Source of the DNA: an uncultured Anaerolineaceae bacterium | GTDB lineage: Bacteria > Chloroflexota > Anaerolineae > Anaerolineales > Anaerolineaceae | DNA length: 59,764 nucleotides | Assembly: GCA_937863605.1 (NCBI GenBank) | Contig: CALMGN010000034.1 | Location: 1 to 59,764 of the forward strand | Direction of reading: 5' to 3' | Shown: positions 1 through 59,764 of the stretch, piece after piece | How the letters are laid out: each line of letters starts with the position of its first letter | Numbering within the stretch: position 1 is the stretch's first letter | Program-made: the position numbers and the translations under genes | Notes under the pieces: generated by a model | The model's input: the letters and a program-made list of their open reading frames with translations, nothing else | Told to the model about the DNA's origin: nothing | The model's database searches: none

Positions 1-270
1 CCGCAATGGAAAACCCTGCCGCAAGCCGGGTCGAAGGCGCTGCTTTACATGGTCATAGGCGGCGGGCTGGTGGCGGGAGCGGTCGGGATGTTGTGCTTTT
101 ATACCGCTCTCAAGGGCGCGCCGCTGAATCGCGTGATGCCGATCGCTTTCACATCGCCGTTGTTTGGTGCGCTGATGGGGCTGGCGTTTGGCGGAGAGCC
201 GCTGACGGTTAAGGCAGGGGTGGGGATGGCGATGACGGTTGGCGGGATCATTCTTTTGACCATCGGGTGA
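1..270 (+). CDS. EamA/DMT-family transporter, C-terminal end (partial)
   Basis: The reading frame is open from base 1 and ends at the TGA at 268-270, leaving 89 residues of a protein whose start lies upstream of the window. The visible part has two to three hydrophobic helices. It contains FYTALKGAPLNRVMPIAFTS followed by a Gly-rich last helix, the usual tail of the second EamA repeat in drug/metabolite transporters. These are inner-membrane exporters or permeases of small metabolites. The substrate cannot be told from the fragment. The ATG at 49 is internal to the family domain and is not the real start. Confidence 0.75.
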   Translation, partial: PQWKTLPQAGSKALLYMVIGGGLVAGAVGMLCFYTALKGAPLNRVMPIAFTSPLFGALMGLAFGGEPLTVKAGVGMAMTVGGIILLTIG

Positions 271-298
271 CAACTTTGGCCGGTTCTTCAACCCCTTA

Positions 299-327
299 TT
301 TTCTGGAACCCCGAAGGACGTTATAAT
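299..327 (+). promoter_or_regulatory. Possible sigma70 promoter of cysS
   Basis: A perfect TATAAT lies at 322-327, with a poor -35 (TTTTCT, 299-304) 17 bases upstream. It sits 33 bases before the cysS start, which suits a short leader. The -35 is weak, so this rests mostly on the -10 box and its position. Confidence 0.4.
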
Positions 328-360
328 CAGATTCAATATACATATAAGGCGGGTGTACCC

Positions 361-1743
361 ATGGCAAAAATATTTCTCTACGATACCTATACACGCGAGC
401 TTCGCGAGTTTCAGCCGCTCAAACCGGGCGAGGTGGGACTCTACACCTGCGGGCCAACCGTTTACAATTTTGCGCACCTCGGCAATATGCGCACCTACAT
501 TTTCGAAGATTTGCTGCGCCGGACCTTGGCGTTCAACGGTTTCCAGGTCAAGCATGTCATGAACATCACCGATGTCGGTCATTTGACCTCGGACGCAGAT
601 ACCGGCGAGGACAAGATGGAGACGGGTTCGCGCCGCACCGGTATGACCGCCTGGCAGATTGCCGATTTTTACACTGCTGAATTCCGCAAGGACATGGCGC
701 GGTTGAATATTTTCGAGCCCACCATCTGGTCGCGGGCGACGGATCACATAGCCGAACAAATCGAATTCATCCGCTGCATCGAAGCCGCGGGCTACACCTA
801 CCAGACCTCTGACGGGGTTTATTTCGATACCAGCAAGTTGCCTTCCTACGGTACTCTGGGCCGATTGGATATTGAGGGTTTGCAGGCTGGTATGCGCATT
901 GACATGGGAGAAAAACACAACCCGACCGATTTTGCCCTGTGGAAATTTAGCCCGAGCGAACAAAAACGCCAGATGGAGTGGGACAGTCCGTGGGGGGTTG
1001 GGTTCCCCGGCTGGCATATCGAGTGCTCGGCCATGTCAGCCAAGTACCTCGGGCCATTCTTCGACATCCACTGCGGTGGTGAAGACCACATTACCGTGCA
1101 TCACACCAATGAAATTGCCCAGACCGAAGCCTGCTACGGCACCCGCCTGGCAAATTTCTGGATGCATGCCTATTTCCTGCAGCTGGACGACAGTGTGCGC
1201 ATGTCCAAATCCAGCGGTGATTTCTTACGGGTAGAAATGCTGGTCGAGAAGGGTTATGACCCGCTGGCGTACCGTATGTTCTGCTTGAACGCCAGCTACC
1301 GGCAAAAGCTCAATTTTTCGTGGGATGGGCTGGACGCCGCCGTGAAATCACTCGAACGGCTGCGCACAATCTGCTTTGAGCTGGGCGACCCAGGCTCAGT
1401 CGATGCTGGCTACCTGGAGCGCTTTACTGAAATGGTTAATGACGACCTGAATATGCCGCGGGCGATTGCGCTCACCTGGGAATTGGTGCGGGCAGACCTG
1501 CCGCAGGCTGTACGCAAAGCCACGCTGCTGAAATTTGATTCTGTGCTTGGGTTGGGTCTGGCGGATTGGAAGCCGTCCGCGGAGGAAACTCCGGCGGAAG
1601 TGGTGGAATTGCTCGCCCAGCGCCAACAGGCGCGCGCGGAAAAACGTTGGCAGGACGCGGACGCGCTGCGCGATCAAATCACCGCCGCTGGCTGGGAGTT
1701 GATGGACACACCCGAGGGGCCGAAGCTCAAACCAAGGAAGTAG
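361..1743 (+). CDS. cysS: Cysteinyl-tRNA synthetase
   Basis: Cytoplasmic class I aminoacyl-tRNA synthetase that charges tRNA-Cys, 460 residues, the normal family length. The N-terminal CGPTVYNFAHLGN (Cys30, HIGH-type HLGN at 39-42) carries the first zinc ligand. The other expected zinc ligands are visible in HIECSAMS and in HHTNEIAQTEA (His and Glu). The second signature is RMSKS at about 280-284, a normal variant of KMSKS. A DALR-like helical region and a lysine-rich tail follow. The ATG at 361 is preceded by AAGGCGGGTG as a ribosome binding site. It appears to be a single-gene unit, followed by a palindromic repeat rather than a U-rich terminator. Confidence 0.97.
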   Translation: MAKIFLYDTYTRELREFQPLKPGEVGLYTCGPTVYNFAHLGNMRTYIFEDLLRRTLAFNGFQVKHVMNITDVGHLTSDADTGEDKMETGSRRTGMTAWQIADFYTAEFRKDMARLNIFEPTIWSRATDHIAEQIEFIRCIEAAGYTYQTSDGVYFDTSKLPSYGTLGRLDIEGLQAGMRIDMGEKHNPTDFALWKFSPSEQKRQMEWDSPWGVGFPGWHIECSAMSAKYLGPFFDIHCGGEDHITVHHTNEIAQTEACYGTRLANFWMHAYFLQLDDSVRMSKSSGDFLRVEMLVEKGYDPLAYRMFCLNASYRQKLNFSWDGLDAAVKSLERLRTICFELGDPGSVDAGYLERFTEMVNDDLNMPRAIALTWELVRADLPQAVRKATLLKFDSVLGLGLADWKPSAEETPAEVVELLAQRQQARAEKRWQDADALRDQITAAGWELMDTPEGPKLKPRK

Positions 1744-1803
1744 GGTTTTCAGTTTGACGGGAGGTGTTGGCTTTGTTTCCCGCCAAGTCAACTCTGGTTT
1801 GTC

Positions 1804-1904
1804 ATTGCGAACGAAGTGAAGCAATCCACGCTGGAGTGACCATTAATCCTTGCTGCGGTGGTCACTTTCGACAACCGATGCAGATTGCTTCGTTCCTCCC
1901 AACG
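1804..1904. repeat. Dispersed palindromic repeat (REP-like)
   Basis: The left arm around 1804-1827 (ending GAAGCAATC) and the right arm around 1883-1904 (beginning GATTGCTTCGTTC) are imperfect inverted copies separated by about 55 bases. The motif GTCATTGCGA...GAAGCAATC is of the type scattered between genes in many Chloroflexota genomes. The element sits between convergent cysS and the NYN gene, where it could act as a bidirectional 3' end hairpin. It has no coding content. Confidence 0.55.
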
Positions 1905-1911
1905 ACATCTA

Positions 1912-2748
1912 TCAAAACTTGCTCACCAGCTCCATATTAATGGCTTGCACGCCGCCGCCGCGCTCCGATTTGGCCAGCTCCATCTCCATGACGTAATTGC
2001 GGCTGGGCAGGTTGTTAGGCCGCACCGAATCCGGCAGATTTGAATCATGGAAGAAAGCCGTGGCATAAGGGGAATCCGGGTGGCGGGTATCGGTCAACCA
2101 TAGGCCGGGACTGATGCCCTTGATGTAGCGGATGAACCCATACCCCTGGTCGCTGTGCCAATAGCACCACCCGCGCACCCGCGACCCCAGTTCTCCCCAG
2201 AGAGGACCTTCGGTTTTGTGATTGGCAGTCGGGATCAAGTTGGGTACCTGGTAGCCCGAAATAAAGAAATCAGCCTCATGGCGCAGCTTGCTGGAAACAT
2301 TGTCCAGAGCCAGCACCTCCACCCGCAGTCCTTTGTCCTGCAGCGCGCGGACGACTTGCACAAAGTCGCCGTCGCCGCTGGCCAGCAGAATGCGGTCCAG
2401 GTTGGCTGATTGCAACAGCACATCCACCGCCAGGTCGAGGTCTGCATTGGCTTTGCCGTAACGATTACCGCTCTCATCCTGGAACCACTGGATTTCTTTG
2501 ACGATCACCTTATAACCCATGTCGCGCAGCGCTGAATGGAAATTCTGAGTTCCCTTGCGATACGTTTCATCCCAGTCAGCCCGGTCGCGATCGTAACTCA
2601 CATACGCGTTCATGCGGACGGGTTCAGAATAATCGCGGCAAGCAAACTCGCGCAGAGCGTCATATTGCATTTTTTGTCCGCCGTTGTTGTAGATATAAGC
2701 CACATCTACATAAATTCCAATCTTATTAATCGGTCCTGAGGAAGGCAT
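1912..2748 (-). CDS. NYN-domain nuclease fused to a cold-shock-like domain
   Basis: 278 residues. The N-terminal two thirds is a NYN/LabA (DUF88, PIN-like) domain: KIGIYVDVAYIY with Asp15, NADLDLAVD with Asp103/105/109, and LASGDGDFVQVV with Asp126/128. This is the acidic cluster expected to bind metal for RNA cleavage. Residues about 189-275 look like an OB-fold cold-shock domain: RGWCYWHSDQGYGFIRY matches the RNP1-type KGYGFI core, and FFHDSNLP matches VFVHFSAI. The combination suggests an RNA-binding ribonuclease. The usual Asn of the first NYN motif is replaced (VDVAY). The start codon follows CCAGGAG. It stands alone on the minus strand, converging on cysS. Substrate unknown. Confidence 0.8.
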   Translation of the reverse strand: MPSSGPINKIGIYVDVAYIYNNGGQKMQYDALREFACRDYSEPVRMNAYVSYDRDRADWDETYRKGTQNFHSALRDMGYKVIVKEIQWFQDESGNRYGKANADLDLAVDVLLQSANLDRILLASGDGDFVQVVRALQDKGLRVEVLALDNVSSKLRHEADFFISGYQVPNLIPTANHKTEGPLWGELGSRVRGWCYWHSDQGYGFIRYIKGISPGLWLTDTRHPDSPYATAFFHDSNLPDSVRPNNLPSRNYVMEMELAKSERGGGVQAINMELVSKF

Positions 2749-3039
2749 ATAAATACTCCTGGCGATATATTAATAAACCAGCATCCCGGTCGCGGAACCG
2801 GGGCCAATACCTGCCTGTTTATCCAAACATATTAAGGAAGGAACTGTTCTGGTAAAGTAAAAAGATTAATTTTAGTAATTATACAACACGAGGGATTATT
2901 TAATTCCATGAATTTGTCAAGTTCTTAAGCCATTTTATTTGCGTCCCCATGCGACCCGCGCACACTGGGGTTGGCGGAGCGTTTCGGTACACAGATATAT
3001 TAACGCTATCGGGTGTACCTCAACCCCCGTAAGAACTGA
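2749..3039. other. Intergenic AT-rich stretch, no gene seen
   Basis: About 290 bases between the start of the NYN gene and the stop of the MATE gene, both on the minus strand. It contains a minus-strand TATAAT (2878-2883) and a minus-strand TTGACA (2915-2920), but they are about 31 bases apart and so do not form one standard promoter. No convincing ORF or strong terminator was seen. Confidence 0.4.
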
Positions 3040-4425
3040 TTAAGGATTGATCAGCCTTTCGATCGGCATCGACCGCACCAGGTTGTTGATCCAGCGGCGT
3101 GAACCAACCCTTTTTAATCCGATGCCGAATTTGATCAATTCCTCGGTATTGACGATCAAATAAACCCAGTACACCGGCAGTTGCAGCCACAGCCCGGTGA
3201 TCAATGCCAGCGGCACTCCGATGAACCAAAGGGAGATCAAATCCAAACCCAGACCGAAACGGGTATCGCCGCCCGGCCGCAGGATCCCGACGATGATGAG
3301 CATATTCGAGACCCGCAGCCATAATACCGCTGCTGAAACGGCTAACACTCGGGCAGTATATGCGAGCGATACTGCGGATATTTTGTATATCTGGATAATG
3401 TTGTTGATATTAAGGTACACCAGCGCGCCAACCATCAACGCCCCAATAATCCCGATGGTCAGTGAACGCCGGCCGTAATCGAAAGCCTGATCTTCCCGTC
3501 CAGAGCCGATCTGATTGCCGATCATGATCCCGGTGGCATCTGAAATGCCCAGGAATAACACAAAGGCCAGATTTTCGATTGAAAACACAATATTGACCGC
3601 GGCAATCGCCTCGGTACTGATGCGCGCATAGACCACTGTGTAAACGGTGACGCCCAGCGACCATGCCAGTTCATTGAACGCCACTGGCAATACGGTGCGA
3701 AAGAACTGCTTAAGGAATGCGCTGTCATAGCCGTGCAGGTCGGACGGCTTAATGGCAGCGGGCGTCTTACGGTGGTATACAAAAATAAGCAGGGTGATAC
3801 ATTCCAGGTAACGGGCAATCATGGTGCCAATGGCGGCCCCTTCCACGCCCAATTTTGGAAAGCCAAGGTGACCAAAAATTAGCAGGTAAGACAGAACTGT
3901 TTTGAACAATATGGCGCAACCGCTGATTGCCATCGGCAAGCGGACTTCTTCGGTTGAGCGCAGCACGGCGGAGTAGCTGTAGGTGATCGAAGTGACGATG
4001 TAGCTGAGCCCCACGATGCGCAGGTAGCGGCTGCCCAGGGTCGCCACGGCCTGGTCTTTGGTGAAAATCCCTAAAAACGAGCCCGGAGCGAAGACGCCTA
4101 TGATCGTGAATATCACAGCCGCGCCGGAAGCCATTGCCAGGCAAATCCCCAACACCCGGCGAATACTGGCCACATCGCGCTGCCCCCAAAACTGGGCCGA
4201 AAAAATGGCGGTTCCGCTGCTGATGCCGAACATGACCAGAGTCATGATAAAAAAGGCCTGGTTGCTCAAACCAACGGCAGCCACGGCGGTCTCCCCCAAC
4301 TGCCCGATCATGGCGACATCGATGATGTTCATCGACGATGAAATCAGGTACTGCAGGATGATGGGAACCGCCAGGCGCAGCAGGGTGCGGTAGTAAGTTT
4401 TATCGGTGAACAGGTAGCCTAGCAT
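3040..4425 (-). CDS. MATE-family efflux transporter
   Basis: 461 residues with about 12 predicted helices, matching the size and layout of MatE (NorM/DinF-type) multidrug and toxin exporters. Typical features are the N-terminal RLAVPIILQYLISSSMNIID and VAMIGQLGETAVAAVGLSNQ, which resemble the start of the first MatE repeat. The second repeat begins near residue 240 (FRTVLPVAFNELAWSLG). It would exchange cations for organic compounds across the inner membrane. The substrate is not predictable. It is separated from the upstream patatin gene by a strong terminator, so it is probably transcribed on its own. Confidence 0.9.
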   Translation of the reverse strand: MLGYLFTDKTYYRTLLRLAVPIILQYLISSSMNIIDVAMIGQLGETAVAAVGLSNQAFFIMTLVMFGISSGTAIFSAQFWGQRDVASIRRVLGICLAMASGAAVIFTIIGVFAPGSFLGIFTKDQAVATLGSRYLRIVGLSYIVTSITYSYSAVLRSTEEVRLPMAISGCAILFKTVLSYLLIFGHLGFPKLGVEGAAIGTMIARYLECITLLIFVYHRKTPAAIKPSDLHGYDSAFLKQFFRTVLPVAFNELAWSLGVTVYTVVYARISTEAIAAVNIVFSIENLAFVLFLGISDATGIMIGNQIGSGREDQAFDYGRRSLTIGIIGALMVGALVYLNINNIIQIYKISAVSLAYTARVLAVSAAVLWLRVSNMLIIVGILRPGGDTRFGLGLDLISLWFIGVPLALITGLWLQLPVYWVYLIVNTEELIKFGIGLKRVGSRRWINNLVRSMPIERLINP

Positions 4426-4488
4426 ACACGTCGATTATAAATGCAGCCTCCCTGAGAGTGATCCCAGGCAAGCCATTAATAGGCAAAA

Positions 4489-4532
4489 TAAAAACAAAGG
4501 TTTTTCCGCAACCGGAAAAACCTTTGTTTTTT
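4489..4532 (-). terminator. Rho-independent terminator after the patatin gene
   Basis: An 18-bp perfect stem (4491-4508 with 4513-4530) closes a CAAC loop. Read on the minus strand the hairpin is followed by a T-rich run, ending the patatin transcript. On the plus strand the arm also ends in a T run, so it could work in both directions. Confidence 0.85.
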
Positions 4533-4560
4533 GGTCTTATCATAAGGGACATGAAAAGGA

Positions 4561-5499
4561 TCAGACCAATTTATTTTCCGGTTTTTCGGGGCTCACGGTC
4601 ATGGCTTTATCATAAATGTCATCCAAAATCATCTTGCCCATGATATCGCCGTAATCCAGCAACCGGTCCATATAGCCAACATCGTCCATTTCGATCGGTT
4701 CCTGCAGGTTAACCTGGTAGCGCCGGAAATCCAACTTCTCGAAGAACGTCTCCACCAGATGCACCTGCTGATCCTCGGCGGAATGCAGGAAAACCCCAAA
4801 CATGCGCGCCAGCCAATCCCACGGCCAAAAGCGGCTGGCTTTTTTGGCGTCGAATCGATAAGGCTCGCGGCCGGTACCGAAAGAGAGCAGAGTAGTTTCT
4901 TCCGGGTCCCATTTCAGAATATATCGGGCTTCATAGGCTGCCAGGTAACTTGGGTTGGCATAAGACCCGACTCCGCCATCAATGTAGCGGCCGTCGACCA
5001 CTGGAAAATAAGTTGGCACGGTACAAGACCCTTGCACCGCGCGAACGACTGGCCAATCGGCATAGTCTTCTTTCCAGGGCTTGACAAACAGGTTTCGATT
5101 TTCTGCCAGGTCATATAACGCAATAACCACATCTGTTGGAGGTTTTGCGATCCAAAAGTCGCCCATGCGCATCTCGCCAAACGAGGCTTTGAGAAAAGTA
5201 TTGAATGGCTCCGCTGGATATTTATAACGGGTCAGGGGGAATATTAATTTGCGAAGCGTGGTTGGAAAAACTTTCGGGCCCAGGGAGTGGTAGAGGGTCT
5301 CGAGATCGCTGGCGGTCATTCCGGCAGCAATCCCGGCTGCAATAATGGCACCGGTGGAAGTCCCGGCGGTTAAGCGGGAGATGGCATGCAACGGTTGACC
5401 CAGCGCCATTTCCAGAATGGACAAAGCGCGGGTGACGATCAACCCGCGAATGCCACCGCCGTCGATCGCAATTGCGACATTTTTACGAAACGGCTGCAA
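4561..5499 (-). CDS. Patatin-like phospholipase
   Basis: 312 residues. The order of motifs is that of patatin/RssA lipid acyl hydrolases: the oxyanion-hole loop DGGGIRGL (13-20), the nucleophile elbow GTSTG (Ser48) and the catalytic Asp in DGG (Asp174). It should hydrolyse acyl esters of phospholipids or other lipids. There is no signal peptide, so the enzyme is cytoplasmic or peripheral. It lies 29 bases downstream of a small membrane-protein gene on the same strand and probably shares its mRNA, which ends at the strong terminator near 4510. The physiological substrate is not visible. Confidence 0.9.
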   Translation of the reverse strand: MQPFRKNVAIAIDGGGIRGLIVTRALSILEMALGQPLHAISRLTAGTSTGAIIAAGIAAGMTASDLETLYHSLGPKVFPTTLRKLIFPLTRYKYPAEPFNTFLKASFGEMRMGDFWIAKPPTDVVIALYDLAENRNLFVKPWKEDYADWPVVRAVQGSCTVPTYFPVVDGRYIDGGVGSYANPSYLAAYEARYILKWDPEETTLLSFGTGREPYRFDAKKASRFWPWDWLARMFGVFLHSAEDQQVHLVETFFEKLDFRRYQVNLQEPIEMDDVGYMDRLLDYGDIMGKMILDDIYDKAMTVSPEKPENKLV

Positions 5500-5528
5500 A
5501 GCAACCTCCGCTCAACGTGCCTGGTAGG

Positions 5529-5771
5529 TTAGGGGAAAATACGGCTTAAAAACGACCCCACTGCGCGCCCGACCGAGTCAAGCGCGATGATGATAGGGTT
5601 GAATGGGTCGAAGCCGCCCGAAGTCACTGGTCCTCGACCGCCTCCCAACGGAAGCTGACCTGCTGCCAGCCGTTTGATGTCAGGCCCAAGCAAGACAATT
5701 AATGCCAGCAGAAAGGCAAATACCAGCAGCGCTAAAAATGGTCCATGGGTCCGGTCGTGTCCATCGCTCAT
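5529..5771 (-). CDS. Small single-pass membrane protein
   Basis: 80 residues, no family recognised. One hydrophobic helix (about 12-29) follows a short polar N-terminus rich in His, Asp and Arg. A Gly-rich stretch and an amphipathic C-terminus follow. The ATG is preceded by AGGAGA at a good distance, supporting translation. It is the first gene of a probable two-gene unit with the patatin. A role in holding or presenting the lipase at the membrane is possible but unproven. Confidence 0.6.
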   Translation of the reverse strand: MSDGHDRTHGPFLALLVFAFLLALIVLLGPDIKRLAAGQLPLGGGRGPVTSGGFDPFNPIIIALDSVGRAVGSFLSRIFP

Positions 5772-5906
5772 CGTAAGTCTCCTGAAGAATGGTACCGAAA
5801 CTTGAAGGCATTTAATCAGTTGACGTATACCTATTATAGCGTACGTTGATCTGAATAGTTTATCTAAAGAAAAAATTAGAAATTCCTCGAATTTATAGCT
5901 AATATG

Positions 5907-5935
5907 TAGTTTTTTTATTGTTAATGGGGTATATT
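5907..5935 (+). promoter_or_regulatory. Weak candidate promoter of the riboswitch unit
   Basis: TATATT (5930-5935) with TAGTTT (5907-5912) 17 bases upstream. It would start transcription just before the structured leader. The -35 match is poor. The rest of 5772-5906 is AT-rich without a visible gene. Confidence 0.3.
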
Positions 5936-5954
5936 TATCCGTAGAAAATTGATT

Positions 5955-6041
5955 ATGCGTTGGCTTCGAAAAGGCGCCTCCTCAACCAGGATGCGCAAAG
6001 TCAGGCTCTGATGCAACGGTCATCCTGATTGCCGAAAAGCC
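5955..6041 (+). promoter_or_regulatory. Candidate c-di-GMP-I (GEMM)-like riboswitch
   Basis: The leader can be folded like a GEMM-I aptamer. P1 is GGCTT (5962-5966) with AAGCC (6037-6041). P2 is GGC (5973-5975) with GTC (6000-6002), capped by TCCT/AGGA. The conserved GCAAAG is at 5995-6000. P3 has arms around 6003-6011 and 6020-6026, followed by TTGCCGA (6029-6035), the conserved 3' strand of the family. The P2 loop is CAACC instead of a GNRA tetraloop and the AAA bulge is GCC, so it is at best a variant. P1 uses AAGCC, which is also part of the 5' arm of the following terminator. Ligand binding would therefore favour read-through (an ON switch). Confidence 0.5.
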
Positions 6042-6075
6042 CGTTAGATGGAATTATCCATGAACGGCTTTTTTT
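6038..6075 (+). terminator. Leader terminator (expression platform)
   Basis: AGCCCGTT (6038-6045) pairs with AACGGCT (6063-6069), with ATGG/CCAT inside, followed by a run of T (6069-6075). It lies 20 bases before the start codon of the exported protein, so it can only act as an attenuator. Its 5' arm overlaps P1 of the candidate aptamer. Confidence 0.8.
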
Positions 6076-6095
6076 ATTAAGGGAGGAATCGAATA

Positions 6096-9000
6096 GTGGA
6101 AAAAGGTTCGCAGTTTTTTACCGGTATTTTTCGGCTGATTCTGGTAGTGGGAATCCTGGTCGCCAATTTATATTCTGCCGAATCCTCGGTTCAAGCGGCA
6201 GTTGGCGCAGCCGAATTTGCAGACATTCAAAGCATTTCCACGCGTAAGTTTGGGGTGACCAACCCGGCAGGATTTGCATTCCTGCCGGGTGCCAATGGAT
6301 TCATCCTTTGGGGGGATCAGGCTGAACTGACCCAGGCTCGGATGATTAAAAATTACGAGCTGCCCGGTGGTACCGTGAATTTGCCAGGTGTTGAAGGCAG
6401 TTTGAACGCAGCTTTCGATGCGCGCAGCGGCAGCCTTTTCTTTCTTGACAATCAATCCACTCGGCTTACCCGGGTGAAATTAAACCAAAGAGGGTACCCG
6501 GATACTGCTGCTGGCATGGTGGTCACCTATGATACTCGCGCATACGGTGTAAAGCAACCTGCAGGCATCTCTTTTGACGCAACCACCGGGAGACTCTTTG
6601 TCCTGGATGCGAATGGACCGCGGGTGGTATCGGTGACATCGGGCGCCAATCAGAACTTCGACGGGACCACCGCTTTCCGAGGCGGGCGGATCAAACGGGT
6701 GAACTTGAAAGGAATGGACGGTTCGACCCTGAGCGGGATTGCATTTAACCAGCAAAACGGGCATCTCTATACGGCAGCACCGGCTGAGCAAAAAGTGTAT
6801 GAATTTACTCAGGAAGGTGAGGTGGTAGCCTCGCTGGATTTGACTAATTATGCGCTGACGAATATCCAGTCTTTGACCTTTGCCCCCAGCGCCGACCAGA
6901 CCGATGATCCCTCCTCGCAATACTTGTTTGTCCTCGACGGTGGCGAGGCATCCGCCTCAGGTGCGACGCTGAAGAGCGGTCAGATCCTGGAGTTGACCCT
7001 GCAGCCGATGGCCCTGCCGAGCGGCACGCCGCTGCTTCCCGCGACCCATGTGCGCACGATCGATACATCTAAAAATGCCTGGAATCCCTCCAGCCCCGAC
7101 CCTTCCGGAATCGATTACTTCCCACTAACCGGCCAGCTGATCATCGATGACAGCGAAGTGGACGAGATGTCGGTTTATGCCGGCGCCAATGTCTATTTTT
7201 CGACACTGTCCGGCTCACTGGTAAGCACCTGTAACACCCTGGCTTTTTCGCGTGAGCCAACCGGGATCGCAGTCAATCCCGCCAACAATCATATTTTTAT
7301 GACGGATGATGACCGTAAAGAGATTTATGAAATCAACCTCGGCATAGACGGCGTTTACTGTACAGCGGATGATTCGGTGACCAAAGTCAGCACCGTGACC
7401 CTGTTCGGCGGCACCGGCAGCGACCCCGAGGATCTGGCTTACGGTAATAACACCCTGTTCATGTCCGGCGGATCCGATGCAGAAGTGTACATGTTCAGCC
7501 TGGGAGCCAACGGAGTGCTGGGCGGCGGCGATGACGGTCCGGTCTTGCATTTCGACACCCTGGCGCTTGGCTTCAAGGATTTAGAAGGGATCGGTTACTA
7601 CCCCGAAGCCGGGACACTGTTCATTGTCAGTACCAGCAGCAGCGACCAATATATTGGTGAAGTCACCACCGATGGCACATTGCTTCGCGCTTACGACGTA
7701 AGCTTTATGGGCAGCGCGCAGAATATCCGCTCGGATGTGGGCTACCTGCCGAGCCTGGCGAACCCGAGTATCAAGAATATCTACATTGCCAGCCGCGGCA
7801 TTGACAATGACAGTGGTACAAACCCGAGTCCGACGGAAAATGATGGCAAGGTGTGGGAAATTTCGATTAACCTGCCCCCGCCCGCCACCCCGACCAACAC
7901 CCCGCTGCCCACGGCGACCAGCACCTTAGGACCGAGTCCGACTGTCACCAACACCCCAACCGCTACCGCCACTGCCACTAGCGGACCATCGCCCACACCA
8001 ACGGACACCCCGACCGCCACCAGCACCTTTACCGCAACGGCGACTCCAACCGCTACGCCGGCTCCGTCCAGCAATCCGCTTTACCTGTCGATGGCATCCA
8101 ATGGAAGTGTAGGTGGGGTCTCGTTCTCGGATGAGGACATCCTGCGCTTTGACGGGCAAACCTGGAGTTTGTATTTTGACGGCTCAGATGTGGGAGTGGG
8201 CAGCCAGGATCTCTTTGCCTTTGACATCATCGACGCAAGCACAATCTGGATGGTGTTCACCGGTTCGGTGACCCTCAACGGGATTGCAGTCACCGCTCGG
8301 GATGTGGTTCAGTTCAACGCCGCCTCGCTTGGCAGCGCCACAACGGGTACCTTCAGTATGGTACTCAACGGCGCGGATGTAGGCCTGGATGCCAACAGTG
8401 AATCGATCGATGCGGTGGATCGGTTACCTGATGGGCGCGTGCTCGTTTCGACCACCGGATCAGCCTCAGTGCCGGGCGTGACCTCAGCGGATGAAGACAT
8501 CCTGGCCTTTACACCGGTCACGCTCGGGGATACTACCAGCGGCAGTTGGGCCTTGTACTTTGACGGATCCGATGTCGGCCTGGCCGACAACAGCAATGAG
8601 GATGTCGATGCGCTGGATGTGGATGCTGATGGCAATATCTACCTCTCGACCCTGGGCGACTTCGCGGTGACCGGTGTAGCCGGCACTGATGATGATATTT
8701 TTGTCTGCGTGCCCGGGTCCACAGGCAGTACAACCACCTGTACGTACTCGTCAACGCTATTTTTTGATGGCAGTACCTGGGGTCAGACCGCCAATGATGT
8801 GGACGCCGTCAATCTGCTGGAGCTTGGGCCAATTCCAACCGCAACACCCACCAGTACACCCACCCAGACTTTGACCCCGACCAACACCGCCACGCCGACT
8901 AACACGCTGGCGCCGTCTGATACCCCGACCCCCACACCTCCCCCAACCGACACAGCTACACCCACCCTTGGCCCATCGCCAACCTTCACATCCACCGCAA

Positions 9001-9860
9001 CCGCAACGATTACCCCCCTCCCGCCCACCAGTACCTTTACCCCGACGGCTACTCTGCCACCAACCAGCACTTTTACGCCCACCGCAACCTCTGCTGCCCC
9101 AAACGGCCAGATCTACATCTCGCTTGACGGAGGCGGCACGGTCGGCGGGGTGATTGCAGAGGATGTCGACGTCCTGCATTTTGATGGTTCCTCCTGGTCC
9201 CTATTCTTCGACGCCTCGGATGTCGGTATTTCGACCAGCGGGCAGGATATGAATGATTTCGTCATACTGGATTCAACCACGCTGTTGATGACCTTCCGCT
9301 CAGCCTTTACACTGGGGGGGCTGGCGGTAGAGCCGTATGACATTGTTGAATTTACGGCAACATCGTTTGGCAGCGACACCGCCGGGACATTCAGCCTGTA
9401 CTTTGACGGCAGTGATGTTGGGTTGGACACCACCAGCGAGGTCATCGACGCGCTCGATGTTTTACCAGATGGCCGGATTTTAATCTCTACCACGGGAGAC
9501 CCAGTCGTGCCGGGTGTGGGCGGTCAAGATGAAGATGTTTTGGCCTTCACGCCGGTCACGCTTGGCGACGTCACCAGCGGCACCTGGGCGCTGTACTTTG
9601 ATGGTACGGCGGTGGGATTAGGAGACACTTCCAGTGAAGACGTCGACGGTCTGGACGTAACGCCTAATGGCGATATCTACCTGTCAACCCTGGTAGATTT
9701 CACGGTAACCGGGATTTCTGGCTTGAACGAAGACGTGTTTGTCTGCCCCCCGAGTTCGCTCGGCGATGCTACCGTCTGCACCTTTGCCCCGACCCTGTAC
9801 TTCGACGGCAGCTTCTGGGGGCTGGATGCCAACGATGTGGACGGGATTTTTATTCCATAA
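6096..9860 (+). CDS. Large exported beta-propeller protein with Pro/Thr linkers
   Basis: 1254 residues, GTG start with GGGAGG at 6081-6086. An N-terminal hydrophobic segment (about 9-33) looks like a signal peptide. Residues about 40-590 have repeated SGIAFNQQNGHLY-type strands with Asp-rich loops, typical of NHL/SdiA-regulated propellers. Two Pro/Thr linkers (about 592-660 and 910-1005) separate two copies of a roughly 245-residue module (about 665-910 and 1008-1254). The module contains repeats such as DEDILRFDG, WSLYFDGSDVG and EDVDALDV. No catalytic site or sorting motif is evident. It is probably a secreted or surface protein, controlled by the structured leader just upstream. Its exact function is unknown. 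Confidence 0.85.
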   Translation: MEKGSQFFTGIFRLILVVGILVANLYSAESSVQAAVGAAEFADIQSISTRKFGVTNPAGFAFLPGANGFILWGDQAELTQARMIKNYELPGGTVNLPGVEGSLNAAFDARSGSLFFLDNQSTRLTRVKLNQRGYPDTAAGMVVTYDTRAYGVKQPAGISFDATTGRLFVLDANGPRVVSVTSGANQNFDGTTAFRGGRIKRVNLKGMDGSTLSGIAFNQQNGHLYTAAPAEQKVYEFTQEGEVVASLDLTNYALTNIQSLTFAPSADQTDDPSSQYLFVLDGGEASASGATLKSGQILELTLQPMALPSGTPLLPATHVRTIDTSKNAWNPSSPDPSGIDYFPLTGQLIIDDSEVDEMSVYAGANVYFSTLSGSLVSTCNTLAFSREPTGIAVNPANNHIFMTDDDRKEIYEINLGIDGVYCTADDSVTKVSTVTLFGGTGSDPEDLAYGNNTLFMSGGSDAEVYMFSLGANGVLGGGDDGPVLHFDTLALGFKDLEGIGYYPEAGTLFIVSTSSSDQYIGEVTTDGTLLRAYDVSFMGSAQNIRSDVGYLPSLANPSIKNIYIASRGIDNDSGTNPSPTENDGKVWEISINLPPPATPTNTPLPTATSTLGPSPTVTNTPTATATATSGPSPTPTDTPTATSTFTATATPTATPAPSSNPLYLSMASNGSVGGVSFSDEDILRFDGQTWSLYFDGSDVGVGSQDLFAFDIIDASTIWMVFTGSVTLNGIAVTARDVVQFNAASLGSATTGTFSMVLNGADVGLDANSESIDAVDRLPDGRVLVSTTGSASVPGVTSADEDILAFTPVTLGDTTSGSWALYFDGSDVGLADNSNEDVDALDVDADGNIYLSTLGDFAVTGVAGTDDDIFVCVPGSTGSTTTCTYSSTLFFDGSTWGQTANDVDAVNLLELGPIPTATPTSTPTQTLTPTNTATPTNTLAPSDTPTPTPPPTDTATPTLGPSPTFTSTATATITPLPPTSTFTPTATLPPTSTFTPTATSAAPNGQIYISLDGGGTVGGVIAEDVDVLHFDGSSWSLFFDASDVGISTSGQDMNDFVILDSTTLLMTFRSAFTLGGLAVEPYDIVEFTATSFGSDTAGTFSLYFDGSDVGLDTTSEVIDALDVLPDGRILISTTGDPVVPGVGGQDEDVLAFTPVTLGDVTSGTWALYFDGTAVGLGDTSSEDVDGLDVTPNGDIYLSTLVDFTVTGISGLNEDVFVCPPSSLGDATVCTFAPTLYFDGSFWGLDANDVDGIFIP

Positions 9861-9896
9861 AGGTGAACTAAACCGAAAAGATATCTGTTTAAATTC

Positions 9897-9934
9897 CGGC
9901 CTGGAGGACTGAAAATCCCATCCAGGCCGGTTTT
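9897..9934 (+). terminator. Rho-independent terminator
   Basis: CCGGCCTGGA (9897-9906) pairs perfectly with TCCAGGCCGG (9921-9930), followed by TTTT. It ends the transcript of the large exported protein. Confidence 0.9.
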
Positions 9935-10079
9935 ACTTGTATTCGACGAGGATGTTGGAGAGAGTCGGCCTCTGCGAAATGAGATCATCCGGAAACAATG
10001 GCTGAAATTGAAATGAGAATCGTCCGATTAAGCGGAGGGACGGATTACCTTGGGCGAGCAGGGGGTTGGCGCTTACTGG

Positions 10080-10468
10080 CTATTGTAAAACCGTGCGTGC
10101 TCTATACTGCAGCGCTTCAGCCAGGTGCTGGGGTGCGATATTTTCCATCCCCCCTAAATCAGCAATGGTGCCGAATGTCCGCCGGACACATTTCAGCGTT
10201 GGCAGCGATGCCGTTCTCGGTAAAGCGCTGGCGTTGAATCATCCGGGCGTTCTCCACCCGGCTGCGCACCACTTGCGCCGCCTCACCCAGCCGCTGGTCG
10301 GAGAGCTAATCGTAATCGACGCGCGGCACTTCGATGTAAATATCGATCCGGTCGAGCAGCGGGCCGGAAATGCGTTTCTGGTATTTGGTGACAGTCGAGT
10401 TGGAACAGGTGCAGGGCTTGACCGGGTCGCCGAAATAGCCGCAAGGGCAGGCATTCCTCATATCACAA
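10080..10468 (-). pseudogene. Relic 1 of comM (C-terminal part)
   Basis: On the minus strand this is a decayed copy of the C-terminal third of the intact comM at 13754-15274. It still ends in HLAEALQYR...VLQ-stop (stop at 10080-10082), and the regions encoding the IDIYIEVPR and [15 protein letters not shown] segments are easily aligned. A nonsense codon (TAG, minus strand) lies at 10306-10308. A deletion of about 104 bases, between two GCAATG repeats in the parent sequence, shifts the frame near 10162-10167. Similarity stops at the codons for MNPCPCGYFG near 10468. The plus-strand ORF across this region is only the antisense of the relic. Confidence 0.9.
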
Positions 10469-10659
10469 CATTAAACGCTCTCTGTTTGGTGGTTCAACAG
10501 CTTATGGGCGAATTTGCGGGAGGGATGAGGCACGAGCGGTGGAGCTGCTATCTGCTGGAGAAGGTGGTATTGGGCAACCCGTCTGGACCCTTAACCCGTT
10601 AATGCCTCGACGTCAAAGGCAAAGCCCAGTCGGGAGCTTATCGCAATTGCCTCCGGAAA

Positions 10660-10700
10660 TAAAATTTTCCCCGTCTAAAGTAGGCGGGGAATTTGTTTTT
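10660..10700. terminator. Bidirectional terminator hairpin
   Basis: TTCCCCGTC (10667-10675) pairs with GGCGGGGAA (10683-10691) with one G-T pair. A T-rich run follows on the plus strand and a shorter one on the minus strand. It is placed to end the minus-strand membrane-protein gene at 10716. The stretch 10469-10659 before it holds nothing recognised. Confidence 0.7.
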
Positions 10701-10715
10701 GGACTTGATCGGTTT

Positions 10716-11264
10716 TTAATTAGCGACTGTCGCGGGTAAGGCAGTGGCAAGTTTTTTTGACAAGAAGGCGCGCCACAACCACACCAACCATACCAGCATA
10801 AATATTGAGGCAAACGTACTGACATTCTCTGCAATGACCTGGTTTCCGAGGAATCCGGCTACTCCAGAGATCAAATAGGTAATCCCGGTCAGCAAAGCCA
10901 CTACTGCGAGCCCACGTGGCATCTTGGCGCTGCGGAAGGCAAGAAAACCAAAGATCAGGAATAGCAGGAAAAAAAACAGGTACCACAAGCTAACGAGGAA
11001 AGTGCTGCCACCTAGATTGGCAGCAATGGCCATCCCAATCGCGGGAAACACCAAGATCAGGCCGGCCAGGCTCAGTCCCTTTGACTCAGGTCGGTGGGCA
11101 ATGTAGAGTGCGTAGAAGACACCGATTAGCAGCAAGAAGAAGAGGTACATGAAGATCCCTCCGATGGTGGAGTTAAAGAAGAAAGATGCTACTGCTGCGA
11201 CCATGAGCACTGCGCTCGCGAACGCCAACCATCCGGCATTCCGAAATAAATTATTTGTAAACAT
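10716..11264 (-). CDS. Hypothetical polytopic membrane protein
   Basis: 182 residues with about five to six hydrophobic helices and very short loops: NNLFRNAGWLAFASAVLMV at the start, and a C-terminal helix ending in LWRAFLSKKLA. I do not recognise a named family. The layout resembles small DUF4386-like or stress-associated integral membrane proteins. There is no conserved polar motif that would suggest transport or catalysis. It lies inside the scarred comM-relic zone and has its own terminator, so it may have arrived with horizontally acquired DNA. A short AT-rich gap precedes it. Confidence 0.6.
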   Translation of the reverse strand: MFTNNLFRNAGWLAFASAVLMVAAVASFFFNSTIGGIFMYLFFLLLIGVFYALYIAHRPESKGLSLAGLILVFPAIGMAIAANLGGSTFLVSLWYLFFFLLFLIFGFLAFRSAKMPRGLAVVALLTGITYLISGVAGFLGNQVIAENVSTFASIFMLVWLVWLWRAFLSKKLATALPATVAN

Positions 11265-11612
11265 GAGTATGCTCCATTTTAAAACATTGATTAGTTAAGG
11301 GTTGTTGAAAGGGGCACAAGGCCAATTATACGATGAGGAAAAGGCTGTAAAGTATTATCAATAGTTGATTACTATCTCCTCATGCGAAAGAGTTGCCACT
11401 TTAGTCGACAATCCAATGGGCACCGCAATTTTCATTCACAGCCCGGTAACCATTATGGTTTTCCATTTCCGCAGATATATTACTCCCTGGTAACAACTGC
11501 CTAACGAATAAAAAAAATGACGTACCAATGTTCTGGTTAATATCAGATTGTTTATATATTACACCTAATTACTATAATTGATCTAAATTATGCAAATAAA
11601 CTTTCCCCATCC

Positions 11613-11810
11613 ACGTGCGCACCCGACCGGGTAAAACGCATGGCCATGTTCCGCCAGGCAAACCGTCTGCTCGTTGTAGATCAAGCTTTAGTGTTACCAC
11701 TTATCTATGTCAGTCGATATGCACATCTGGTCAAACCCTGGGTGAAGAATTTTTATAAGAGTCTGCTCGGGATGATCGACTTCCAAAACATACGCATTGA
11801 AGACCATTGA
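11613..11810 (+). pseudogene. C-terminal relic of a peptide ABC transporter binding protein
   Basis: The plus-strand frame ending at TGA 11808-11810 encodes a stretch with RMAMFRQANRLLV, DQALVLPLIY and LVKPWVKNFYKS, closing with IEDH. This is the typical tail of SBP_bac_5 (DppA/OppA-like) periplasmic or lipoprotein peptide-binding proteins. Only about 60 of the usual 500-600 residues remain. There is no start codon context, upstream domain or transporter partner. It is a dead fragment, probably left by a rearrangement that also involved comM. Confidence 0.75.
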
Positions 11811-12061
11811 GCATCCTATCCGAACATGTATGGTTTATGATTTTGATTTGATTGGATATATATAGTGAGAGGTAAACCTCCCCTTTAACAACGCACATAA
11901 TTCTTTCACGAGGGGGGTTGAACCTACCAAAAGGTAATTTGGCTTAGCGCGGACCGCAGCGCATTTTAAATTATAAAAACTATAAAGTAAATTCCAAAGT
12001 ACCTATTTCATTTTGTGTCCCGAAGACCAGGTTCGGATTATTTCAAACCTGCCTTGATAGT

Positions 12062-12105
12062 GAACCGCTCGGGCAAGGGTTCATGACGGCTACGAGCTGG
12101 TTTTG
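12062..12105 (-). pseudogene. Relic 2 of comM (short)
   Basis: Bases 12065-12085 match comM 14217-14237 at 20 of 21 positions, across the codons for MNPCPCG, with weaker similarity to about 12105. It repeats the same segment at which relic 1 stops, as a flanking duplication of an insertion would. It is non-coding by itself. Confidence 0.6.
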
Positions 12106-12126
12106 GCAGTTGCTTTCCGCATGCTC

Positions 12127-13455
12127 TCAACGTTGTACTGTAAACAAACGCCATTCACCAGGAATACCCTTAAGACGAAAATCGCCTCGATCACTAAACT
12201 CAAAACCTGAGCCAACCACCAAATCTTTTACCGTGCGTGAGACCCAAACTTCATTCGCCTGTGCTTGCGCTAAAACTCGTGCGGAAATATGCACAGCTAG
12301 CCCGCCAATCCGCTCTTCCATAAGTTCAATCTCTCCGGTATGCAGTCCTGCCCGAATCTCAAGTCCCATTCGTCGGGATTCGTCGCTGAGCGCTAAGGCA
12401 CATCGAATGGCGCGGCCTGGGCCATCAAAGGTCGCCAAGCAGCCATCACCTGTGCTTTCCACGAAGCGGCCTCTGAAACGGTCGATTTCTACGGATAACG
12501 TGGCATGGTGATCGCCTATCAAGTCACGCCAACGGTGGTCACCAATTTCTGCCACCCGCTTGGTTGAGTCCACAATGTCTGTAAAAAGCACCGTTGCCAA
12601 TACCCGATTAGGTTCTACCGTTAGTCGCTTCCCGGTCAGGAATTCTCCAATCTCATTGGCTATCGATTCCGTATCGCCAACCCACCAAGCGTGATCTTCT
12701 CCAGCCAGTTCCACTAATTTTGCCCCAGGGATATGTTCAGCCAGGTATCGCCCTTGCTCAATTTCTATCGCCAAATCATTGGTGCGATGCAAGACGAGTG
12801 TCGGAATATGTATGGTCGGCAAGATGGCGCTGACATCGATTTGTGAATACAACCGAAGCAGATTGATCACTGTGGTCGGTCCGGCACTAAGTCGTAAGAA
12901 TTTCGCCCACCATCGGCGAAAGCGCTCGTCGTGGGCAACCGAAGGCGCCATGTATTCAATATTAATCGGACCGCCCCATCCGTTCCGCCATACATTATCC
13001 CTTTCCTGATCTTGTTCGTGCGTCATTGCCCCGCTTAGGTCATCCACGAGCCTGCCTTTGGCAATGGTGCCATACAGCACTAAGGCGGAGGAGCGCTCTG
13101 GGTAGGTAGCAGCGAACAATATGCTCATGGAACCACCCTCCGAAACGCCAAACAACGCCGCCCGCGTAGAGCCGACTGCGTCCATCACAGCTCGCATATC
13201 ATCCATCCGCTGTTCCAACGTCGGAATGCCTGTGATCCGGTCGGAGAGTCCTGTGCCACGTTTGTCAAATAAAATCAGCCTGGAAAATGAAGCCAGTTGT
13301 TGAAGAAAACGAGCGTAGGCAGGATCCTCCCATGCATATTCTACATGGGATACAAAGCCTGGAACCATCACAAGGTCAATTGGACCCTGCCCCAGGACTT
13401 GATAGGCGATACTGGCATCACCGCTTAACGCAAACTTGGTTTCCGGTGGGATCAT
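12127..13455 (-). CDS. Alpha/beta-hydrolase fused to class III nucleotide cyclase domain
   Basis: 442 residues from the ATG at 13455, which has AGAAGGA in front; an in-frame TTG at 13473 is less likely. Residues about 10-275 are an alpha/beta-hydrolase with elbow GVSEG (Ser105), acid Asp227 in RTNDLA and His255 in GEDHAWW. Residues about 285-440 are an adenylate/guanylate cyclase catalytic domain: FTDIVDS (Asp293) and STGDG (Asp337) give both metal ligands, followed by GLHTGE. The usual Asn of the ribose-binding motif is His389 (AVHISARV), Arg393 is kept, and the purine-specifying Lys position is Glu333, so activity or substrate may differ. It would act in the cytoplasm. It lies between two comM relics, which suggests acquisition. 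Confidence 0.88.
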   Translation of the reverse strand: MIPPETKFALSGDASIAYQVLGQGPIDLVMVPGFVSHVEYAWEDPAYARFLQQLASFSRLILFDKRGTGLSDRITGIPTLEQRMDDMRAVMDAVGSTRAALFGVSEGGSMSILFAATYPERSSALVLYGTIAKGRLVDDLSGAMTHEQDQERDNVWRNGWGGPINIEYMAPSVAHDERFRRWWAKFLRLSAGPTTVINLLRLYSQIDVSAILPTIHIPTLVLHRTNDLAIEIEQGRYLAEHIPGAKLVELAGEDHAWWVGDTESIANEIGEFLTGKRLTVEPNRVLATVLFTDIVDSTKRVAEIGDHRWRDLIGDHHATLSVEIDRFRGRFVESTGDGCLATFDGPGRAIRCALALSDESRRMGLEIRAGLHTGEIELMEERIGGLAVHISARVLAQAQANEVWVSRTVKDLVVGSGFEFSDRGDFRLKGIPGEWRLFTVQR

Positions 13456-13622
13456 CCATTCTTCCTTCTGCAAGATCGAAAAGAGAACTGCCCCCTAATT
13501 ATGATTCAATAATAATGTATATCTTAAGTGCAGTATATAATCAATTTCCCCCAATGGCAATAATCCTCTATCTATCTACCATACTTATGCGATGGATATA
13601 ACCACTTCCTGGTACTCTCAAA

Positions 13623-13742
13623 TTCGCCGTGACAATTAACTTCACCGGCAGGGGTACATTGCCGCAATCCGTTGGAAATTGGCCGGGAAGGTGTGTGATC
13701 CTTGCGCCCGGCTGATGGTGACGGTTTAGTCTTAACCAGTTG
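13623..13742 (-). pseudogene. Relic 3 of comM (internal part)
   Basis: This block aligns with comM 14205-14323. The best part is 13672-13723, where GTTGGAAATTNGCCGGGAAGG and GCGCCCGGCTGATGGTGACG are shared. It ends about ten bases before the intact comM stop. It is frameshifted and starts and ends abruptly. Together with relics 1 and 2 it brackets the hydrolase-cyclase gene. The remaining bases from 13474 to 13622 hold no gene I can see. Confidence 0.85.
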
Positions 13743-13753
13743 GTATTTGCTGG

Positions 13754-15274
13754 TTACTGCAGGATACTTCTCGGTCGGTACTGCAGCGCTTCCGCCAGGT
13801 GCTGCGGTGCTATGCGTTCCACCCCGCCCAGGTCGGCAATGGTGCGCGCCAGCTTGAGGATGCGGTGATAAGCGCGCGCTGAAAGCTGGTACTGGTTCAT
13901 CGCGGCGCGCATCAGGTTCATGCCGGTATCATCCAACATGCAATGATGGCGGATATCTGCCGGGCGCATTTCGGCGTTGGCGGAGATGCCGTTTTCGGAA
14001 AATCGCTGGCGTTGGACCGCCCGGGCATTCTCCACCCGGCTGCGCACCACCTGTGATGGTTCGCCCAGGCGCTGGTCAGAGAGCTTATCGTAATCGACAC
14101 GCGGCACTTCGATGTAAATATCGATCCGGTCCAACAATGGGCCGGAAATGCGTTTCTGGTATTTGGTGACAGTCGAGTTGGAGCAGGTGCAGGGTTTAAC
14201 CGGGTCGCCGAAATAACCGCACGGGCAAGGGTTCATGGCTGCGATCAGTTGGAAATTAGCCGGGAAGGTGAGCGAACCCTGCGCCCGGCTGATGGTGACG
14301 ACTTTGTCCTCGATCGGCTGGCGCAGCACTTCCAACACGCGCTGGCCAAATTCGGGCAGTTCATCCAGAAATAGCACCCCGCGGTGCGCCAGTGAGATTT
14401 CTCCCGGGTGCGGTTGATTTCCCCCGCCAACCAGCCCGGCGTGGCTGATGGTATGGTGCGGCGACCGGAACGGCCGGGTGCGAATCAACGGTACCTCCGG
14501 CGGCAGCTGGTCGGCCACCGAGTAAATGCGGGTGACATCCAATGCCTCCTGGATGGACATGCGTGGCAGGATGGCAGGCAAGGCGCGAGCCATCAGGGTC
14601 TTGCCGGCTCCGGGCGGACCGGACATCATTAAATTGTGTCCGCCAGCTGCCGCTACCTCGAGCGCACGTTTGACGTGCTCTTGTCCCTTGATGTCGCGGA
14701 AATCGGTCTGGACGGCAATTTCAACATCCTCCACCTCGACTGGCGGATGGGGAACGATGGGGGCGTAACCGGACAGGTGGGCGGTCAGGTCGGTGAGCGA
14801 GCGTACCGGGATGACCTCGAGCCCGGGAATAAGGGCAGCTTCAGCCGCATCGACCTCAGGGCAGAAGATGCGGATAAAACCTTCCTGCCGGGCTGTGGCA
14901 GCCATGGGCAGCACCCCGCGGACATGGCGCACTGTCCCGTCCAGGGATAGCTCGCCTAAGACCAGGGTTTTATCCAGTTTTTCAGGCTCCAATTGCTCGG
15001 TAGTTACCAAAACGCCGAGGGCAATCGGCAGGTCGTAGGCTGGGCCTTCTTTGCGTACTGAAGCCGGCGCCAGGTTGACGGTCAGCGGACGGCGCGGATA
15101 CATTAAACCGGCATTTTTGATGGCCGAGTAAACCCGTTCTTTGCTTTCCTGCACGGCAGCATCCGGCAGTCCGACGATGGCCATTTTTGGCAGTCCCTGG
15201 CCAAAGTCAACTTCGACTTCTACAATGACGCCTTCCAGACCAACGACCGCGCAGGAGTACACTCGGGCAAGCAT
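13754..15274 (-). CDS. comM: YifB/ComM family Mg-chelatase-like AAA+ ATPase
   Basis: 506 residues, full length. The order is an N-terminal Lon-protease-like (ChlI) domain (about 20-140), then the AAA+ core with Walker A GPPGAGKT (219-226) and a Walker B around GVLFLDELPEF, and a C-terminal Mg_chelatase_C region (SARAYHRILKLARTIADL). The cysteine-rich CPCGYFG...CTCSNS insertion is typical of the family. In naturally transformable bacteria ComM is a hexameric branch-migration helicase that extends recombination of incoming DNA. It is cytoplasmic. Three partial relics of the same gene lie just upstream in the window, showing repeated rearrangement here. Confidence 0.95.
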   Translation of the reverse strand: MLARVYSCAVVGLEGVIVEVEVDFGQGLPKMAIVGLPDAAVQESKERVYSAIKNAGLMYPRRPLTVNLAPASVRKEGPAYDLPIALGVLVTTEQLEPEKLDKTLVLGELSLDGTVRHVRGVLPMAATARQEGFIRIFCPEVDAAEAALIPGLEVIPVRSLTDLTAHLSGYAPIVPHPPVEVEDVEIAVQTDFRDIKGQEHVKRALEVAAAGGHNLMMSGPPGAGKTLMARALPAILPRMSIQEALDVTRIYSVADQLPPEVPLIRTRPFRSPHHTISHAGLVGGGNQPHPGEISLAHRGVLFLDELPEFGQRVLEVLRQPIEDKVVTISRAQGSLTFPANFQLIAAMNPCPCGYFGDPVKPCTCSNSTVTKYQKRISGPLLDRIDIYIEVPRVDYDKLSDQRLGEPSQVVRSRVENARAVQRQRFSENGISANAEMRPADIRHHCMLDDTGMNLMRAAMNQYQLSARAYHRILKLARTIADLGGVERIAPQHLAEALQYRPRSILQ

Positions 15275-15471
15275 GAAGCTAGTTTAGGGTCGGTTGTGGA
15301 AAATGTCAAACCAGAAAATGACCGAAATTAAATTTGAACCATAAGGATTGTTCACGAATTGAATGATAAAAAGCCAATTGTTTATATAATTATCACGTTC
15401 ATTTTTCCATTCACATGAGGCGTGTGTTCGGGAGGGGAACTCATTTGAGAATTATCTATGATGAGGCATGC

Positions 15472-16644
15472 ATGAATATTACTGATTGGATGACTCCGCA
15501 AGAGCAGCAGGACCTGATCGCTTTCACCCAGGAGCTGGTTCGAATTAAAAGTATTTCCGGGCAGGAAGAGCCAATTGTTCGGGTTATTGCGCAGAAAATG
15601 AAGGCACTCGGCTATGATGACGTCCGCATCGATGCGATGGGCAATGTGGTCGGTCGTATTGGTAATGGCGAAAAATCCATTATGTTTGACTCGCACGTTG
15701 ACACGGTAGCGGTCAATGACGAAGAAAAATGGGACATTCCCCCATTCAGCGGGACGATTGTAGATGGCTTTCTGTGTGGACGAGGCTCGGTCGATATGAA
15801 GTCCGGGGCAGCGGCATCGATCTATGCCGGTGTGATTGCCCGCAAATTAGGATTTGATTCCGGCAAGGCCATTTACGTTTCTTGCACCGTTTTTGAAGAA
15901 GATTGCGATGGGGAAAACTTAAAACACCTGTTCAAGGAATGCCAGATCAAGCCCGACTACATGGTCATCTGTGAACCATCGGAAAACTTGATTTCTCTGG
16001 GGCATAAAGGCAAAGCTCAAATCGTCATCAAAACCAGAGGAGTTTCCGCTCACGGGTCAGCTCCGGAAAAGGGGATGAATGCCATTTATGAAATGGCTGA
16101 GATCATCCAGCGTGTCGAGAGGGCTAACGCCGACTTGATGAAACAGGCCATACCCCGGGGCACGCTGGTGATGTCGCGGATTTCCAGTACCAGCGCTTCC
16201 TTAAATGCCGTGCCGTCGGAATGCGAAGTGTATCTGGATCGCAGAATGGCACCCGGCGAGACGAAGGAATCGATCCTTAAGGAAATGGACGGAATCATCC
16301 AGGGGAAAAATGCCGCCTGGGAGGTGGGAACCCTATTCCGGAAAAGCTGGACCGGAATGGATATCCGCTATGAGCCGTTCCATCTGGCCTGGAAGATTGA
16401 CCAGGATCATGGGTTGACCCAGGGCTGCGTCCGCGCTTATCGCGAAGTCTTTGGCACCGACCCCGCCAAATTCGATTTTTGGGATTTTAGCACGAATGCA
16501 GTGACAAGCGTAAGCATGGGCATCCCAACCATTGGGTTTGGGCCCGGGGAGTATAAGCTAGCCCACATGCTCAATGAACACTGCAAAGTGAGCCAGATTA
16601 TTGACGCATGTAAATTTTACACCGCGCTAATTCGGCAGGTTTAA
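15472..16644 (+). CDS. YgeY-type M20 family metallopeptidase/deacylase
   Basis: 390 residues from ATG 15472. A TTG at 15445 preceded by GGAGGGG (15431-15437) is an equally possible start and would add nine residues. The M20 metal site is visible: SHVDT (His75, Asp77), RGSVDMKSG (Asp108), EEDCDGE (Glu142/143) and the late His in KLAHMLNEH. The family includes aminoacylase, ArgE/DapE and dipeptidase activities. The protein most resembles YgeY-type members that occur beside nitrogen or selenium metabolism genes, but no such partners are here, so the substrate is open. It is transcribed divergently from comM, with a TATAAT at 15385-15390. Confidence 0.85.
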   Translation: MNITDWMTPQEQQDLIAFTQELVRIKSISGQEEPIVRVIAQKMKALGYDDVRIDAMGNVVGRIGNGEKSIMFDSHVDTVAVNDEEKWDIPPFSGTIVDGFLCGRGSVDMKSGAAASIYAGVIARKLGFDSGKAIYVSCTVFEEDCDGENLKHLFKECQIKPDYMVICEPSENLISLGHKGKAQIVIKTRGVSAHGSAPEKGMNAIYEMAEIIQRVERANADLMKQAIPRGTLVMSRISSTSASLNAVPSECEVYLDRRMAPGETKESILKEMDGIIQGKNAAWEVGTLFRKSWTGMDIRYEPFHLAWKIDQDHGLTQGCVRAYREVFGTDPAKFDFWDFSTNAVTSVSMGIPTIGFGPGEYKLAHMLNEHCKVSQIIDACKFYTALIRQV

Positions 16645-16677
16645 TAGTTATTGTTAAATGGAAGAGTGCGTACAAAT

Positions 16678-16727
16678 GCTAACCGGTCCGACCCATTGTG
16701 CCAGATTTAAGGTCCCCTCTGGTTAGC
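16678..16727. repeat. Inverted repeat between convergent genes
   Basis: GCTAACC (16678-16684) and GGTTAGC (16721-16727) form a hairpin arm between the convergent M20 and CBS genes. The U-run is missing, so it is terminator-like at most. Confidence 0.4.
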
Positions 16728-16768
16728 GTTCAATAATATTAAAATTTTTGGCAAACGGGGATTGTGTC

Positions 16769-17212
16769 TTACCGGCCGTAGCGCCCGCTGATGAAATTTT
16801 CCATCTCTTCCAGCAGCTGCGACTGGTCGGAGATGACAGTCTTGACCACGTCGCCGATGGTGATGATGCCGACCAATTTCTCATCTTCGACTACGGGCAG
16901 GTGGCGGATGCGGTGCGCGGTCATGTACAACATGCAGTCTTTGACCGTCTCCTCGGGGGTGATGGTGACCACATCGCGGGTCATAAAATCAGCTACCGGG
17001 CGGTGTTTGATGGTCTCAACATCCCTGATCGCTTGACGCACATAATCGCGTTCCGAGAAAATCCCCACCAGTTTGTCTTTGTCCATCACGACAACCGCGC
17101 CAATATCCTTGTCTGCCAACAGATGCAAGGTTTCGAAAACCGTCGTCGTTGGTGCAACCGACCAGACCACGTCGCCTTTTTCTTTTAGAATTTGCCGAAC
17201 AGTGCTGTCCAT
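16769..17212 (-). CDS. Tandem CBS-domain protein
   Basis: 147 residues from the ATG at 17212, which has AGGGGAGGG just in front; the longer frame from 17245 begins at the predicted transcription start. Two CBS motifs fill the protein: one ends in GIFSERDYVRQ (about 55-65) and the other in GIITIGDVVKTV near the C-terminus. This is the compact form often called an inosine-monophosphate-dehydrogenase-like CBS protein. Such proteins bind adenosyl nucleotides and sense energy or redox state. There is no catalytic domain. It has its own promoter at 17251-17278. Confidence 0.9.
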   Translation of the reverse strand: MDSTVRQILKEKGDVVWSVAPTTTVFETLHLLADKDIGAVVVMDKDKLVGIFSERDYVRQAIRDVETIKHRPVADFMTRDVVTITPEETVKDCMLYMTAHRIRHLPVVEDEKLVGIITIGDVVKTVISDQSQLLEEMENFISGRYGR

Positions 17213-17250
17213 GAAGCCCTCCCCTGGCATTGTGAAAATTCTCATAATTT

Positions 17251-17278
17251 ATTATAAGAATATTTTGGGTTGTGTAAA
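17251..17278 (-). promoter_or_regulatory. Sigma70-type promoter of the CBS gene
   Basis: On the minus strand TTTACA (17273-17278) and a perfect TATAAT (17251-17256) are separated by 16 bases. Transcription would start near 17244, giving a leader of about 30 bases to the ATG at 17212. Confidence 0.7.
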
Positions 17279-17300
17279 CAAATTATTTGGGTTAATCAGT

Positions 17301-17534
17301 TTATGGTTTTTTGTGATTCTGCTCGCTGGCTTCCACTGCTTTTAACAACATATTTGCCAATTCACGCGCCTGGTCGGGGGTCAAGAAAACATTCGTCTCG
17401 TCGGCAATTAAAATTTTTTCATCCGTGGGGCAGGATTCCCACAGGCACAGGCAAACATTATCGCTGAACTGGTCATCGGACCGATCGTAGAATACCTCGA
17501 CGCTCAACGTATCGTCCAATATGTAAAGTCCCAT
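17301..17534 (-). CDS. Small conserved-looking hypothetical protein
   Basis: 77 residues, acidic, not membrane-bound and with no family recognised. It contains LCLWESCPTDEKIL in the middle and an amphipathic helix TPDQARELANMLLKAVEAS at the end. The start has AGGAGG at ideal spacing and the gene follows proC by 15 bases on the same strand, so it is very likely translated as the third gene of the methyltransferase-proC unit. Function unknown. Confidence 0.65.
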   Translation of the reverse strand: MGLYILDDTLSVEVFYDRSDDQFSDNVCLCLWESCPTDEKILIADETNVFLTPDQARELANMLLKAVEASEQNHKKP

Positions 17535-17549
17535 TTTCGGCCTCCTGGA

Positions 17550-18398
17550 TTAATTCCCCTGCTTCTCCGGCGGGGTGCTGGTCTTACCCCTCCCTAATTC
17601 CTGCGAGCGCTCGTAGGCTGCCCAGATTGCGCGGCTGATCGCGGTGCGAAACCCGGCTTTTTCCAGGTAATAAAGTGCCGCCGCCGAAGTACCTCCCGGC
17701 GAGGTCACCTCATTGCGCAAGTGCGCCGGGTGATCTTTCTTTTGTGCGTAATATTCAACCGAGCCGCGCAGGGTTTGCAGCACCAACGCCTCGGAGATCC
17801 GGCGCGGAAAGCCAAGATGCACGCCGGCATCGACCAACGCCTCCATAAATAGGAAGACGTACGCCGGGCCGGTGCCGGACAAGGCGGTTGCCATGTCCAG
17901 TAAATTTTCGTCCTCGACAAAAATCTCCTGCCCAAGGGCGGTCAATATGCGCTGCGCCAAATCCCGTTGGATGGATGTGACTGCGGATGACGCAGTCCAG
18001 ACCGAAATGCCTTGTCCGATTTGCGCCGGAGTGTTGGGCATGACGCGCACTACCACCGGATGTGAGAGCGCCTGCGAAATGGTCTGGATGGAGGCGCCGG
18101 CAACGATCGACAAAACCAGGGCCTGAGGGTCGATGCTGCCGCGCAAACCAGCTAAAACGCCTTGCAGCCGCTGGGGTTTTACCGCCAGAATGACAATTTC
18201 TGCTCCCTTGGCCGCGGCTTTATTGTCCGTCGTGAACAGGATGCCGTAGCGTTCGATTAACTCCTCACCACGCTCAGTGCGTGGACCGGCAGCGGTAATT
18301 TTGGAGGGTTCAGTGACCTGGTTGCGGATCAACCCGCTGATGACCGCTTCGGCCATAACGCCGGGGCCAATTAAGGTAATGGTGGGGGTGTTTGTCAT
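17550..18398 (-). CDS. proC: Pyrroline-5-carboxylate reductase
   Basis: 282 residues, the normal length. The N-terminal Rossmann motif is TLIGPGVMAEAVISGL, with Pro-Gly in place of the more common Gly-Gly/Ala. The NAD(P) region continues with EIVILAVKPQ. The C-terminal catalytic signature is ALSGTGPAYVFLFMEALVDAGV followed by HPAHLRNEVTSPGGTS. It reduces pyrroline-5-carboxylate to proline in the cytoplasm, the last step of proline synthesis. It is preceded by AGGAGA and lies 22 bases after the methyltransferase gene, so both are probably one transcript. Confidence 0.95.
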   Translation of the reverse strand: MTNTPTITLIGPGVMAEAVISGLIRNQVTEPSKITAAGPRTERGEELIERYGILFTTDNKAAAKGAEIVILAVKPQRLQGVLAGLRGSIDPQALVLSIVAGASIQTISQALSHPVVVRVMPNTPAQIGQGISVWTASSAVTSIQRDLAQRILTALGQEIFVEDENLLDMATALSGTGPAYVFLFMEALVDAGVHLGFPRRISEALVLQTLRGSVEYYAQKKDHPAHLRNEVTSPGGTSAAALYYLEKAGFRTAISRAIWAAYERSQELGRGKTSTPPEKQGN

Positions 18399-18420
18399 GC
18401 GGCGAATCTCCTAAGAGAAT

Positions 18421-19326
18421 TTATTCTATGCTGGTCCAGCGAGCAAAGATAGCGGTGGAAAGCAGACGACCGGCGCTTTTCTCGGTCAAGGCAATTTCAC
18501 CGGCAGTAAGCGTACCGGCTTTACCGGTCAACATCTCCTGTACGGCGTAGTACAACGTCAGCGGCGAGGCTTTCACAGCGTAAGCGGTCAGGGCAACGAA
18601 TACGGGCTGGGGTGAAAGAATCTGGCGGCAGGCATCCAGCAGGTTGGGCAGCAGTTTGTAGAATTCCCACACCTCGCCTTTTGGGCCGCGGCCAAATTTG
18701 GGCGGGTCAAGGATGATGCCGTCGTAGGTTGAATTGCGCCGCACTTCGCGTTGCACGAATTTGAGGGCGTCATCTACGATCCAGCGCACGCTCCGGTCAC
18801 CCAGATTGGAAAAAGTCAGGTTTTCATTGGCCCACTGCACAACTTTACGCGATGCGTCCAGATGGGTGACCGCAGCGCCTGCCTGCGCCGCTGCCAGCGT
18901 TGCCAGGCCGGTATAGCCAAACAGGTTGAGGACCTTCAAGGGCCGCCGGCTGGACACAATTTGCTGCGTAATCCAATCCCACTGGGCGGCTTGCTCTGGG
19001 AAAACCCCCAGGTGGCGTGAGGCCGTGGTCTGGACATAAAATCGCAGCTGCTTGTACTGCATCGTCCAGCGTTCTGGTAGTTTTTGCAGCAACTGCCAGT
19101 GTCCGCCATTTTCCTCCGGAGACGGTTTGAAGACCGCATGCGCCTTGCTCCACTCGCGTTCCGGCAGGCTGGGCCGCCAGACGGCTTCAGGTTCGGGGCG
19201 CAGCAGGCGGTAGGGGCCGAAGCGCTCCAATTTTTGCCCATCGCCGCAGTCCAGCAACTCATAATCCTGCCAATCGGGCGAGGTCAGAACCTGAAGGGGA
19301 GGTGGGGTTTGGGTGCGAGTCGTCAT
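18421..19326 (-). CDS. RlmI/RlmK-like SAM-dependent methyltransferase
   Basis: 301 residues. A Rossmann methyltransferase core is seen: LNLFGYTGLATLAAA (motif I), VTHLDASRKVVQWANEN, and the nucleic-acid-base methylation motif DGIILDPPKFGRG. These are typical of Methyltrans_SAM (PF10672) 23S rRNA cytosine/guanine methyltransferases. The N-terminal PUA domain of RlmI is absent; the first 90 residues are a different WRPSLPEREW-type region also known in shorter members. It probably methylates rRNA, but the site cannot be assigned. First gene of a unit with proC. Confidence 0.8.
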   Translation of the reverse strand: MTTRTQTPPPLQVLTSPDWQDYELLDCGDGQKLERFGPYRLLRPEPEAVWRPSLPEREWSKAHAVFKPSPEENGGHWQLLQKLPERWTMQYKQLRFYVQTTASRHLGVFPEQAAQWDWITQQIVSSRRPLKVLNLFGYTGLATLAAAQAGAAVTHLDASRKVVQWANENLTFSNLGDRSVRWIVDDALKFVQREVRRNSTYDGIILDPPKFGRGPKGEVWEFYKLLPNLLDACRQILSPQPVFVALTAYAVKASPLTLYYAVQEMLTGKAGTLTAGEIALTEKSAGRLLSTAIFARWTSIE

Positions 19327-19390
19327 TGATTACGCCTGGGAGAAAGTGTTGACCATCAGTATACCAGTTTTCGCGCGTCTTTTGCGCGTC

Positions 19391-19420
19391 TCGACAGTAT
19401 CCGGCCGCCGGGTATATAAT
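19391..19420 (+). promoter_or_regulatory. Sigma70 promoter of the aminotransferase gene
   Basis: TCGACA (19391-19396) and TATAAT (19415-19420) are 18 bases apart. The predicted start lies about 30 bases before the ATG at 19460. Confidence 0.65.
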
Positions 19421-19459
19421 CTTTGCGCTGTCCTAATCCCCCCTACCTCCGAGTACAAC

Positions 19460-20623
19460 ATGACCTCTCAATTTGACCACCGTTACGACCGCCGAAACAC
19501 CGAGAGCATCAAATGGAACCTGTTTCCAGAGGATGTGCTGCCTATGTGGGTGGCGGATATGGATTTTCCGGTCCCGCCAGCGGTTACCCGGGCGCTCAAA
19601 ACCCGAGTGGAGCATCCCATTTACGGCTATGCTAAAACCGAGCCAGGCCTGGTGGAAGCCATTCAAGCTCACTTGAGACGCCTTTACGGCTGGCAAGTGG
19701 AGAGCGAGCAGATCGTCTTGATGCCCGGAGTAGTGATCGCGTTTAATCTGGCAACGCAGGCGCTTTCACAGCCAGGCGGCAGTTTAGTTTTTTTGACCCC
19801 GGTCTATATGCCGTTTTTTGAGGTCGCAAAGAATGCCGGCCTGACCCAGGTGACAGTTGATTTGCTGCAAGATGAAAACGGCCATTTCAGCATAGATTGG
19901 GAACGCTTTGAAGCCGCGATTGCACAACGCCCGAGTCTATTCCTGCTGTGCAACCCGCACAACCCGGTCGGACGGGTCTTTACCCGGGCTGAGCTCGAAC
20001 GCATAACGGAAATTTGCCAGCGCTTCAACGTGCCGATTTGCTCGGATGAAATTCATTCCGATCTGGTTTATAGCGGGCACCGCCACACACCGGTTGCATC
20101 ACTCTCGCCTGAAATCGCTGCCAATACCATTACCTTGATGGCCCCCAGCAAGACGTTCAACGTCCCGGGGCTGGGCTGCTCGTATGCTATCATAACAAAC
20201 CCCGAACTGCGCAAATCCTTCAACAATGCCCGCCACGGACTGGTACACGGAGCTAATTTGATGGGGATGATCGCTGCCCGCGCCGCCTATGCCGAGGGGC
20301 AGGATTGGCTGGCGGAGCTATTGACTTATCTGGAAGGCAACCGGGATTTTCTAGTCGACTTCATCAAAACCCGCTTGCCTCGGGCGCGCATGACCATCCC
20401 GGAAGGCATCTACCTTGCCTGGATCGACTTACGGGCTTACAATCTAGAACCTACGTCCTGTGAATACCTGGTTAAACACGCCAGGGTGGGGCTGAATGAC
20501 GGTAAAGAATTTGGTACGGCTGGAATCGGATATGTGAGGCTCAATTTTGCCTGTCCCCGCAGCGTGTTACTCGAGGGATTAGAGCGTATCCGACAAGCGC
20601 TGGAGAATGTTCCGGCGAAATAG
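19460..20623 (+). CDS. PatB/MalY-type aminotransferase (cystathionine beta-lyase)
   Basis: 387 residues from ATG 19460; the longer frame back to 19313 crosses the promoter and is not real. It is a fold-type I PLP enzyme: MWVADMDFPVPP near the N-terminus is the hallmark of the MalY/PatB group, CNPHNPVGRVF and CSDEIHSDLVY are the cofactor-contact motifs, and Lys231 in APSKTFNVPGLG should bind PLP. Family members cleave C-S bonds of cystathionine and cysteine conjugates, giving homocysteine or thiols. It is cytoplasmic and followed by the YdcF gene after 20 bases. Confidence 0.9.
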   Translation: MTSQFDHRYDRRNTESIKWNLFPEDVLPMWVADMDFPVPPAVTRALKTRVEHPIYGYAKTEPGLVEAIQAHLRRLYGWQVESEQIVLMPGVVIAFNLATQALSQPGGSLVFLTPVYMPFFEVAKNAGLTQVTVDLLQDENGHFSIDWERFEAAIAQRPSLFLLCNPHNPVGRVFTRAELERITEICQRFNVPICSDEIHSDLVYSGHRHTPVASLSPEIAANTITLMAPSKTFNVPGLGCSYAIITNPELRKSFNNARHGLVHGANLMGMIAARAAYAEGQDWLAELLTYLEGNRDFLVDFIKTRLPRARMTIPEGIYLAWIDLRAYNLEPTSCEYLVKHARVGLNDGKEFGTAGIGYVRLNFACPRSVLLEGLERIRQALENVPAK

Positions 20624-20643
20624 TGAAAGGTTAATTTCATCGA

Positions 20644-21261
20644 TTGACAAACCAACCTGAAAAAACTGTCGGGGGGTGTTTTGCAAAATTCGTTAGCGGT
20701 ACATTATTACTGGTTGCCGGGATCTATTTAATCCTGGTTTTCATCGGGATGCTGCTGGTCACCTCGGATTCGAATAAAAAAGCCGATGCTATTGTCCTAT
20801 TAAGCGGCGGCGGTAAAGTGCGTAACGCCGAAGCAGCCCGATTATTCAAGGATGGTGCGGCAGAAACGATTGTATTAACCCAGACATCCGGGCGCGGTAG
20901 CATTGCCACGTTGAGCGAGACCCGCAGCCAGTTGGTGAAGGGCGGTGTGCCTTCCTACCAGATTCAGACCGCAACCGGTACGGCCACCAGTACCTATGAT
21001 GAAGCCCGGCAAGTGGCTAAGCTGGCCAAAAGCGCCGGGTTCAATTCAGTGTTGGTAGTGACCGATCCTTACCACACCTTGCGTGCCCGAATTTTGTTCG
21101 CCGGTGAACTTGGCACTGAGGGAGTAAAGGTGCGGGTAGTTGCAGCCCGCGACCACTGGTATCAACCCGTCACCTGGATGTTCAGCCAGGAAGGCTGGCG
21201 CGTCACGCTGACCGAACTGGTAAAAATCGGCGGCATCATTTTGGGGATGCGCGGCGGTTAA
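20644..21261 (+). CDS. YdcF/SanA-like DUF218 protein, membrane anchored
   Basis: 205 residues, TTG start. One N-terminal helix (about 14-38) is followed by a DUF218 domain: ADAIVLLSGGG (about 47-57), RNAEAARLFKDGAAETIVLT, the STYDEARQVA segment and VVTDPYHTLRAR. The first and last motifs build the presumed active site. The family is implicated in envelope integrity and binds nucleotide-like ligands in the few studied cases. The reaction here is unknown. The gene ends at a strong bidirectional terminator shared with the cold-shock gene. Confidence 0.85.
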   Translation: MTNQPEKTVGGCFAKFVSGTLLLVAGIYLILVFIGMLLVTSDSNKKADAIVLLSGGGKVRNAEAARLFKDGAAETIVLTQTSGRGSIATLSETRSQLVKGGVPSYQIQTATGTATSTYDEARQVAKLAKSAGFNSVLVVTDPYHTLRARILFAGELGTEGVKVRVVAARDHWYQPVTWMFSQEGWRVTLTELVKIGGIILGMRGG

Positions 21262-21300
21262 AAAAAGACTGCGCCACATTGTGGCGCAGTTTATATTTAA
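21261..21300. terminator. Bidirectional terminator between ydcF-like gene and csp
   Basis: ACTGCGCCAC (21268-21277) pairs perfectly with GTGGCGCAGT (21281-21290) around an ATT loop. A run of seven A on the left gives a T run for the minus strand, and TTTATATTT follows on the right. Confidence 0.9.
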
Positions 21301-21314
21301 TTTTCTGGGGCGAC

Positions 21315-21527
21315 TTACTCTACAGAGGTAACCGCGGCTGCCTGTAAACCCTTGTTCCCCTTCTCAATTGAAAACTCCACTTTCTGGCCTTCTTTGAGCT
21401 GCTTGTAGCCATCCATATCGATAGCGGAAAAGTGTACGAAGACATCTTCCCCATCTTCACGGCCGATAAAACCGTACCCCTTGGCAGGGTTGAACCATTT
21501 AACTGTTCCAACAAAACGTTCTGACAT
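21315..21527 (-). CDS. csp: Cold-shock protein
   Basis: 70 residues, the standard CspA-type length. Both RNA-binding motifs are intact: KGYGFIG (RNP1) and VFVHFSAI (RNP2), and the N-terminus [12 protein letters not shown] is canonical. It binds single-stranded RNA or DNA and melts structure. A perfect -35 on the minus strand about 90 bases upstream leaves a leader of roughly 55 bases, as usual for csp genes. It is transcribed alone. Confidence 0.97.
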
Positions 21528-21589
21528 GCTTTACTCCATCTTACTAGGTAGAAATTATCTGGCATTTCAGCCAAATCCATCAGCCCGCA

Positions 21590-21618
21590 AGGTTATCATG
21601 GTTTAATAGGCATGTCAA
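21590..21618 (-). promoter_or_regulatory. Possible promoter of csp
   Basis: On the minus strand TTGACA (21613-21618) is followed after 17 bases by TAACCT (21590-21595). The -35 is perfect, the -10 is weak. Confidence 0.45.
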
Positions 21619-21660
21619 GAATCTCGCCGGACAATTAAGACTAAAATTGGGGACAATTTC

Positions 21661-22455
21661 ATGGATCCGATTTCTGTCCAGAATTACCTGAAAAACGAGC
21701 AGTATCGCCAGGGCGACCACCTGGATGCCCGCATTCAGTTGCACCGGCGGTTCAGTGTCAATCCAACCGTTTATTTCGAATGGATGTACGATATCCTCGA
21801 TTTGCAGGCTGGAATGCCAATATTGGAGGTCGGCTGCGGCACAGGGGAAATCTGGCGCACCAATCTACCGCGGCTTCCGGATGTTCTCCCGGTGACCATG
21901 CTGGATCTCTCAGCCGGTATGGCAGCAGCCGCCCGAGCGACTCTCAACCATGATGCGCGCTTTCGCTTTGCCGCAGCTGACGCGCAACACCTGCCTTTTT
22001 CCAACGGTCAATTTGAGCAGGTAATTGCCAATTACATGCTCTACCATGTGCCGGATATCCCGCTGGCAGTGCGTGAATTGCGGCGCGTGTTGATTCCGGG
22101 CGGTCGGCTTTGCGCGGCAACCAATGGCCGCACGCACATGATTGAATTGCATGACCTGATGCAGCGTTTCGGGTTGCGGGTCAGTCAACAATATGATTTC
22201 ACCGCGCGCTACGGCCTGGAAAATGCGCCGCGTATTCTGGGCGATTGTTTTGACCATGTCGAGGTGGTTCCGTTTGTCGATCGTTTATTCGTCACAGATG
22301 CGGCTGCGTTAATGGACTACATCCGTTCGATGGTGGGCATCTGGCATTTTGATCCGGAAGGGCTGACTGGCATCGAGCAATGGGTGGCGGGTGAGATTCG
22401 CGACAAAGGCGGATTTACCATCCATAAATCCGGCGGGGTCGTGCTGGCGTGGTGA
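21661..22455 (+). CDS. Class I SAM-dependent methyltransferase (UbiE-like)
   Basis: 264 residues. The Methyltransf_11 core is clear: PILEVGCGTGEIW (motif I, about 55-67), VTMLDLSAGMAAAARA (motif II), FAAADAQHLPFSNGQFEQVIANYMLYHV and ELRRVLIPGGRLCAAT. It transfers a methyl group from SAM to a small molecule or lipid that cannot be named. It is cytoplasmic. The neighbouring TPR gene begins 30 bases later but has its own -10 box. Confidence 0.85.
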   Translation: MDPISVQNYLKNEQYRQGDHLDARIQLHRRFSVNPTVYFEWMYDILDLQAGMPILEVGCGTGEIWRTNLPRLPDVLPVTMLDLSAGMAAAARATLNHDARFRFAAADAQHLPFSNGQFEQVIANYMLYHVPDIPLAVRELRRVLIPGGRLCAATNGRTHMIELHDLMQRFGLRVSQQYDFTARYGLENAPRILGDCFDHVEVVPFVDRLFVTDAAALMDYIRSMVGIWHFDPEGLTGIEQWVAGEIRDKGGFTIHKSGGVVLAW

Positions 22456-22472
22456 CGGATATTCTCCGCGCG

Positions 22473-22478
22473 TATAAT
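22473..22478 (+). promoter_or_regulatory. TATAAT box 8 bases before the TPR start codon
   Basis: A perfect TATAAT lies only 7 bases before ATG 22486, with a mediocre GTGACG (22452-22457) 15 bases upstream. If used, the mRNA would start at or very near the ATG and be leaderless. Confidence 0.35.
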
Positions 22479-22485
22479 TAGCCTG

Positions 22486-23913
22486 ATGAAATCGTTCGAG
22501 CGGGTTTTATTACCAATTTTGGTCATCGCCCCGGTGCTGGTAATGGGGTTATTTCCGATTGCTCCTCGCCCGGTCCGGTTGGCAGACGCCTGGCAGCGGG
22601 CGCATCTCTCTGGCGCCATCGGCATGCCCGCAGAAGCGGCCAAATACTTCCGCCAGGTCTTGGAATATCAACCGCAGCGCAGCGATTTGTTCGAAAGAAT
22701 TGGCGAGTTGGAATTTTTTGCAGGAGATTACTCCCAGGCAATTGCCAGTTACGAGGAAGCTGACGAAAATGGAAAAATTTCCGCCAGTGGACTGCTGAAC
22801 CTGGGCGACAGCTACCAGCAAACAGGCGATCCGGCTGCAGCCAGAGGAACCTGGGCTAAATTGGCCAGTCTTCCGACCGTAGATGCTGCTCAGCTGGCAG
22901 CCGCGGCTGACCGTTTACGCACGGCTGGCGATTGGGACAGAACGCTGCAAACGGCGCAGCGCTGGCTGGAACTCGAGCCAGAATCTGTCCAGGCAGCCTG
23001 GTTGACTGGTATGCTGCTATCAACACGCAGCATCGCTGACGCTGCTCGTCCGCTGGCTATCGCCGGCAATGGCGAAGGCGTAGAAGCCGAATATTCCCGC
23101 CATTTATTGGAAGTGCTAGGACAGGCAGCGCTGCAAAATAACCGCCCCTATCAGTTGGTGCTGATCGGGCAGCGGTTGGGAGACCTGGGACAGTGGGACG
23201 TAGCGGAGACAGCATTTCAGGTGGCGGTAAAACTCGCGCCCGAGTATGCTGAAGCCTGGGCATTCCTGGGTGAATCCCGTCAGCAGCTTGGCAAGGACGG
23301 CTGGACGGATCTACTGCGTGCCAAGAGCATCGCGCCAAATTCGGATATCGTGTTATCCGCTTTGACGCTGTACTGGAGCCGTCAGAACAAGCCTATCGTC
23401 GTGCTGGCATATCTCCAAAAATTAGCGGCTAACCACCCTGACGAAGGCCGCTGGCAAGCAGAAATAGGCAGCACGCAGGCACAGGCCGGTGACCTTGTGG
23501 CAGCCATGGCAGCCTATCAACGTGCGGTCGAGATTGAACCGGTTAATGCTCAATTGTGGCGAGCGCTGGCAGTATTTTCCGCCACATACGGCTTTGACTT
23601 TGACGCCTATTCACAGCCAGCCATCGAGCAGGCGCTTGCGTTGGCGTCCAAAGATCGGCAAGTGTTGGATGCTGCCGGGTGGGTTTACCTGATGCAAGGC
23701 GATCTGGAAAAGGCGGAACAATTCTTGCAACTAGCGCTGGCAGAGGATGACGAATTCGAGGCAGCTCAGCTTCACCTGGCGCAAGTTTACCTCGCCGGAA
23801 ACCGCTTTATCCTGGCTTTTCCCCTGTTAAAAGCGGCTGCTGCTCAGAACACCGATCCAACGATCGCCCTCCAGGCGCAGCGGCTGCTTGACAAGCACTT
23901 TCCCGGTCAATAA
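22486..23913 (+). CDS. TPR-repeat protein with N-terminal membrane anchor
   Basis: 475 residues. The N-terminus has one hydrophobic helix (about 6-23), and then tetratricopeptide-type helix pairs run to the end. Examples are AAKYFRQVLEYQPQRSDLFERIGELE near 45-70, AYQRAVEIEPVNAQLWRALA near 340-360 and EKAEQFLQLALAEDDEFEAA near 415-435. Such proteins are scaffolds for protein contacts. The helix probably anchors it to the outer face of the cytoplasmic membrane. No catalytic residues are apparent and the partners are unknown. Confidence 0.85.
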   Translation: MKSFERVLLPILVIAPVLVMGLFPIAPRPVRLADAWQRAHLSGAIGMPAEAAKYFRQVLEYQPQRSDLFERIGELEFFAGDYSQAIASYEEADENGKISASGLLNLGDSYQQTGDPAAARGTWAKLASLPTVDAAQLAAAADRLRTAGDWDRTLQTAQRWLELEPESVQAAWLTGMLLSTRSIADAARPLAIAGNGEGVEAEYSRHLLEVLGQAALQNNRPYQLVLIGQRLGDLGQWDVAETAFQVAVKLAPEYAEAWAFLGESRQQLGKDGWTDLLRAKSIAPNSDIVLSALTLYWSRQNKPIVVLAYLQKLAANHPDEGRWQAEIGSTQAQAGDLVAAMAAYQRAVEIEPVNAQLWRALAVFSATYGFDFDAYSQPAIEQALALASKDRQVLDAAGWVYLMQGDLEKAEQFLQLALAEDDEFEAAQLHLAQVYLAGNRFILAFPLLKAAAAQNTDPTIALQAQRLLDKHFPGQ

Positions 23914-24005
23914 ACCGCCGATCGATCCGTTCACCGCACCATCCTCCAAATCAGTACTGACAGGCATCGAATTCTTGCCGCCGTCAGCATCCAAGGAGTT
24001 GCGGA

Positions 24006-24671
24006 ATGAATTATAAAACCATGCTGGTGCTCATAATCGCACTGACGACCCTGGTCTTGAGCGGGTGCAATCTCGAGGATCGCATCACGAGTTCTGCACT
24101 GGCAGACATTGACCCTGGCAGCGTGGTTTATTTTGACAATTTTAGCAACCCCGAATCGGGTTGGCAGGTGTGGTTATCTGAAAGCGCAACCATATCGTAT
24201 GCTTCAGAAGGTCTGCGGTTCCACATCAACGAAGCAAATTACGATTACTGGTCGCTGCCTGGGCAGCGTTTTAGCGATTCCACCCTGGCGGTGGAAGCCA
24301 CGTTAATCGAAGGTCCGACGGATAATGATTTTGGTCTGCTGTGCCGTTTCCAGAACAAGTATAATTTCTATGCTTTTTTGGTCAGCAGTGACGGGTACGG
24401 CGGCATCATCAAAGTCAAGGACGGCCTTTACCAAACTTTGAACAGCCCGGATGGATTGGAGTACGGCTCCATGATCCAGCAGGGGCAAGCCACCAACCAG
24501 ATTCGCGCTGACTGCGTCGGGTCCCGGTTGACGTTGTTTGTAAACCAGGAGAAATTCCTGGAGGTCGAAGACGCGGATTTAACTGTAGGCGACGTTGGTT
24601 TAATCGCTGGCTCGTACAGTCAACCTGGAGTGGAGATCTTATTTGACAACTTCTTTGTCTTAAAACCCTGA
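24006..24671 (+). CDS. Lipoprotein with laminin-G/concanavalin-like domain
   Basis: 221 residues. The signal peptide ends in a lipobox VLSGC (Cys20). The mature part has FDNFSNPESGWQVW, FGLLCRFQNKYNFYAFLVSS and the final LFDNFFVLKP. This is the pattern of jelly-roll domains related to 3-keto-disaccharide hydrolase (DUF1080) or LamG folds common in Chloroflexota lipoproteins. It is probably a surface carbohydrate- or protein-binding protein. Four bases separate its stop from the mtaB start, so the two are co-transcribed, although a functional link is not obvious. Confidence 0.8.
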   Translation: MNYKTMLVLIIALTTLVLSGCNLEDRITSSALADIDPGSVVYFDNFSNPESGWQVWLSESATISYASEGLRFHINEANYDYWSLPGQRFSDSTLAVEATLIEGPTDNDFGLLCRFQNKYNFYAFLVSSDGYGGIIKVKDGLYQTLNSPDGLEYGSMIQQGQATNQIRADCVGSRLTLFVNQEKFLEVEDADLTVGDVGLIAGSYSQPGVEILFDNFFVLKP

Positions 24672-24675
24672 AGGT

Positions 24676-25953
24676 ATGAAGATATTTCTCGATTCAATTG
24701 GCTGCCGGTTAAACCAGAGCGAAATTGAACGATTTGCCGCCCAATTTAGAGCAGCTGGCCACACCATCGTAAATACGGCGGGTGAGGCCGAACTGGTTGT
24801 GGTTAACACATGCACCGTCACCAGTGCCGCCGCTTCCGATTCACGCCAAAAAATCCGGCAGGCAGCCCGCCTGGGAGCGGGAGAGATCGTCGTAACTGGC
24901 TGCTGGTCAACGCTCGAACCGGCCAGCGCCGCAACTTTGCCGAAGGTCCGGCGGGTAGTCTCCAACCGGGATAAGGACCGGCTGGTGGCTGAGGTGTTGG
25001 ACGCGCCATTGGAGGAATTTGACCTGGAACCGGTGGCGCGCGAACCATTGCCCGGTTCGCATTTGCGCACCCGCGCGTTCATCAAGACCCAGGACGGATG
25101 CGACAATCACTGCACTTTTTGCATCACCCGCATCGCCCGGGGAGCAGGCCGCAGCGAGTCCATTCAGACGGTGGTGAGCGATATCCAGATTGCACTGGCG
25201 GGAGGAACGCGCGAGGTAGTGCTTTCGGGGGTGCATTTGGGTTCCTGGGGGTACGACTTTTCACCGCGTAGCCATTTGCGCGACCTGATCCGGACGATTT
25301 TGCAGGAAACCGACGTGGAACGCCTGCGCCTTTCCTCACTTGAGCCCTGGGATCTGGATGAGGATTTCTTCCAATTATGGGAAAATCCGCGCCTGTGCCG
25401 GCATTTGCACCTGCCGTTGCAGTCAGGCAGCGAACAGACGCTGCACCGTATGGCGCGACACACAACCCCGGCAGAATTCCGGCAGTTGATCGCAGTGGCC
25501 CGACAGGCGGCTCCTGGCATGGCGGTGACCACCGACCTGATTGTCGGTTTCCCCGGCGAGGATGAAGTCGAATTTGCCGAGAGCCTGGCCTTTGTGCAGG
25601 AAATGGAATTTATGGGCGGGCATGTTTTCAGCTATTCCGCGCGCCCCGGTACGCCGGCTGTCCGGCTGAGCAACCCGGTACCCGGTCCCATTGCGCGTCA
25701 CCGCAGCGAACAAATGCGCCAGGTGCTGGCAGAATCCTCAACCGCCTTTTGCGCGCAGCATCTTGGTACCGAAGTGTCTGTCTTGTGGGAGGCAACCAAT
25801 GTCTACGGCCCCGCCGGATGGAAGCTGCACGGTTTAACGGACAATTACCTCAGGGTTGAGGTTCACTCGCCGCAGCGATTGTGGAATAAGATAAGCCGGG
25901 TACGCCTTGACCGCTTGACTGATCAGGGTCTGGCAGGCAGCCTGATCGAGTAA
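24676..25953 (+). CDS. mtaB: MtaB-type tRNA methylthiotransferase
   Basis: 425 residues. The UPF0004 domain holds cysteines 10, 46 and 76 for the auxiliary 4Fe-4S cluster, and the radical-SAM motif is CDNHCTFC (Cys142, 146, 149). DGCDNHCTFCITRIARGAGRS is close to the MtaB pattern rather than MiaB or RimO. The reaction would be 2-methylthiolation of t6A37 in tRNAs reading ANN codons. A TRAM-like C-terminus (GLTDNYLRVEV) is short but present. It converges with the receiver-ATPase gene, with a single base between the two stops. Confidence 0.9.
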   Translation: MKIFLDSIGCRLNQSEIERFAAQFRAAGHTIVNTAGEAELVVVNTCTVTSAAASDSRQKIRQAARLGAGEIVVTGCWSTLEPASAATLPKVRRVVSNRDKDRLVAEVLDAPLEEFDLEPVAREPLPGSHLRTRAFIKTQDGCDNHCTFCITRIARGAGRSESIQTVVSDIQIALAGGTREVVLSGVHLGSWGYDFSPRSHLRDLIRTILQETDVERLRLSSLEPWDLDEDFFQLWENPRLCRHLHLPLQSGSEQTLHRMARHTTPAEFRQLIAVARQAAPGMAVTTDLIVGFPGEDEVEFAESLAFVQEMEFMGGHVFSYSARPGTPAVRLSNPVPGPIARHRSEQMRQVLAESSTAFCAQHLGTEVSVLWEATNVYGPAGWKLHGLTDNYLRVEVHSPQRLWNKISRVRLDRLTDQGLAGSLIE

Positions 25954-25954
25954 T

Positions 25955-27199
25955 CTATTTGTTCTTTTCCCGCTTATTTCGCGCTTGAATAAAGCGGTCG
26001 TATACCCGTTTCCAGGCTTGGGTTGGCTTGTCCGGACGGGTCTTTTTATGCTGTTCCTGGCTCAGGTAAAAGGCGAAATCTTCCAGAAGGATTGACAGCG
26101 CTTCGCCGGGTTCTTCCTGGATAATCGGGCGGCCTAAGTTGATAGCCTGGATGAGGATATCGGGGGCATAGGGCAAAGTGATGGTGACTTGCTTGTTCAA
26201 GGCCTGTTCGATGCGCTCGCGCGGCAGACCGCCGCGTGGAAAAATATTGTTGAGCACCAGGCGGACTTTATCGGGGGCATAACCCAGCCGGTTGTAGGTG
26301 TCCAATGCCGCTGCTGCCGCCCGGATAGAGGATAATTCCGGGGCAATCACCAGCAAAATTACATCCGCTGCATCCAGGGTCAATAACGATACTTCCGAGA
26401 AGTCATGCGGCAAGTCGGCGACCAGGTAATCATATTCAGGGCGCATCAGGCGCAGCGAGGTTGTGAAAGCGTCGTTCGACAGCCCTTCAGCATCGGTGGG
26501 GTAAGTTGGCGCTGCGATGAAATTCAATCCCGAACTGTGATGCGCAATAATCGATTGCAGGATCTCAAAATCCATTTCCTGCGGTTTGTATTCCGCCAGA
26601 TCAGCCCAGGTGCGTTTGAGCGGCATGTTGAGCAGAAGCGCAACCTGCCCGGCTGTCAGAACCAGGTCGAGCAGCGCCGTTGGTGTTGCCCAGAGCGCGT
26701 TCAACCCTAAGGCCAGATTGACCGCCAGGAGTGAACTGCCGACCCCGCCGCGCAGGGTATGTACGGCAATCAAACGGGCGGTTTTTGGCGGGCGCACAGG
26801 TGCGTTAGCTGGCAGCGCCTGCCGGAACATCTCGACCCGGCGCAACAGCACATTCATGCGGGCTATTAATTCAACCGGCTCGAATGGTTTGGTGATGTGG
26901 TCATCAGCGCCAGCTTCAAAAGAGGCAAGTTTATCCTGCAGCCCGGATTGGCTGGTCAAAACCAAAATGGGCGTTTGGGCAAAAGCCGGGTCGCGCCGCA
27001 GCCGGCGGGTAACCTCATAACCGGAAACATCGGGCAGGTTGAGGTCCGTGATGATGACATCCGGGCGTAAACGGGCGGCCGCTGCCAGGCCGGCAATGCC
27101 GGTTAACTCGCAATGAACCGAGTGCCCTAACGGCTGAAGGCTGTGTTCGATCATGCGGTGGAAGATGACTTCGTCGTCAATCAGTAAGATAGTCGGCAT
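25955..27199 (-). CDS. Receiver domain fused to CpaE/TadZ-like ATPase
   Basis: 414 residues. Residues 1-122 are a CheY-like receiver: acidic pocket DDE (8-10), phospho-acceptor Asp52 in ITDLNLPD and Lys104 in ITKPFEP. Residues about 140-375 are a ParA/MinD-type domain. The Walker A is RGGVGSS (150-156), lacking the normal Lys-Thr, while the rest (LVADLPHDFSE, LLVIAPELSSIRAA) is conserved. This is the arrangement of CpaE/TadZ, which place secretion or pilus machinery at a cell pole. No tad genes are in the window. It lies 24 bases downstream of the hybrid kinase and is a likely phosphorylation target of it. The C-terminus is lysine-rich. Confidence 0.85.
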   Translation of the reverse strand: MPTILLIDDEVIFHRMIEHSLQPLGHSVHCELTGIAGLAAAARLRPDVIITDLNLPDVSGYEVTRRLRRDPAFAQTPILVLTSQSGLQDKLASFEAGADDHITKPFEPVELIARMNVLLRRVEMFRQALPANAPVRPPKTARLIAVHTLRGGVGSSLLAVNLALGLNALWATPTALLDLVLTAGQVALLLNMPLKRTWADLAEYKPQEMDFEILQSIIAHHSSGLNFIAAPTYPTDAEGLSNDAFTTSLRLMRPEYDYLVADLPHDFSEVSLLTLDAADVILLVIAPELSSIRAAAAALDTYNRLGYAPDKVRLVLNNIFPRGGLPRERIEQALNKQVTITLPYAPDILIQAINLGRPIIQEEPGEALSILLEDFAFYLSQEQHKKTRPDKPTQAWKRVYDRFIQARNKREKNK

Positions 27200-27223
27200 G
27201 AGGGTCCTTGTTGAAAGGGGGAA

Positions 27224-30200
27224 TTAATTACGCGCTTTTAAATCCTGAAGATTTTTTTCAAGCACAGGAATTTCATTTTCGATCGCGGTTGCCAATTCGG
27301 GCGCGCGGCTCAGGTCGCCTTGCCCGGCCATAATGTCCAATTCGTGGGCCAGTGCGGTGATTTGTGCAGCTTCAAAATTGGCTGCCACACCTTTCAAATT
27401 GTGCGCGAGCAATTTTACCGCGGGTGCATCCCCTTTTTGAATAGCAGCTCGAATTTCGGGGAGATGGGAACGGCATTGCTGGACAAACTCATTAAATGTC
27501 AACACAAAAAAGGACAGGTCATTGCCAAAACGCGGCAGGATGCTCTGCAAGTATTGCGGATCACCCATTGGAATAGGGTGCGCGCCTGAGACCGCGCGGG
27601 CGATAAATTCATCCTGGGCCGAGACCGCTTCGGGCGGGGTCACACCCGCCGTTTCGGTTGTGGAGAGCACCAGGTGGTCAAAGGCGGATGAGAATTCTGC
27701 AAAATCCATGTCAGTGATTTCGCCGGTAGCTTTTTCCTCACCAGGGGCAGCAGTGGTTGGCGGAGTGCTGGTTATCAGGCTCGGGGCGCGGTCCATCCAG
27801 GGGCGTTTTTCGGGCACGGGTAGTGACCACTGTTCGATGGCGTTAAATAATTCCTGCGGCCGCAGCGGTTTGGAAAGATAGGCATCCATCCCGCTGGAGA
27901 AACAGAGCTGGATATCACTGGTGAAAGTGTTGGCGGTCATGGCGATGATGGGGGTATGGTGCTCGCCGCGTTCAATGGATCGAATGCGCTGGGTGGCCTC
28001 GTGACCGTCCATCTCCGGCATTTGAACATCCATCAGAATCACATTAAAACCGCGAACTTCGAACACTTCCAGCGCCTTGCGCCCGTTATCGGCCACCGTG
28101 ACGGTGTGGCCAAACTTTTCAAGTAAATTGATGACCACTTTGCGGTTGACCGGGTTGTCCTCTACCAGCAGCACTTCCTGCGGGTGGGCGGTTTGCATCG
28201 CCTGGCTGGCGCGGTTGTCGGGCGGCAGGGCTGGCAGCTGCCCCGTCCGTTTCTTAGGCGGGGTCAACAAATCCAACAGGATGAGTTGCAAGGGCTGCCA
28301 GCGGACTGGTTTCAACACCACCCCGCTGATATCCAGTTCTTTGAACTTAGCCTCGGAGATCGTATCTCCCAGCCGGGATAATAAAATAATCTTCAGGTGT
28401 TGGTAGCGTGGATCCTGGCGTAAGCTTTCAACCAGGCGGTAGTCCTGTGGTCCGGAAAGGCGATGATCGAGAATTAGCAGCTGATAGGGTTTAGCGCTGC
28501 TATCGGCTTTTTCCAGGCGGGTTTGTATCGCAGCAGGATTGCCGGCTCCCACCGCTTTACATCCCATCCCTTCCAGCAACAAAGTCAGGTTGGACCGGCT
28601 GTTGGCGTTGGAATCGGCGATCAAAACCCGCAGGTCTTTCGCCCGGCGTTTCAAATCAGCGGGTAGCGGTTCGTTTTCACCCGTCTGTTCAAAGCCAGCA
28701 TCAAAAGAAAAGACACTACCATGATCAGGTTTGCTCTTAAGGGTAATCTTGCTGCCCATTAATTCAACCAGTTGGGCGGAGATGGATAATCCCAGGCCTG
28801 TGCCGCCGTATTTACGCGAGGTTGAATCGGATGCCTGGGCAAACCGGTCAAAAATAGCAGCCTGACGTTCGTTCGGGATACCAATGCCAGTATCCTGCAC
28901 CGAGAACCCGAGGATTACTTTCGACCCCGCTTGCGATTCTTGGTGCACACCGAGAACAACTTCACCCTTTTCGGTAAATTTGACCGCATTGGCTACCAGG
29001 TTAGTCAACACCTGCCGCAGCCGGTTGGGATCGCCACGCAGCGCAGTTGGGACAGCCGGCGGGACGATGCAGACCAATTCCAGACCCTTATCCCCAGCGC
29101 GTTGCGCCATGGTCAAGGCGACATTTTCCATTACGGTGCGCAAATCAAAATTTGTTTCTTCCAGGGACATGCGCCGGGCTTCAATCTTCGAGAGATCGAG
29201 GACATCATTGAGCAGGCCTAACAGCGACTCTGCCTGGTCGGAAGCTGTTTTAAGGTATTCAGCCTGGCTGGACGAGAGGTCGGTTTCAATCGTTAAATTC
29301 AACATTCCAATCAACCCGTTAAGGGGAGTGCGAATTTCGTGCGAGATATTTGCCAGATATTCACTCTTTGCCAGGTCGGCTTCTTCGGCCTTGCGCCGCG
29401 ATTGCACCAATTCAGTGATGTTATGAAATAAGACCAGCGTACCTAATTGTTCATTGTTGACGACGACTGGAACGTTAAAAATTTCAACCTCAATCGTCTC
29501 TCCGCTGCGAGTCACGCGCTGGCTCACCTGGTAATGAACATTGCGGTTGCGAATGCGCCGGGTGTATTCCTGGGCATTAGCCTGGAAATCGGGCGGTGTG
29601 ATCAATTCATCCAGTTTGCGGCTGGCTGCTTCAACCGGCGAGTAGCCGAACAATCGCTCGAATGCCGGGTTGCTGGTGACAATGCCGCTGCTCCGATCCA
29701 AAGTGACAATGGCGACCGGACTGTTCTGGAAAATAGCCTCGAAATATTGCTTCTGGCGCTGGATTTCAGCTTCGTTGCGTTTTCGCTGGTTAATATCATG
29801 GAAAATGTATATCGTGCCCTGCTGTTCGCTGGTGAGGGGGAAGGGAAAGCTGGTTACCTCAAACCAACCAAATTGCGAGGGCATCGGAATGACCTGGGTT
29901 TTATTGATGATCCGCTTCTGAATTGGCTCTACCACGCCTGGGAATACTTTCTCGATCGATTGGCCAATGATTTCCTGAAAAGTGGTCTCCAGTTTTTGGA
30001 TGGTAGCCTGGTTGCAGCGGATGATTTTCCCGGAAGCGTCAACCAGGATAATCAAATCGGATATGGCATCGAAGGTGGCTTCCCATTCGCGTTTAGCGCG
30101 GGTGATTTTGGCTTCAGCGCGATGGCGGACGCGAATCTCGCGCTGTGAAATTTCTTTCAGGTTATAGAGTTCCGATATGCGCAGTGCCAGCTGGTCCTTT

Positions 30201-30472
30201 AGTTCCTCACCCCGCTGCTGATGTGCACTCTCACGCAGGATTCCACCGACCATGAAGGTCATAAAAACAAGCGCTGCCAGGTCAATGATCCACAGCAGCT
30301 GATTTTGGGTTTGGGCTTGAAGCAGGCCGCGCAGGGTTAACGGATATTCTTTGATTGAAATTTCAACCAGCGTTGAAATGACAGGAAGTGCTACCCCTCC
30401 TAAAATGCCAAGCACATAGAGCCAGTCTTTTTTAAGGTCGGAGAAAGCGTTACCTAGCGTGGGGGGGTTCAA
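27224..30472 (-). CDS. Hybrid histidine kinase with two receivers and HPt
   Basis: 1082 residues, TTG start. The order is two N-terminal helices (about 17-40 and 60-80), a coiled stretch, PAS 1 (about 130-245), PAS 2 (about 245-365), HisKA with His378 in NISHEIRTPLNG, HATPase, receiver 1 (Asp669 in LLILDHRL), receiver 2 (Asp815 in ILMDVQMPEMDG) and HPt (His1024 in LLAHNLKG). All phospho-relay residues are present, so it can run an ArcB/BarA-like His-Asp-His-Asp relay. The HPt would hand phosphate to an outside receiver, most simply the receiver-CpaE protein encoded next. The input signal is unknown. Confidence 0.92.
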   Translation of the reverse strand: MNPPTLGNAFSDLKKDWLYVLGILGGVALPVISTLVEISIKEYPLTLRGLLQAQTQNQLLWIIDLAALVFMTFMVGGILRESAHQQRGEELKDQLALRISELYNLKEISQREIRVRHRAEAKITRAKREWEATFDAISDLIILVDASGKIIRCNQATIQKLETTFQEIIGQSIEKVFPGVVEPIQKRIINKTQVIPMPSQFGWFEVTSFPFPLTSEQQGTIYIFHDINQRKRNEAEIQRQKQYFEAIFQNSPVAIVTLDRSSGIVTSNPAFERLFGYSPVEAASRKLDELITPPDFQANAQEYTRRIRNRNVHYQVSQRVTRSGETIEVEIFNVPVVVNNEQLGTLVLFHNITELVQSRRKAEEADLAKSEYLANISHEIRTPLNGLIGMLNLTIETDLSSSQAEYLKTASDQAESLLGLLNDVLDLSKIEARRMSLEETNFDLRTVMENVALTMAQRAGDKGLELVCIVPPAVPTALRGDPNRLRQVLTNLVANAVKFTEKGEVVLGVHQESQAGSKVILGFSVQDTGIGIPNERQAAIFDRFAQASDSTSRKYGGTGLGLSISAQLVELMGSKITLKSKPDHGSVFSFDAGFEQTGENEPLPADLKRRAKDLRVLIADSNANSRSNLTLLLEGMGCKAVGAGNPAAIQTRLEKADSSAKPYQLLILDHRLSGPQDYRLVESLRQDPRYQHLKIILLSRLGDTISEAKFKELDISGVVLKPVRWQPLQLILLDLLTPPKKRTGQLPALPPDNRASQAMQTAHPQEVLLVEDNPVNRKVVINLLEKFGHTVTVADNGRKALEVFEVRGFNVILMDVQMPEMDGHEATQRIRSIERGEHHTPIIAMTANTFTSDIQLCFSSGMDAYLSKPLRPQELFNAIEQWSLPVPEKRPWMDRAPSLITSTPPTTAAPGEEKATGEITDMDFAEFSSAFDHLVLSTTETAGVTPPEAVSAQDEFIARAVSGAHPIPMGDPQYLQSILPRFGNDLSFFVLTFNEFVQQCRSHLPEIRAAIQKGDAPAVKLLAHNLKGVAANFEAAQITALAHELDIMAGQGDLSRAPELATAIENEIPVLEKNLQDLKARN

Positions 30473-30764
30473 TATAAAGCCTGTCGGTCACGATGAGTCT
30501 GATTAGCTCAAAATGGAGTCAATCATAGGTTGGTCTTTTTAACCAGCCCTTGGGGGATTGGTCAATATTATCGCTCCTGTCTGAACAGGAATAGTGCCAT
30601 AATGATGACATTCATGTGTCTGTGGTCACAAGGGACGGCAGCAGGTTGGGCCTGGTTTCGAATGGAAGCTAAATAACCCCAAAGTTGGTTCCAAACACAT
30701 ACTCATGACCCGGATTGGAAGACGCGGCAATGGCATACGAAACCAGAACGCCTTAATATTATAA

Positions 30765-30793
30765 TTGACGCTGGATTAAATTGTCATTATAAT
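30765..30793 (+). promoter_or_regulatory. Strong sigma70 promoter of the potassium-transport unit
   Basis: TTGACG (30765-30770) and TATAAT (30788-30793) are exactly 17 bases apart, about 45 bases before the transporter start. The preceding gap 30473-30764 contains no gene. A GGTTGGT/ACCAGCC hairpin near 30530-30550 is the only clear structure in it. Confidence 0.85.
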
Positions 30794-30843
30794 CGCTCCC
30801 TTTGTCGTCTATTTTCGGTCAAGGAAGAAACGGCCAATAAAAC

Positions 30844-32784
30844 ATGAACATTGAAGATAATAGCGGTACAACCGTTCTCCGGCGGGATACCCAATTCAAG
30901 CCCAAGCCTTCCTGGCGGACGTGGTTAATTGGGAGACCTTTACCGACCGCTGATGCGCCGCACCAAACCATCGGCATTGTTGTTGGCTTAGCCGTTTTTG
31001 CCTCGGATGCGTTGTCATCTTCGGCGTATAGCACGCAAGAAATGCTGGTCATCCTTGCTGCACTGGGGTCCGGGGCCTACCAGTATATATTTCCGCTGTC
31101 GCTTGCCATCATCGTCCTGCTGGCCATTGTGGTTATCTCGTACGAGCAAACCATTCATGCCTATCCCAACGGGGGCGGTTCATATATCGTCTCCCGGGAT
31201 AATCTGGGAGAACTACCCGCCAAAATTGCCGCGGCGGCGCTGCTGACGGATTATATTCTGACGGTTGCGGTGTCGATCTCGTCTGGTGTTGCCAACCTGG
31301 TATCAGCGGTACCAGGCTTATTAGATTATCGCGTCTGGCTGGCGATTGCCATGGTGGTGTTGATCATGCTTATGAACCTGCGCGGTGTGAGAGAATCCGG
31401 AAATGCCATCGCCATTCCGACTTATTTTTTCATCGTGGCGACCCTAGTAGCGCTCGGTGTAGGGTTGTACAAGTACATCACCGGATCACTTGGCACAGTG
31501 GTTGATCCACCCTTATTGGAAACTGTGCATGTTACTCAGGGAGCCATCGTATTTTTGTTGCTGCGCGCTTTCTCATCCGGCACCTCTGCGCTAACAGGGG
31601 TTGAAGCAGTTTCCAATGGCATCCCGGCTTTCAAAGAACCGCGCTCCAGGAATGCCGGCATCACGTTAATCATCATGGCCTTTATTCTTGGCTCGATGAC
31701 CCTTGGGATTGCATTCTTGACTGCGCATATTCAGGCAATTCCTTCAGAACAAGAAACAGTCATTTCACAAATTGTCCGCACCGCCTATGGCAATCGCGGC
31801 ATTTTTTACCTGGCGACCGTGGTTTCCACGATGATCATCCTGATATTGGCGGCAAACACCTCATTTGCCGGGTTCCCGCGGCTGAGTGCGATCGTCGCGA
31901 TGGATGGTTTCCTGCCGCGCCAACTGGCCTACCGCGGCAGTCGGCTGGTTTATTCCAACGGGATTGTTCTCCTGGCTATCGTTGCAGCCGTGCTCATTCT
32001 GGTGTTCAATGCCAGCGTCACGCGTTTGATACCTCTGTATGCGATTGGCGTTTTCCTTTCTTTTACCTTGTCGCAGTTTGGTATGGCGCTGCGCTGGAAG
32101 AAAATCGGGGCGCTTAAAGGAGGCGCGCAGCTGATCGAACGCGGCTCGACCCTTACATATGAAAATGGTTGGCAATTTAAAATGATTATCAACGCCATTG
32201 GTGCTGTATTGACCGGCTTTGTTATGTTTGTGTTTGCCATTACGAAATTCGCCCAGGGCGCCTGGTTGGTGATCATCATTATCCCGTTGCTGGTCATTCT
32301 GTTTTCCGGAATTCGCCGTCATTACCGCAATCTGGCAGGCGATCTGTCCCTTGAAAACCAGGGTACGCCGCCACAAGTAAGCCGACAGAGAGTGATCCTG
32401 CCGCTTGGCGGCGTTCACCGCGGGACGCTGGCTGCGCTGCGCTATGCGCGAACTCTGAGTGATGACATTACTGCGGTGCATGTTTCAATCGACCCGGAGG
32501 AAACTGCCCGGATTCAACAAAAGTGGGAGATCTGGGGCGATGGACACCGCTTAGTGATCCTGGAATCGCAATACCGCACATTTATTGAGCCGTTACTGGA
32601 ATATATCGACGAAATTGACAACCTGCGGCAACCCAAAGAAGTCATCACCATCGTCGTGCCCGAATTTGTGCCGCGCCACTGGTGGTCGAACATGCTGCAC
32701 ACCAAAACCGCCAACACACTGAGCGCTGCGCTCCATTTCCGTAAGGATATTATCATCACCACTGTCCCGTACCAGGTGGACTAG
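30844..32784 (+). CDS. KimA-like APC-superfamily potassium transporter
   Basis: 646 residues, about 12 helices and a cytoplasmic C-terminal part from about residue 500. GLAVFASDALSSSAYSTQEM near the N-terminus and YPNGGGSYIVSRDNLG are characteristic of the KimA (formerly YdaO) branch of the APC superfamily, whose B. subtilis member is a proton-coupled high-affinity K+ importer. The C-terminal domain (RVILPLGGVHRGTLAALRYARTL) looks like a UspA-type fold, in line with KimA structures that bind c-di-AMP there. Two TrkA/RCK genes follow directly. An amino-acid permease is the alternative, but context favours potassium. Confidence 0.85.
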   Translation: MNIEDNSGTTVLRRDTQFKPKPSWRTWLIGRPLPTADAPHQTIGIVVGLAVFASDALSSSAYSTQEMLVILAALGSGAYQYIFPLSLAIIVLLAIVVISYEQTIHAYPNGGGSYIVSRDNLGELPAKIAAAALLTDYILTVAVSISSGVANLVSAVPGLLDYRVWLAIAMVVLIMLMNLRGVRESGNAIAIPTYFFIVATLVALGVGLYKYITGSLGTVVDPPLLETVHVTQGAIVFLLLRAFSSGTSALTGVEAVSNGIPAFKEPRSRNAGITLIIMAFILGSMTLGIAFLTAHIQAIPSEQETVISQIVRTAYGNRGIFYLATVVSTMIILILAANTSFAGFPRLSAIVAMDGFLPRQLAYRGSRLVYSNGIVLLAIVAAVLILVFNASVTRLIPLYAIGVFLSFTLSQFGMALRWKKIGALKGGAQLIERGSTLTYENGWQFKMIINAIGAVLTGFVMFVFAITKFAQGAWLVIIIIPLLVILFSGIRRHYRNLAGDLSLENQGTPPQVSRQRVILPLGGVHRGTLAALRYARTLSDDITAVHVSIDPEETARIQQKWEIWGDGHRLVILESQYRTFIEPLLEYIDEIDNLRQPKEVITIVVPEFVPRHWWSNMLHTKTANTLSAALHFRKDIIITTVPYQVD

Positions 32785-32811
32785 GAATCAGGACGAATAG
32801 AAGGATTAACC

Positions 32812-33471
32812 ATGAAAATTATCGTTGTAGGGTGCGGCAGGTTGGGCGCGGACCTGGCATATCGTCTCTCCAAGGCTGGCAACAACGTTGCGGTTGTGGA
32901 TACCCAGGAATCTGCCTTCAATAAATTACCGTCTGATTTTATCGGACGAATCCATGAAGGCAATGGATTGCAACAGGATGTACTCGTTCGCGCGGGTATC
33001 GAGACGGCGGACGGGTTGGCAGCTGTGACCGATTCGGATGCCATTAACGCCGTGGTGGCACGGGTTGCTCACCAAAAATATCATGTGTCCAATGTGGTTG
33101 CCCGCAATTATGACCCCGGTTTGCGGTCGCTGTACGAAGACCTGGGGCTGCAGGTGATCTCCTCGACCAGTTGGGGTGCCCAACGGGTGGAAGAACTGCT
33201 GTATGACTCTGATTTTTACTCGGTTTTTTCCGCTGGCAACGGCGAGGTCGAGATTTACGAGTTCAAAATTCCGCAGACATTCGACGGGAAAACACTCGCC
33301 GAGTTGTTAATCGACCAAACTTGCGTCCCCATCGCTCTGACCCGCGCCGGGAGAGCCGTATTGCCGGATGCACAAATGATCCTAAACGCCGAGGATGTCA
33401 TCCACTTTAGCGCGACCTTTGATGGAATCAACCGTCTGCGCTCCAGGCTGGAAGGTAAAGAGGAGGCCTGA
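32812..33471 (+). CDS. trkA: TrkA/RCK-domain potassium uptake regulator 1
   Basis: 219 residues: an RCK_N Rossmann domain beginning with IIVVGCGRLGADLA (nucleotide-binding Gly motif) and an acidic tip at VVDTQE, then an RCK_C domain (about 130-210) with PQTFDGKTLAEL and GRAVLPDAQMILNAEDV. These peripheral proteins bind NAD(H)/ATP or c-di-AMP and gate Trk/Ktr channels or, as the neighbours suggest, a KimA-type carrier. It is the second gene of the unit, 27 bases after the transporter. Confidence 0.92.
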   Translation: MKIIVVGCGRLGADLAYRLSKAGNNVAVVDTQESAFNKLPSDFIGRIHEGNGLQQDVLVRAGIETADGLAAVTDSDAINAVVARVAHQKYHVSNVVARNYDPGLRSLYEDLGLQVISSTSWGAQRVEELLYDSDFYSVFSAGNGEVEIYEFKIPQTFDGKTLAELLIDQTCVPIALTRAGRAVLPDAQMILNAEDVIHFSATFDGINRLRSRLEGKEEA

Positions 33472-33472
33472 T

Positions 33473-34156
33473 ATGTATGTGATTATCGCTGGCGGCGGTC
33501 GTACGGGAGCGCAATTGGCGCGAATTTTACTCGCTGAGAATCATCAGGTACGGTTGATCGATAACCGCCATACGGTGCTTGAGCACATCCACCGGGAATT
33601 GCCGACTGAAGTCATTTATGAGGGCAACCCGGTTGACCCAACTGTCTTGGAAGGCGCAGGCGCTGCAACCGCTGATGTTCTGGCGGCCTGCACCACCGAG
33701 GATGAGGCCAACCTGATCATTTGCTTTCTGGCCCGTAAAAAATTCAAGATTCCACGCACCATTGCGCGCATCAATAATCCCCGCAATGCCTGGCTTTTTG
33801 ATGACACATTCAATGTGGATGTGGCAGTGAACCAGGCATCAATTATGGCTTCGATCATCGAAGAAGAGATGTCGATGGGCGACATGATGACCTTGCTCAA
33901 ACTGCGCCGCGGGAATTACTCGCTGGTCGAGGAGAAAATTCCTGAAGGCGCACCGGCAATTGGGCAGCAGATTAAAGATATCGCCCTGCCAGAAAAATGC
34001 GTCATCGCAGCCATTATCCGCAGCGGTGAGGTGGTTGTCCCGCGCGGCGCAACTGTTTTCGAGGTTGGCGATGAAGTCCTGGCGGTTACAGATGTCGAGG
34101 GGGCGCGGCAATTGGCGAAATTTTTCGTCGGGACGCGAAAACCCAACGGTCGTTAG
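33473..34156 (+). CDS. trkA: TrkA/RCK-domain potassium uptake regulator 2
   Basis: 227 residues from ATG 33473, one base after the stop of the first TrkA gene and preceded by AGGAGG inside it, so translation is coupled. The longer frame from 33395 only overlaps the neighbour. RCK_N starts with VIIAGGGRTGAQLA and RCK_C has APAIGQQIKDIALPEKCVI and RGATVFEVGDEVLAV. The two paralogues may form a hetero-octameric ring, as for tandem RCK proteins. It ends 15 bases before the rpmH promoter. Confidence 0.92.
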   Translation: MYVIIAGGGRTGAQLARILLAENHQVRLIDNRHTVLEHIHRELPTEVIYEGNPVDPTVLEGAGAATADVLAACTTEDEANLIICFLARKKFKIPRTIARINNPRNAWLFDDTFNVDVAVNQASIMASIIEEEMSMGDMMTLLKLRRGNYSLVEEKIPEGAPAIGQQIKDIALPEKCVIAAIIRSGEVVVPRGATVFEVGDEVLAVTDVEGARQLAKFFVGTRKPNGR

Positions 34157-34171
34157 AAACCTCATTATTCT

Positions 34172-34200
34172 TTGACCATAAAGCAGGCTTAAGGTATAAT
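34172..34200 (+). promoter_or_regulatory. Strong sigma70 promoter of the rpmH operon
   Basis: TTGACC (34172-34177) and TATAAT (34195-34200) have a 17-base spacer. The leader to rpmH is about 120 bases long and untranslated. Confidence 0.85.
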
Positions 34201-34329
34201 TGCAACTTGCCTTCTGGCATGACCGCCCTGTGGGTTGCGGAAATGGCTAAACAACCCGGTTTACTCCATGTTTGGTGATTTGCGCAGAACACAGTGGTGC
34301 CATAACCTCCTTATTGAAAGGATCGTTTA

Positions 34330-34506
34330 ATGAGTACCAAACGGACTTATCAACCCAAAATCCGCCGCCGCCTTCGGGTGCATGGATTCCGCGCCCGGAT
34401 GGCAACCGCCGATGGTCGCGAAGTGCTGAAGCGCCGCCGCCTGCGTGGTCGCGTCCACCTGACGGTGTCCAAAAACAACCACGTCAAGAAAAACGTACGC
34501 TGGTAG
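34330..34506 (+). CDS. rpmH: Ribosomal protein bL34
   Basis: 58 residues. The core [20 protein letters not shown] followed by [17 protein letters not shown] is the unmistakable L34 sequence. It differs from the usual 44-46 residue form by a basic C-terminal tail ([12 protein letters not shown]). It is a structural protein of the 50S subunit near the exit-tunnel region. It heads the classic rpmH-rnpA-yidD-yidC-jag order and follows a strong promoter. Confidence 0.97.
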
Positions 34507-34569
34507 GCGGCTCACCTGTCTTGGTCCATCCACGAAGCAGGAAGGACAACCAAACGGACAGGTACATGG

Positions 34570-34929
34570 GTGAAACGCGCGTTTCGGCTAAGGCAAGCCA
34601 CCGACTTCTCGCGGGTGCGGCGAAATGGGAAATCCTTTCAGCACCCGTTGGTCGTATTGGTAGCATTGCCCAATGCAGAAGGAACTCTCCGCATTGGGGT
34701 ATCAGCCGGCAGGGCGGTCGGTACGGCAGTTGTCCGCAACCGGGCCAAACGCCAGCTGCGCGCCAGCATCGACCGGCTGCTGCCATACCTGGCTTCTGGC
34801 TGGGATTTGATTTTTTTGGCGCGTGCACCCATTGGGGTCGCTCATTTTGACAATATTTCGACTGGTGTGAGCTCGGTCCTGCACAGGGCAGGGCTGCTCC
34901 AGCGAGAAAGCGCCGAATTGAATGATTGA
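34570..34929 (+). CDS. rnpA: Ribonuclease P protein component
   Basis: 119 residues, GTG start. It has the N-terminal [20 protein letters not shown] and the RNR signature [12 protein letters not shown] (about 60-71) that contacts the P RNA. It helps the RNA subunit bind pre-tRNA and remove the 5' leader. It overlaps the yidD start by 8 bases, a coupled arrangement normal for this operon. Confidence 0.97.
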
Positions 34930-35200
34930 GAACGATTACCCCAATGAGCCGCGTTTGCGGGATTTGCCGGTTAATCTGCAAACTCTCTTCCGCTGGCCTT
35001 TCTTGGGATTGATTCGCCTTTATCAAAAAACGGTCTCCCCTTCCCTGCCCTCCAATACCTGCCGTTTCTACCCTTCGTGCTCTCACTACGGCTACCAGGC
35101 GATCTACAAACACGGCGCCTGGCGCGGCGTGGTTATGGCCATCTGGCGCGTCTTGCGCTGCAACCCCTGGAATCCAGGCGGTTTTGACCCGGTACCTTGA
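34922..35200 (+). CDS. yidD: Membrane protein insertion efficiency factor YidD
   Basis: 92 residues. The conserved block [20 protein letters not shown], with [12 protein letters not shown] and [15 protein letters not shown], is typical. It is a small amphipathic protein at the inner face of the membrane that assists YidC/Sec-dependent insertion. Its N-terminal 20 residues are a polar extension before the family core. The start overlaps rnpA. Confidence 0.97.
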
Positions 35201-35255
35201 TCTGCTTTTTGAATCGGGTATTGGGATTCAACCTTATGCTTAACAATCACACGGA

Positions 35256-36308
35256 ATGAATAAAAGAAAAAAAACTCTCATCTTTACCGTGATCCTGGCA
35301 GCTCTTCTGCTCACGTCCTGTTCCTCGGGGCTTTCCGGGAGCAGCTGGCCGGGGATCTCCACCAACGGTGACACATTTTATGTTGCCAACATGGCACATG
35401 TTTATGCCATTCGCGCAACCGACGGCTCTCAAATCTGGCGCTTCCCGGAAAAAGCAGCCCGGGTCATGTATTTCGCGGCGCCGGTCCTGGTCGATAATCA
35501 GCTAATTACTGGTGATTATCAAAAAATCCTCCATTCACTTAACCCGGCGACCGGCGCAGAGAATTGGACGTTTGAGGCGAATGGCCCCTGGATTGCCAGC
35601 CCGCTGGTAGTCAACGACACCATTATTGCCCCCAACGGTGACGGCACGCTATACGCTCTGGATCTGAACGGCAACCTGAAGTGGAAATTCACTGCTAAAC
35701 GCGCTCTCTGGTCGCAGCCGGTTGGAAACAGCGACACCGTTTTCCAGGCGTCGATGGACAAAACCATTTATGCCGTCGATATGGCAACCGGTTCATTGAA
35801 GTGGTCGAAGGATCTGGGCGGCGCAGTTATTTACTCGCCCACGCTCAGCGACGACGGGATGCTCTACGTTACCACCCTGGCGCGCGAACTGATCGCACTC
35901 AGCACCGATGACGGTGAAATCCAATGGCGTCGCAAATTTGAAGAGAGCCTGTGGAGCCAGCCAGTTATCCATGAGGATAACCTGTTCTTCGGCGATTTAA
36001 GCGGAAAGGCATACAGTGTCTCGCGGATGGACGGCACCGATATCTGGACGCAAGCCCTGAACGAGCCGGTGACTGGGAAACCCACCGTCACCGAAGATTC
36101 CGTCGTATTTGCGACCGAAAATGGCACCCTGGTTGCCTTGAGTTTTACCGGCGACCGGTTGTGGTCCAAGACGATCGAGGGCAAGTTGTACAATGGCCCC
36201 GTTCAATTCAATGACAAGCTGCTGATCGGCATTGCGCTGGGCGAAAGCCCGCTCAAACTGGTGACCACCGCCGGTCAGGATGTTTGGACCTTCATCCCGC
36301 CGAAGTAG
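35256..36308 (+). CDS. PQQ-type beta-propeller lipoprotein (BamB-like)
   Basis: 350 residues. The signal peptide ends in a lipobox LLTSC (Cys22). The mature protein has repeated blades of the PQQ/BamB type: VYAIRATDGSQIWRF, LHSLNPATGAENWTF, LYALDLNGNLKWKF, IYAVDMATGSLKWSK, LIALSTDDGEIQWRR, AYSVSRMDGTDIWTQ and LVALSFTGDRLWSK, roughly seven to eight in all. It would sit on the outer face of the cytoplasmic membrane. Between yidD and yidC this position is unusual. A helper role in membrane-protein insertion is inferred from location only, since the fold is a generic binding platform. No outer-membrane Bam machinery is visible here. Confidence 0.88.
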   Translation: MNKRKKTLIFTVILAALLLTSCSSGLSGSSWPGISTNGDTFYVANMAHVYAIRATDGSQIWRFPEKAARVMYFAAPVLVDNQLITGDYQKILHSLNPATGAENWTFEANGPWIASPLVVNDTIIAPNGDGTLYALDLNGNLKWKFTAKRALWSQPVGNSDTVFQASMDKTIYAVDMATGSLKWSKDLGGAVIYSPTLSDDGMLYVTTLARELIALSTDDGEIQWRRKFEESLWSQPVIHEDNLFFGDLSGKAYSVSRMDGTDIWTQALNEPVTGKPTVTEDSVVFATENGTLVALSFTGDRLWSKTIEGKLYNGPVQFNDKLLIGIALGESPLKLVTTAGQDVWTFIPPK

Positions 36309-36317
36309 GAGCGAACC

Positions 36318-37121
36318 GTGAACATTTGGGATTCGTTAATCATTACCCCGTTTATTAATGTACTGTTATTTATCTACAACGCAATTGGTCAGAACTTCGG
36401 TGTTGCAATTATCCTGTTCACGCTGGTAATCCGTCTGATCACGCACCCGCTTATGGTGAAACAAATCAAGGGCGCGCAAGGCATGCAGGATCTGCAAAAA
36501 AACGAGAAGTGGCTGAAAACTCAGGAGAAGTACAAAGGCGATAAAGAAAAGTTGGCCCAGGAACAGATGGCGCTCTACAAAGAGCTGGGTATTAACCCCT
36601 TCTCGTCCTGCCTGCCGACCTTGATCCAGCTGCCAATCATCTTTGGTTTGTATCAAGCGGTCATTTACGCCATGGCAACTACCCCGATTGACTTACTGAA
36701 CCTCATCCGGCATATCTACCCTGGCTTGCTGAAGGTCGAGTCGCTCATTCCGCTTAACAACCGCTTTTTGTGGATGGACCTCTCGCAGCCGGAACGGTTG
36801 AACATTCCGGGTCTCGAGTTTGGCATTCCGGTGATGGTCGTCGTGGTTGTGTTGACCACCTACATCCAGGGCAAGCTGATCCAGCCTGCCAATCCAAACC
36901 CGAAGGATCAGACCGCCGCCATGGGCAGCATGATGAATCTGTACATGCCGTTGTTCATGGGCTACCTGGCCTATACCCTGGCTTCTGGCCTGGCGCTGTA
37001 CTTCGTGGCCTCGAACCTTGTTGGTATCGGCCAGTATGCCATGCTCGGCAAAGTTAACTGGGCAAATGTTTTTCCGTTCTTGAAGAAAAAGGACGAAAAA
37101 GCCGGCAAGGGGAAGAAATAA
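36318..37121 (+). CDS. yidC: Membrane protein insertase YidC
   Basis: 267 residues, GTG start. The short Gram-positive-like (SpoIIIJ/Oxa1) form without the large periplasmic domain. The conserved Arg in the hydrophilic groove is Arg39 (ILFTLVIRLITHPLMVKQ). A charged cytoplasmic hairpin (QKNEKWLKTQEKYKGDKEK) and the YKELGINPFSSCLPTLIQLPI motif follow. The C-terminal LGKVNW...KKKDEKAGKGKK tail is basic and likely contacts the ribosome. It inserts and folds inner-membrane proteins. It follows the propeller lipoprotein by 9 bases. Confidence 0.97.
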   Translation: MNIWDSLIITPFINVLLFIYNAIGQNFGVAIILFTLVIRLITHPLMVKQIKGAQGMQDLQKNEKWLKTQEKYKGDKEKLAQEQMALYKELGINPFSSCLPTLIQLPIIFGLYQAVIYAMATTPIDLLNLIRHIYPGLLKVESLIPLNNRFLWMDLSQPERLNIPGLEFGIPVMVVVVVLTTYIQGKLIQPANPNPKDQTAAMGSMMNLYMPLFMGYLAYTLASGLALYFVASNLVGIGQYAMLGKVNWANVFPFLKKKDEKAGKGKK

Positions 37122-37189
37122 CAACCGGTGAAGGCTGAAAAAAGCCTCTCACCCTTAATATGCAGAAGGAAGCAATCATTGAGGCTGAG

Positions 37190-37984
37190 ATGAGTCAAGA
37201 GAAAACAACATTGGAAATCATTGCACCATCCGTCGAAGAAGCAGTTGCCAAAGGTTTAAGCCAGCTCGGTTTATCGGAAGACGCCGTTGAGGTTGAGGTG
37301 CTTGACTCGGGGAGCAAAGGCTTCCTTGGGCTTGGCACCCGCCTGGCGCGGATCCGGCTAAAGATCAAAGACCTCTCTGGCAACCTGGATGCTGGACCGC
37401 GGCCTGCGCCGCGCAAACCGGCAGCCCGCCAAAAACCGGTTGCCCCCGTTGCCGAAATGCCGGTGCAAAAAGGTTCCGTTCCGTCAGCCGAAGATGCTGA
37501 CCTGGAACCGGTGTTAAAAATCGCCGAACAGGTGGTTGGCGAACTGCTCGAAAAAATGCGCGTCCCCGCTCGACTGAAAGCGCAAATTGTGCCGCCAGTG
37601 GACGAGAATGACCAGCGTTTGATCCTGGTGGAAGTCCAGGGGGATGATCTGTCTATTCTCATTGGCCGCCGCTCCGAGACCTTGAATGCGCTGCAGTACA
37701 TCAGCAGCCTGATCGTGTCGAAGGAAGCCGGTCAATGGGTGCCGCTGTTAATCGATGTACAGGGCTACCGCGCCCGCCGGGAACGCCAGCTGCGCGTCCT
37801 GGCTCGCCGCATGGCTGAACAGGTTAACCATACCGGCCGGCGCATGGCGCTGGAACCCATGCCTGCCAACGAACGGCGCATCATCCACCTGGAACTGCGC
37901 GAACATCCGGATGTCACCACCGAGAGCGTTGGCGAAGAACCGAACCGTAAGGTCACCATCGTTCCCAAGAAACCAGCTCAATAA
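37190..37984 (+). CDS. jag: Jag/KhpB RNA-binding protein
   Basis: 264 residues from ATG 37190, which has GAGG just in front; the ATG at 37160 lacks a binding site. All three domains are present: Jag_N (about 1-50, KGFLGLG), a Pro/Ala-rich linker, a KH-II domain around DDLSILIGRRSETLNALQYI, and R3H with HTGRRMALEPMPANERRIIH. The family binds small RNAs and mRNAs and affects cell elongation and division in Gram-positives. A GGTGAAGGCT hairpin at 37127-37153 lies between yidC and jag. The operon ends at a strong terminator. Confidence 0.93.
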   Translation: MSQEKTTLEIIAPSVEEAVAKGLSQLGLSEDAVEVEVLDSGSKGFLGLGTRLARIRLKIKDLSGNLDAGPRPAPRKPAARQKPVAPVAEMPVQKGSVPSAEDADLEPVLKIAEQVVGELLEKMRVPARLKAQIVPPVDENDQRLILVEVQGDDLSILIGRRSETLNALQYISSLIVSKEAGQWVPLLIDVQGYRARRERQLRVLARRMAEQVNHTGRRMALEPMPANERRIIHLELREHPDVTTESVGEEPNRKVTIVPKKPAQ

Positions 37985-37996
37985 ATCTACAAGCGA

Positions 37997-38041
37997 CGAA
38001 GGCATCGCGCAGGGGCTTCCCGGGCGATGCCTTCGTTTTTC
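37997..38041 (+). terminator. Terminator of the rpmH-jag operon
   Basis: GAAGGCATCGC (37998-38008) pairs with GCGATGCCTTC (38024-38034), followed by TTTTT. Confidence 0.9.
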
Positions 38042-38074
38042 TATCGACCAGGTCTTCGCCCGGAGGTTTTAAGC

Positions 38075-39382
38075 ATGAAAGCAGTGGATATCATCATCAA
38101 CAAGCGCGATAAAAGAGCTCTCTCGCATGATGAAATCGAATTCTTCGTGCAGGGCTATACCCGGGGAGAAATTCCGGATTACCAGGCGGCTGCCTGGGCA
38201 ATGGCAATCACCCTCAACGGGATGACCCAGGAGGAGACCACCGACCTGACCCTGGCGATGGCCCATTCCGGCGAAACGATCAACCTGGAAGGCGTGGTTC
38301 CGCTCGCCGTTGACAAGCATTCTACTGGCGGCGTTGGGGATAAGACCACCCTGGTCGTCGAGCCGACGGTGGCTGCTTGCGGTCTGGCGGTTGGGAAAAT
38401 GTCCGGGCGCGGCCTTGGGTTCAGCGGCGGTACGCTGGACAAAATGGAATCGATCAGCGGCTACCGCACCAACCTGAGCACTGAAGAATTTATTGAGCAG
38501 CTGCGTACCGAAGGATTGGTGCTCACCGGTCAAAGCGCCGATCTGGCGCCAGCCGACGGCAAGTTGTATGCACTGCGCGATGTGACCGGCACGGTCCCCT
38601 CCATGCCGTTAATTGCGTCCTCGATTATGAGCAAGAAGATTGCCGGAGGCGCCCAGGCGATGGTGCTGGACGTTAAAGTGGGCAACGGCGCCTTCATGGA
38701 AACGCTGGAAGATGGGCATGAACTGGCGCGTTTGATGGTCGCCATCGCCCGTTTGAGCGGGCGGCAGGCCGTTTGCCTGCTCTCCGACATGAACCAGCCG
38801 CTTGGTCACGCCGTTGGCAACGCCCTGGAAGTACGCGAGGCGATTGATACGCTGCATTTGCATGGCCCGCGCGATTTCCACGAACATTGCATGGAGGTTG
38901 CAGGTCAAATGCTGCTGCTGGGCGGCAAGGCTGCCACATTGGATGAGGCGCGTTATCTGGCAGAATCCGCGTTGAAAGATGGGCGCGCCTGGCAAAAATT
39001 CCGCCGTCTGGTGGAAATTCAGGGAGGCGACGTGAAGCAGGTCGATGACCCGCGATTATTACCCACTGCGCAGCTGGTTGAGATGGTCAGCGCAGCGCAG
39101 TATGGTTGGCTGCAAGGGATCAATGCGCGCGAGATTGGCGAGGCATCGGTTGACCTGGGGGCTGGCCGCGCTCGCAAAGGCGACCCGATCGACCCGGCGG
39201 TCGGATTTATCATCCACCATAAGGTCGGCGACCGGGTCGGGATTGGCGATCCGCTGTTTACCATTCATGCCAACAGCAAAGAGAAACTGGTGCAGGCTAA
39301 AAAACGCTTACTGGAAGCACATACCTGGAGCGACCAGCCGTGCCCGCGCCTGCCGTTGTTCTATGATGTCGTTGCCGAGTAA
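38075..39382 (+). CDS. pdp: Pyrimidine-nucleoside phosphorylase
   Basis: 435 residues from ATG 38075, which follows CGGAGG; the frame back to 38027 overlaps the terminator. The thymidine/pyrimidine phosphorylase signature SGRGLGFSGGTLDKMESI is present, with phosphate-site residues in DKHSTGGVGDKT and the C-terminal PYNP domain (VGFIIHHKVGDRVGIGDPLF). It splits uridine, thymidine or deoxyuridine to base and sugar 1-phosphate in the cytoplasm. With the purine enzyme at 54447 it provides nucleoside salvage. deoA-like specificity for thymidine cannot be excluded. Confidence 0.93.
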   Translation: MKAVDIIINKRDKRALSHDEIEFFVQGYTRGEIPDYQAAAWAMAITLNGMTQEETTDLTLAMAHSGETINLEGVVPLAVDKHSTGGVGDKTTLVVEPTVAACGLAVGKMSGRGLGFSGGTLDKMESISGYRTNLSTEEFIEQLRTEGLVLTGQSADLAPADGKLYALRDVTGTVPSMPLIASSIMSKKIAGGAQAMVLDVKVGNGAFMETLEDGHELARLMVAIARLSGRQAVCLLSDMNQPLGHAVGNALEVREAIDTLHLHGPRDFHEHCMEVAGQMLLLGGKAATLDEARYLAESALKDGRAWQKFRRLVEIQGGDVKQVDDPRLLPTAQLVEMVSAAQYGWLQGINAREIGEASVDLGAGRARKGDPIDPAVGFIIHHKVGDRVGIGDPLFTIHANSKEKLVQAKKRLLEAHTWSDQPCPRLPLFYDVVAE

Positions 39383-39432
39383 ACTCTGAAATCTGGCAAC
39401 CATCGATAGGTCGTATATGAAAATAGTTTTGT

Positions 39433-39457
39433 AGGGACGGCTCGCGAGCCGCCCTTT
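39433..39457 (+). terminator. Hairpin terminator or REP-like palindrome
   Basis: GGGACGGCTCG (39434-39444) pairs with CGAGCCGCCC (39445-39454 region) with one bulge and is followed by TTTG. It is placed to end pdp transcription. The same GGCTCGCGAGCC core is a common dispersed palindrome, so it may be a repeat recruited as a terminator. Confidence 0.6.
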
Positions 39458-39496
39458 GATAAATAACCCCCATGATTTACTCTTAAGAAGGACACG

Positions 39497-39525
39497 TTGC
39501 CTTTTGCCGTCATTAGTGGTAATAT
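39497..39525 (+). promoter_or_regulatory. Promoter of the T-box/ileS transcript
   Basis: TTGCCT (39497-39502) and TAATAT (39520-39525) are 17 bases apart. Transcription would begin about ten bases before the T-box stem I. Confidence 0.65.
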
Positions 39526-39534
39526 CGGCATAAC

Positions 39535-39816
39535 TTAACAAGCGATGATGGAAAAGAGTACGTTCTGGCTGTTCTGACAGCGAACCCGGGATTGGTGTGA
39601 GCCGGGGCAGAAACTGGAACGGAAAATCCTTCCGGAGCTGCGAACTGAACGCGAACTAAACCTTTGCCAGTAGGGGAGCCGGTACCGCCGACCGTTATTT
39701 CCGGCGCAGGTATAACCATTTGATGCGGGCGTACCTGACAAAGTGCCTGCTGATCCGCAGGAAACAGGGTGGTACCGCGAGAACCCCTCTCGTCCCTGGT
39801 GGACTGAGGGGTTTTG
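39535..39816 (+). promoter_or_regulatory. T-box leader (tRNA-Ile sensing)
   Basis: The leader starts with GCGATGATGG...AGAGTA typical of stem I. It contains GAACCCGGGATTGGTGTGAGCCGGG as the distal part, cut here by short loops, and carries the invariant T-box AGGGTGGTACCGCG at 39766-39779. The likely specifier is ATC (39626-39628), an Ile codon, just before CTTCCGGAGCTG, the normal context. The terminator is ACCCCTC (39783-39789) with GAGGGGT (39806-39812) plus T run. Uncharged tRNA-Ile should pair with the specifier and stabilise the antiterminator, raising ileS expression. Confidence 0.93.
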
Positions 39817-39859
39817 ATATTAAAAGCCGGTTTTTCTAACCCCTTATTTAGGAGTGCGA

Positions 39860-42800
39860 ATGTTTCGACCTGTTTCACCTAAATTCAACGTAACATTGGT
39901 AGAAGAGGCAGTTCAGCGGTATTGGAAATCGCATGATGTCTTCCATAAGACCATGGATCAGCGCATTGGCGGACCTGAATATGTATTTTATGAAGGACCT
40001 CCGACCGCTAATGGTAAACCCGGCGTGCATCACGTCCTGGCGCGGGTCTTCAAGGATATCTTCCCGCGCTACAAGACCATGCAGGGCTTCCACGTTAGCC
40101 GCCGCGGCGGGTGGGATACTCATGGGCTGCCGGTCGAGATCGAGGTCGAGAAAAAGTTGGGATTTAAAGTTAAACAGGACATTGACGCATACGGCATCGA
40201 TAAATTCAACGCGCTGTGCCGTGAGTCGGCATTTGCCTATATCCAGGAGTGGGAACGTCTGACCGACCGCATCGGCTATTGGGTTGACCTGGAAACAGCC
40301 TACATCACTTTCAAAAACGAATACATCGAATCTGTCTGGTCGATCCTCAAGAACTTCTGGGAGAAAGACTTGCTCTACCAGGGGTTCAAGGTAGTTCCGT
40401 ACTGCCCGCGCTGCGGGACGCCGCTTTCGGATCATGAAGTGGCTCAAGGCTATGCAGAAACCGTCGATCCGTCAGTCTTTGTTCGCCTGCCGCTGGTGGA
40501 TGAACCCGGCACCTCGTTGTTAGTCTGGACGACGACGCCCTGGACGCTTCCTGGCAATGTTGCCGTCGCCGCTCACCCTGAAGTGGATTATGTGGTGGTC
40601 GAACATGCGCTGCCTGAAGACGGCACAGAGAAGCTGATCCTGGCGGAAGCCCTGGTGGAAAAGGTCTTCCATGGTGAAGCCGTCAAAGTGGTCAATCGGA
40701 TGAAAGGCAAAGCCCTTAAAGGTAAACGGTACCAGCCACTGTACACCTTCCTGCCGGTTCAAAAGCAAGCCTACTATGTGGTCCTGGCGGATTATGTAAC
40801 CACCGAAGATGGCACCGGTTTTGTGCATATCGCCCCGGCGTTTGGCGCCGAGGACATGGCGGTTGGGCTGGAACACGACCTGCCGCTGCTGATGACGGTA
40901 GCGGATGACGGGACCTTTATCCCGGCAGTCCGACCGTGGGCAGGCGTTTTTGTCAAAAAAGCTGATCCGTTGATCATCGATGAGCTGCATACCCGTGGGT
41001 TGCTTTTCCGCAGCGAAAACTATACCCACACCTATCCGTTTTGCTGGCGCTGCGACACCCCGCTCCTGTATTATGCCCGGCCAACCTGGTACATCCGCAC
41101 CAGCCAGTTCAAAGACCGCATGGTGGAACTCAACAACACCATCAACTGGTATCCAGGCCACATCAAGAGCGGTCGATTTGGCAACTGGCTGTCCAACAAT
41201 GTGGACTGGGCGCTCGGGCGCGAACGCTATTGGGGCACGCCGCTGCCGGTCTGGGAATGCGTCGATTGCCGCCACCAGCATGCCATCGGTTCAGTGGCTG
41301 AGTTGTCAACCCTGGCGGGGCGCGACCTGACCGGGCTTGACTTGCACCGGCCGTACGTTGATGAGGTCACCCTGGGCTGCCCGGAATGCGGCGGAAAGAT
41401 GAAACGCGTCCCGGAATTGATCGATGTCTGGTTTGACTCCGGCTCGATGCCCTATGCTCAGTGGCATTACCCGTTCGAAAATGTCGAACAGTTCCACCAG
41501 CAGTACCCGGCGGATTATATCTGCGAGGCGGTTGACCAGACCCGCGGTTGGTTCTACTCGCTGCACGCCATCAGCACCCTGCTTAATGACCAGGTCAGTT
41601 TCAAGAACGTGGTCTGCCTGGGCTTAATCCAGGATGGCAACGGGCAGAAAATGTCTAAATCGCGCGGCAATGTGACTGATCCCTGGGAAGTGCTAAATGC
41701 CAATGGCGCGGACGCAATGCGCTGGTATTTGTATACAGCTGGCCCTCCAGGGCAGGAACGGCGATTCTCCAGCGAACTGGTGGGAGAAGTGCTGCGCAAC
41801 TTTACGCTTACTTTATGGAATACCTATTCCTTCTTCGTCACCTATGCCAACCTGGACGGCTGGCAGCCCGGTGATGGCCAGCAAGCTCAGTACAGCGACC
41901 TTGACCATTGGTTGCGCTCCACCTTGCATGCGTTGGTGCGCGACGTCACCACGGCGATGGAAAATTATGACGTGCTGGGCGCCACCCGCCCGATCGAGGC
42001 CTTTGTTGACCAGTTGTCCAACTGGTATCTCCGCCGCTCACGCCGCCGCTTCTGGAAGTCTGAATCGGACGGCGATAAGCAGGCAGCTTACGCTACGCTG
42101 TACGAAGCGCTGGTGACCGTCAGCAAGCTGCTGGCGCCCAGTATGCCGTTTCTGGCGGAGGAGCTCTACCAGAACCTGGTGATGCAGATGAATCCGAATG
42201 CGCCTGAATCGGTGCATCTGGCTGTTTGGCCGGCCTTCGACCCAACTCTGGTAGACGACAAACTCAACCGCGACATGGCGCTGGTGATGAAACTGGCGTC
42301 GGTTGGCCATGCTGCACGCAACAAGGCTAACCGCAAGGTGCGCCAGCCGCTGGCAGAAGCAGCCTTCTCGGTAGGCAACGCTGACGAAGCCCGGGTGGTG
42401 CAGGCCTATGCCGATCTTTTGGAAGACGAACTGAACGTCAAGCGCGTACGAGCGTTGGATACCACTGGCGAGGCGGTGGCTTACAGCCTGAATCCACTGC
42501 CCAAGCAGCTGGGTCAAAAATACGGCAGCCGTTTCCCGGCCATCCGTAAGACCCTGCTAGCAGCCGATCCCGAGCCTGCCGCGCGGCGGCTGCTCGACGG
42601 TCAACCGGTTGATCTGGAAGTGGACGGTGAAAAGGTTGCAGTCTTACCGGAAGAGGTCGAGGTGCGCGTGCAGGCGCGCGAAGGCTACGCCGTGGCGTCC
42701 GAAGGCGCTTATCTGGCGGCGCTGGTCACCGACCTGACTCCGGCGTTGGTACGTGAGGGTTTGGCGCGCGAGTTTGTGCGCCGCGTGCAGGACCTGCGCA

Positions 42801-43012
42801 AAACGGCTGATTTACAGATCTCCGACCGCATCCGGTTGTACTATCAGGCTACTCCAGGTCTGGTGGAAGCCGTCGCTGATTTCAAGGAGTACATCATGGC
42901 GGAAACCCTGACCGTTGACCTGGTCTCTTCCGCTCCGTCGGAAGCTGCAACGGTAAGCCAGGCTGAATTCGACGGCGAACAGTTGACCGTCGGGGTGGAA
43001 GTCGCCCGTTGA
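39860..43012 (+). CDS. ileS: Isoleucyl-tRNA synthetase, eukaryote-like type
   Basis: 1050 residues from ATG 39860 with GGAG in front; a GTG six bases earlier is in frame but lies inside that site. The HIGH-equivalent is GVHHVL (HHVL 57-60) after PPTANGKPG, and the second signature is KMSKS at about 596-600. WDTHGLPVEIEVEK and the CPRCG / CPECG zinc knuckles fit the large type 2 IleRS clade, which is typically mupirocin-tolerant. The editing CP1 domain (WTTTPWTLPGNVAVAAHPEV) is complete. It charges tRNA-Ile in the cytoplasm. The T-box leader controls it and a strong terminator follows. Confidence 0.97.
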   Translation: MFRPVSPKFNVTLVEEAVQRYWKSHDVFHKTMDQRIGGPEYVFYEGPPTANGKPGVHHVLARVFKDIFPRYKTMQGFHVSRRGGWDTHGLPVEIEVEKKLGFKVKQDIDAYGIDKFNALCRESAFAYIQEWERLTDRIGYWVDLETAYITFKNEYIESVWSILKNFWEKDLLYQGFKVVPYCPRCGTPLSDHEVAQGYAETVDPSVFVRLPLVDEPGTSLLVWTTTPWTLPGNVAVAAHPEVDYVVVEHALPEDGTEKLILAEALVEKVFHGEAVKVVNRMKGKALKGKRYQPLYTFLPVQKQAYYVVLADYVTTEDGTGFVHIAPAFGAEDMAVGLEHDLPLLMTVADDGTFIPAVRPWAGVFVKKADPLIIDELHTRGLLFRSENYTHTYPFCWRCDTPLLYYARPTWYIRTSQFKDRMVELNNTINWYPGHIKSGRFGNWLSNNVDWALGRERYWGTPLPVWECVDCRHQHAIGSVAELSTLAGRDLTGLDLHRPYVDEVTLGCPECGGKMKRVPELIDVWFDSGSMPYAQWHYPFENVEQFHQQYPADYICEAVDQTRGWFYSLHAISTLLNDQVSFKNVVCLGLIQDGNGQKMSKSRGNVTDPWEVLNANGADAMRWYLYTAGPPGQERRFSSELVGEVLRNFTLTLWNTYSFFVTYANLDGWQPGDGQQAQYSDLDHWLRSTLHALVRDVTTAMENYDVLGATRPIEAFVDQLSNWYLRRSRRRFWKSESDGDKQAAYATLYEALVTVSKLLAPSMPFLAEELYQNLVMQMNPNAPESVHLAVWPAFDPTLVDDKLNRDMALVMKLASVGHAARNKANRKVRQPLAEAAFSVGNADEARVVQAYADLLEDELNVKRVRALDTTGEAVAYSLNPLPKQLGQKYGSRFPAIRKTLLAADPEPAARRLLDGQPVDLEVDGEKVAVLPEEVEVRVQAREGYAVASEGAYLAALVTDLTPALVREGLAREFVRRVQDLRKTADLQISDRIRLYYQATPGLVEAVADFKEYIMAETLTVDLVSSAPSEAATVSQAEFDGEQLTVGVEVAR

Positions 43013-43027
43013 TTCCCATTTGACCAG

Positions 43028-43066
43028 ATACAGGCCTCTCCGAGTCAGGAGAGGCCTGTATTTTAT
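43028..43066 (+). terminator. Terminator of ileS
   Basis: ATACAGGCCTCTCC (43028-43041) pairs perfectly with GGAGAGGCCTGTAT (43048-43061) and continues into TTTT. Confidence 0.95.
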
Positions 43067-43185
43067 TAATCAATACATCTGCTGTGCGTATTTACGCGTA
43101 AAACTTAATAATCTTTGATAATGTATATTTGATTGGTAAAATATAAGCATGCGAATTACAGGCAGACCGCCCGAAATGGACATGA

Positions 43186-43404
43186 TATTTTCAAAGCCAA
43201 CAAAAGGCTGGGGAATCGTTCAATCGACCCAGCCAGGTATGGGTGCTTGATTCCTATGGAGCGTCAGCGGTCGTTGGGGTGAGCGCCAGCCTGAGTATGC
43301 ATGTCTGCGACTTGATTTTTGGCCTGTACGGGTTAGCCCTGGCTGGAACAGGGATAAAAAAACTGAGCGGGCGGCCCCAACCGGTTATGGCTAATGACGG
43401 ATAA
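43186..43404 (+). pseudogene. Possible remnant of a membrane protein C-terminus
   Basis: The frame is open from 43186 to TAA 43402-43404 and has protein-like composition, with a final helix (MHVCDLIFGLYGLALAG) and a polar tail (KKLSGRPQPVMANDG). There is no convincing start or ribosome binding site. The layout recalls the last helix of flippase-like (YbhN-type) membrane proteins, but this is only a resemblance. The rest of the gap 43067-43185 is AT-rich and empty. It may be a decayed gene or chance. Confidence 0.3.
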
Positions 43405-43414
43405 GGAGGAAACA

Positions 43415-43747
43415 ATGGAAACATCCCGAATGCGAATTGGCCTGATGCAAGTGGTCATCATTCTTCTGGCGTTGATTGCAGCTGGTATTCACCTTTCGCT
43501 CTTATTTCCAGACGTGGTATTCATCTTGAACGGTCTGGGCTACCTTAGTTTGACTGCTGCTTATTTTTTGCCGCTGCCAATCCCCTTCTTGCAAGACCGC
43601 AAACGATTGGTGCGCTTTGCCTTGATCGGCTACACCGCTTTGACTTTGATTCTGTGGCTGGTCATCGGACAACGCACCCCGCTTGGTATTTTCACAGCCG
43701 TTGTCGAAGCGTTGTTGATTGTCTTGCTGGTTTTTCAACGCCCATAA
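43415..43747 (+). CDS. Small four-helix membrane protein
   Basis: 110 residues from ATG 43415, preceded by an ideal AAGGAGGAAAC. About four hydrophobic helices (12-30, 33-53, 65-85, 88-108) with a short basic loop QDRKRLVR between helices two and three. No family is recognised. It precedes ribA by 51 bases in the same direction and could be the first gene of that unit, perhaps as a membrane component, but this is inferred from position only. Confidence 0.7.
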   Translation: METSRMRIGLMQVVIILLALIAAGIHLSLLFPDVVFILNGLGYLSLTAAYFLPLPIPFLQDRKRLVRFALIGYTALTLILWLVIGQRTPLGIFTAVVEALLIVLLVFQRP

Positions 43748-43798
43748 GGTGCGTGCCAACATTACCGATGGCTTGATCCGGTGTAAAAAGGAATATCC

Positions 43799-44452
43799 AT
43801 GGTCGAAATCCTAAAAATAAAACGCATTGTCCAGGCGCGGATCCCAACGGATGCCGGTGAATTTCAATTGTGTCTGTATGCCAATAATCGCGACGAAAAA
43901 GAACATCTGGCATTGGTGCATGGGGCCGTCGATCAGCAAAACGATGTACCGGTGCGCATTCACTCGGAATGTTTTACCGGTGATGTGCTTGGCTCGCGGC
44001 GTTGCGACTGCGGCGAGCAGCTCCAGCTGGCGATGGACTATATTGCCGGGCAGACAAAGGGCGTGATGGTTTATTTGCGACAGGAGGGACGCGGAATCGG
44101 CTTGCTTGAAAAGCTGCGGGCTTACAATCTGCAGGACAGCGGTTATGACACCGTTGAGGCCAATCTGGCGCTGGGGCACTCCGAGGACGAGCGCGAATAC
44201 AGCATGGCGGCTGCCATCCTGCAGGATTTAGGTGTGCAGTCGGTCCAGCTTATGACCAACAACCCTGACAAAATTAGCGGGCTCGAATCGCTTGGCGTAC
44301 AGGTGACAGGCCGCCTTCCGCTGGTAGCGACTGTCACCGAAGAGAATGCCGCTTATCTGCTGACCAAGGCGCGCCGCATGAATCACTTGCTGGATGCAGG
44401 CCTATTTTTCCAGGCTGAACCGGTTTCTACCAATGGCCATGGACCCCGCTGA
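43799..44452 (+). CDS. ribA: GTP cyclohydrolase II
   Basis: 217 residues, a stand-alone RibA without the DHBP synthase domain. The zinc site is in ECFTGDVLGSRRCDCGEQL (three Cys), the catalytic region is YLRQEGRGIGLLEKLRAYNLQ, and LMTNNPDKISGLESLGV is the GTP/phosphate contact. It converts GTP to the diaminopyrimidinone ribosyl phosphate, formate and pyrophosphate. Normally this starts riboflavin synthesis. Here the next genes point to a modified pathway. It overlaps the following reductase gene by 20 bases. No FMN riboswitch was seen upstream. Confidence 0.95.
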   Translation: MVEILKIKRIVQARIPTDAGEFQLCLYANNRDEKEHLALVHGAVDQQNDVPVRIHSECFTGDVLGSRRCDCGEQLQLAMDYIAGQTKGVMVYLRQEGRGIGLLEKLRAYNLQDSGYDTVEANLALGHSEDEREYSMAAAILQDLGVQSVQLMTNNPDKISGLESLGVQVTGRLPLVATVTEENAAYLLTKARRMNHLLDAGLFFQAEPVSTNGHGPR

Positions 44453-45155
44453 TACCGCCCAGACCTTCCCGTGGCTCGATGCGGCTGAAACCGTGACTCG
44501 CGAGCGTTCCTGGCCGTGGGTTACCTTAAGCTACGCCCAATCACTGGACGGCAGCATCGCGGTGGAGCGTGGCAAGCCCTTCGAAATCAGTTCGCCCGAA
44601 ACCATGCAGTTAACCCACCGCCTGCGGGCCGCGCATGATGCTATTCTGGTTGGGATTGGCACGGTCCTGGCGGATGACCCGCAGTTGAATGTGCGCCTGG
44701 CAGATGGCAGGGATCCGCAACCGATCATTTTGGATTCACACCTGCGCACCCCGCTCGATAGCCGCCTGATGCAGCGTTCTGACCTACACCCCTGGATCGT
44801 CTGTTCACCTGAACCCCTGAATGGCCAGGGCAGGGCATTGGCTGAAGCCGGTGCGCGGCTGCTGCGCGTGGGACTGGTCGCCGATGGGCGCCTGCTCCTG
44901 CCGCAGCTGTTAAACTCCCTTTCCGTGCTTGGAATCACATCCTTAATGGTCGAAGGAGGTTCTCAGGTTATTTCGTCGTTTCTGAAAGCCAGACTGGTGG
45001 ATTGGGCGGTCGTCACCATCTCACCACGTTGGTCGGGCGGTGTGCCGGCAGTTGACCGGGGGGAAGCCTCACACGGCGACCTGCCGCACCTGATCGACCC
45101 ACAATATCAGCAGTACGGACCGGACCTGGTGGTATCGGGGAAGGTAGCGCAATGA
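44433..45155 (+). CDS. RibD C-terminal-type pyrimidine/pteridine reductase
   Basis: 240 residues from ATG 44433. It holds only the reductase half of RibD (DHFR-like fold): WVTLSYAQSLDGSIA, the HRLRAAHDAILVGIGTVLADDP substrate/NADPH segment, and LMVEGGSQVISSFL. The deaminase half is missing. Stand-alone forms, as in fungi and archaea, reduce the ribosylamino-pyrimidine made by GTP cyclohydrolase II before deamination; others act on pterins. It overlaps both neighbours, so the set is translated as one unit. Its true substrate is open. Confidence 0.88.
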   Translation: MAMDPADTAQTFPWLDAAETVTRERSWPWVTLSYAQSLDGSIAVERGKPFEISSPETMQLTHRLRAAHDAILVGIGTVLADDPQLNVRLADGRDPQPIILDSHLRTPLDSRLMQRSDLHPWIVCSPEPLNGQGRALAEAGARLLRVGLVADGRLLLPQLLNSLSVLGITSLMVEGGSQVISSFLKARLVDWAVVTISPRWSGGVPAVDRGEASHGDLPHLIDPQYQQYGPDLVVSGKVAQ

Positions 45156-46183
45156 TTACTGGACAATTAGTCTATTTCACCTCCCCAGGGCAGGTAACGA
45201 TCCAGCCGGAGATGCTAGCGCCGCCGGGGGTGGGAGAGGTATTGGTGCAAACAACGCTCAGCGCTGTCAGTTCCGGCACCGAGTCGCTGGTTTTTCAGGG
45301 ACTGGCGCCGGAGGACATGGAGCTGGATGCTACCATCAGCAGCCTACGCGGCAATTTTCGCTACCCGTTCAAGTACGGGTATGCCTGCGTTGGGCGGGTA
45401 GCCATGCTTGGCCCGGGCGTGACCGAGGAATGGCTGGGACGCCGCGTTTTTGCCTTTAACCCGCACGAGAGCCACTTCATCGCCAACCTGGATACCCTGA
45501 TTCCATTGCCCGACGACCTCACAGATGAGGACGCTGCCTTTCTTGCCAATATGGAGACTGCCATCAACTTTATCCATGACGGCGCCCCGTTAATTGGCGA
45601 GGCGGTGCTCGTGTTTGGTCTTGGCGTGGTGGGTATGTTGACTCTGGCCCAACTGGTGCGCTTTCCGTTGGCGCACCTTTTCGCGCTGGACCGCTATCCC
45701 CTGCGCCGGAAAATCGCCTCCGAGTTGGGCGACGTGCAGGTATTGAACGCTGATGACCCGGCAGTCGTCTCCGATTTGCACGGCGCACTGGTGGAGCAAG
45801 GCTTTGCCAGACGCGGCGCTGACCTGGTGTATGAAATCAGCGGGTCGCCGGATGTCCTAAACCAGGCAATAAATTCTGCCGGTTACCACGGCCGGGTGGT
45901 GATCGGATCGTGGTACGGGCGTAAGAAAGTAGTGCTCGACCTGGGTGGCCCTTTCCACCGCAACCGCATCCAAATGGTCAGCAGCCAGGTGAGCAGCCTG
46001 GCGCCGGAGATCAGCGGCCGTTGGACCAAAGAGCGCCGCCTGGCGCTAGCGCTCGAGTCGCTGTCTGCGATCCACCCTGCCAACTGGATTACCCACCGCT
46101 ATCCCTTCACCGAGGCGGCCGCGGCCTACCAGCAGCTGGTACTGCGGCCGGAGGAATCCTTCCAGATTGTCCTGACCTATTAG
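45152..46183 (+). CDS. Medium-chain (zinc-type) dehydrogenase-like protein
   Basis: 343 residues, MDR superfamily. The GroES-like N-terminal part (about 25-130) has SSGTESLVFQG and YGYACVGRVAMLGPGV. The nucleotide domain has VLVFGLGVVGMLTLAQ (Gly motif) and LFALDRYPLRRKIA. The classical catalytic zinc Cys/His ligands of alcohol dehydrogenases are not clearly present (Ser and Glu in SSGTES instead of GxCxxD), so catalysis may not need zinc. The start overlaps the reductase gene by 4 bases. It probably oxidises or reduces an intermediate of this cluster, with NAD(P)H. Confidence 0.88.
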   Translation: MITGQLVYFTSPGQVTIQPEMLAPPGVGEVLVQTTLSAVSSGTESLVFQGLAPEDMELDATISSLRGNFRYPFKYGYACVGRVAMLGPGVTEEWLGRRVFAFNPHESHFIANLDTLIPLPDDLTDEDAAFLANMETAINFIHDGAPLIGEAVLVFGLGVVGMLTLAQLVRFPLAHLFALDRYPLRRKIASELGDVQVLNADDPAVVSDLHGALVEQGFARRGADLVYEISGSPDVLNQAINSAGYHGRVVIGSWYGRKKVVLDLGGPFHRNRIQMVSSQVSSLAPEISGRWTKERRLALALESLSAIHPANWITHRYPFTEAAAAYQQLVLRPEESFQIVLTY

Positions 46184-47073
46184 GGGAACACGAAATCGGG
46201 GCGCTGATAGAATGGGCGAATGCGTTCGATGGCGGCGCGGGTAACGGCCTGCGGGTCTGGGTCTGTCAGCAATTCGCGGCCCGGGATGGGAGGCAGAATG
46301 TCAACATGGACGTGGACAGGCCAAAGATTTGGGAAATAAACCTTCGCCAAAATTTGCAGCGTGGCAGCCAGACGCTGACGGTCCTTGAGTTGCCGACGCA
46401 ATTTGGTCAGTGGATGACGCAGCGATTGCGGTGCTATCACCCCGGATACGATGACGGGCAAAACTTGCAGGTCCGGCACCAGGCGGATGAAAATACCCGT
46501 ACTGGGCGACCAGTTCTCGAGTGCAGTAACCGCACCCGGCATCACGCGCGGGTCGGGGTCAATTTGACCGCCGGGAAAGGTAAGCACGGCGCCGCCGGTA
46601 CGCAGGTAACGCGCGGTCTGCCGAATGACTTCGCTGCGTCCATCATTTTCGGGAACAAAGAACAGGTATGGGCAGGTTGCCGGCAGCGCAGCCAGGAACG
46701 GACGTTCAGCCGCCAGGACACGCAAGTCGGGGCGCGGCAACGCGGCAAACAAGGCGACCGTGTCCACCATGCCAGGATGGTTGGGAAGGATCAACAGCGG
46801 TCCGCTGGCGGGCAGGTGTTCCGCTCCGTGGATTTCACAGCTCTTGACATAAGTGGACAAAAGGCGGCGCGCACCGCCAGCCAGGCCAAGTTCACGGACG
46901 CCCCGGTCATAGTCCAGCACCTGACGGGCAAACAGTCGCGCCGGGCGGTGAAACAGCGGTCCAAGCAGCCGTCTCCCGGAGGCAAGATTGCGCCAGCCAA
47001 GCGAGATTAGCATATCATCGATGTTGATGCGGATCAGGGCTTGCTCGCTTTCGTGATATTCGTCCGGCTGCAT
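46180..47073 (-). CDS. PlsC-like acyltransferase
   Basis: 297 residues. The acyltransferase signature is NHPGMVD (HX4D), followed by RVLAAERPFLAALP, FFVPENDGR and the FPGGQIDPDP block in place of the usual FPEGTRS. The family moves acyl chains onto glycerol phosphate, phospholipids or other hydroxylated lipids at the cytoplasmic face of the membrane. It is on the opposite strand to the pteridine-type cluster. Its stop overlaps the end of the dehydrogenase gene by 4 bases and its start is divergent from the PTPS gene, so it may be independent of that pathway. Confidence 0.82.
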   Translation of the reverse strand: MQPDEYHESEQALIRINIDDMLISLGWRNLASGRRLLGPLFHRPARLFARQVLDYDRGVRELGLAGGARRLLSTYVKSCEIHGAEHLPASGPLLILPNHPGMVDTVALFAALPRPDLRVLAAERPFLAALPATCPYLFFVPENDGRSEVIRQTARYLRTGGAVLTFPGGQIDPDPRVMPGAVTALENWSPSTGIFIRLVPDLQVLPVIVSGVIAPQSLRHPLTKLRRQLKDRQRLAATLQILAKVYFPNLWPVHVHVDILPPIPGRELLTDPDPQAVTRAAIERIRPFYQRPDFVFP

Positions 47074-47110
47074 GCTATGATTATAGTATCCAAGCTATTT
47101 GGAGGGTGAT

Positions 47111-47488
47111 ATGTACCGTGTTTCAGTTCAGAAAGCGTTTACAGCCCGGCACTATCTGATCGGCGGGGACTGGGGCGTAGAAAATCAGCTGCATGCGCAC
47201 CCCTATCGCCTTGAGATTGAATTGAGCGGCTATGACCTGGATCAGCACCAGTACCTGGTCGATATTGTGGCGATCGAAAACGTGCTGGAACAACAGATCG
47301 CGCTGGTGCGGGAGAAAACCTTGAACGACTTGCCAGCCTTCGCCGGGGTGAACCCGTCTCTGGAGTATTTTGCGCGTTGGCTGTGCGAGTCGCTTTCTGC
47401 CAAAATGATTGCCGGCAATATTCAGCGGGTGGCCGTACGTCTGTGGGAAAATGATGCCGCCTGGGCAGGCTACGAATTGGAGCGCTGA
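47111..47488 (+). CDS. 6-pyruvoyl-tetrahydropterin synthase-like protein with Glu for catalytic Cys
   Basis: 125 residues from ATG 47111 (GGAGGG in front). The T-fold zinc triad is complete: His14 in FTARHYL and His28/His30 in LHAHPYRLE. The usual CxxxHGH motif is ExxxHAH (Glu24, NQLHAH), so the catalytic Cys of PTPS and QueD is replaced by Glu. This replacement is known in PTPS-III, which makes the folate precursor 6-hydroxymethyl-dihydropterin. The substrate should be a pterin triphosphate. It forms an unbroken series with the next two genes. Confidence 0.85.
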   Translation: MYRVSVQKAFTARHYLIGGDWGVENQLHAHPYRLEIELSGYDLDQHQYLVDIVAIENVLEQQIALVREKTLNDLPAFAGVNPSLEYFARWLCESLSAKMIAGNIQRVAVRLWENDAAWAGYELER

Positions 47489-48580
47489 GTGCGAGTCGGA
47501 TTGGTCATCTACGGCAGCCTGGATACGCTTTCCGGCGGCTATTTGTTCGATCGCAAGCTTGTCGAGTCGCTTCGGGTAGCCGGGGACACGGTCGAGGTGA
47601 TTAGCCTGCCCCCAGTGAGCTACGGACAGGCGCTCGGGCAAAATTACTCGCGGTCGATCCGGCGTAAGCTGGCCGCTCTGCAGGTCGATTTGCTGCTGGA
47701 GGATGAATTGAACCATCCGTCCTTATTCGCGCTCAACCGCTGGCTGCAGCACCAGGTGAGAGTGCCCCTCATTGGCATCGTCCATCACCTGCGCAGCAGT
47801 GAACAACACAGCCGGCTGCTGCGACGGTTGTATCGCGGCATAGAACGCCAGTTTCTGGAGTCGCTGGACGGGTACATTTTTAACAGTCAATCCACGCGGC
47901 AGGCGGTGAGCAGGCTTGCGCCGCATCAAAAACCGTTCGTAGTTGCGACGCCCGGCGGGGATGGGCTGGAAGAGTGGAAGCTTGGCGAGAATTTTAATGC
48001 GCATAGCCAGAATGATACCTCAAGTGTTCAAAACAACCGGCTGGAAATCCTATTCGTCGGCAACTTGACAGAGCGCAAGGGGCTGCATACTTTGCTCACC
48101 GCGCTTGGCAGGTTGCCATCAGAGCAATGGCGCCTGCGGGTGATTGGACGGGAAGTTGACCCGACATACACCCAGCACTGTAAAACAATCTCATTTATCG
48201 CCGGATTAGATGGACGGGTTCAATTTCTGGGCGCATTGAGCGATGCCGACCTGGTGCATGCCTACCGCACCAGTCAGCTGCTGGTGGTGCCCTCCACTTT
48301 TGAAGGCTTTGGCATTGTCTATCTGGAAGCCATGCGCTGGGGGGTTGTACCAATCGCAGGGGCGGCCGGGGGCTCCAGCGAGATCATCCAGCACGGCGTC
48401 AACGGTTGGCTGGTACCGCCCGGAGATGCAGAGAGCCTGGCAGCCCTCATCAGGAATGTCTGCCGAAACCCGGAAATTTTCCATTCCATGAGCCAGGCTG
48501 CCTGTCAGCGCTTCACTGAATTTTCCACCTGGCGACAGACCACAGACAACATTCGTCAATTCTTTTTGGCCCAGTTTTGA
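47489..48580 (+). CDS. Glycosyltransferase family 4 (GT-B)
   Basis: 363 residues, GTG start immediately after the PTPS stop. The N-terminal half has LVIYGSLDTLSGGYLFDRKL and VPLIGIVHHLRSSEQ. The C-terminal half carries ILFVGNLTERKGLHTLLTAL and the donor-binding EX7E motif in STFEGFGIVYLEAMRWG, followed by AAGGSSEIIQHGVNGWLVPPGD. This is typical of retaining GT4 enzymes using nucleotide sugars. Adjacent to the pteridine-type genes it may glycosylate their product, as in cyanobacterial pterin glycosides. A role in cell-surface glycan synthesis is the alternative. Confidence 0.9.
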   Translation: MRVGLVIYGSLDTLSGGYLFDRKLVESLRVAGDTVEVISLPPVSYGQALGQNYSRSIRRKLAALQVDLLLEDELNHPSLFALNRWLQHQVRVPLIGIVHHLRSSEQHSRLLRRLYRGIERQFLESLDGYIFNSQSTRQAVSRLAPHQKPFVVATPGGDGLEEWKLGENFNAHSQNDTSSVQNNRLEILFVGNLTERKGLHTLLTALGRLPSEQWRLRVIGREVDPTYTQHCKTISFIAGLDGRVQFLGALSDADLVHAYRTSQLLVVPSTFEGFGIVYLEAMRWGVVPIAGAAGGSSEIIQHGVNGWLVPPGDAESLAALIRNVCRNPEIFHSMSQAACQRFTEFSTWRQTTDNIRQFFLAQF

Positions 48581-48593
48581 CACAGGATAGAAG

Positions 48594-49568
48594 ATGGACT
48601 ATTCCTTTCAGCGCTACCTGAATGCTAAACGAACGGTCGATGACCGGGCGCTGAACCGCACGGTTTGGCAGACGATGCTCAAACAGCTTGAGGACCGCAG
48701 TTCGACCCAACCACTGCAGGTGATAGAGATCGGCGCGGGCACTGGCACCATGTTGCATCGGCTGGTCGAGTGGGGTGCGCTAAAACGTGGGACGTACCTG
48801 GGAATTGACTCGGACGCCACCAACATTCAGTCCGCACTGAGTGACTTACCCGCCTGGGTAGAAGCTCAAGGTCTGGCATGTACCCCCGCTCCAGACGGAT
48901 TTGATCTTTCCGGGCGGGAGTTCCAACTGCGGGCGAGTTTCCAAACCAGGGAGGTCGCTAATGTGGTGGCAAAACCAGGAGGCCAAGGTTATGACCTGCT
49001 GGTCGCCAATGCTTTTTTGGACCTGGTCGATCCGTCCGCGTTACTGACGCAATTTGGACAGTGGATGCTGCGGGGCGGATTGGGCTATTTCTCGATCAAT
49101 TTCGACGGGTTAACCCACTTCGAGCCGCAGCTTGATCCAGAATTGGAAGAAAAGATCATCGGACTGTATCACCAGTCGATGGACGACCGTCGGGTGGATG
49201 GACAGCCTACCGGTGGCAGTCAGACCGGACGGCATTTGTACAATCAGCTCCGCGCCTCCGGCTGGGAGCTGATAGCCGCTGGGGCATCGGACTGGGTGGT
49301 ACATCCGGTCAGCGGGGGTTACCCGGCCGATGAAGCCTATTTTTTGACTCACATTCTGCATTTTTTCGAGGTAACGCTTGCCGGGAACCCGGAACTGGAT
49401 CCGCTGGCGTTTCAACGCTGGCTGGCAGCCCGCCGCCAGCAGATCAAAGACGCCGAGTTATTTTTTGTAGTCCACCAACTGGATTACCTGGCACGCTGGC
49501 CTTTTGATGACCCGCGGCTGCCTGGGGAACCCCTGCTGCCAGCTCGCCCGGTCCAACCGATGAATTGA
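48594..49568 (+). CDS. SAM-dependent methyltransferase
   Basis: 324 residues. The SAM pocket is LQVIEIGAGTGTMLHRL (motif I, about 40-56), with YLGIDSDATNIQSAL as motif II and YDLLVANAFLDLVD after it. The C-terminal half (LFFVVHQLDYLARWP) is not typical of a known subfamily, so the acceptor is unknown. It lies 13 bases after the glycosyltransferase and ends the cluster that began with ribA. It may methylate the cluster's final product. It is cytoplasmic. Confidence 0.85.
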   Translation: MDYSFQRYLNAKRTVDDRALNRTVWQTMLKQLEDRSSTQPLQVIEIGAGTGTMLHRLVEWGALKRGTYLGIDSDATNIQSALSDLPAWVEAQGLACTPAPDGFDLSGREFQLRASFQTREVANVVAKPGGQGYDLLVANAFLDLVDPSALLTQFGQWMLRGGLGYFSINFDGLTHFEPQLDPELEEKIIGLYHQSMDDRRVDGQPTGGSQTGRHLYNQLRASGWELIAAGASDWVVHPVSGGYPADEAYFLTHILHFFEVTLAGNPELDPLAFQRWLAARRQQIKDAELFFVVHQLDYLARWPFDDPRLPGEPLLPARPVQPMN

Positions 49569-49605
49569 GGTACAATTAGCCCACCATCGGTTGGAGGACT
49601 CCTTT

Positions 49606-50154
49606 TTGAAAAAATTTTTCCGGTATTTCTTCTTTCTGCTCATCATTCCCGGGCTGATTATTGCGCTCGACCAGTACACCAAGTCTATCGTGCGGCAAAA
49701 TTTGGCACTGGGGGAGAGCTGGATGCCCTGGCAAGAGCTGGCGCCTTATGCGCGCATCCTGCACTGGTACAACAAAGGCGTTGCTTTTGGCATGTTCCAG
49801 GAAGGTGGCATTATTTTCATCCTCCTGCCAATCATTATTGTCGTCGGCATCATTGTTTATTTTCCACGCATCCCCAACCAGGAATGGACTTTGCGTCTCG
49901 CCTTGAGTATGCAATTGGGCGGCGCTATTGGCAACCTGATCGACCGCATCACCATCGGTCATGTCACTGATTTTATTTCGATCGGATCATTTCCGGTCTT
50001 CAACGTAGCCGATTCAGCGATTACTGTCGGAACGATCGTCCTGGTACTGGGAGTCTGGCTGCAGGAAAAACGCGAGAAAGCGGAACGGGAAAAAGCTGCG
50101 CAGACAGACGCCAATCCAACCGACACGCTTTCGGAATATCGCGAGCTTTCATGA
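49606..50154 (+). CDS. lspA: Lipoprotein signal peptidase
   Basis: 182 residues from TTG 49606, chosen because GGAGG at 49593-49597 is ideally spaced for it and lies inside the longer frame. Four helices and the aspartic protease pair: Asp113 in GGAIGNLIDRI and Asp136 in NVADSAITVG. The N-terminal LDQYTKSIV is also conserved. It removes the signal peptide of diacylated prolipoproteins in the membrane. This fits the several lipoproteins encoded in the window. The C-terminus has a charged tail. It overlaps rluD by 4 bases. Confidence 0.96.
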   Translation: MKKFFRYFFFLLIIPGLIIALDQYTKSIVRQNLALGESWMPWQELAPYARILHWYNKGVAFGMFQEGGIIFILLPIIIVVGIIVYFPRIPNQEWTLRLALSMQLGGAIGNLIDRITIGHVTDFISIGSFPVFNVADSAITVGTIVLVLGVWLQEKREKAEREKAAQTDANPTDTLSEYRELS

Positions 50155-51074
50155 TAGGCCAGGTTGTCGAGTTCATCCAGCCCGGCCCGGGTGCCGAGCG
50201 GCTGGATAAAGTGTTGGTAGCGCGAATGCCGGATTTCTCCCGCTCGCGTCTGCAGGCGCTGATCAAAGACGGCATGGTCATGGTGGGGGATACCGTTGCG
50301 GGGAAAGCCGGTCAACAAGTCGAACCCGGTCAGTATGTGCGCGTGGAAGTTCCGCCCACTGCACCTAGTATCCTTCGGCCCGAGGCCATCCCGCTGGATG
50401 TTGTGTTTGAAAATGACGACCTGATGGTGATCAATAAGCCTGCCGGAATGGTGGTTCATCCCTCCTTCGGGCACGCCAGCGGCACCCTGGTGCATGCCGC
50501 CCTGGCCCACGACCCCAATCTGGAAGGGGTGGGCGGCGAGCAGCGTCCCGGGATTGTTCACCGGCTGGACAAAGATACCTCTGGATTGATTCTGATTGCC
50601 AAAAATGACCTCTCTCACCGCTGGCTGCAAGATCAATTCCGCCTGCGCAATGTTAAAAAGGTTTACCTGGCACTGGTGGACGGGCTGCCCCCGACCCCGG
50701 AAGGCCGTATCGAAGCAGCCATTGCCCGCGATCCGTCACACCGCAAGCGCATGGCGGTTGTTGCGAATGACCGCGGACGTGAATCAATCACCGAGTACCA
50801 GACACTGGAAACCTTTCCAGCCCATACCCTGATCGAAGCCCATCCATTGACCGGCCGGACGCATCAAATTCGCTTGCACCTGGCCTTTCTTGGCACGCCA
50901 ATCGTTGGCGACAAAGTGTACGGGCATCGCAACCCGACCATACCCCTGGATCGGCACTTCCTGCATGCCGCCCGTTTGACCATTCAACTGCCAGGCGAGA
51001 AGTCGGTGCGTACCTTTGACGCACCGCTACCCCCTGATTTGAGTCAAATCCTCCAAGACCTGCGCCACCGCTAA
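50151..51074 (+). CDS. rluD: RluD-like 23S rRNA pseudouridine synthase
   Basis: 307 residues. An N-terminal S4 domain (ERLDKVLVARMPDFSRSRLQALI), then the RluA-type catalytic core with RPGIVHRLDKDTSG (Asp140) and GRTHQIRLHLAFLGTPIVGD. It isomerises uridines in 23S rRNA. The exact sites, normally 1911/1915/1917 for RluD, are inferred. The start overlaps lspA by ATGA, a very common lspA-rluD pairing in bacteria. Confidence 0.95.
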   Translation: MIGQVVEFIQPGPGAERLDKVLVARMPDFSRSRLQALIKDGMVMVGDTVAGKAGQQVEPGQYVRVEVPPTAPSILRPEAIPLDVVFENDDLMVINKPAGMVVHPSFGHASGTLVHAALAHDPNLEGVGGEQRPGIVHRLDKDTSGLILIAKNDLSHRWLQDQFRLRNVKKVYLALVDGLPPTPEGRIEAAIARDPSHRKRMAVVANDRGRESITEYQTLETFPAHTLIEAHPLTGRTHQIRLHLAFLGTPIVGDKVYGHRNPTIPLDRHFLHAARLTIQLPGEKSVRTFDAPLPPDLSQILQDLRHR

Positions 51075-51103
51075 CTTATTCCCCTCAAGCGAGGTAAATC
51101 TTC

Positions 51104-52141
51104 ATGGAATCCATTGTTGATCTGCGCTCCGACACTGTCAGCCATCCAACTCCAGCCATGCGTGAAGCGATGTACCGCGCCGAAGTCGGCGATGACGTCC
51201 TGGGAGAAGACCCGACCATCAACCGGCTGGAAGAAATGGCGGCTGAAAAAATGGGCAAACAGGCCGGGTTGTTCGTCCCATCGGGGACGATGGGCAATCT
51301 GGCGGCAGTGTTGGCGCACTGCCAGCGCGGCGAAGAAGCCATCATGGGTAATCTGGGTCACACCTACTTATTCGAAGCCGGCGGAATTTCAGCTTTAGGC
51401 AGCGTATTTGCCAACACGCTGCCAAACTTGCCAGACGGTACGCTTAACCTGGACGAGGTTCGTCTCGCCATCCGCGGGCGGGATATCCACCAACCGGTAA
51501 CCCGGCTGCTGATCCTTGAAAATACGCATAACCGCTGCGGCGGGGTAGTGCTGACGCCTGAGTACATGCGGGCTGCGGGTGAACTGATGCATTCCAAGGG
51601 GCTTAAACTGCACCTGGACGGGGCGCGGGTATTCAATGCCGCGGCAGCCCTGGGCGTAAAGGCAGCCGATTTGGCGGCAGATGCCGATTCAGTCACGTTT
51701 TGCTTGAGCAAAGGGCTGTGCGCCCCAGTTGGTTCGGTGTTGTGTGGCAGCACTGAATTTGTTGCCAGCGCACGGCGCATTCGCAAACAATTAGGCGGAG
51801 GCATGCGGCAGGCAGGTGTCCTGGCGGCTGCCGGTATCGTCGCACTGGAACAGATGGTGGAGCGGCTGCCGGAAGATCATGCCCGAGCTAAACGGCTGGC
51901 TGATGGGTTGGCGAATATCCCGGGAATTGAATTTCCGCTCGGTTATCCGCAATCCAACATGGTTTTTGTGCAGTTGAGCCAGAATATACCGTTTAATGCC
52001 AGTGAGATTGCATCCCGGCTTCTCACACACGGCATTAAGGTTGGCGTGACCGGACCGCGCATGTTCCGCATGGTATTGCACTACTGGGTGGATGACAGCG
52101 GTGTTGAAGATACACTGAAAGCCTTCCGGACGATTCTTTAG
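51104..52141 (+). CDS. ltaE: Low-specificity L-threonine aldolase
   Basis: 345 residues. A fold-type I PLP enzyme: IDLRSDTVSHPTPAMR-type start (VDLRSDTVSHPT), GDDVLGEDPTINRLEE, HLDGARVFNAA (cofactor Asp-Arg contact) and Lys203 in FCLSKGLCAPVGS as the Schiff-base lysine. It splits threonine or allo-threonine to glycine and acetaldehyde in the cytoplasm. It stands 29 bases after rluD. It converges with the GGDEF gene, with a single base between the stops. Confidence 0.94.
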   Translation: MESIVDLRSDTVSHPTPAMREAMYRAEVGDDVLGEDPTINRLEEMAAEKMGKQAGLFVPSGTMGNLAAVLAHCQRGEEAIMGNLGHTYLFEAGGISALGSVFANTLPNLPDGTLNLDEVRLAIRGRDIHQPVTRLLILENTHNRCGGVVLTPEYMRAAGELMHSKGLKLHLDGARVFNAAAALGVKAADLAADADSVTFCLSKGLCAPVGSVLCGSTEFVASARRIRKQLGGGMRQAGVLAAAGIVALEQMVERLPEDHARAKRLADGLANIPGIEFPLGYPQSNMVFVQLSQNIPFNASEIASRLLTHGIKVGVTGPRMFRMVLHYWVDDSGVEDTLKAFRTIL

Positions 52142-52142
52142 G

Positions 52143-53735
52143 CTAAGCTTCAGTACCCTCAGATTCAGCCAGGGGTTGATTTTCTTCGAGCGCGCGCAGC
52201 GATGGCTCGATTTTGTTGCCCCCAAGATCCTTGGCAATATACAGCCGCTGGTCAGCCAGATCCACCAACTGGATAAAATCGAGGGTCTCGTCCACCAGAA
52301 CTGCAATCCCTTGACTGATCGTTGGCGACGGAATCAATTGGCCGACGCGGTCTTTGATGGCTAAATTTTCCAGAGTGGTACGAATTCGTTCAGCCACGCG
52401 GAAAGCCTGCGGGCCGTTGGCATGGGGGAGCGAGATCACGAATTCTTCGCCGCCCCACCGGCCAATCAGGTCGGACTTTTTGACATTACGTCGGATAACC
52501 TGGCACAGATTGGTAAGGACTTCATCGCCGGTAAGGTGGCCGAACCGGTCGTTGTACATTTTGAAGTGATCGATATCCAGCATAATGAGCGATAACGGGT
52601 TTTTCAGGCCGACTGCTTCGCGCGCCTGGCGCTCAAAGCGGGCCAGGAAAGCATTGTGGTTGAGGACACCGGTGAGGCTGTCGTGCTGCGAGCGGGTCTC
52701 AACCTCGGCATGGTGCTCTGCGTTATCAAGCGCCAGTGCGGCCTGCTGGGCGATATTCTCCAGTAATTCCAGGTCGCCTTCATCAAAAACATTCTTCTGA
52801 TACGAAGCCACCCCGATAATTCCGGCGATGTGCCCGTTGATCATGAGTGGTGTACCCATCCATGAACTGCTCATCCGCGGCCGACCGACGATGATGAACG
52901 GCAGATTCCGTTTCTTGCGTTCGGAAACCAGGTCGCGGATCAACAAAGAGTGTCGGGATTCCACCACCCTGCCCGCCAGAGTATCTTTGAGCGCGATATT
53001 CATGGTTGGGAAGAACTCGCCATCGTCGAAAAACAATTCCATCTGGAAGGTCTCGCCTTGCAGCAAACCGACATAATACGTGTCCGCGGCGAAGGCATTC
53101 TGGATGGCGCTGCTCACCAGGGTGACCACCTGGTGCATCTCGAGCGAACTGGCCAGGCTGCGGGCGACTCGATTCAGGGTTTGTAGGCGTTTCATTTCAA
53201 CCAACAGCGAATTGCGCAGCCCAAGGATGGTTTCGGTAATTACCACAGCAATGACCGGAATGAGGATTGCCTCAAGGAAGAATAATGAAGTCTGGTCCAC
53301 AGGAACCAACAAAAAGCTGAATATGTTTGAAGCCATCACGAGGAAGGTAAATAAATATGTCGGCCAACGCCCGGAGAGAACTGCCAGGATAACGATGATG
53401 GTTAAGGACAGCGGCAAGGTTGTTCCTATAATCAGCGCAGGTTCATAAACATCGATGATGCCAACGCCTACCCCGCTTGCTACCGCCAACAACCAGCCAT
53501 AATAAGGCCGGTTCCTCAGGAGCGGCACCCCCCAGATGGAAATAAAAATCATATAGAGCAAACCGGCTGCGCCAAAGATCAGGCTGGTCTTTCCTGCCTG
53601 CGTGGATGGTTTGAAAAATATGCCGTTGACAATTAATGCGAAAAATACCAGTCCGCCAACGGTGACAGCCGGAAGGACCAGATTCAGTTGTTTGGTGGTG
53701 GTCAGACTGGGGGGTTGTGACGCGTTCCGGTTCAT
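52143..53735 (-). CDS. Membrane diguanylate cyclase (TM-GAF-GGDEF)
   Basis: 530 residues. About six N-terminal helices (25-180), a GAF domain (about 195-345, LARSLEMHQVVTLVS to NIAQQAALALDNAEH) and a GGDEF domain whose active-site GGEEF lies at 428-432, in IGRWGGEEFVISLP. It should make c-di-GMP from two GTP. The product-inhibition site RxxD is KKSD here, so feedback is probably lost. The GAF domain may sense a small ligand. It is a possible source of the ligand for the GEMM-like leader at 5955, though far away in the genome. Confidence 0.93.
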   Translation of the reverse strand: MNRNASQPPSLTTTKQLNLVLPAVTVGGLVFFALIVNGIFFKPSTQAGKTSLIFGAAGLLYMIFISIWGVPLLRNRPYYGWLLAVASGVGVGIIDVYEPALIIGTTLPLSLTIIVILAVLSGRWPTYLFTFLVMASNIFSFLLVPVDQTSLFFLEAILIPVIAVVITETILGLRNSLLVEMKRLQTLNRVARSLASSLEMHQVVTLVSSAIQNAFAADTYYVGLLQGETFQMELFFDDGEFFPTMNIALKDTLAGRVVESRHSLLIRDLVSERKKRNLPFIIVGRPRMSSSWMGTPLMINGHIAGIIGVASYQKNVFDEGDLELLENIAQQAALALDNAEHHAEVETRSQHDSLTGVLNHNAFLARFERQAREAVGLKNPLSLIMLDIDHFKMYNDRFGHLTGDEVLTNLCQVIRRNVKKSDLIGRWGGEEFVISLPHANGPQAFRVAERIRTTLENLAIKDRVGQLIPSPTISQGIAVLVDETLDFIQLVDLADQRLYIAKDLGGNKIEPSLRALEENQPLAESEGTEA

Positions 53736-53987
53736 GAATTTAGCCCCTAACGAAACGGCTTTCTTTGGGGGTGCAGAGAGGACAGGAGCAGCGTTGCTGT
53801 ATCCTGCTGATAAGATTGCCTGGAGAATGAATTAGATATCGATTGGGAAGTCATTAAGGATGACTAACCAATAATTCCATAATTTATAACCCCGAATTGA
53901 TTATACAAACATGTTGCATTTTCGTATGCATACAATTACATGACAATTTTACGGATCGCTTCTTCCGCCCCGCCGATTCGTAAAATC

Positions 53988-54013
53988 GTCATCCTGAATG
54001 CCCGGTTGCGTCA
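53988..54013 (-). repeat. Inverted partial copy of the downstream repeat
   Basis: GTCATCCTGAATGCCCGG resembles the reverse complement of part of the units at 54041-54305 (GTCATTCTGAGCGCCCGA). It is a fragment only. The remaining bases 53736-53987 contain no recognisable gene. Confidence 0.45.
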
Positions 54014-54040
54014 ATGACTTGATAATAAAAAATAAGGAAG

Positions 54041-54305
54041 GGGCATGAAGGATCTCTCAGACAATCAGCGAGATTCTTCGCTGCCCGAAAGAGCGTCGGG
54101 CGCTCAGAATGACAAAAAATTAGGCAAAATAAACAAGGAGCATAAAAGAATCTGCCAGACAACCATCAAGATTCTTCGCTGCCCGAAAGAGCGTCGGCGC
54201 TCAGATTGACAAAAAAGGCAAGATAAACAAGAGGTATGAAGGCTCTGCCAGACAACCATCAAGATTCTTCACAACCTGACAGAACGTCGCGTGCACAGAG
54301 TGATC
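54041..54305 (+). repeat. Three tandem degenerate copies of a ~95-base palindromic repeat
   Basis: The units 54041-54137, 54138-54230 and 54231-54305 (last one truncated) share, in order, a CAT(A)AAGG-like start, TCTGCCAGACAACCATCAAGA or variant, TTCTTCGCTGCCCGAAAG, the hairpin GAGCGTCGGGCGCTC (54091-54105 in unit 1), and TCAGANTGAC. Units 1 and 2 are most alike; unit 3 has lost the hairpin core. There is no ORF, spacer uniqueness or cas gene, so this is not a CRISPR. It is a REP-like dispersed family. Confidence 0.75.
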
Positions 54306-54357
54306 CAAAGGCTGCGTTTCTCCAACGTTCCATGCAAAATGTTCACGCTGGGTATTC

Positions 54358-54366
54358 TGTTATAAT
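54358..54366 (+). promoter_or_regulatory. Extended -10 promoter of punA
   Basis: TGTTATAAT (54358-54366) contains a TG dinucleotide one base before a perfect TATAAT. No good -35 lies at the right distance. The leader to ATG 54447 would be about 75 bases. Confidence 0.55.
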
Positions 54367-54446
54367 TCACTCGGAATAACGGTATGCCAGCCTGACGGGC
54401 TGGAAAACGCCCATGAACCGGAAAACATAATCCTTTGGAGGCACGC

Positions 54447-55283
54447 ATGAGCGAGTGGATCACCCTCGAGCAGATTGACCAAACCCGCGACGTTATCGCC
54501 GGAAAAATCCATATTCAGCCTAAAGTTGGCCTGATTCTTGGCTCCGGCCTCGGCGATTTGGCTGATCTGGTCGAAAATGCAGATGTGATCCCATACAATG
54601 AGTTGCCCAATTGGCCGCAACCGACCATTCAGGGGCACAAAGGACGCCTGGTAGTGGGCAACCTGGACCGCCAGCCCATTCTGGTGATGCAAGGCCGTAC
54701 GCACTATTACGAAGGTCCATCTATGGGGCAGGTAACCTTCCCCATTCGAGTGATGCAGCGGCTCGGTATTGAAATTCTGATCCTCACCAATGCGGCTGGC
54801 GCCATCCATCCGGAGTATGTTCCTGGTGATGTGATGCTTATTACCGACCACATCAACCTGGTTGGTATGACCGGGCTCAATCCGTTGCGCGGACCCAATC
54901 TGGATGTATTTGGCGAGCGCTTCCCGGATATGAGTCAACCGTATGACCGCGAATTGCAGCAAAAATGCCGCGAGGTCGCCAAATCTGTTGGCATGACGCT
55001 GCGCGAGGGAGTGTATGCCTGGTTGTCGGGTCCATCCTTCGAATCCCCGGCAGACTTGCGCTTTTTGCGTGCCGGCGGCGCAGACGCGGTGGGTATGTCC
55101 ACCGTCCCCGAGGTGATTGTCGCCCGGCACGGGAAAACCCGCGTGCTCGGACTTTCTGGCATCAGCAACAAAGCCAATTTGGACGGCAGCACCATCACCA
55201 CACACGCTGAGGTGCTGGAAGCTGGCAAAATACTGGTTCCAAAGTTGACGGCGCTTATTCGCGGTGTTCTGCGATCCCTTTAA
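54447..55283 (+). CDS. punA: Purine-nucleoside phosphorylase (family I, trimeric type)
   Basis: 278 residues from ATG 54447, with GGAGG at 54437-54441. Signature blocks are LILGSGLGDLAD, LVMQGRTHYYEG, LTNAAGAIHPEYVPGDVMLI, and GPSFESPADLRFLRAGGADAVGMSTVPEV with the base-binding Glu and Asn further on. It cleaves inosine and guanosine with phosphate for salvage. In the cell it complements the pyrimidine enzyme at 38075. The GLSGISNKANLDG segment is complete. The following gene is 32 bases away and may be co-transcribed. Confidence 0.94.
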   Translation: MSEWITLEQIDQTRDVIAGKIHIQPKVGLILGSGLGDLADLVENADVIPYNELPNWPQPTIQGHKGRLVVGNLDRQPILVMQGRTHYYEGPSMGQVTFPIRVMQRLGIEILILTNAAGAIHPEYVPGDVMLITDHINLVGMTGLNPLRGPNLDVFGERFPDMSQPYDRELQQKCREVAKSVGMTLREGVYAWLSGPSFESPADLRFLRAGGADAVGMSTVPEVIVARHGKTRVLGLSGISNKANLDGSTITTHAEVLEAGKILVPKLTALIRGVLRSL

Positions 55284-55315
55284 AGATTTATTAGATATAA
55301 GCTTGATGATGGATC

Positions 55316-56017
55316 ATGGAAGAAGTCCTGCGCTTCCTTAAAACCTACGAACTCGTCATTTACATTGGCATAGGGCTGGTAGCGCTTTGGACTTTACGCA
55401 AGATGGCGATCGCCTGGCGGGAACTGCGCAGCTCGCAATTTGGTTTAGAACGCGAAAATGGCCAACGCCGTTTCAGCAGCGGTCTGACCGGGTTTGCTTT
55501 TCTGGTATTGTTTGCCATTACTGAATTTATAATGGTATCCATCGTGTACCCGGATTTTCCGAACACGCAAATGCTGCCGACAGCTACCCTGCAAATCCTG
55601 GCAACCCCCACGGTCACACTTCAGCCGGTTACGATGGAAACGACCCCTACTGTTGATGACCTTGCTCCGACGGTTGATGTTACAGATGAAGGCGGCTGCG
55701 TTCCCGGACAGATTGAATGGACATTCCCGGCAGCCGGTGATACCCTCCAGGGTGAGGTGATCCTGCGCGGTACTGTCAGTGTGCCGAACCTCGGGTTTTA
55801 CCAGTATGAATACACTCAGCCAGGATCCACCACCTGGACGACCATCGCCGCTGGCGAGTCGCCGATCATCGACCAGCCGATGGGCGGTGAGGGTAGTGGG
55901 CGCTGGGACACCTCCGTGCTCATGCCAGGAGACTACCTGCTGCGGCTGGTGGTGCGTGACAATGCCAATAACATCTTTCCAGCCTGTATCGTCAATACCC
56001 GCATCATAGCTCCCTGA
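55316..56017 (+). CDS. Membrane protein with Pro/Thr linker and extracellular beta domain
   Basis: 233 residues, no named family. Two helices (about 13-33 and 60-80) flank a basic loop (RRFSSG). A Thr/Pro-rich linker (about 85-125, TATLQILATPTVTLQPVT) leads to a Cys-bounded domain from GGCVPGQIEWTFPAAGDTL to PACIVNTRIIAP. Its strands LQGEVILRGTVSVPN and LLRLVVRDNANN suggest an Ig-like fold of the kind seen in Chloroflexota surface proteins. It lies between punA and rimI in the same direction. Function unknown. Confidence 0.8.
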   Translation: MEEVLRFLKTYELVIYIGIGLVALWTLRKMAIAWRELRSSQFGLERENGQRRFSSGLTGFAFLVLFAITEFIMVSIVYPDFPNTQMLPTATLQILATPTVTLQPVTMETTPTVDDLAPTVDVTDEGGCVPGQIEWTFPAAGDTLQGEVILRGTVSVPNLGFYQYEYTQPGSTTWTTIAAGESPIIDQPMGGEGSGRWDTSVLMPGDYLLRLVVRDNANNIFPACIVNTRIIAP

Positions 56018-56026
56018 GGAAACCCT

Positions 56027-56566
56027 ATGCCTGAAATCGAAATCCGTTCTGCATTAACCACCGATCTAACCAGTCTGGCTGGAATTGAACATTCCAGCAA
56101 AACGGATTATGTCTGGCAGCTGGACCGGTCTTTCGATACCGGGCAAATGGCCGTCAGTTTTCGAGAGATCCGGTTGCCGCGCACCATCCGCATCGAGTAC
56201 CCGCATACCCATGAACAGATCGTTGAGGCTTGGAAAAAATCCGCTGTCATCCTTATGGCAGTTCTTGGCAATCAACCGGTCGGATACGCGAGCATCCAGG
56301 ATCAGCAGACACCAGGTACCGCCTGGATCACCGACCTGGCGGTAGCGGAGCATAACCGCCGCGAGGGGATCGGCAGTGCGCTGCTGCTCTCGGCCCAGAA
56401 TTGGGCTAGCCAACGCCGGTTTCGCCGCATGGTTCTGGAAATGTCTTCTAAAAATGTAGCTGCAGTGCGCCTGGCGCTCAAAATGGGCTTCGAGTTCAGC
56501 GGTTACAATGATCAGTATTATGCCAATCAAGATATCGCCTTGTTTTTCTCCCGACTGATGCGGTGA
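56027..56566 (+). CDS. GNAT-family acetyltransferase (RimI-like)
   Basis: 179 residues. A GNAT core is visible: AWITDLAVAEHNRREGIGSALLLSAQNWA (motif A, acetyl-CoA Q/RxxGxG/A as RREGIG), RMVLEMSSKNVAAVRLALKMGFEFSGY (motif B). It transfers acetyl from acetyl-CoA to an amine; protein N-termini (as RimI) or a small molecule are possible. The first 65 residues are less typical. It is preceded by GAGGAAA and lies 9 bases after the membrane-protein gene, hence likely co-expressed. Confidence 0.85.
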   Translation: MPEIEIRSALTTDLTSLAGIEHSSKTDYVWQLDRSFDTGQMAVSFREIRLPRTIRIEYPHTHEQIVEAWKKSAVILMAVLGNQPVGYASIQDQQTPGTAWITDLAVAEHNRREGIGSALLLSAQNWASQRRFRRMVLEMSSKNVAAVRLALKMGFEFSGYNDQYYANQDIALFFSRLMR

Positions 56567-56605
56567 AGCCCCCGTTTAGGTTCTTTTTGTAGAAAGTCCG
56601 ACCCC

Positions 56606-58489
56606 TTGAGCGTACTGATATCCATAAACCAAATTTTGATGGCAGGCATTGCCATCACTGCCTTCTCGCTGCTGTTATATTCGTTGACCTTCAACCTGCG
56701 GGTAAGGGTCGCCCGTTCATTTGCGGTCATATTAGCCTGTCTGGTTATCATATTTGCAGCTGAAGCGCTCGCCAGTGTAGCGGAATCACCAGCGCGCCTG
56801 GAGTTTTGGCTGCGACTACAGTGGGTAGGGATCGTTTTTCTGCCCTCAGCTTATTTGCATTTTTCAGATGGGGTTCTGGCGACGACGGGTAAGCCAAGTA
56901 AAGGCAAACGGCGTTGGGCGATCCGTTTTTCTTATCTCATTTCGCTGTTTTTCCTGGTCGCTTTGACGTTAGGCTGGCTGGTTGGCCCGTTGGTACACTC
57001 AGTGAATACGGCTCCGTTTTTAGAGCCGACCTGGCTGACGGATGCGTTTATCCTGTACTACCTGGCAGCGATGGTAATGTCCTGGTACAACTTTTACCGG
57101 GCTTACCGCCGCTCAGCTACGGCCTCCGGTAAGCGGCGCATGGGCTATCTGTTGGTTGGCGCGATTGCCCCCACCCTGGGTTCCTTTCCATTTTTGTTGT
57201 TTAGCTCCGGGTTCGCAGCGCGCCATTCGATCATCTTCTGGATCGTGGCAGTCCTTTCTAATTTTTTCGTGGGCGGCCTGGTGATCGTTATGTCCTATTC
57301 GGTGGCATTTTTTGGTGTCTCTCTGCCAGACCGGCGGGTTAAGAGCCGCCTTTTCAAATGGATTCTACGCGGGCCGGTAGTCGCCAGCTTTACGTTGACC
57401 TTTGCCACGATCGTCCGGCGGGCGGGCGAGCCTTTGGGGTTGGCCTACAATACCTTTGTACCGATCGTCATGGTAGGGACGATTCTGGTCGGTGAATACC
57501 TGGTTACATTGATTTTTCCCTTCCTTGAGCGCTGGTTGTTTTATGGCAATGACAAAGCCGAAATTGAAGTATTGGTTGGACTAGAGGACCGGTTAATCAC
57601 CCGTAATGACTTGCGCCAGTTCATCGAAATGATCCTATCGGGGTTGTGCGACCGCCTACAGGCGCCGGGTGCGTATGTTGCTGCCTTCAACCCGGATGGC
57701 CTTAAACTGGTGGTTAAGGTTGGCAAAACATTATTTGACCGGGAAAACGTAAATACCGACCTGTCCCGTTTTTTTCCAGACAACGACGATTTTTATCAGC
57801 TCTTCCAATGGGGCAATGACATTTTAGTGCCTTTGTATGACCAAAATGACGATGGCGAAGTGAGTATGCTTGGAATTCTGGGCATTTCACAGGGCGCTAT
57901 CGAGGCTCTGGACGAAGACCAGTTGGATGATTTAAATGCGTTCTCCGAGCGGATCGCGCTGTCGCTCAAAGACCGCCGTCTGCAGGAGCAAGTATTCCAA
58001 TCTTTGGGTGAGCTATCCAGCAAGGCAGCTATTATCCAGCAGTTGCGGGCCGCCGGCCGCTTTGACCAATCGAAGGTGTTGGCGGCTGAGGTTCCGGAGG
58101 CTAATGGCGAGATTTCGCAATGGGTCAAGGATGCGCTGACGCATTACTGGGGCGGACCAAAATTAACCGACAGCCCGCTGATGGATCTCCAGGTAGTGAG
58201 GGACAAGGCGGTGACCCATGAAGGTAACACATCGAACGCCTTACGTGCCATCTTGCGGGAAGCAATTGACCGCGTGAAACCTGAGGGCGAACGCCGCTTC
58301 ACCGGTGAATGGGTTTTGTATAATATTCTTGAACTGAAATTTTTAGAGGGTAAGAAAGTTCGCGAGATCGCGATGCGGTTGGCCATGTCTGAGGCCGACC
58401 TGTACCGCAAGCAACGCGTAGCTATCGAAGCGGTCGCCAAAGAGATCAAGGAGATGGAAAATCAAAATGGCAGCCAAATCGGGTTGTAA
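56606..58489 (+). CDS. 7TM-GAF protein with C-terminal helix-turn-helix
   Basis: 627 residues, TTG start with a weak site in front. The N-terminal 290 residues have about eight helices of the histidine-kinase 7TM sensor kind (LQWVGIVFLPSAYLHFSDGV). A GAF-like region (about 320-475, ITRNDLRQFIEMILSGLCD to AFSERIALSLKDRRL) follows. There is no HisKA or HATPase. The C-terminus has a short HTH-like segment EGKKVREIAMRLAMSEADLYRKQR (about 585-610), cut here for length. It may be a membrane-tethered regulator that contacts DNA or a partner. The architecture is not one I recognise. Confidence 0.75.
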   Translation: MSVLISINQILMAGIAITAFSLLLYSLTFNLRVRVARSFAVILACLVIIFAAEALASVAESPARLEFWLRLQWVGIVFLPSAYLHFSDGVLATTGKPSKGKRRWAIRFSYLISLFFLVALTLGWLVGPLVHSVNTAPFLEPTWLTDAFILYYLAAMVMSWYNFYRAYRRSATASGKRRMGYLLVGAIAPTLGSFPFLLFSSGFAARHSIIFWIVAVLSNFFVGGLVIVMSYSVAFFGVSLPDRRVKSRLFKWILRGPVVASFTLTFATIVRRAGEPLGLAYNTFVPIVMVGTILVGEYLVTLIFPFLERWLFYGNDKAEIEVLVGLEDRLITRNDLRQFIEMILSGLCDRLQAPGAYVAAFNPDGLKLVVKVGKTLFDRENVNTDLSRFFPDNDDFYQLFQWGNDILVPLYDQNDDGEVSMLGILGISQGAIEALDEDQLDDLNAFSERIALSLKDRRLQEQVFQSLGELSSKAAIIQQLRAAGRFDQSKVLAAEVPEANGEISQWVKDALTHYWGGPKLTDSPLMDLQVVRDKAVTHEGNTSNALRAILREAIDRVKPEGERRFTGEWVLYNILELKFLEGKKVREIAMRLAMSEADLYRKQRVAIEAVAKEIKEMENQNGSQIGL

Positions 58490-58557
58490 TAAATTTCACG
58501 CTGCATATACAATTATTCGTAGGGTTTTATCCGTATGGCACCTGGGGAGGTGAATTA

Positions 58558-59508
58558 ATGCTGAGCAAGAAAGGGGTTTCAATTCCGGAGGGGGAGCTCC
58601 CCGAACTCCCAGATGAAAGCTGGTGGGCGGCAGTACTTTCAGATGAAGAGTCTTATCAGACACCGCGAAAAGAGGCTGGCAACCGGGTAGCAGCTCAGGC
58701 AGCGGTCACAACCGTAGATTGGCCCTTTGTCCAACGGGTTTACGAACAGGATGAAATTGTCAGTCTCAAGGTGCACGGATTCAATCGGGGCGGGTTGCTC
58801 GTGCAAGGTTGTGGAATTCAGGGTTTTGTACCGGTATCGCACCTGATTGACATGCCTAATTCCGCAGGCGATGAAGAGCGGCGCAGCGTTTTGGCTGCTT
58901 ATGTTGACCGGGATATCGACCTGAAGGTAATCGAGTGTGAACAGGCGCAGGAACGCATTGTGTTGTCTGAGCGTGCAGCGCTTGCTGGCGAAGGCAAACG
59001 CCGGATTATCTTTAGTGCGCTGTCAGAGGGCACAATCCTTACCGGTAAAGTTACCAACGTTACTGATTTTGGCGCGTTCATTGACCTCGGAGGCGTCGAG
59101 GGCCTGATACACGTGTCTGAACTCTCCTGGGGGCGGGTGCATCATCCAAGCGACGTCCTGTCGGTGGAGGATGAAGTGCAAGTCATCGTGCTGCAAGTAT
59201 GCGAGGAGAATTCACGCATCGCCCTCAGCCTCAAGCGCATGGCGCCTAACCCATGGGAGACTTTGAATATACGTTATAACCCCGGCGACGTTGTCCCGGC
59301 TACCATCACCTCCACCACCCGTTTTGGGGCGTTTGCGCGTCTGGAAGAGGGCGTAGAAGGTTTGATTCATTTATCGTCCATTCAGCTGCCCACCAATTAT
59401 TCGCAGCTTTCAGATTTTATCGAAATCGGACAGGATGTCACCGTGCGGATCTTACACATTGATACCGACCGGCGCCGTTTAGGACTTGGTTTAGTTCAAC
59501 CCGAATGA
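58558..59508 (+). CDS. S1-domain RNA-binding protein (RpsA-like)
   Basis: 316 residues with three S1 OB-folds. The first (about 60-140) is a divergent one (GGLLVQGCGIQGFVPVSHL). The second (about 155-230) is canonical (GTILTGKVTNVTDFGAFIDL, GLIHVSELSWG). The third (about 235-315) has GDVVPATITSTTRFGAFARL and GLIHLSSIQLP. An acidic N-terminal 60 residues precedes them. It resembles the short S1 homologue of Gram-positives and Chloroflexota and probably binds mRNA at the ribosome. The ATG follows GGGGAGGTG at good spacing. The stop overlaps the ftsK start. Confidence 0.9.
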   Translation: MLSKKGVSIPEGELPELPDESWWAAVLSDEESYQTPRKEAGNRVAAQAAVTTVDWPFVQRVYEQDEIVSLKVHGFNRGGLLVQGCGIQGFVPVSHLIDMPNSAGDEERRSVLAAYVDRDIDLKVIECEQAQERIVLSERAALAGEGKRRIIFSALSEGTILTGKVTNVTDFGAFIDLGGVEGLIHVSELSWGRVHHPSDVLSVEDEVQVIVLQVCEENSRIALSLKRMAPNPWETLNIRYNPGDVVPATITSTTRFGAFARLEEGVEGLIHLSSIQLPTNYSQLSDFIEIGQDVTVRILHIDTDRRRLGLGLVQPE

Positions 59509-59764
59509 GCGGAGTACAGCCTCGCAAAAACAATCCTCGGAGTAAACCCTCCTCCCCACCAGAACCGGACCCTGCGTCCCCTTCGGTGATGGAGGTATTG
59601 GGCCGGTTTTGGCTGCGTTTCGAGCGTTACAACTGGGATGTGTTGGGGGTGATTTTACTGGCCGCCAGCGCATTGACGGCCTTAGCCCTGCTTAATCTCA
59701 GTCAGGGGACCTTTATCTCGCCGTGGGGTGCGTTTCTGAAGCATTGGACCGGCGCAGGCAGCTA
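59505..59764 (+). CDS. ftsK: FtsK/SpoIIIE DNA translocase, N-terminal start (partial)
   Basis: Begins with ATG at 59505 overlapping the S1 stop by ATGA, and runs off the window. The 86 visible residues have a Pro/Ser-rich cytoplasmic start (PRSKPSSPPEPDPASPS), then RYNWDVLGVILLAASALTALALLNLS, a first helix, and GTFISPWGAFLKHW, as in FtsK 4TM domains. The ATPase and gamma domains lie outside the window. FtsK pumps DNA at the septum in chromosome segregation. Identification rests on this segment only. Confidence 0.7.
   Translation, partial: MSGVQPRKNNPRSKPSSPPEPDPASPSVMEVLGRFWLRFERYNWDVLGVILLAASALTALALLNLSQGTFISPWGAFLKHWTGAGS

Follow-up and report, generated by a model that had tools for sequence, protein, structure and literature searches.

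A derived, unclamped relative of the c-di-GMP-I riboswitch precedes an exported-protein gene in an uncultured Anaerolineaceae bacterium

The 59,764-nucleotide stretch of Anaerolineaceae DNA analysed here, referred to as the window, contains a short leader for which a first-pass annotation, made from the letters alone, had proposed a c-di-GMP-I (GEMM)-like ON riboswitch. This raises the question of whether the RNA belongs to that class and, if so, how it could work with a P2 loop that departs from the classical fold. Both motifs on which the proposal was based are present in the expected order, GCAAAG at 5995-6000 and UUGCCGA at 6029-6035, and folding recovers the P1, P2 and P3 pairings as annotated. 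The motif pair has two matches in the window versus 0.22 expected, the second being a minus-strand coincidence, and the pair with its spacing is by itself weak evidence. The three-helix aptamer occupies 5962-6041 (+), with an intrinsic terminator (6035-6075) directly next to it and a Shine-Dalgarno sequence, AGGGAGG, at 6080-6086. A putative -10 element, TATATT, lies at 5930-5935 (+), where a consensus scan gave no match; TATATTTA is kept approximately 30 nt upstream of P1 in all four orthologous leaders, and transcription would start near 5942 if this element is used.

The downstream gene (6096-9860, +), which begins with a GTG at 6096, encodes a protein of 1254 residues with a signal-peptide-like N-terminus, an NHL/SdiA-regulated beta-propeller region, Thr/Pro-rich linkers and a repeat module of ~270 residues in two copies. 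Judging from these features the product is likely exported, and it is large, although the term "giant" used for it previously was an overstatement. Its orthologues in G001, G003 and G004 carry the same leader. No such leader was found at the distant homologues L041-L044 and L106-L108, and L041, L107 and L108 adjoin another gene directly upstream; since the homologues outside the genus lack the leader, control by this RNA looks genus-specific in the sample examined. In G003 and G004, the gene led by the riboswitch is followed directly by a second gene for a related protein (L043 and L044; 44-45% identical), and no such second gene was found in the genome of the window.

Searched against Rfam at gathering thresholds, the whole window returned no c-di-GMP match and only a T-box leader (RF00230; 39536-39800, +, 111.4 bits), directly after which lies the gene for an aminoacyl-tRNA synthetase of class I (I/L/M/V; 39854-43012). 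GEMM was also absent at E ≤ 10 when 701 bases were searched, and an exact pattern search of 61 relatives matched only the window itself. When the 121-base slice was searched, RF01051 was the top family, but its score of 14.9 bits (E 0.6) falls 20 bits short of the gathering cut-off of 35 bits. The orthologous leader L010 scored 35.1 bits against RF01051, above that cut-off.

A covariance model, R1, was built from 13 c-di-GMP-I RNAs that occur in the order, lack the receptor and have well-supported helices; the window leader and the orthologous leaders L008-L010 were excluded. This held-out model matched the window at 25.6 bits with filters off (E 1.4e-5; covariance-model E-values here are rough, the calibration having been short), and the next match reached 10.9 bits. 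The orthologous leaders scored 50.3 bits (L010; E 3e-13), 32.0 bits (L009) and 29.4 bits (L008). Across its own whole genome the window leader (E 6.3e-4) ranked second to a classical GEMM-I RNA on contig C165. L008 and L009 were missed by the first-pass filter in the R1 genome search, so absence of matches in other genomes is weak evidence. The reverse test used a model, R2, made from the window leader, L008 and L009 only, and its matches included RNAs of other genera, scoring up to 38.2 bits (E 1.8e-6). Seven of the RNAs found with R2 scored 54.6-68.4 bits against c-di-GMP-I-GGC, six of them above gathering; most R2-found RNAs share the P1/terminator layout of the window and most precede exported-looking protein genes. 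Further R2 matches (L144, L145, L151 and L153-L155) lack the GEMM core and were taken as chance. The GEMM match that the first-pass annotation had named as a check was thus obtained, through the score of L010 and through a held-out GEMM-I model that is significant for the window, and the Rfam cut-off misses real c-di-GMP-I relatives within this group.

The orthologous leader stands before the orthologous gene in three other species of the genus (G001, G003 and G004), with identities to the window leader of 84% (L008), 81% (L009) and 69% (L010, from G001). Covariance support, which had been named as a condition for the proposal to stand, was found among the window, L008 and L009, a small sample of three closely related sequences: four base pairs change on both sides with pairing retained, two in P2, one in P3 and one in the terminator, compared with 0-1 in slid controls whose partners were moved by 1-3 positions. 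Paired cells amount to 89% in these three leaders versus 36-52% in the slid controls; pair counts were taken with a hand-placed gap, as the MAFFT gap in the window P2 was misplaced. Covariation supports P2 and P3b. P1 is invariant in the three sequences, and its support therefore comes from homology and from other GEMM-I RNAs. The aptamer has 15 variable columns, all of them outside the 32-column core (P ~2e-4), and two helix mismatches, C5978-U5992 and U6007-U6020, are unique to the window. The leader is homologous to c-di-GMP-I, and conservation of pocket and platform, covariation and loss of the clamp are demonstrated. On this comparative footing we regard it as an evolutionarily maintained relative of the c-di-GMP-I riboswitch.

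Positions of the aptamer (all on the plus strand) are related below to Vc2 numbering, which was mapped onto the Vc2 sequence and cross-checked with PMC3764141 and PMC4744006. The 5' strand of P1, GGCUUCG (5962-5968), was placed by constrained and nascent folds and is the same in all four leaders; its G5968 pairs with C6033, the equivalent of G14-C93. J1/2, AAAAG (5969-5973), ends in G5973, which model alignments equate with the ligand contact G20. P2 (5974-5996) pairs 5974-5982 with 5988-5996 around the loop CAACC (5983-5987), contains the mismatch C5978-U5992 and holds the equivalents of G21-C46 and C22-G45. J2/3, AAA (5997-5999), supplies A47 as A5997, followed by A48 and A49, according to the model alignment and the survey described below. 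A47 stacks between the ligand bases. P3 (6000-6029) consists of P3a (6000-6005/6024-6029) and P3b (6008-6010/6017-6019) and is closed by the loop AUGCAA (6011-6016), with U6023 at the GEMM-I G83 position and no tetraloop receptor. J3/1, UGC, starts at 6030 and contains C6032, equivalent to C92 in model alignments and folds, and the 3' strand of P1 (6033-6041) follows with A6035-A6036 bulged as the equivalent of A95.

The survey covered 73 distinct matches, drawn from the genome that contains the window and from its relatives in the order. In the survey alignment the window leader keeps the whole pocket, namely G20 (5973), G21, C22, G45, C46, A47-A49 and C92 (6032), so that G20, A47 and C92 occur together with C22-G45 and the J2/3 AAA; G20, A47 and C92 are known ligand-contact positions (PMC4744006, PMC3764141). 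The elements that hold P2 and P3 together are lost: neither the window nor its two sister species (L008 and L009) have the GNRA/GYRA loop, its receptor, G83 or the internal loop of A23-A25, and the window also lacks the conserved G32, A35 and G42. Positions A23, A25, G32, A35, G42, C44 and G83 are among the highly conserved ones, with P2 and P3 packed in parallel through C44-G83 (PMC3764141), and this pair has been described as universally conserved in GEMM riboswitches (PMC4744006). Both of its nucleotides are kept in 61 of the 73 survey matches. In the window C44 is present but is now Watson-Crick paired with G23, and position 83 is U in all three leaders, so the interhelical C44-G83 pair is not available. 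At the internal-loop site (A23-A25/G42-C44) the sequence is GCC/UGC in the window and GUA/UGC and GUA/UAC in the sisters, so that two or three standard pairs replace the loop, which among the 73 matches is seen in these three leaders only; in the window, the additional Watson-Crick pairs G5976-C5994 and C5977-G5993 occupy the site of the unpaired AAA/GAC internal loop of GEMM-I.

The leader therefore does not fit either described type. Type 1 docks a GNRA tetraloop in an 11-nt receptor, and here the loop is CAACC and the receptor is absent; for type 2 the absence of the receptor is expected, yet the loop is not GYRA. The earlier observation that the P2 loop is CAACC and not GNRA is correct, and its corollary, that docking must differ from the classical fold, holds more widely than had been noted, since the receptor is gone as well, together with the C44-G83 pair and the internal loop of A23-A25. 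Receptor-less type-2 GEMM RNAs with a GYRA loop have already been described (PMC11218506), so loss of the receptor alone is not new. What is new is that the interhelical pair and the internal loop are lost together, and from its sequence we file the leader as a derived, unclamped c-di-GMP-I variant rather than a standard member. Separately, the survey showed tandem c-di-GMP-I copies within ~200 bases in several genomes of the order (L067, L054, L129-L138 and others), some of them degenerate at position 44, 83 or 92. One such copy, listed both as L134 (G020:C151:89820-90000) and as L071 (1381-1453), which are the same RNA, has A44 and U83, possibly a compensatory swap of the interhelical C44-G83 pair.

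The terminator (6035-6075; 5' arm 6035-6045, U7 tail 6069-6075) has a predicted stability of -13.8 kcal/mol (z -4.1), and none of 200 shuffles was as good; its bulges keep it from being recognised by a simple consensus scan. All four leaders retain this terminator, one pair of which has changed on both sides. As annotated, its 5' arm shares a strand with P1, since AAAAGCC (6035-6041) contains AAGCC (6037-6041), and because AAGCC belongs to both the P1 3' strand and the terminator arm the two structures are mutually exclusive, as had been claimed and as the folds also indicate. All four leaders show this overlap, as do further GEMM-I RNAs from the order. For each of the four leaders, calculated energies favour the terminator state over the aptamer state by 5.9-7.2 kcal/mol, and in the nascent RNA, before the second strand of the terminator has been made, P1 has a predicted probability of 0.84-0.98. 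The modelled layout is thus bistable, with the terminator more stable and P1 forming in the nascent RNA. An aptamer helix mutually exclusive with an intrinsic terminator is the layout of an ON switch, and the overlap and folds show that layout. In its full-length minimum free energy structure the window leader also shows a non-aptamer pairing that is not seen in the sister species, which counts against the proposed switch.

We favour, with a probability of roughly 0.7, a derived relative of the type-2 c-di-GMP-I riboswitch that acts as a transcriptional ON switch. The ligand, the direction of control and the affinity are what we infer from these features. Since nascent RNA forms P1 before the terminator is complete, a ligand that stabilises P1 would prevent termination. 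c-di-GMP would sit in the junction of G20, A47 and C92 and stabilise P1, which would sequester AAGCC, the starting strand of the terminator, and RNA polymerase would continue into the gene for the exported protein with its beta-propeller region; in the absence of ligand the terminator, being more stable, would prevail. ON control by c-di-GMP is likely from the sequence, and c-di-GMP is suggested as the ligand because G20, A47 and C92 are in place and the genome encodes five GGDEF domains over the cut-off. One of these lies inside the window. A search of the genome for EAL phosphodiesterase domains found none, which counts against the proposal. The cyclase previously pointed out in the same window (52143-53735, -) is indeed a membrane protein of the GAF-GGDEF type; its GGEEF motif is intact, and the usual RxxD inhibitory site cannot be made out five residues before it. 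As evidence, however, its nearness means little, as it is 46 kb distant and one of five in the genome. The window also encodes (12127-13473, -) a fusion of an alpha/beta hydrolase with an adenylate/guanylate cyclase domain of class III.

How well such an RNA would bind is a separate matter. In Cd1 the A24-26U mutant showed no binding, an effect that the study ascribes to losing the tetraloop contact (PMC9262584). By this precedent, binding by the window leader may be poor or absent; we expect it to be weaker or faster than usual, or else to involve a replacement contact that we do not recognise. By analogy, then, affinity for c-di-GMP is expected to be weak or altered, and dismantling of the P2-P3 clamp in the window and two sister species would probably give lower affinity or faster kinetics than usual. 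We tentatively consider an aptamer that functions with an intact pocket and without any of the known P2-P3 clamps; either its arms would meet in a new contact, or it would be a weak and fast sensor tuned to high c-di-GMP.

The same changes could be read differently. A GEMM-I descendant might have altered its ligand or its docking, through a new P2/P3 contact or acceptance of another cyclic dinucleotide. P2 and P3 appear to have been rebuilt jointly rather than eroded: the new P2 pairs covary (C-G, U-G and U-A at 5977/5993), at least two pairs replace the 23-25/42-44 internal loop only in these 3 of 73 matches, and the P3 loop AUGCAA is the same in the window, L008 and L009. We nonetheless consider this unlikely, as the selectivity positions G20, A47 and C92 are of the c-di-GMP type, complementarity between the P2 and P3 loops is not consistent by eye, and a shared 6-nt loop is unremarkable among sequences more than 80% identical. 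A P2-P3 kissing loop, likewise judged by eye, was set aside because its pairing is inconsistent between species.

A riboswitch in the process of losing function, with a non-binding aptamer and a leader that serves as a constitutive terminator or attenuator or is drifting, would account for the missing conserved tertiary elements, for the two mismatches found in the window only (C5978-U5992 and U6007-U6020) and for the low RF01051 score of 14.9 bits. Drift would not spare the pocket, however, which is invariant in three species while the stems around it change, and the stem substitutions retain pairing; we judge this reading quite improbable. That the leader is an unrelated terminator with chance GEMM-like motifs agrees with the lack of a c-di-GMP match in the Rfam window search at gathering and with the weakness of motif spacing by itself, but it is hardly credible after the success of the held-out and reciprocal covariance searches, and the RF01051 score of L010 together with the held-out R1 matches effectively refutes it.

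Compared with known systems, the derived c-di-GMP-I relative favoured here shares with type 1 RF01051 RNAs such as Vibrio cholerae Vc2 the order of P1, P2 and P3, the GGC...GCAAAG...UGCCGA core, G20, A47-A49, C92, C22-G45, G14-C93, the bulged A95 and a P1 that competes with a terminator, whereas it is without the GNRA tetraloop, the receptor and C44-G83, and Watson-Crick pairs replace the AAA/GAC loop of P2. With type 2 (PMC11218506), represented in the order by L001, L076-L083 and L143-L149 (L144 and L145 lacking the GEMM core), it shares the absent receptor, the short P3 and the flanking P1/terminator layout, and L143 even has the same P1, GGCUU/AAGCC; type 2 retains a GNRA/GYRA-like loop, the AAA internal loop and C44-G83, and the window type retains none of these. 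One classical receptor-less c-di-GMP-I RNA, L001 (C165:5876-5953, 58 bits), occurs in the window's own genome, where it precedes an exported-protein gene whose product looks by sequence like a subtilisin-type protease, an arrangement also seen in relatives (L072, L076, L077 and L085). c-di-GMP-I-GGC (RF03167) belongs to the same clan and also has no receptor, but its consensus is CGCGAA (G47) as opposed to CGCAAA (A47) in the window, and it gave no match to the window slice at E ≤ 10. The receptor-less c-di-GMP-I RNAs L143, L146-L150 and L152 carry A47 (CGCAAAG or CGTAAAG) and score best against RF03167, mostly above gathering, despite its consensus G at this position; ordinary type-2 RNAs may be among those captured by this family. 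The closest comparison is L010, which shares with the window the downstream gene, P1, the core and the terminator design and is intermediate in its arms: it keeps A23-A24, C44 and G83, its P2 loop is not a tetraloop, and the tetraloop receptor is absent. Before the same gene in one genus there is thus a series from L010, with C44-G83 kept, to the window, with the pair lost and the site rebuilt, which offers a ready test of whether packing of the arms is required for binding or only tunes affinity.

What the first reader, a model, noticed from the sequence alone, without database searches (positions are those of the whole stretch)
30765..34156. KimA-like carrier with two RCK proteins under one strong promoter
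Seen: a KimA-type transporter followed by two TrkA/RCK genes (27 bases and 1 base spacing). Known: RCK proteins normally regulate Trk/Ktr channels, while KimA is regulated by c-di-AMP through its own cytoplasmic domain. A carrier with external RCK subunits would be an unusual regulatory design.
Basis: partly seen in the sequence, partly recalled or inferred. Interest (0 to 1): 0.55.

Follow-up and report, generated by a model that had tools for sequence, protein, structure and literature searches.

The report
Potassium carrier with paired RCK regulators
A potassium carrier gene (kimA) shares an operon with two genes for RCK proteins, regulators best known from potassium channels, and the same regulator pair sits beside quite different potassium transporters in other bacteria, so it may be a plug-in control unit shared by carriers, pumps and channels.

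Summary
In detail: kimA (30844-32784), rckA (32812-33471) and rckB (33473-34156), gaps 27 and 1 nt, lie behind an 11-of-12 promoter match. KimA is a true B. subtilis KimA homologue; RckA and RckB are two different RCK proteins, the only TrkA_N proteins found in this (92% complete) genome, in which no TrkH and no Ion_trans_2 channel was found. In 13 of 14 genomes of the order the pair follows kimA; none of the 14 has TrkH. KimA-pair linkage recurs in Armatimonadota and Actinomycetota, as in the published Rv2690c/ceoB neighbourhood, whose 'Trk system' (CeoB, CeoC) is described without a membrane part in the passages I saw. The pair is not private to KimA: close relatives adjoin Na,K-ATPase-like pumps and, in some Actinomycetota, TrkH; many free-standing pairs exist in the sister clade. 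The genome encodes a c-di-AMP synthase domain; the linked KimA lost part of the c-di-AMP contact loop and has no c-di-AMP riboswitch, but this erosion is not significant after correction for relatedness. Best reading: RckA/RckB are detachable nucleotide-sensing subunits, here serving KimA. Direct binding is inferred. New variant of a known kind.

The parts
30765..30793 (+). sigma-70-like promoter TTGACG-17-TATAAT before kimA
   Evidence: 11 of 12 consensus positions
30844..32784 (+). kimA: KUP-type K+ carrier with C-terminal cytosolic domain (646 aa)
   Evidence: KimA 6s3k E 1.6e-144; AA_permease_2; K+-site residues D55, Y62, T251, Y399 kept
32110..32181 (+). about 17-residue insertion in the TMH10-11 loop of KimA (cytoplasmic by alternation from the TMH8-9 loop, inference); candidate docking element
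   Evidence: loop 26-29 residues in 20 of 20 KimAs co-directional with a full-length RckA, 9-11 in 23 of 23 with a short RckA; also in some unlinked relatives
32698..32709 (+). KimA c-di-AMP contact loop, H619-T620-K621-T622 in place of B. subtilis H579-N580-Q581-S582
   Evidence: alignment; contacts from PMC10284832 passages
32812..33471 (+). rckA: RCK protein, TrkA_N + TrkA_C (219 aa)
   Evidence: Pfam; closest solved TM1088A, E 2.6e-20
32830..32910 (+). RckA nucleotide-binding motif GxGxxG...D
   Evidence: G7, G12 and D30 invariant in 18 RckA
33473..34156 (+). rckB: RCK protein, TrkA_N + TrkA_C (227 aa)
   Evidence: Pfam; TrkA 4j9u E 1.5e-40, TM1088B E 1.1e-26
33491..33562 (+). RckB nucleotide-binding motif GxGxxG...D

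Best explanation
The operon encodes a K+ uptake carrier, KimA, and its own detachable two-component RCK regulator. RckA and RckB probably form a mixed cytoplasmic ring or dimer that binds adenine nucleotides (NAD(H), ADP/ATP) in the TrkA_N domains and possibly ions in the TrkA_C domains, docks on the cytoplasmic face of the KimA dimer and switches the carrier on or off. The pair is an interchangeable module: relatives are attached to KimA, to KimA-like carriers, to Na,K-ATPase-like pumps and to TrkH. Shown: gene order, conservation, no TrkH found, partner changes on a supported tree, intact motifs. Inferred: direct binding, sign of regulation, ligand.
For: Operon spacing and order-wide conservation, 13 of 14 genomes. 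No TrkH in 14 of 14. Only two TrkA_N proteins found in the genome, these two; no Ion_trans_2 channel found. KimA-pair linkage in Actinomycetota loci found through RckB, not KimA: 29 of 50 loci viewed, with long KimA matches in the 9 of these re-fetched with wide flanks; also in Armatimonadota L159; three gene orders (behind, before, divergent). 1 of the 30 best RckB genomes there has TrkH against 85 of 149 overall. In the Chloroflexota-centred set all 32 pairs of the window's clade, 25 of them from the whole-genome draw, have at least RckA beside a transporter. Clade split 100/97 support; starred branches force at least 4 changes of the KimA label and 2 of TrkH. Literature: deletion of ceoBC makes the cell slightly more sensitive to low K+ (PMC6375644 passages); ceoB and Rv2690c transposon mutants share a phenotype (PMC12216072 passages).
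Against: No physical or functional datum for the window proteins. Of 90 phylum genomes with a strong KimA match only 26 were seen with it beside the pair. KimA occurs without an RckB match at E<=1e-20 in several genomes (for example G119, G135, G142, G133), so the pair is not required for KimA. 75 of 117 RckA loci have no recognised transporter in front; none of these falls in the window's clade in the Chloroflexota set, but in Actinomycetota G293 shows no partner within about 3.7 kb upstream and G224 (L314) none. Other possible clients without RCK exist in the genome: one Na_H_Exchanger and two P2-type ATPases. [quoted passage not shown] The long KimA loop also occurs in genomes without an RckB match.
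Confidence: 0.6

Rival explanations
1. The pair is a soluble K+-homeostasis regulator that serves several transporters in trans; its place behind kimA is co-expression only.
For: 75 of 117 RckA loci have no recognised transporter in front. The own genome holds a second, unlinked KimA, an unlinked Na_H_Exchanger and two P2-type ATPases.
Against: In the window's own RckB clade all 32 pairs of the Chloroflexota-centred set have at least RckA beside a transporter; the free-standing loci there belong to the other clade, whose RckA matches only over TrkA_N.
Confidence: 0.22
2. The RCK genes are leftovers of a lost Trk/Ktr system that happen to lie behind kimA and do nothing to it.
For: Close relatives adjoin TrkH in some genomes.
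Against: Both frames and nucleotide motifs intact; linkage kept in 13 of 14 genomes that all lack TrkH; linkage with KimA needs several changes on the tree.
Confidence: 0.05
3. RckA/RckB took over the role of c-di-AMP on KimA, whose own pocket decayed.
For: HNQ loop intact in 6 of 43 co-linked against 88 of 104 unlinked KimA; window loop is HTKT while the unlinked KimA of the same genome keeps HNQT; c-di-AMP riboswitch found at 5 of 8 Bacillota kimA loci, at none of 20 loci of the window's order, class and one further family, and not at the window.
Against: Not significant after correction for relatedness: of 12 independent pairs about 2 agree, 0 oppose, 10 tie. Nine further co-linked KimA keep N and Q with Y for H. 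Divergent-linked KimA keep HNQ in 5 of 6. Arg359 (B. subtilis R337) and His619 are kept; c-di-AMP synthase domain in 14 of 14 genomes of the order; unlinked paralogues of G003 and G071 also carry HTNT.
Confidence: 0.2

Closest known systems
KimA of Bacillus subtilis (KUP family)
   Same: fold by homology, length, K+-site residues, C-terminal cytosolic domain
   Different: 'RCK' does not occur in the main text of PMC6994465 and no RCK partner of KimA appears in the PMC10284832 passages I saw; c-di-AMP loop eroded and riboswitch absent here
Mycobacterial CeoB/CeoC ('Trk system') beside Rv2690c
   Same: two RCK proteins with an adjacent gene; Actinomycetota loci sampled here show two unlike RCK genes beside KimA
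   Different: kimA is divergent in most Actinomycetota loci seen; that Rv2690c is KimA-like and divergent is recalled, no mycobacterial sequence was compared by name
TM1088A/TM1088B of Thermotoga maritima
   Same: two-subunit RCK assembly in one solved entry (3l4b); closest solved relative of RckA and among the closest of RckB
   Different: TM1088A chain is 143 aa, N-domain only; its ring structure and association with TrkH are recalled
KtrAB / TrkAH
   Same: RCK subunits for K+ uptake
   Different: membrane part is a TrkH/KtrB channel, not found here
KhtTU / CpeAB / KefC
   Same: RCK-type control of a carrier rather than a channel (PMC10117811 passages; KefC recalled)
   Different: those carriers are K+/H+ antiporters, not a KUP importer

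Membership tests
KimA (KUP family) | full-length similarity incl. cytosolic domain | tested here: met
   E 1.6e-144 over residues 25-644
KimA (KUP family) | K+ site D36, Y43, T230, Y377 | tested here: met
   D55, Y62, T251, Y399
KimA (KUP family) | c-di-AMP pocket R337, H579, N580, Q581, S582 | tested here: inconclusive
   R and H kept, N-Q-S replaced by T-K-T; binding not testable
KimA (KUP family) | ydaO/yuaA riboswitch upstream | tested here: not met
   no Rfam match at E<=1; control rings at 5 of 8 Bacillota loci. Not a defining feature of the protein family
RCK / TrkA proteins | TrkA_N and TrkA_C domains | tested here: met
   both proteins
RCK / TrkA proteins | GxGxxG...D/E nucleotide motif | tested here: met
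   both proteins
RCK_C c-di-AMP receptors | dinucleotide signature quoted in PMC10117811 | tested here: inconclusive
   absent in both, but also absent in 23 of 23 TrkH-linked control RCKs, so the test has no positive control
Trk/Ktr channel system | TrkH/KtrB membrane subunit | tested here: not met
   no PF02386 match in the genome, 92% complete, 0 of 14 in the order
CeoB/CeoC type locus | two unlike RCK genes beside an APC/KimA gene without TrkH | tested here: met
   the type locus itself is known here from papers and recall

The most novel reading that the evidence does not exclude
RckA/RckB is a transporter-independent gating unit: one family of two-subunit RCK assemblies controls K+ machines of unrelated folds, namely KUP carriers, Na,K-ATPase-like P-type pumps and TrkH channels, and the published mycobacterial 'Trk system' without a pore is in truth a KimA-type carrier with this regulator.
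Probability: 0.4. Interest if true: 0.82.

Novelty: new variant of a known kind. Interest (0 to 1): 0.6.

Why it matters
RCK domains are studied mainly as channel gates. If one pair regulates a proton-coupled carrier and, in relatives, ATP-driven pumps, gating logic is separable from the transport fold. It would also offer a pore for K+ uptake attributed to CeoB/CeoC, two TrkA proteins described as a transporter without a named membrane part in the passages I saw (PMC13163235 and PMC4553272), and it makes that question testable in harmless organisms.

Tried and rejected
KimA-RCK or pump-RCK fusion proteins: open frames with long extensions were listed. L141 and L213, next to KimA, lie in another frame than KimA (arithmetic on the coordinates, not a call); the f26 long frames are Na_H_Exchanger-TrkA_N-TrkA_C antiporters (two of three scanned), not KimA. 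The other long frames were not followed. No fusion found among those looked at. Recurrent neighbours of the free-standing pairs were clustered; the families found were not followed up.

c-di-AMP replacement idea: raw counts strong, not significant on the tree, kept as a rival only. Some 'unlinked' KimA of that count lie near contig ends or in short loci, so a few may be mislabelled. Long KimA loop as an RCK-specific dock: weakened, because G119, G135 and G142 carry it without an RckB match. RCK_C c-di-AMP signature: no positive control.

Limits of the census: 124 loci of 116 genomes (100; 24 earlier ones, two of them, L006 and L011, unlinked second KimA copies); 112 genomes gave an RckA over 125 bits; 135 of 151 had an RckB match (match table capped), so 19 genomes were not fetched; four (G029, G061, G069, G143) gave none over the cut-off. 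L005 and L209 are the same place. Two loci counted as without transporter (L245, L264) have TrkH 0.7-0.8 kb in front, just over my 700-base limit. In L199 RckA adjoins the ATPase but RckB lies about 5.6 kb away. L138 was dropped from the tree for lack of an RckA. In Actinomycetota I viewed the 30 best loci with flanks of at most 1.5 kb and 20 places chosen by hand, out of 118 genomes with a match; 10 of 50 showed no partner. Twenty places of the 30 best were re-fetched wider, among them nine of those ten: five (G175, G245, G223, G190, G212) have a KimA match 2.5-3.9 kb away, one (G293) none, three (G198, G234, G283) are cut by the contig end. The KimA/TrkH exclusion (17 both, 73 KimA only, 38 TrkH only, 23 neither; Fisher p 6.6e-8) is not corrected for relatedness.
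Full report
OBSERVATION. Three + strand genes, kimA 30844-32784, rckA 32812-33471 and rckB 33473-34156, gaps 27 and 1 nt; rckA and rckB each have an AG-rich stretch at ribosome-binding distance. A TTGACG-17-TATAAT promoter match lies at 30765-30793. KimA matches solved B. subtilis KimA along residues 25-644. RckA and RckB are unlike each other: RckA is nearest to TM1088A, RckB to TrkA and TM1088B. Both hold TrkA_N and TrkA_C and the nucleotide motif.

GENOME. In the window's genome (2.86 Mb, 299 contigs, 92% complete) searches found no TrkH, no Ion_trans_2 channel, one Na_H_Exchanger, two P2-type ATPases with PEGLT/PEGLP motifs and no RCK in the flanks held, and no TrkA_N protein other than these two. 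A second KimA (62% identical, G000:C10) stands without RCK genes. Kup and KdpA were not searched. Named relatives of its KimA include many Chloroflexota, some labelled Anaerolineales; the window is probably from that group (inference).

ORDER AND PHYLUM. In a draw of 151 genomes, 14 belong to the order or closer, the window's included: 14 have KimA, none TrkH, 14 have a c-di-AMP synthase domain, and in 13 the pair follows kimA; the last, G023, has a KimA-like carrier, a P-type ATPase and then the pair. Three genomes of the class without KimA all have TrkH. Over the draw KimA and TrkH avoid each other (17 both, 73 KimA only, 38 TrkH only, 23 neither), uncorrected for relatedness. Of the 90 genomes with a strong KimA match, 26 were seen with it beside the pair.

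THE PAIR IS A MODULE. An RckB profile hits 135 of 151 genomes. Of 117 RckA loci examined (one place counted twice) 27 adjoin KimA, 9 a P-type ATPase, 4 TrkH, 1 a KimA-like carrier alone, 1 an amino-acid-permease-type protein, and 75 none recognised, often with a USP-like gene in front or divergent. The RckB tree of 126 rows splits in two (100/97 support on 44 rows). The window's clade: 32 rows, KimA 22, ATPase 9, KimA-like 1, no TrkH and none free-standing (in L199 only RckA adjoins the ATPase). Seven of these rows came from genome contigs through KimA and are biased to it, the other 25 from the whole-genome draw. The other clade: 94 rows, 75 free-standing, 14 KimA, 4 TrkH, 1 permease; in the free-standing and TrkH-linked rows RckA matches the profile only over the N-domain. 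In 5 of 9 ATPase-linked rows it is RckB that is short. The ATPase tested is nearest in the PDB to Na,K- and H,K-ATPase alpha chains (one sequence); 11 of 15 printed carry PEGLLPT and 7 of 15 SNxPE, which I recall as Na,K-type signatures.

SECOND PHYLUM. With a clade profile (A4) RckB was sought in 149 genomes of the phylum of IMCC26256, an Actinomycetota record: 118 have a match at E<=1e-30. Of 50 loci viewed, 29 adjoin KimA (24 divergent, one of these also near an ATPase; 5 co-directional), 6 an ATPase, 3 TrkH, 2 both ATPase and TrkH, 10 nothing seen. Wider flanks show long KimA matches (703 to 844 bits) in the nine KimA-linked loci re-fetched, all five co-directional ones included. So the window's clade does include TrkH-linked members there, against its purity in the Chloroflexota set. 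Of the 30 best RckB genomes 1 has TrkH, against 85 of 149; of 29 KimA-linked genomes 4 do. With these loci added, a 91-row RckB tree needs at least 9 partner changes.

C-DI-AMP. Contacts in B. subtilis KimA include R337, H579, N580, Q581 and S582 (PMC10284832 passages). The window has R, H, T, K, T; its unlinked paralogue keeps HNQT. HNQ is intact in 6 of 43 co-linked, 5 of 6 divergent-linked and 88 of 104 unlinked KimA; nine more co-linked have YNQ. Independent contrasts are too few to support a link. The riboswitch is absent at the window and in 20 loci (16 of the order, 3 of the class, 1 of another family; three hold under 260 bases upstream and two are tandems whose first promoter is outside), and present in 5 of 8 Bacillota loci. 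Erosion is suggestive only.

LITERATURE. Papers call CeoB and CeoC, two TrkA proteins, the low-affinity K+ transporter (PMC13163235 passages; PMC4553272 passages, which also name other putative K+ channels). In PMC6375644, PMC12136442, PMC13163235 and PMC4553272 the terms Rv2690 and TrkH do not occur in the main text. [quoted passage not shown] PMC12216072 (passages) notes the adjacent Rv2690c and a shared mutant phenotype. PMC10117811 (passages) lists KimA-like Vnz_27465 and RCK_C protein Vnz_27460 and says that, of six RCK_C domains, only two others bind c-di-AMP; that the two genes are neighbours is inferred from their numbers. Ten library searches, read as listings, showed no title or abstract start that treats KimA with RCK subunits; the library is open access only.

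MECHANISM. Best reading: a mixed RckA/RckB assembly senses nucleotide state and gates KimA from the cytoplasm. The KimA TMH10-11 loop is lengthened in 20 of 20 KimAs co-directional with a full RckA and in 0 of 23 with a short one, but also in some unlinked relatives, three of them from genomes without an RckB match, so it is a candidate dock, no more. Binding, direction and ligand are inferred.

VERDICT. Real, conserved and unusual in its partner; RCK control of carriers has precedents in K+/H+ antiporters. The wider module is the interesting part. Interest 0.6.

Noticed in passing
L179, L193, L195, L199, L200, L206, L256-L258 and L295, L296, L306-L308, L312, L321, L322: P-type ATPases (one tested: nearest to Na,K-ATPase alpha) directly beside an RckA-RckB pair, mostly in front of it.
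   Followed up: partly
L048, L052, L069, L076 and many others: A USP-like gene (about 142 aa) often precedes a short RckA (TrkA_N only) and RckB, behind KimA, TrkH or nothing.
   Followed up: partly
L194:6350-8602 and L193:625-2469: KimA-like carriers without a Pfam match at E<=1e-5; the L194 protein matches the KimA cytosolic domain.
   Followed up: partly
L033 (G000:C10:252-2189): Second, unlinked KimA of the same genome keeps the HNQT c-di-AMP loop.
   Followed up: partly
L048: One locus holds KimA-USP-RckA-RckB and, divergent, TrkH with its own RCK: two K+ systems with separate RCKs side by side.
   Followed up: no
window 34172-38000: Downstream lie genes that read like rpmH, rnpA, yidD, a PQQ-repeat lipoprotein, yidC and jag (named by eye), with an 11-of-12 promoter match at 34172-34200 before rpmH.
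   Followed up: no
L268-L270: Na_H_Exchanger-TrkA_N-TrkA_C antiporters with a second RCK match nearby.
   Followed up: no
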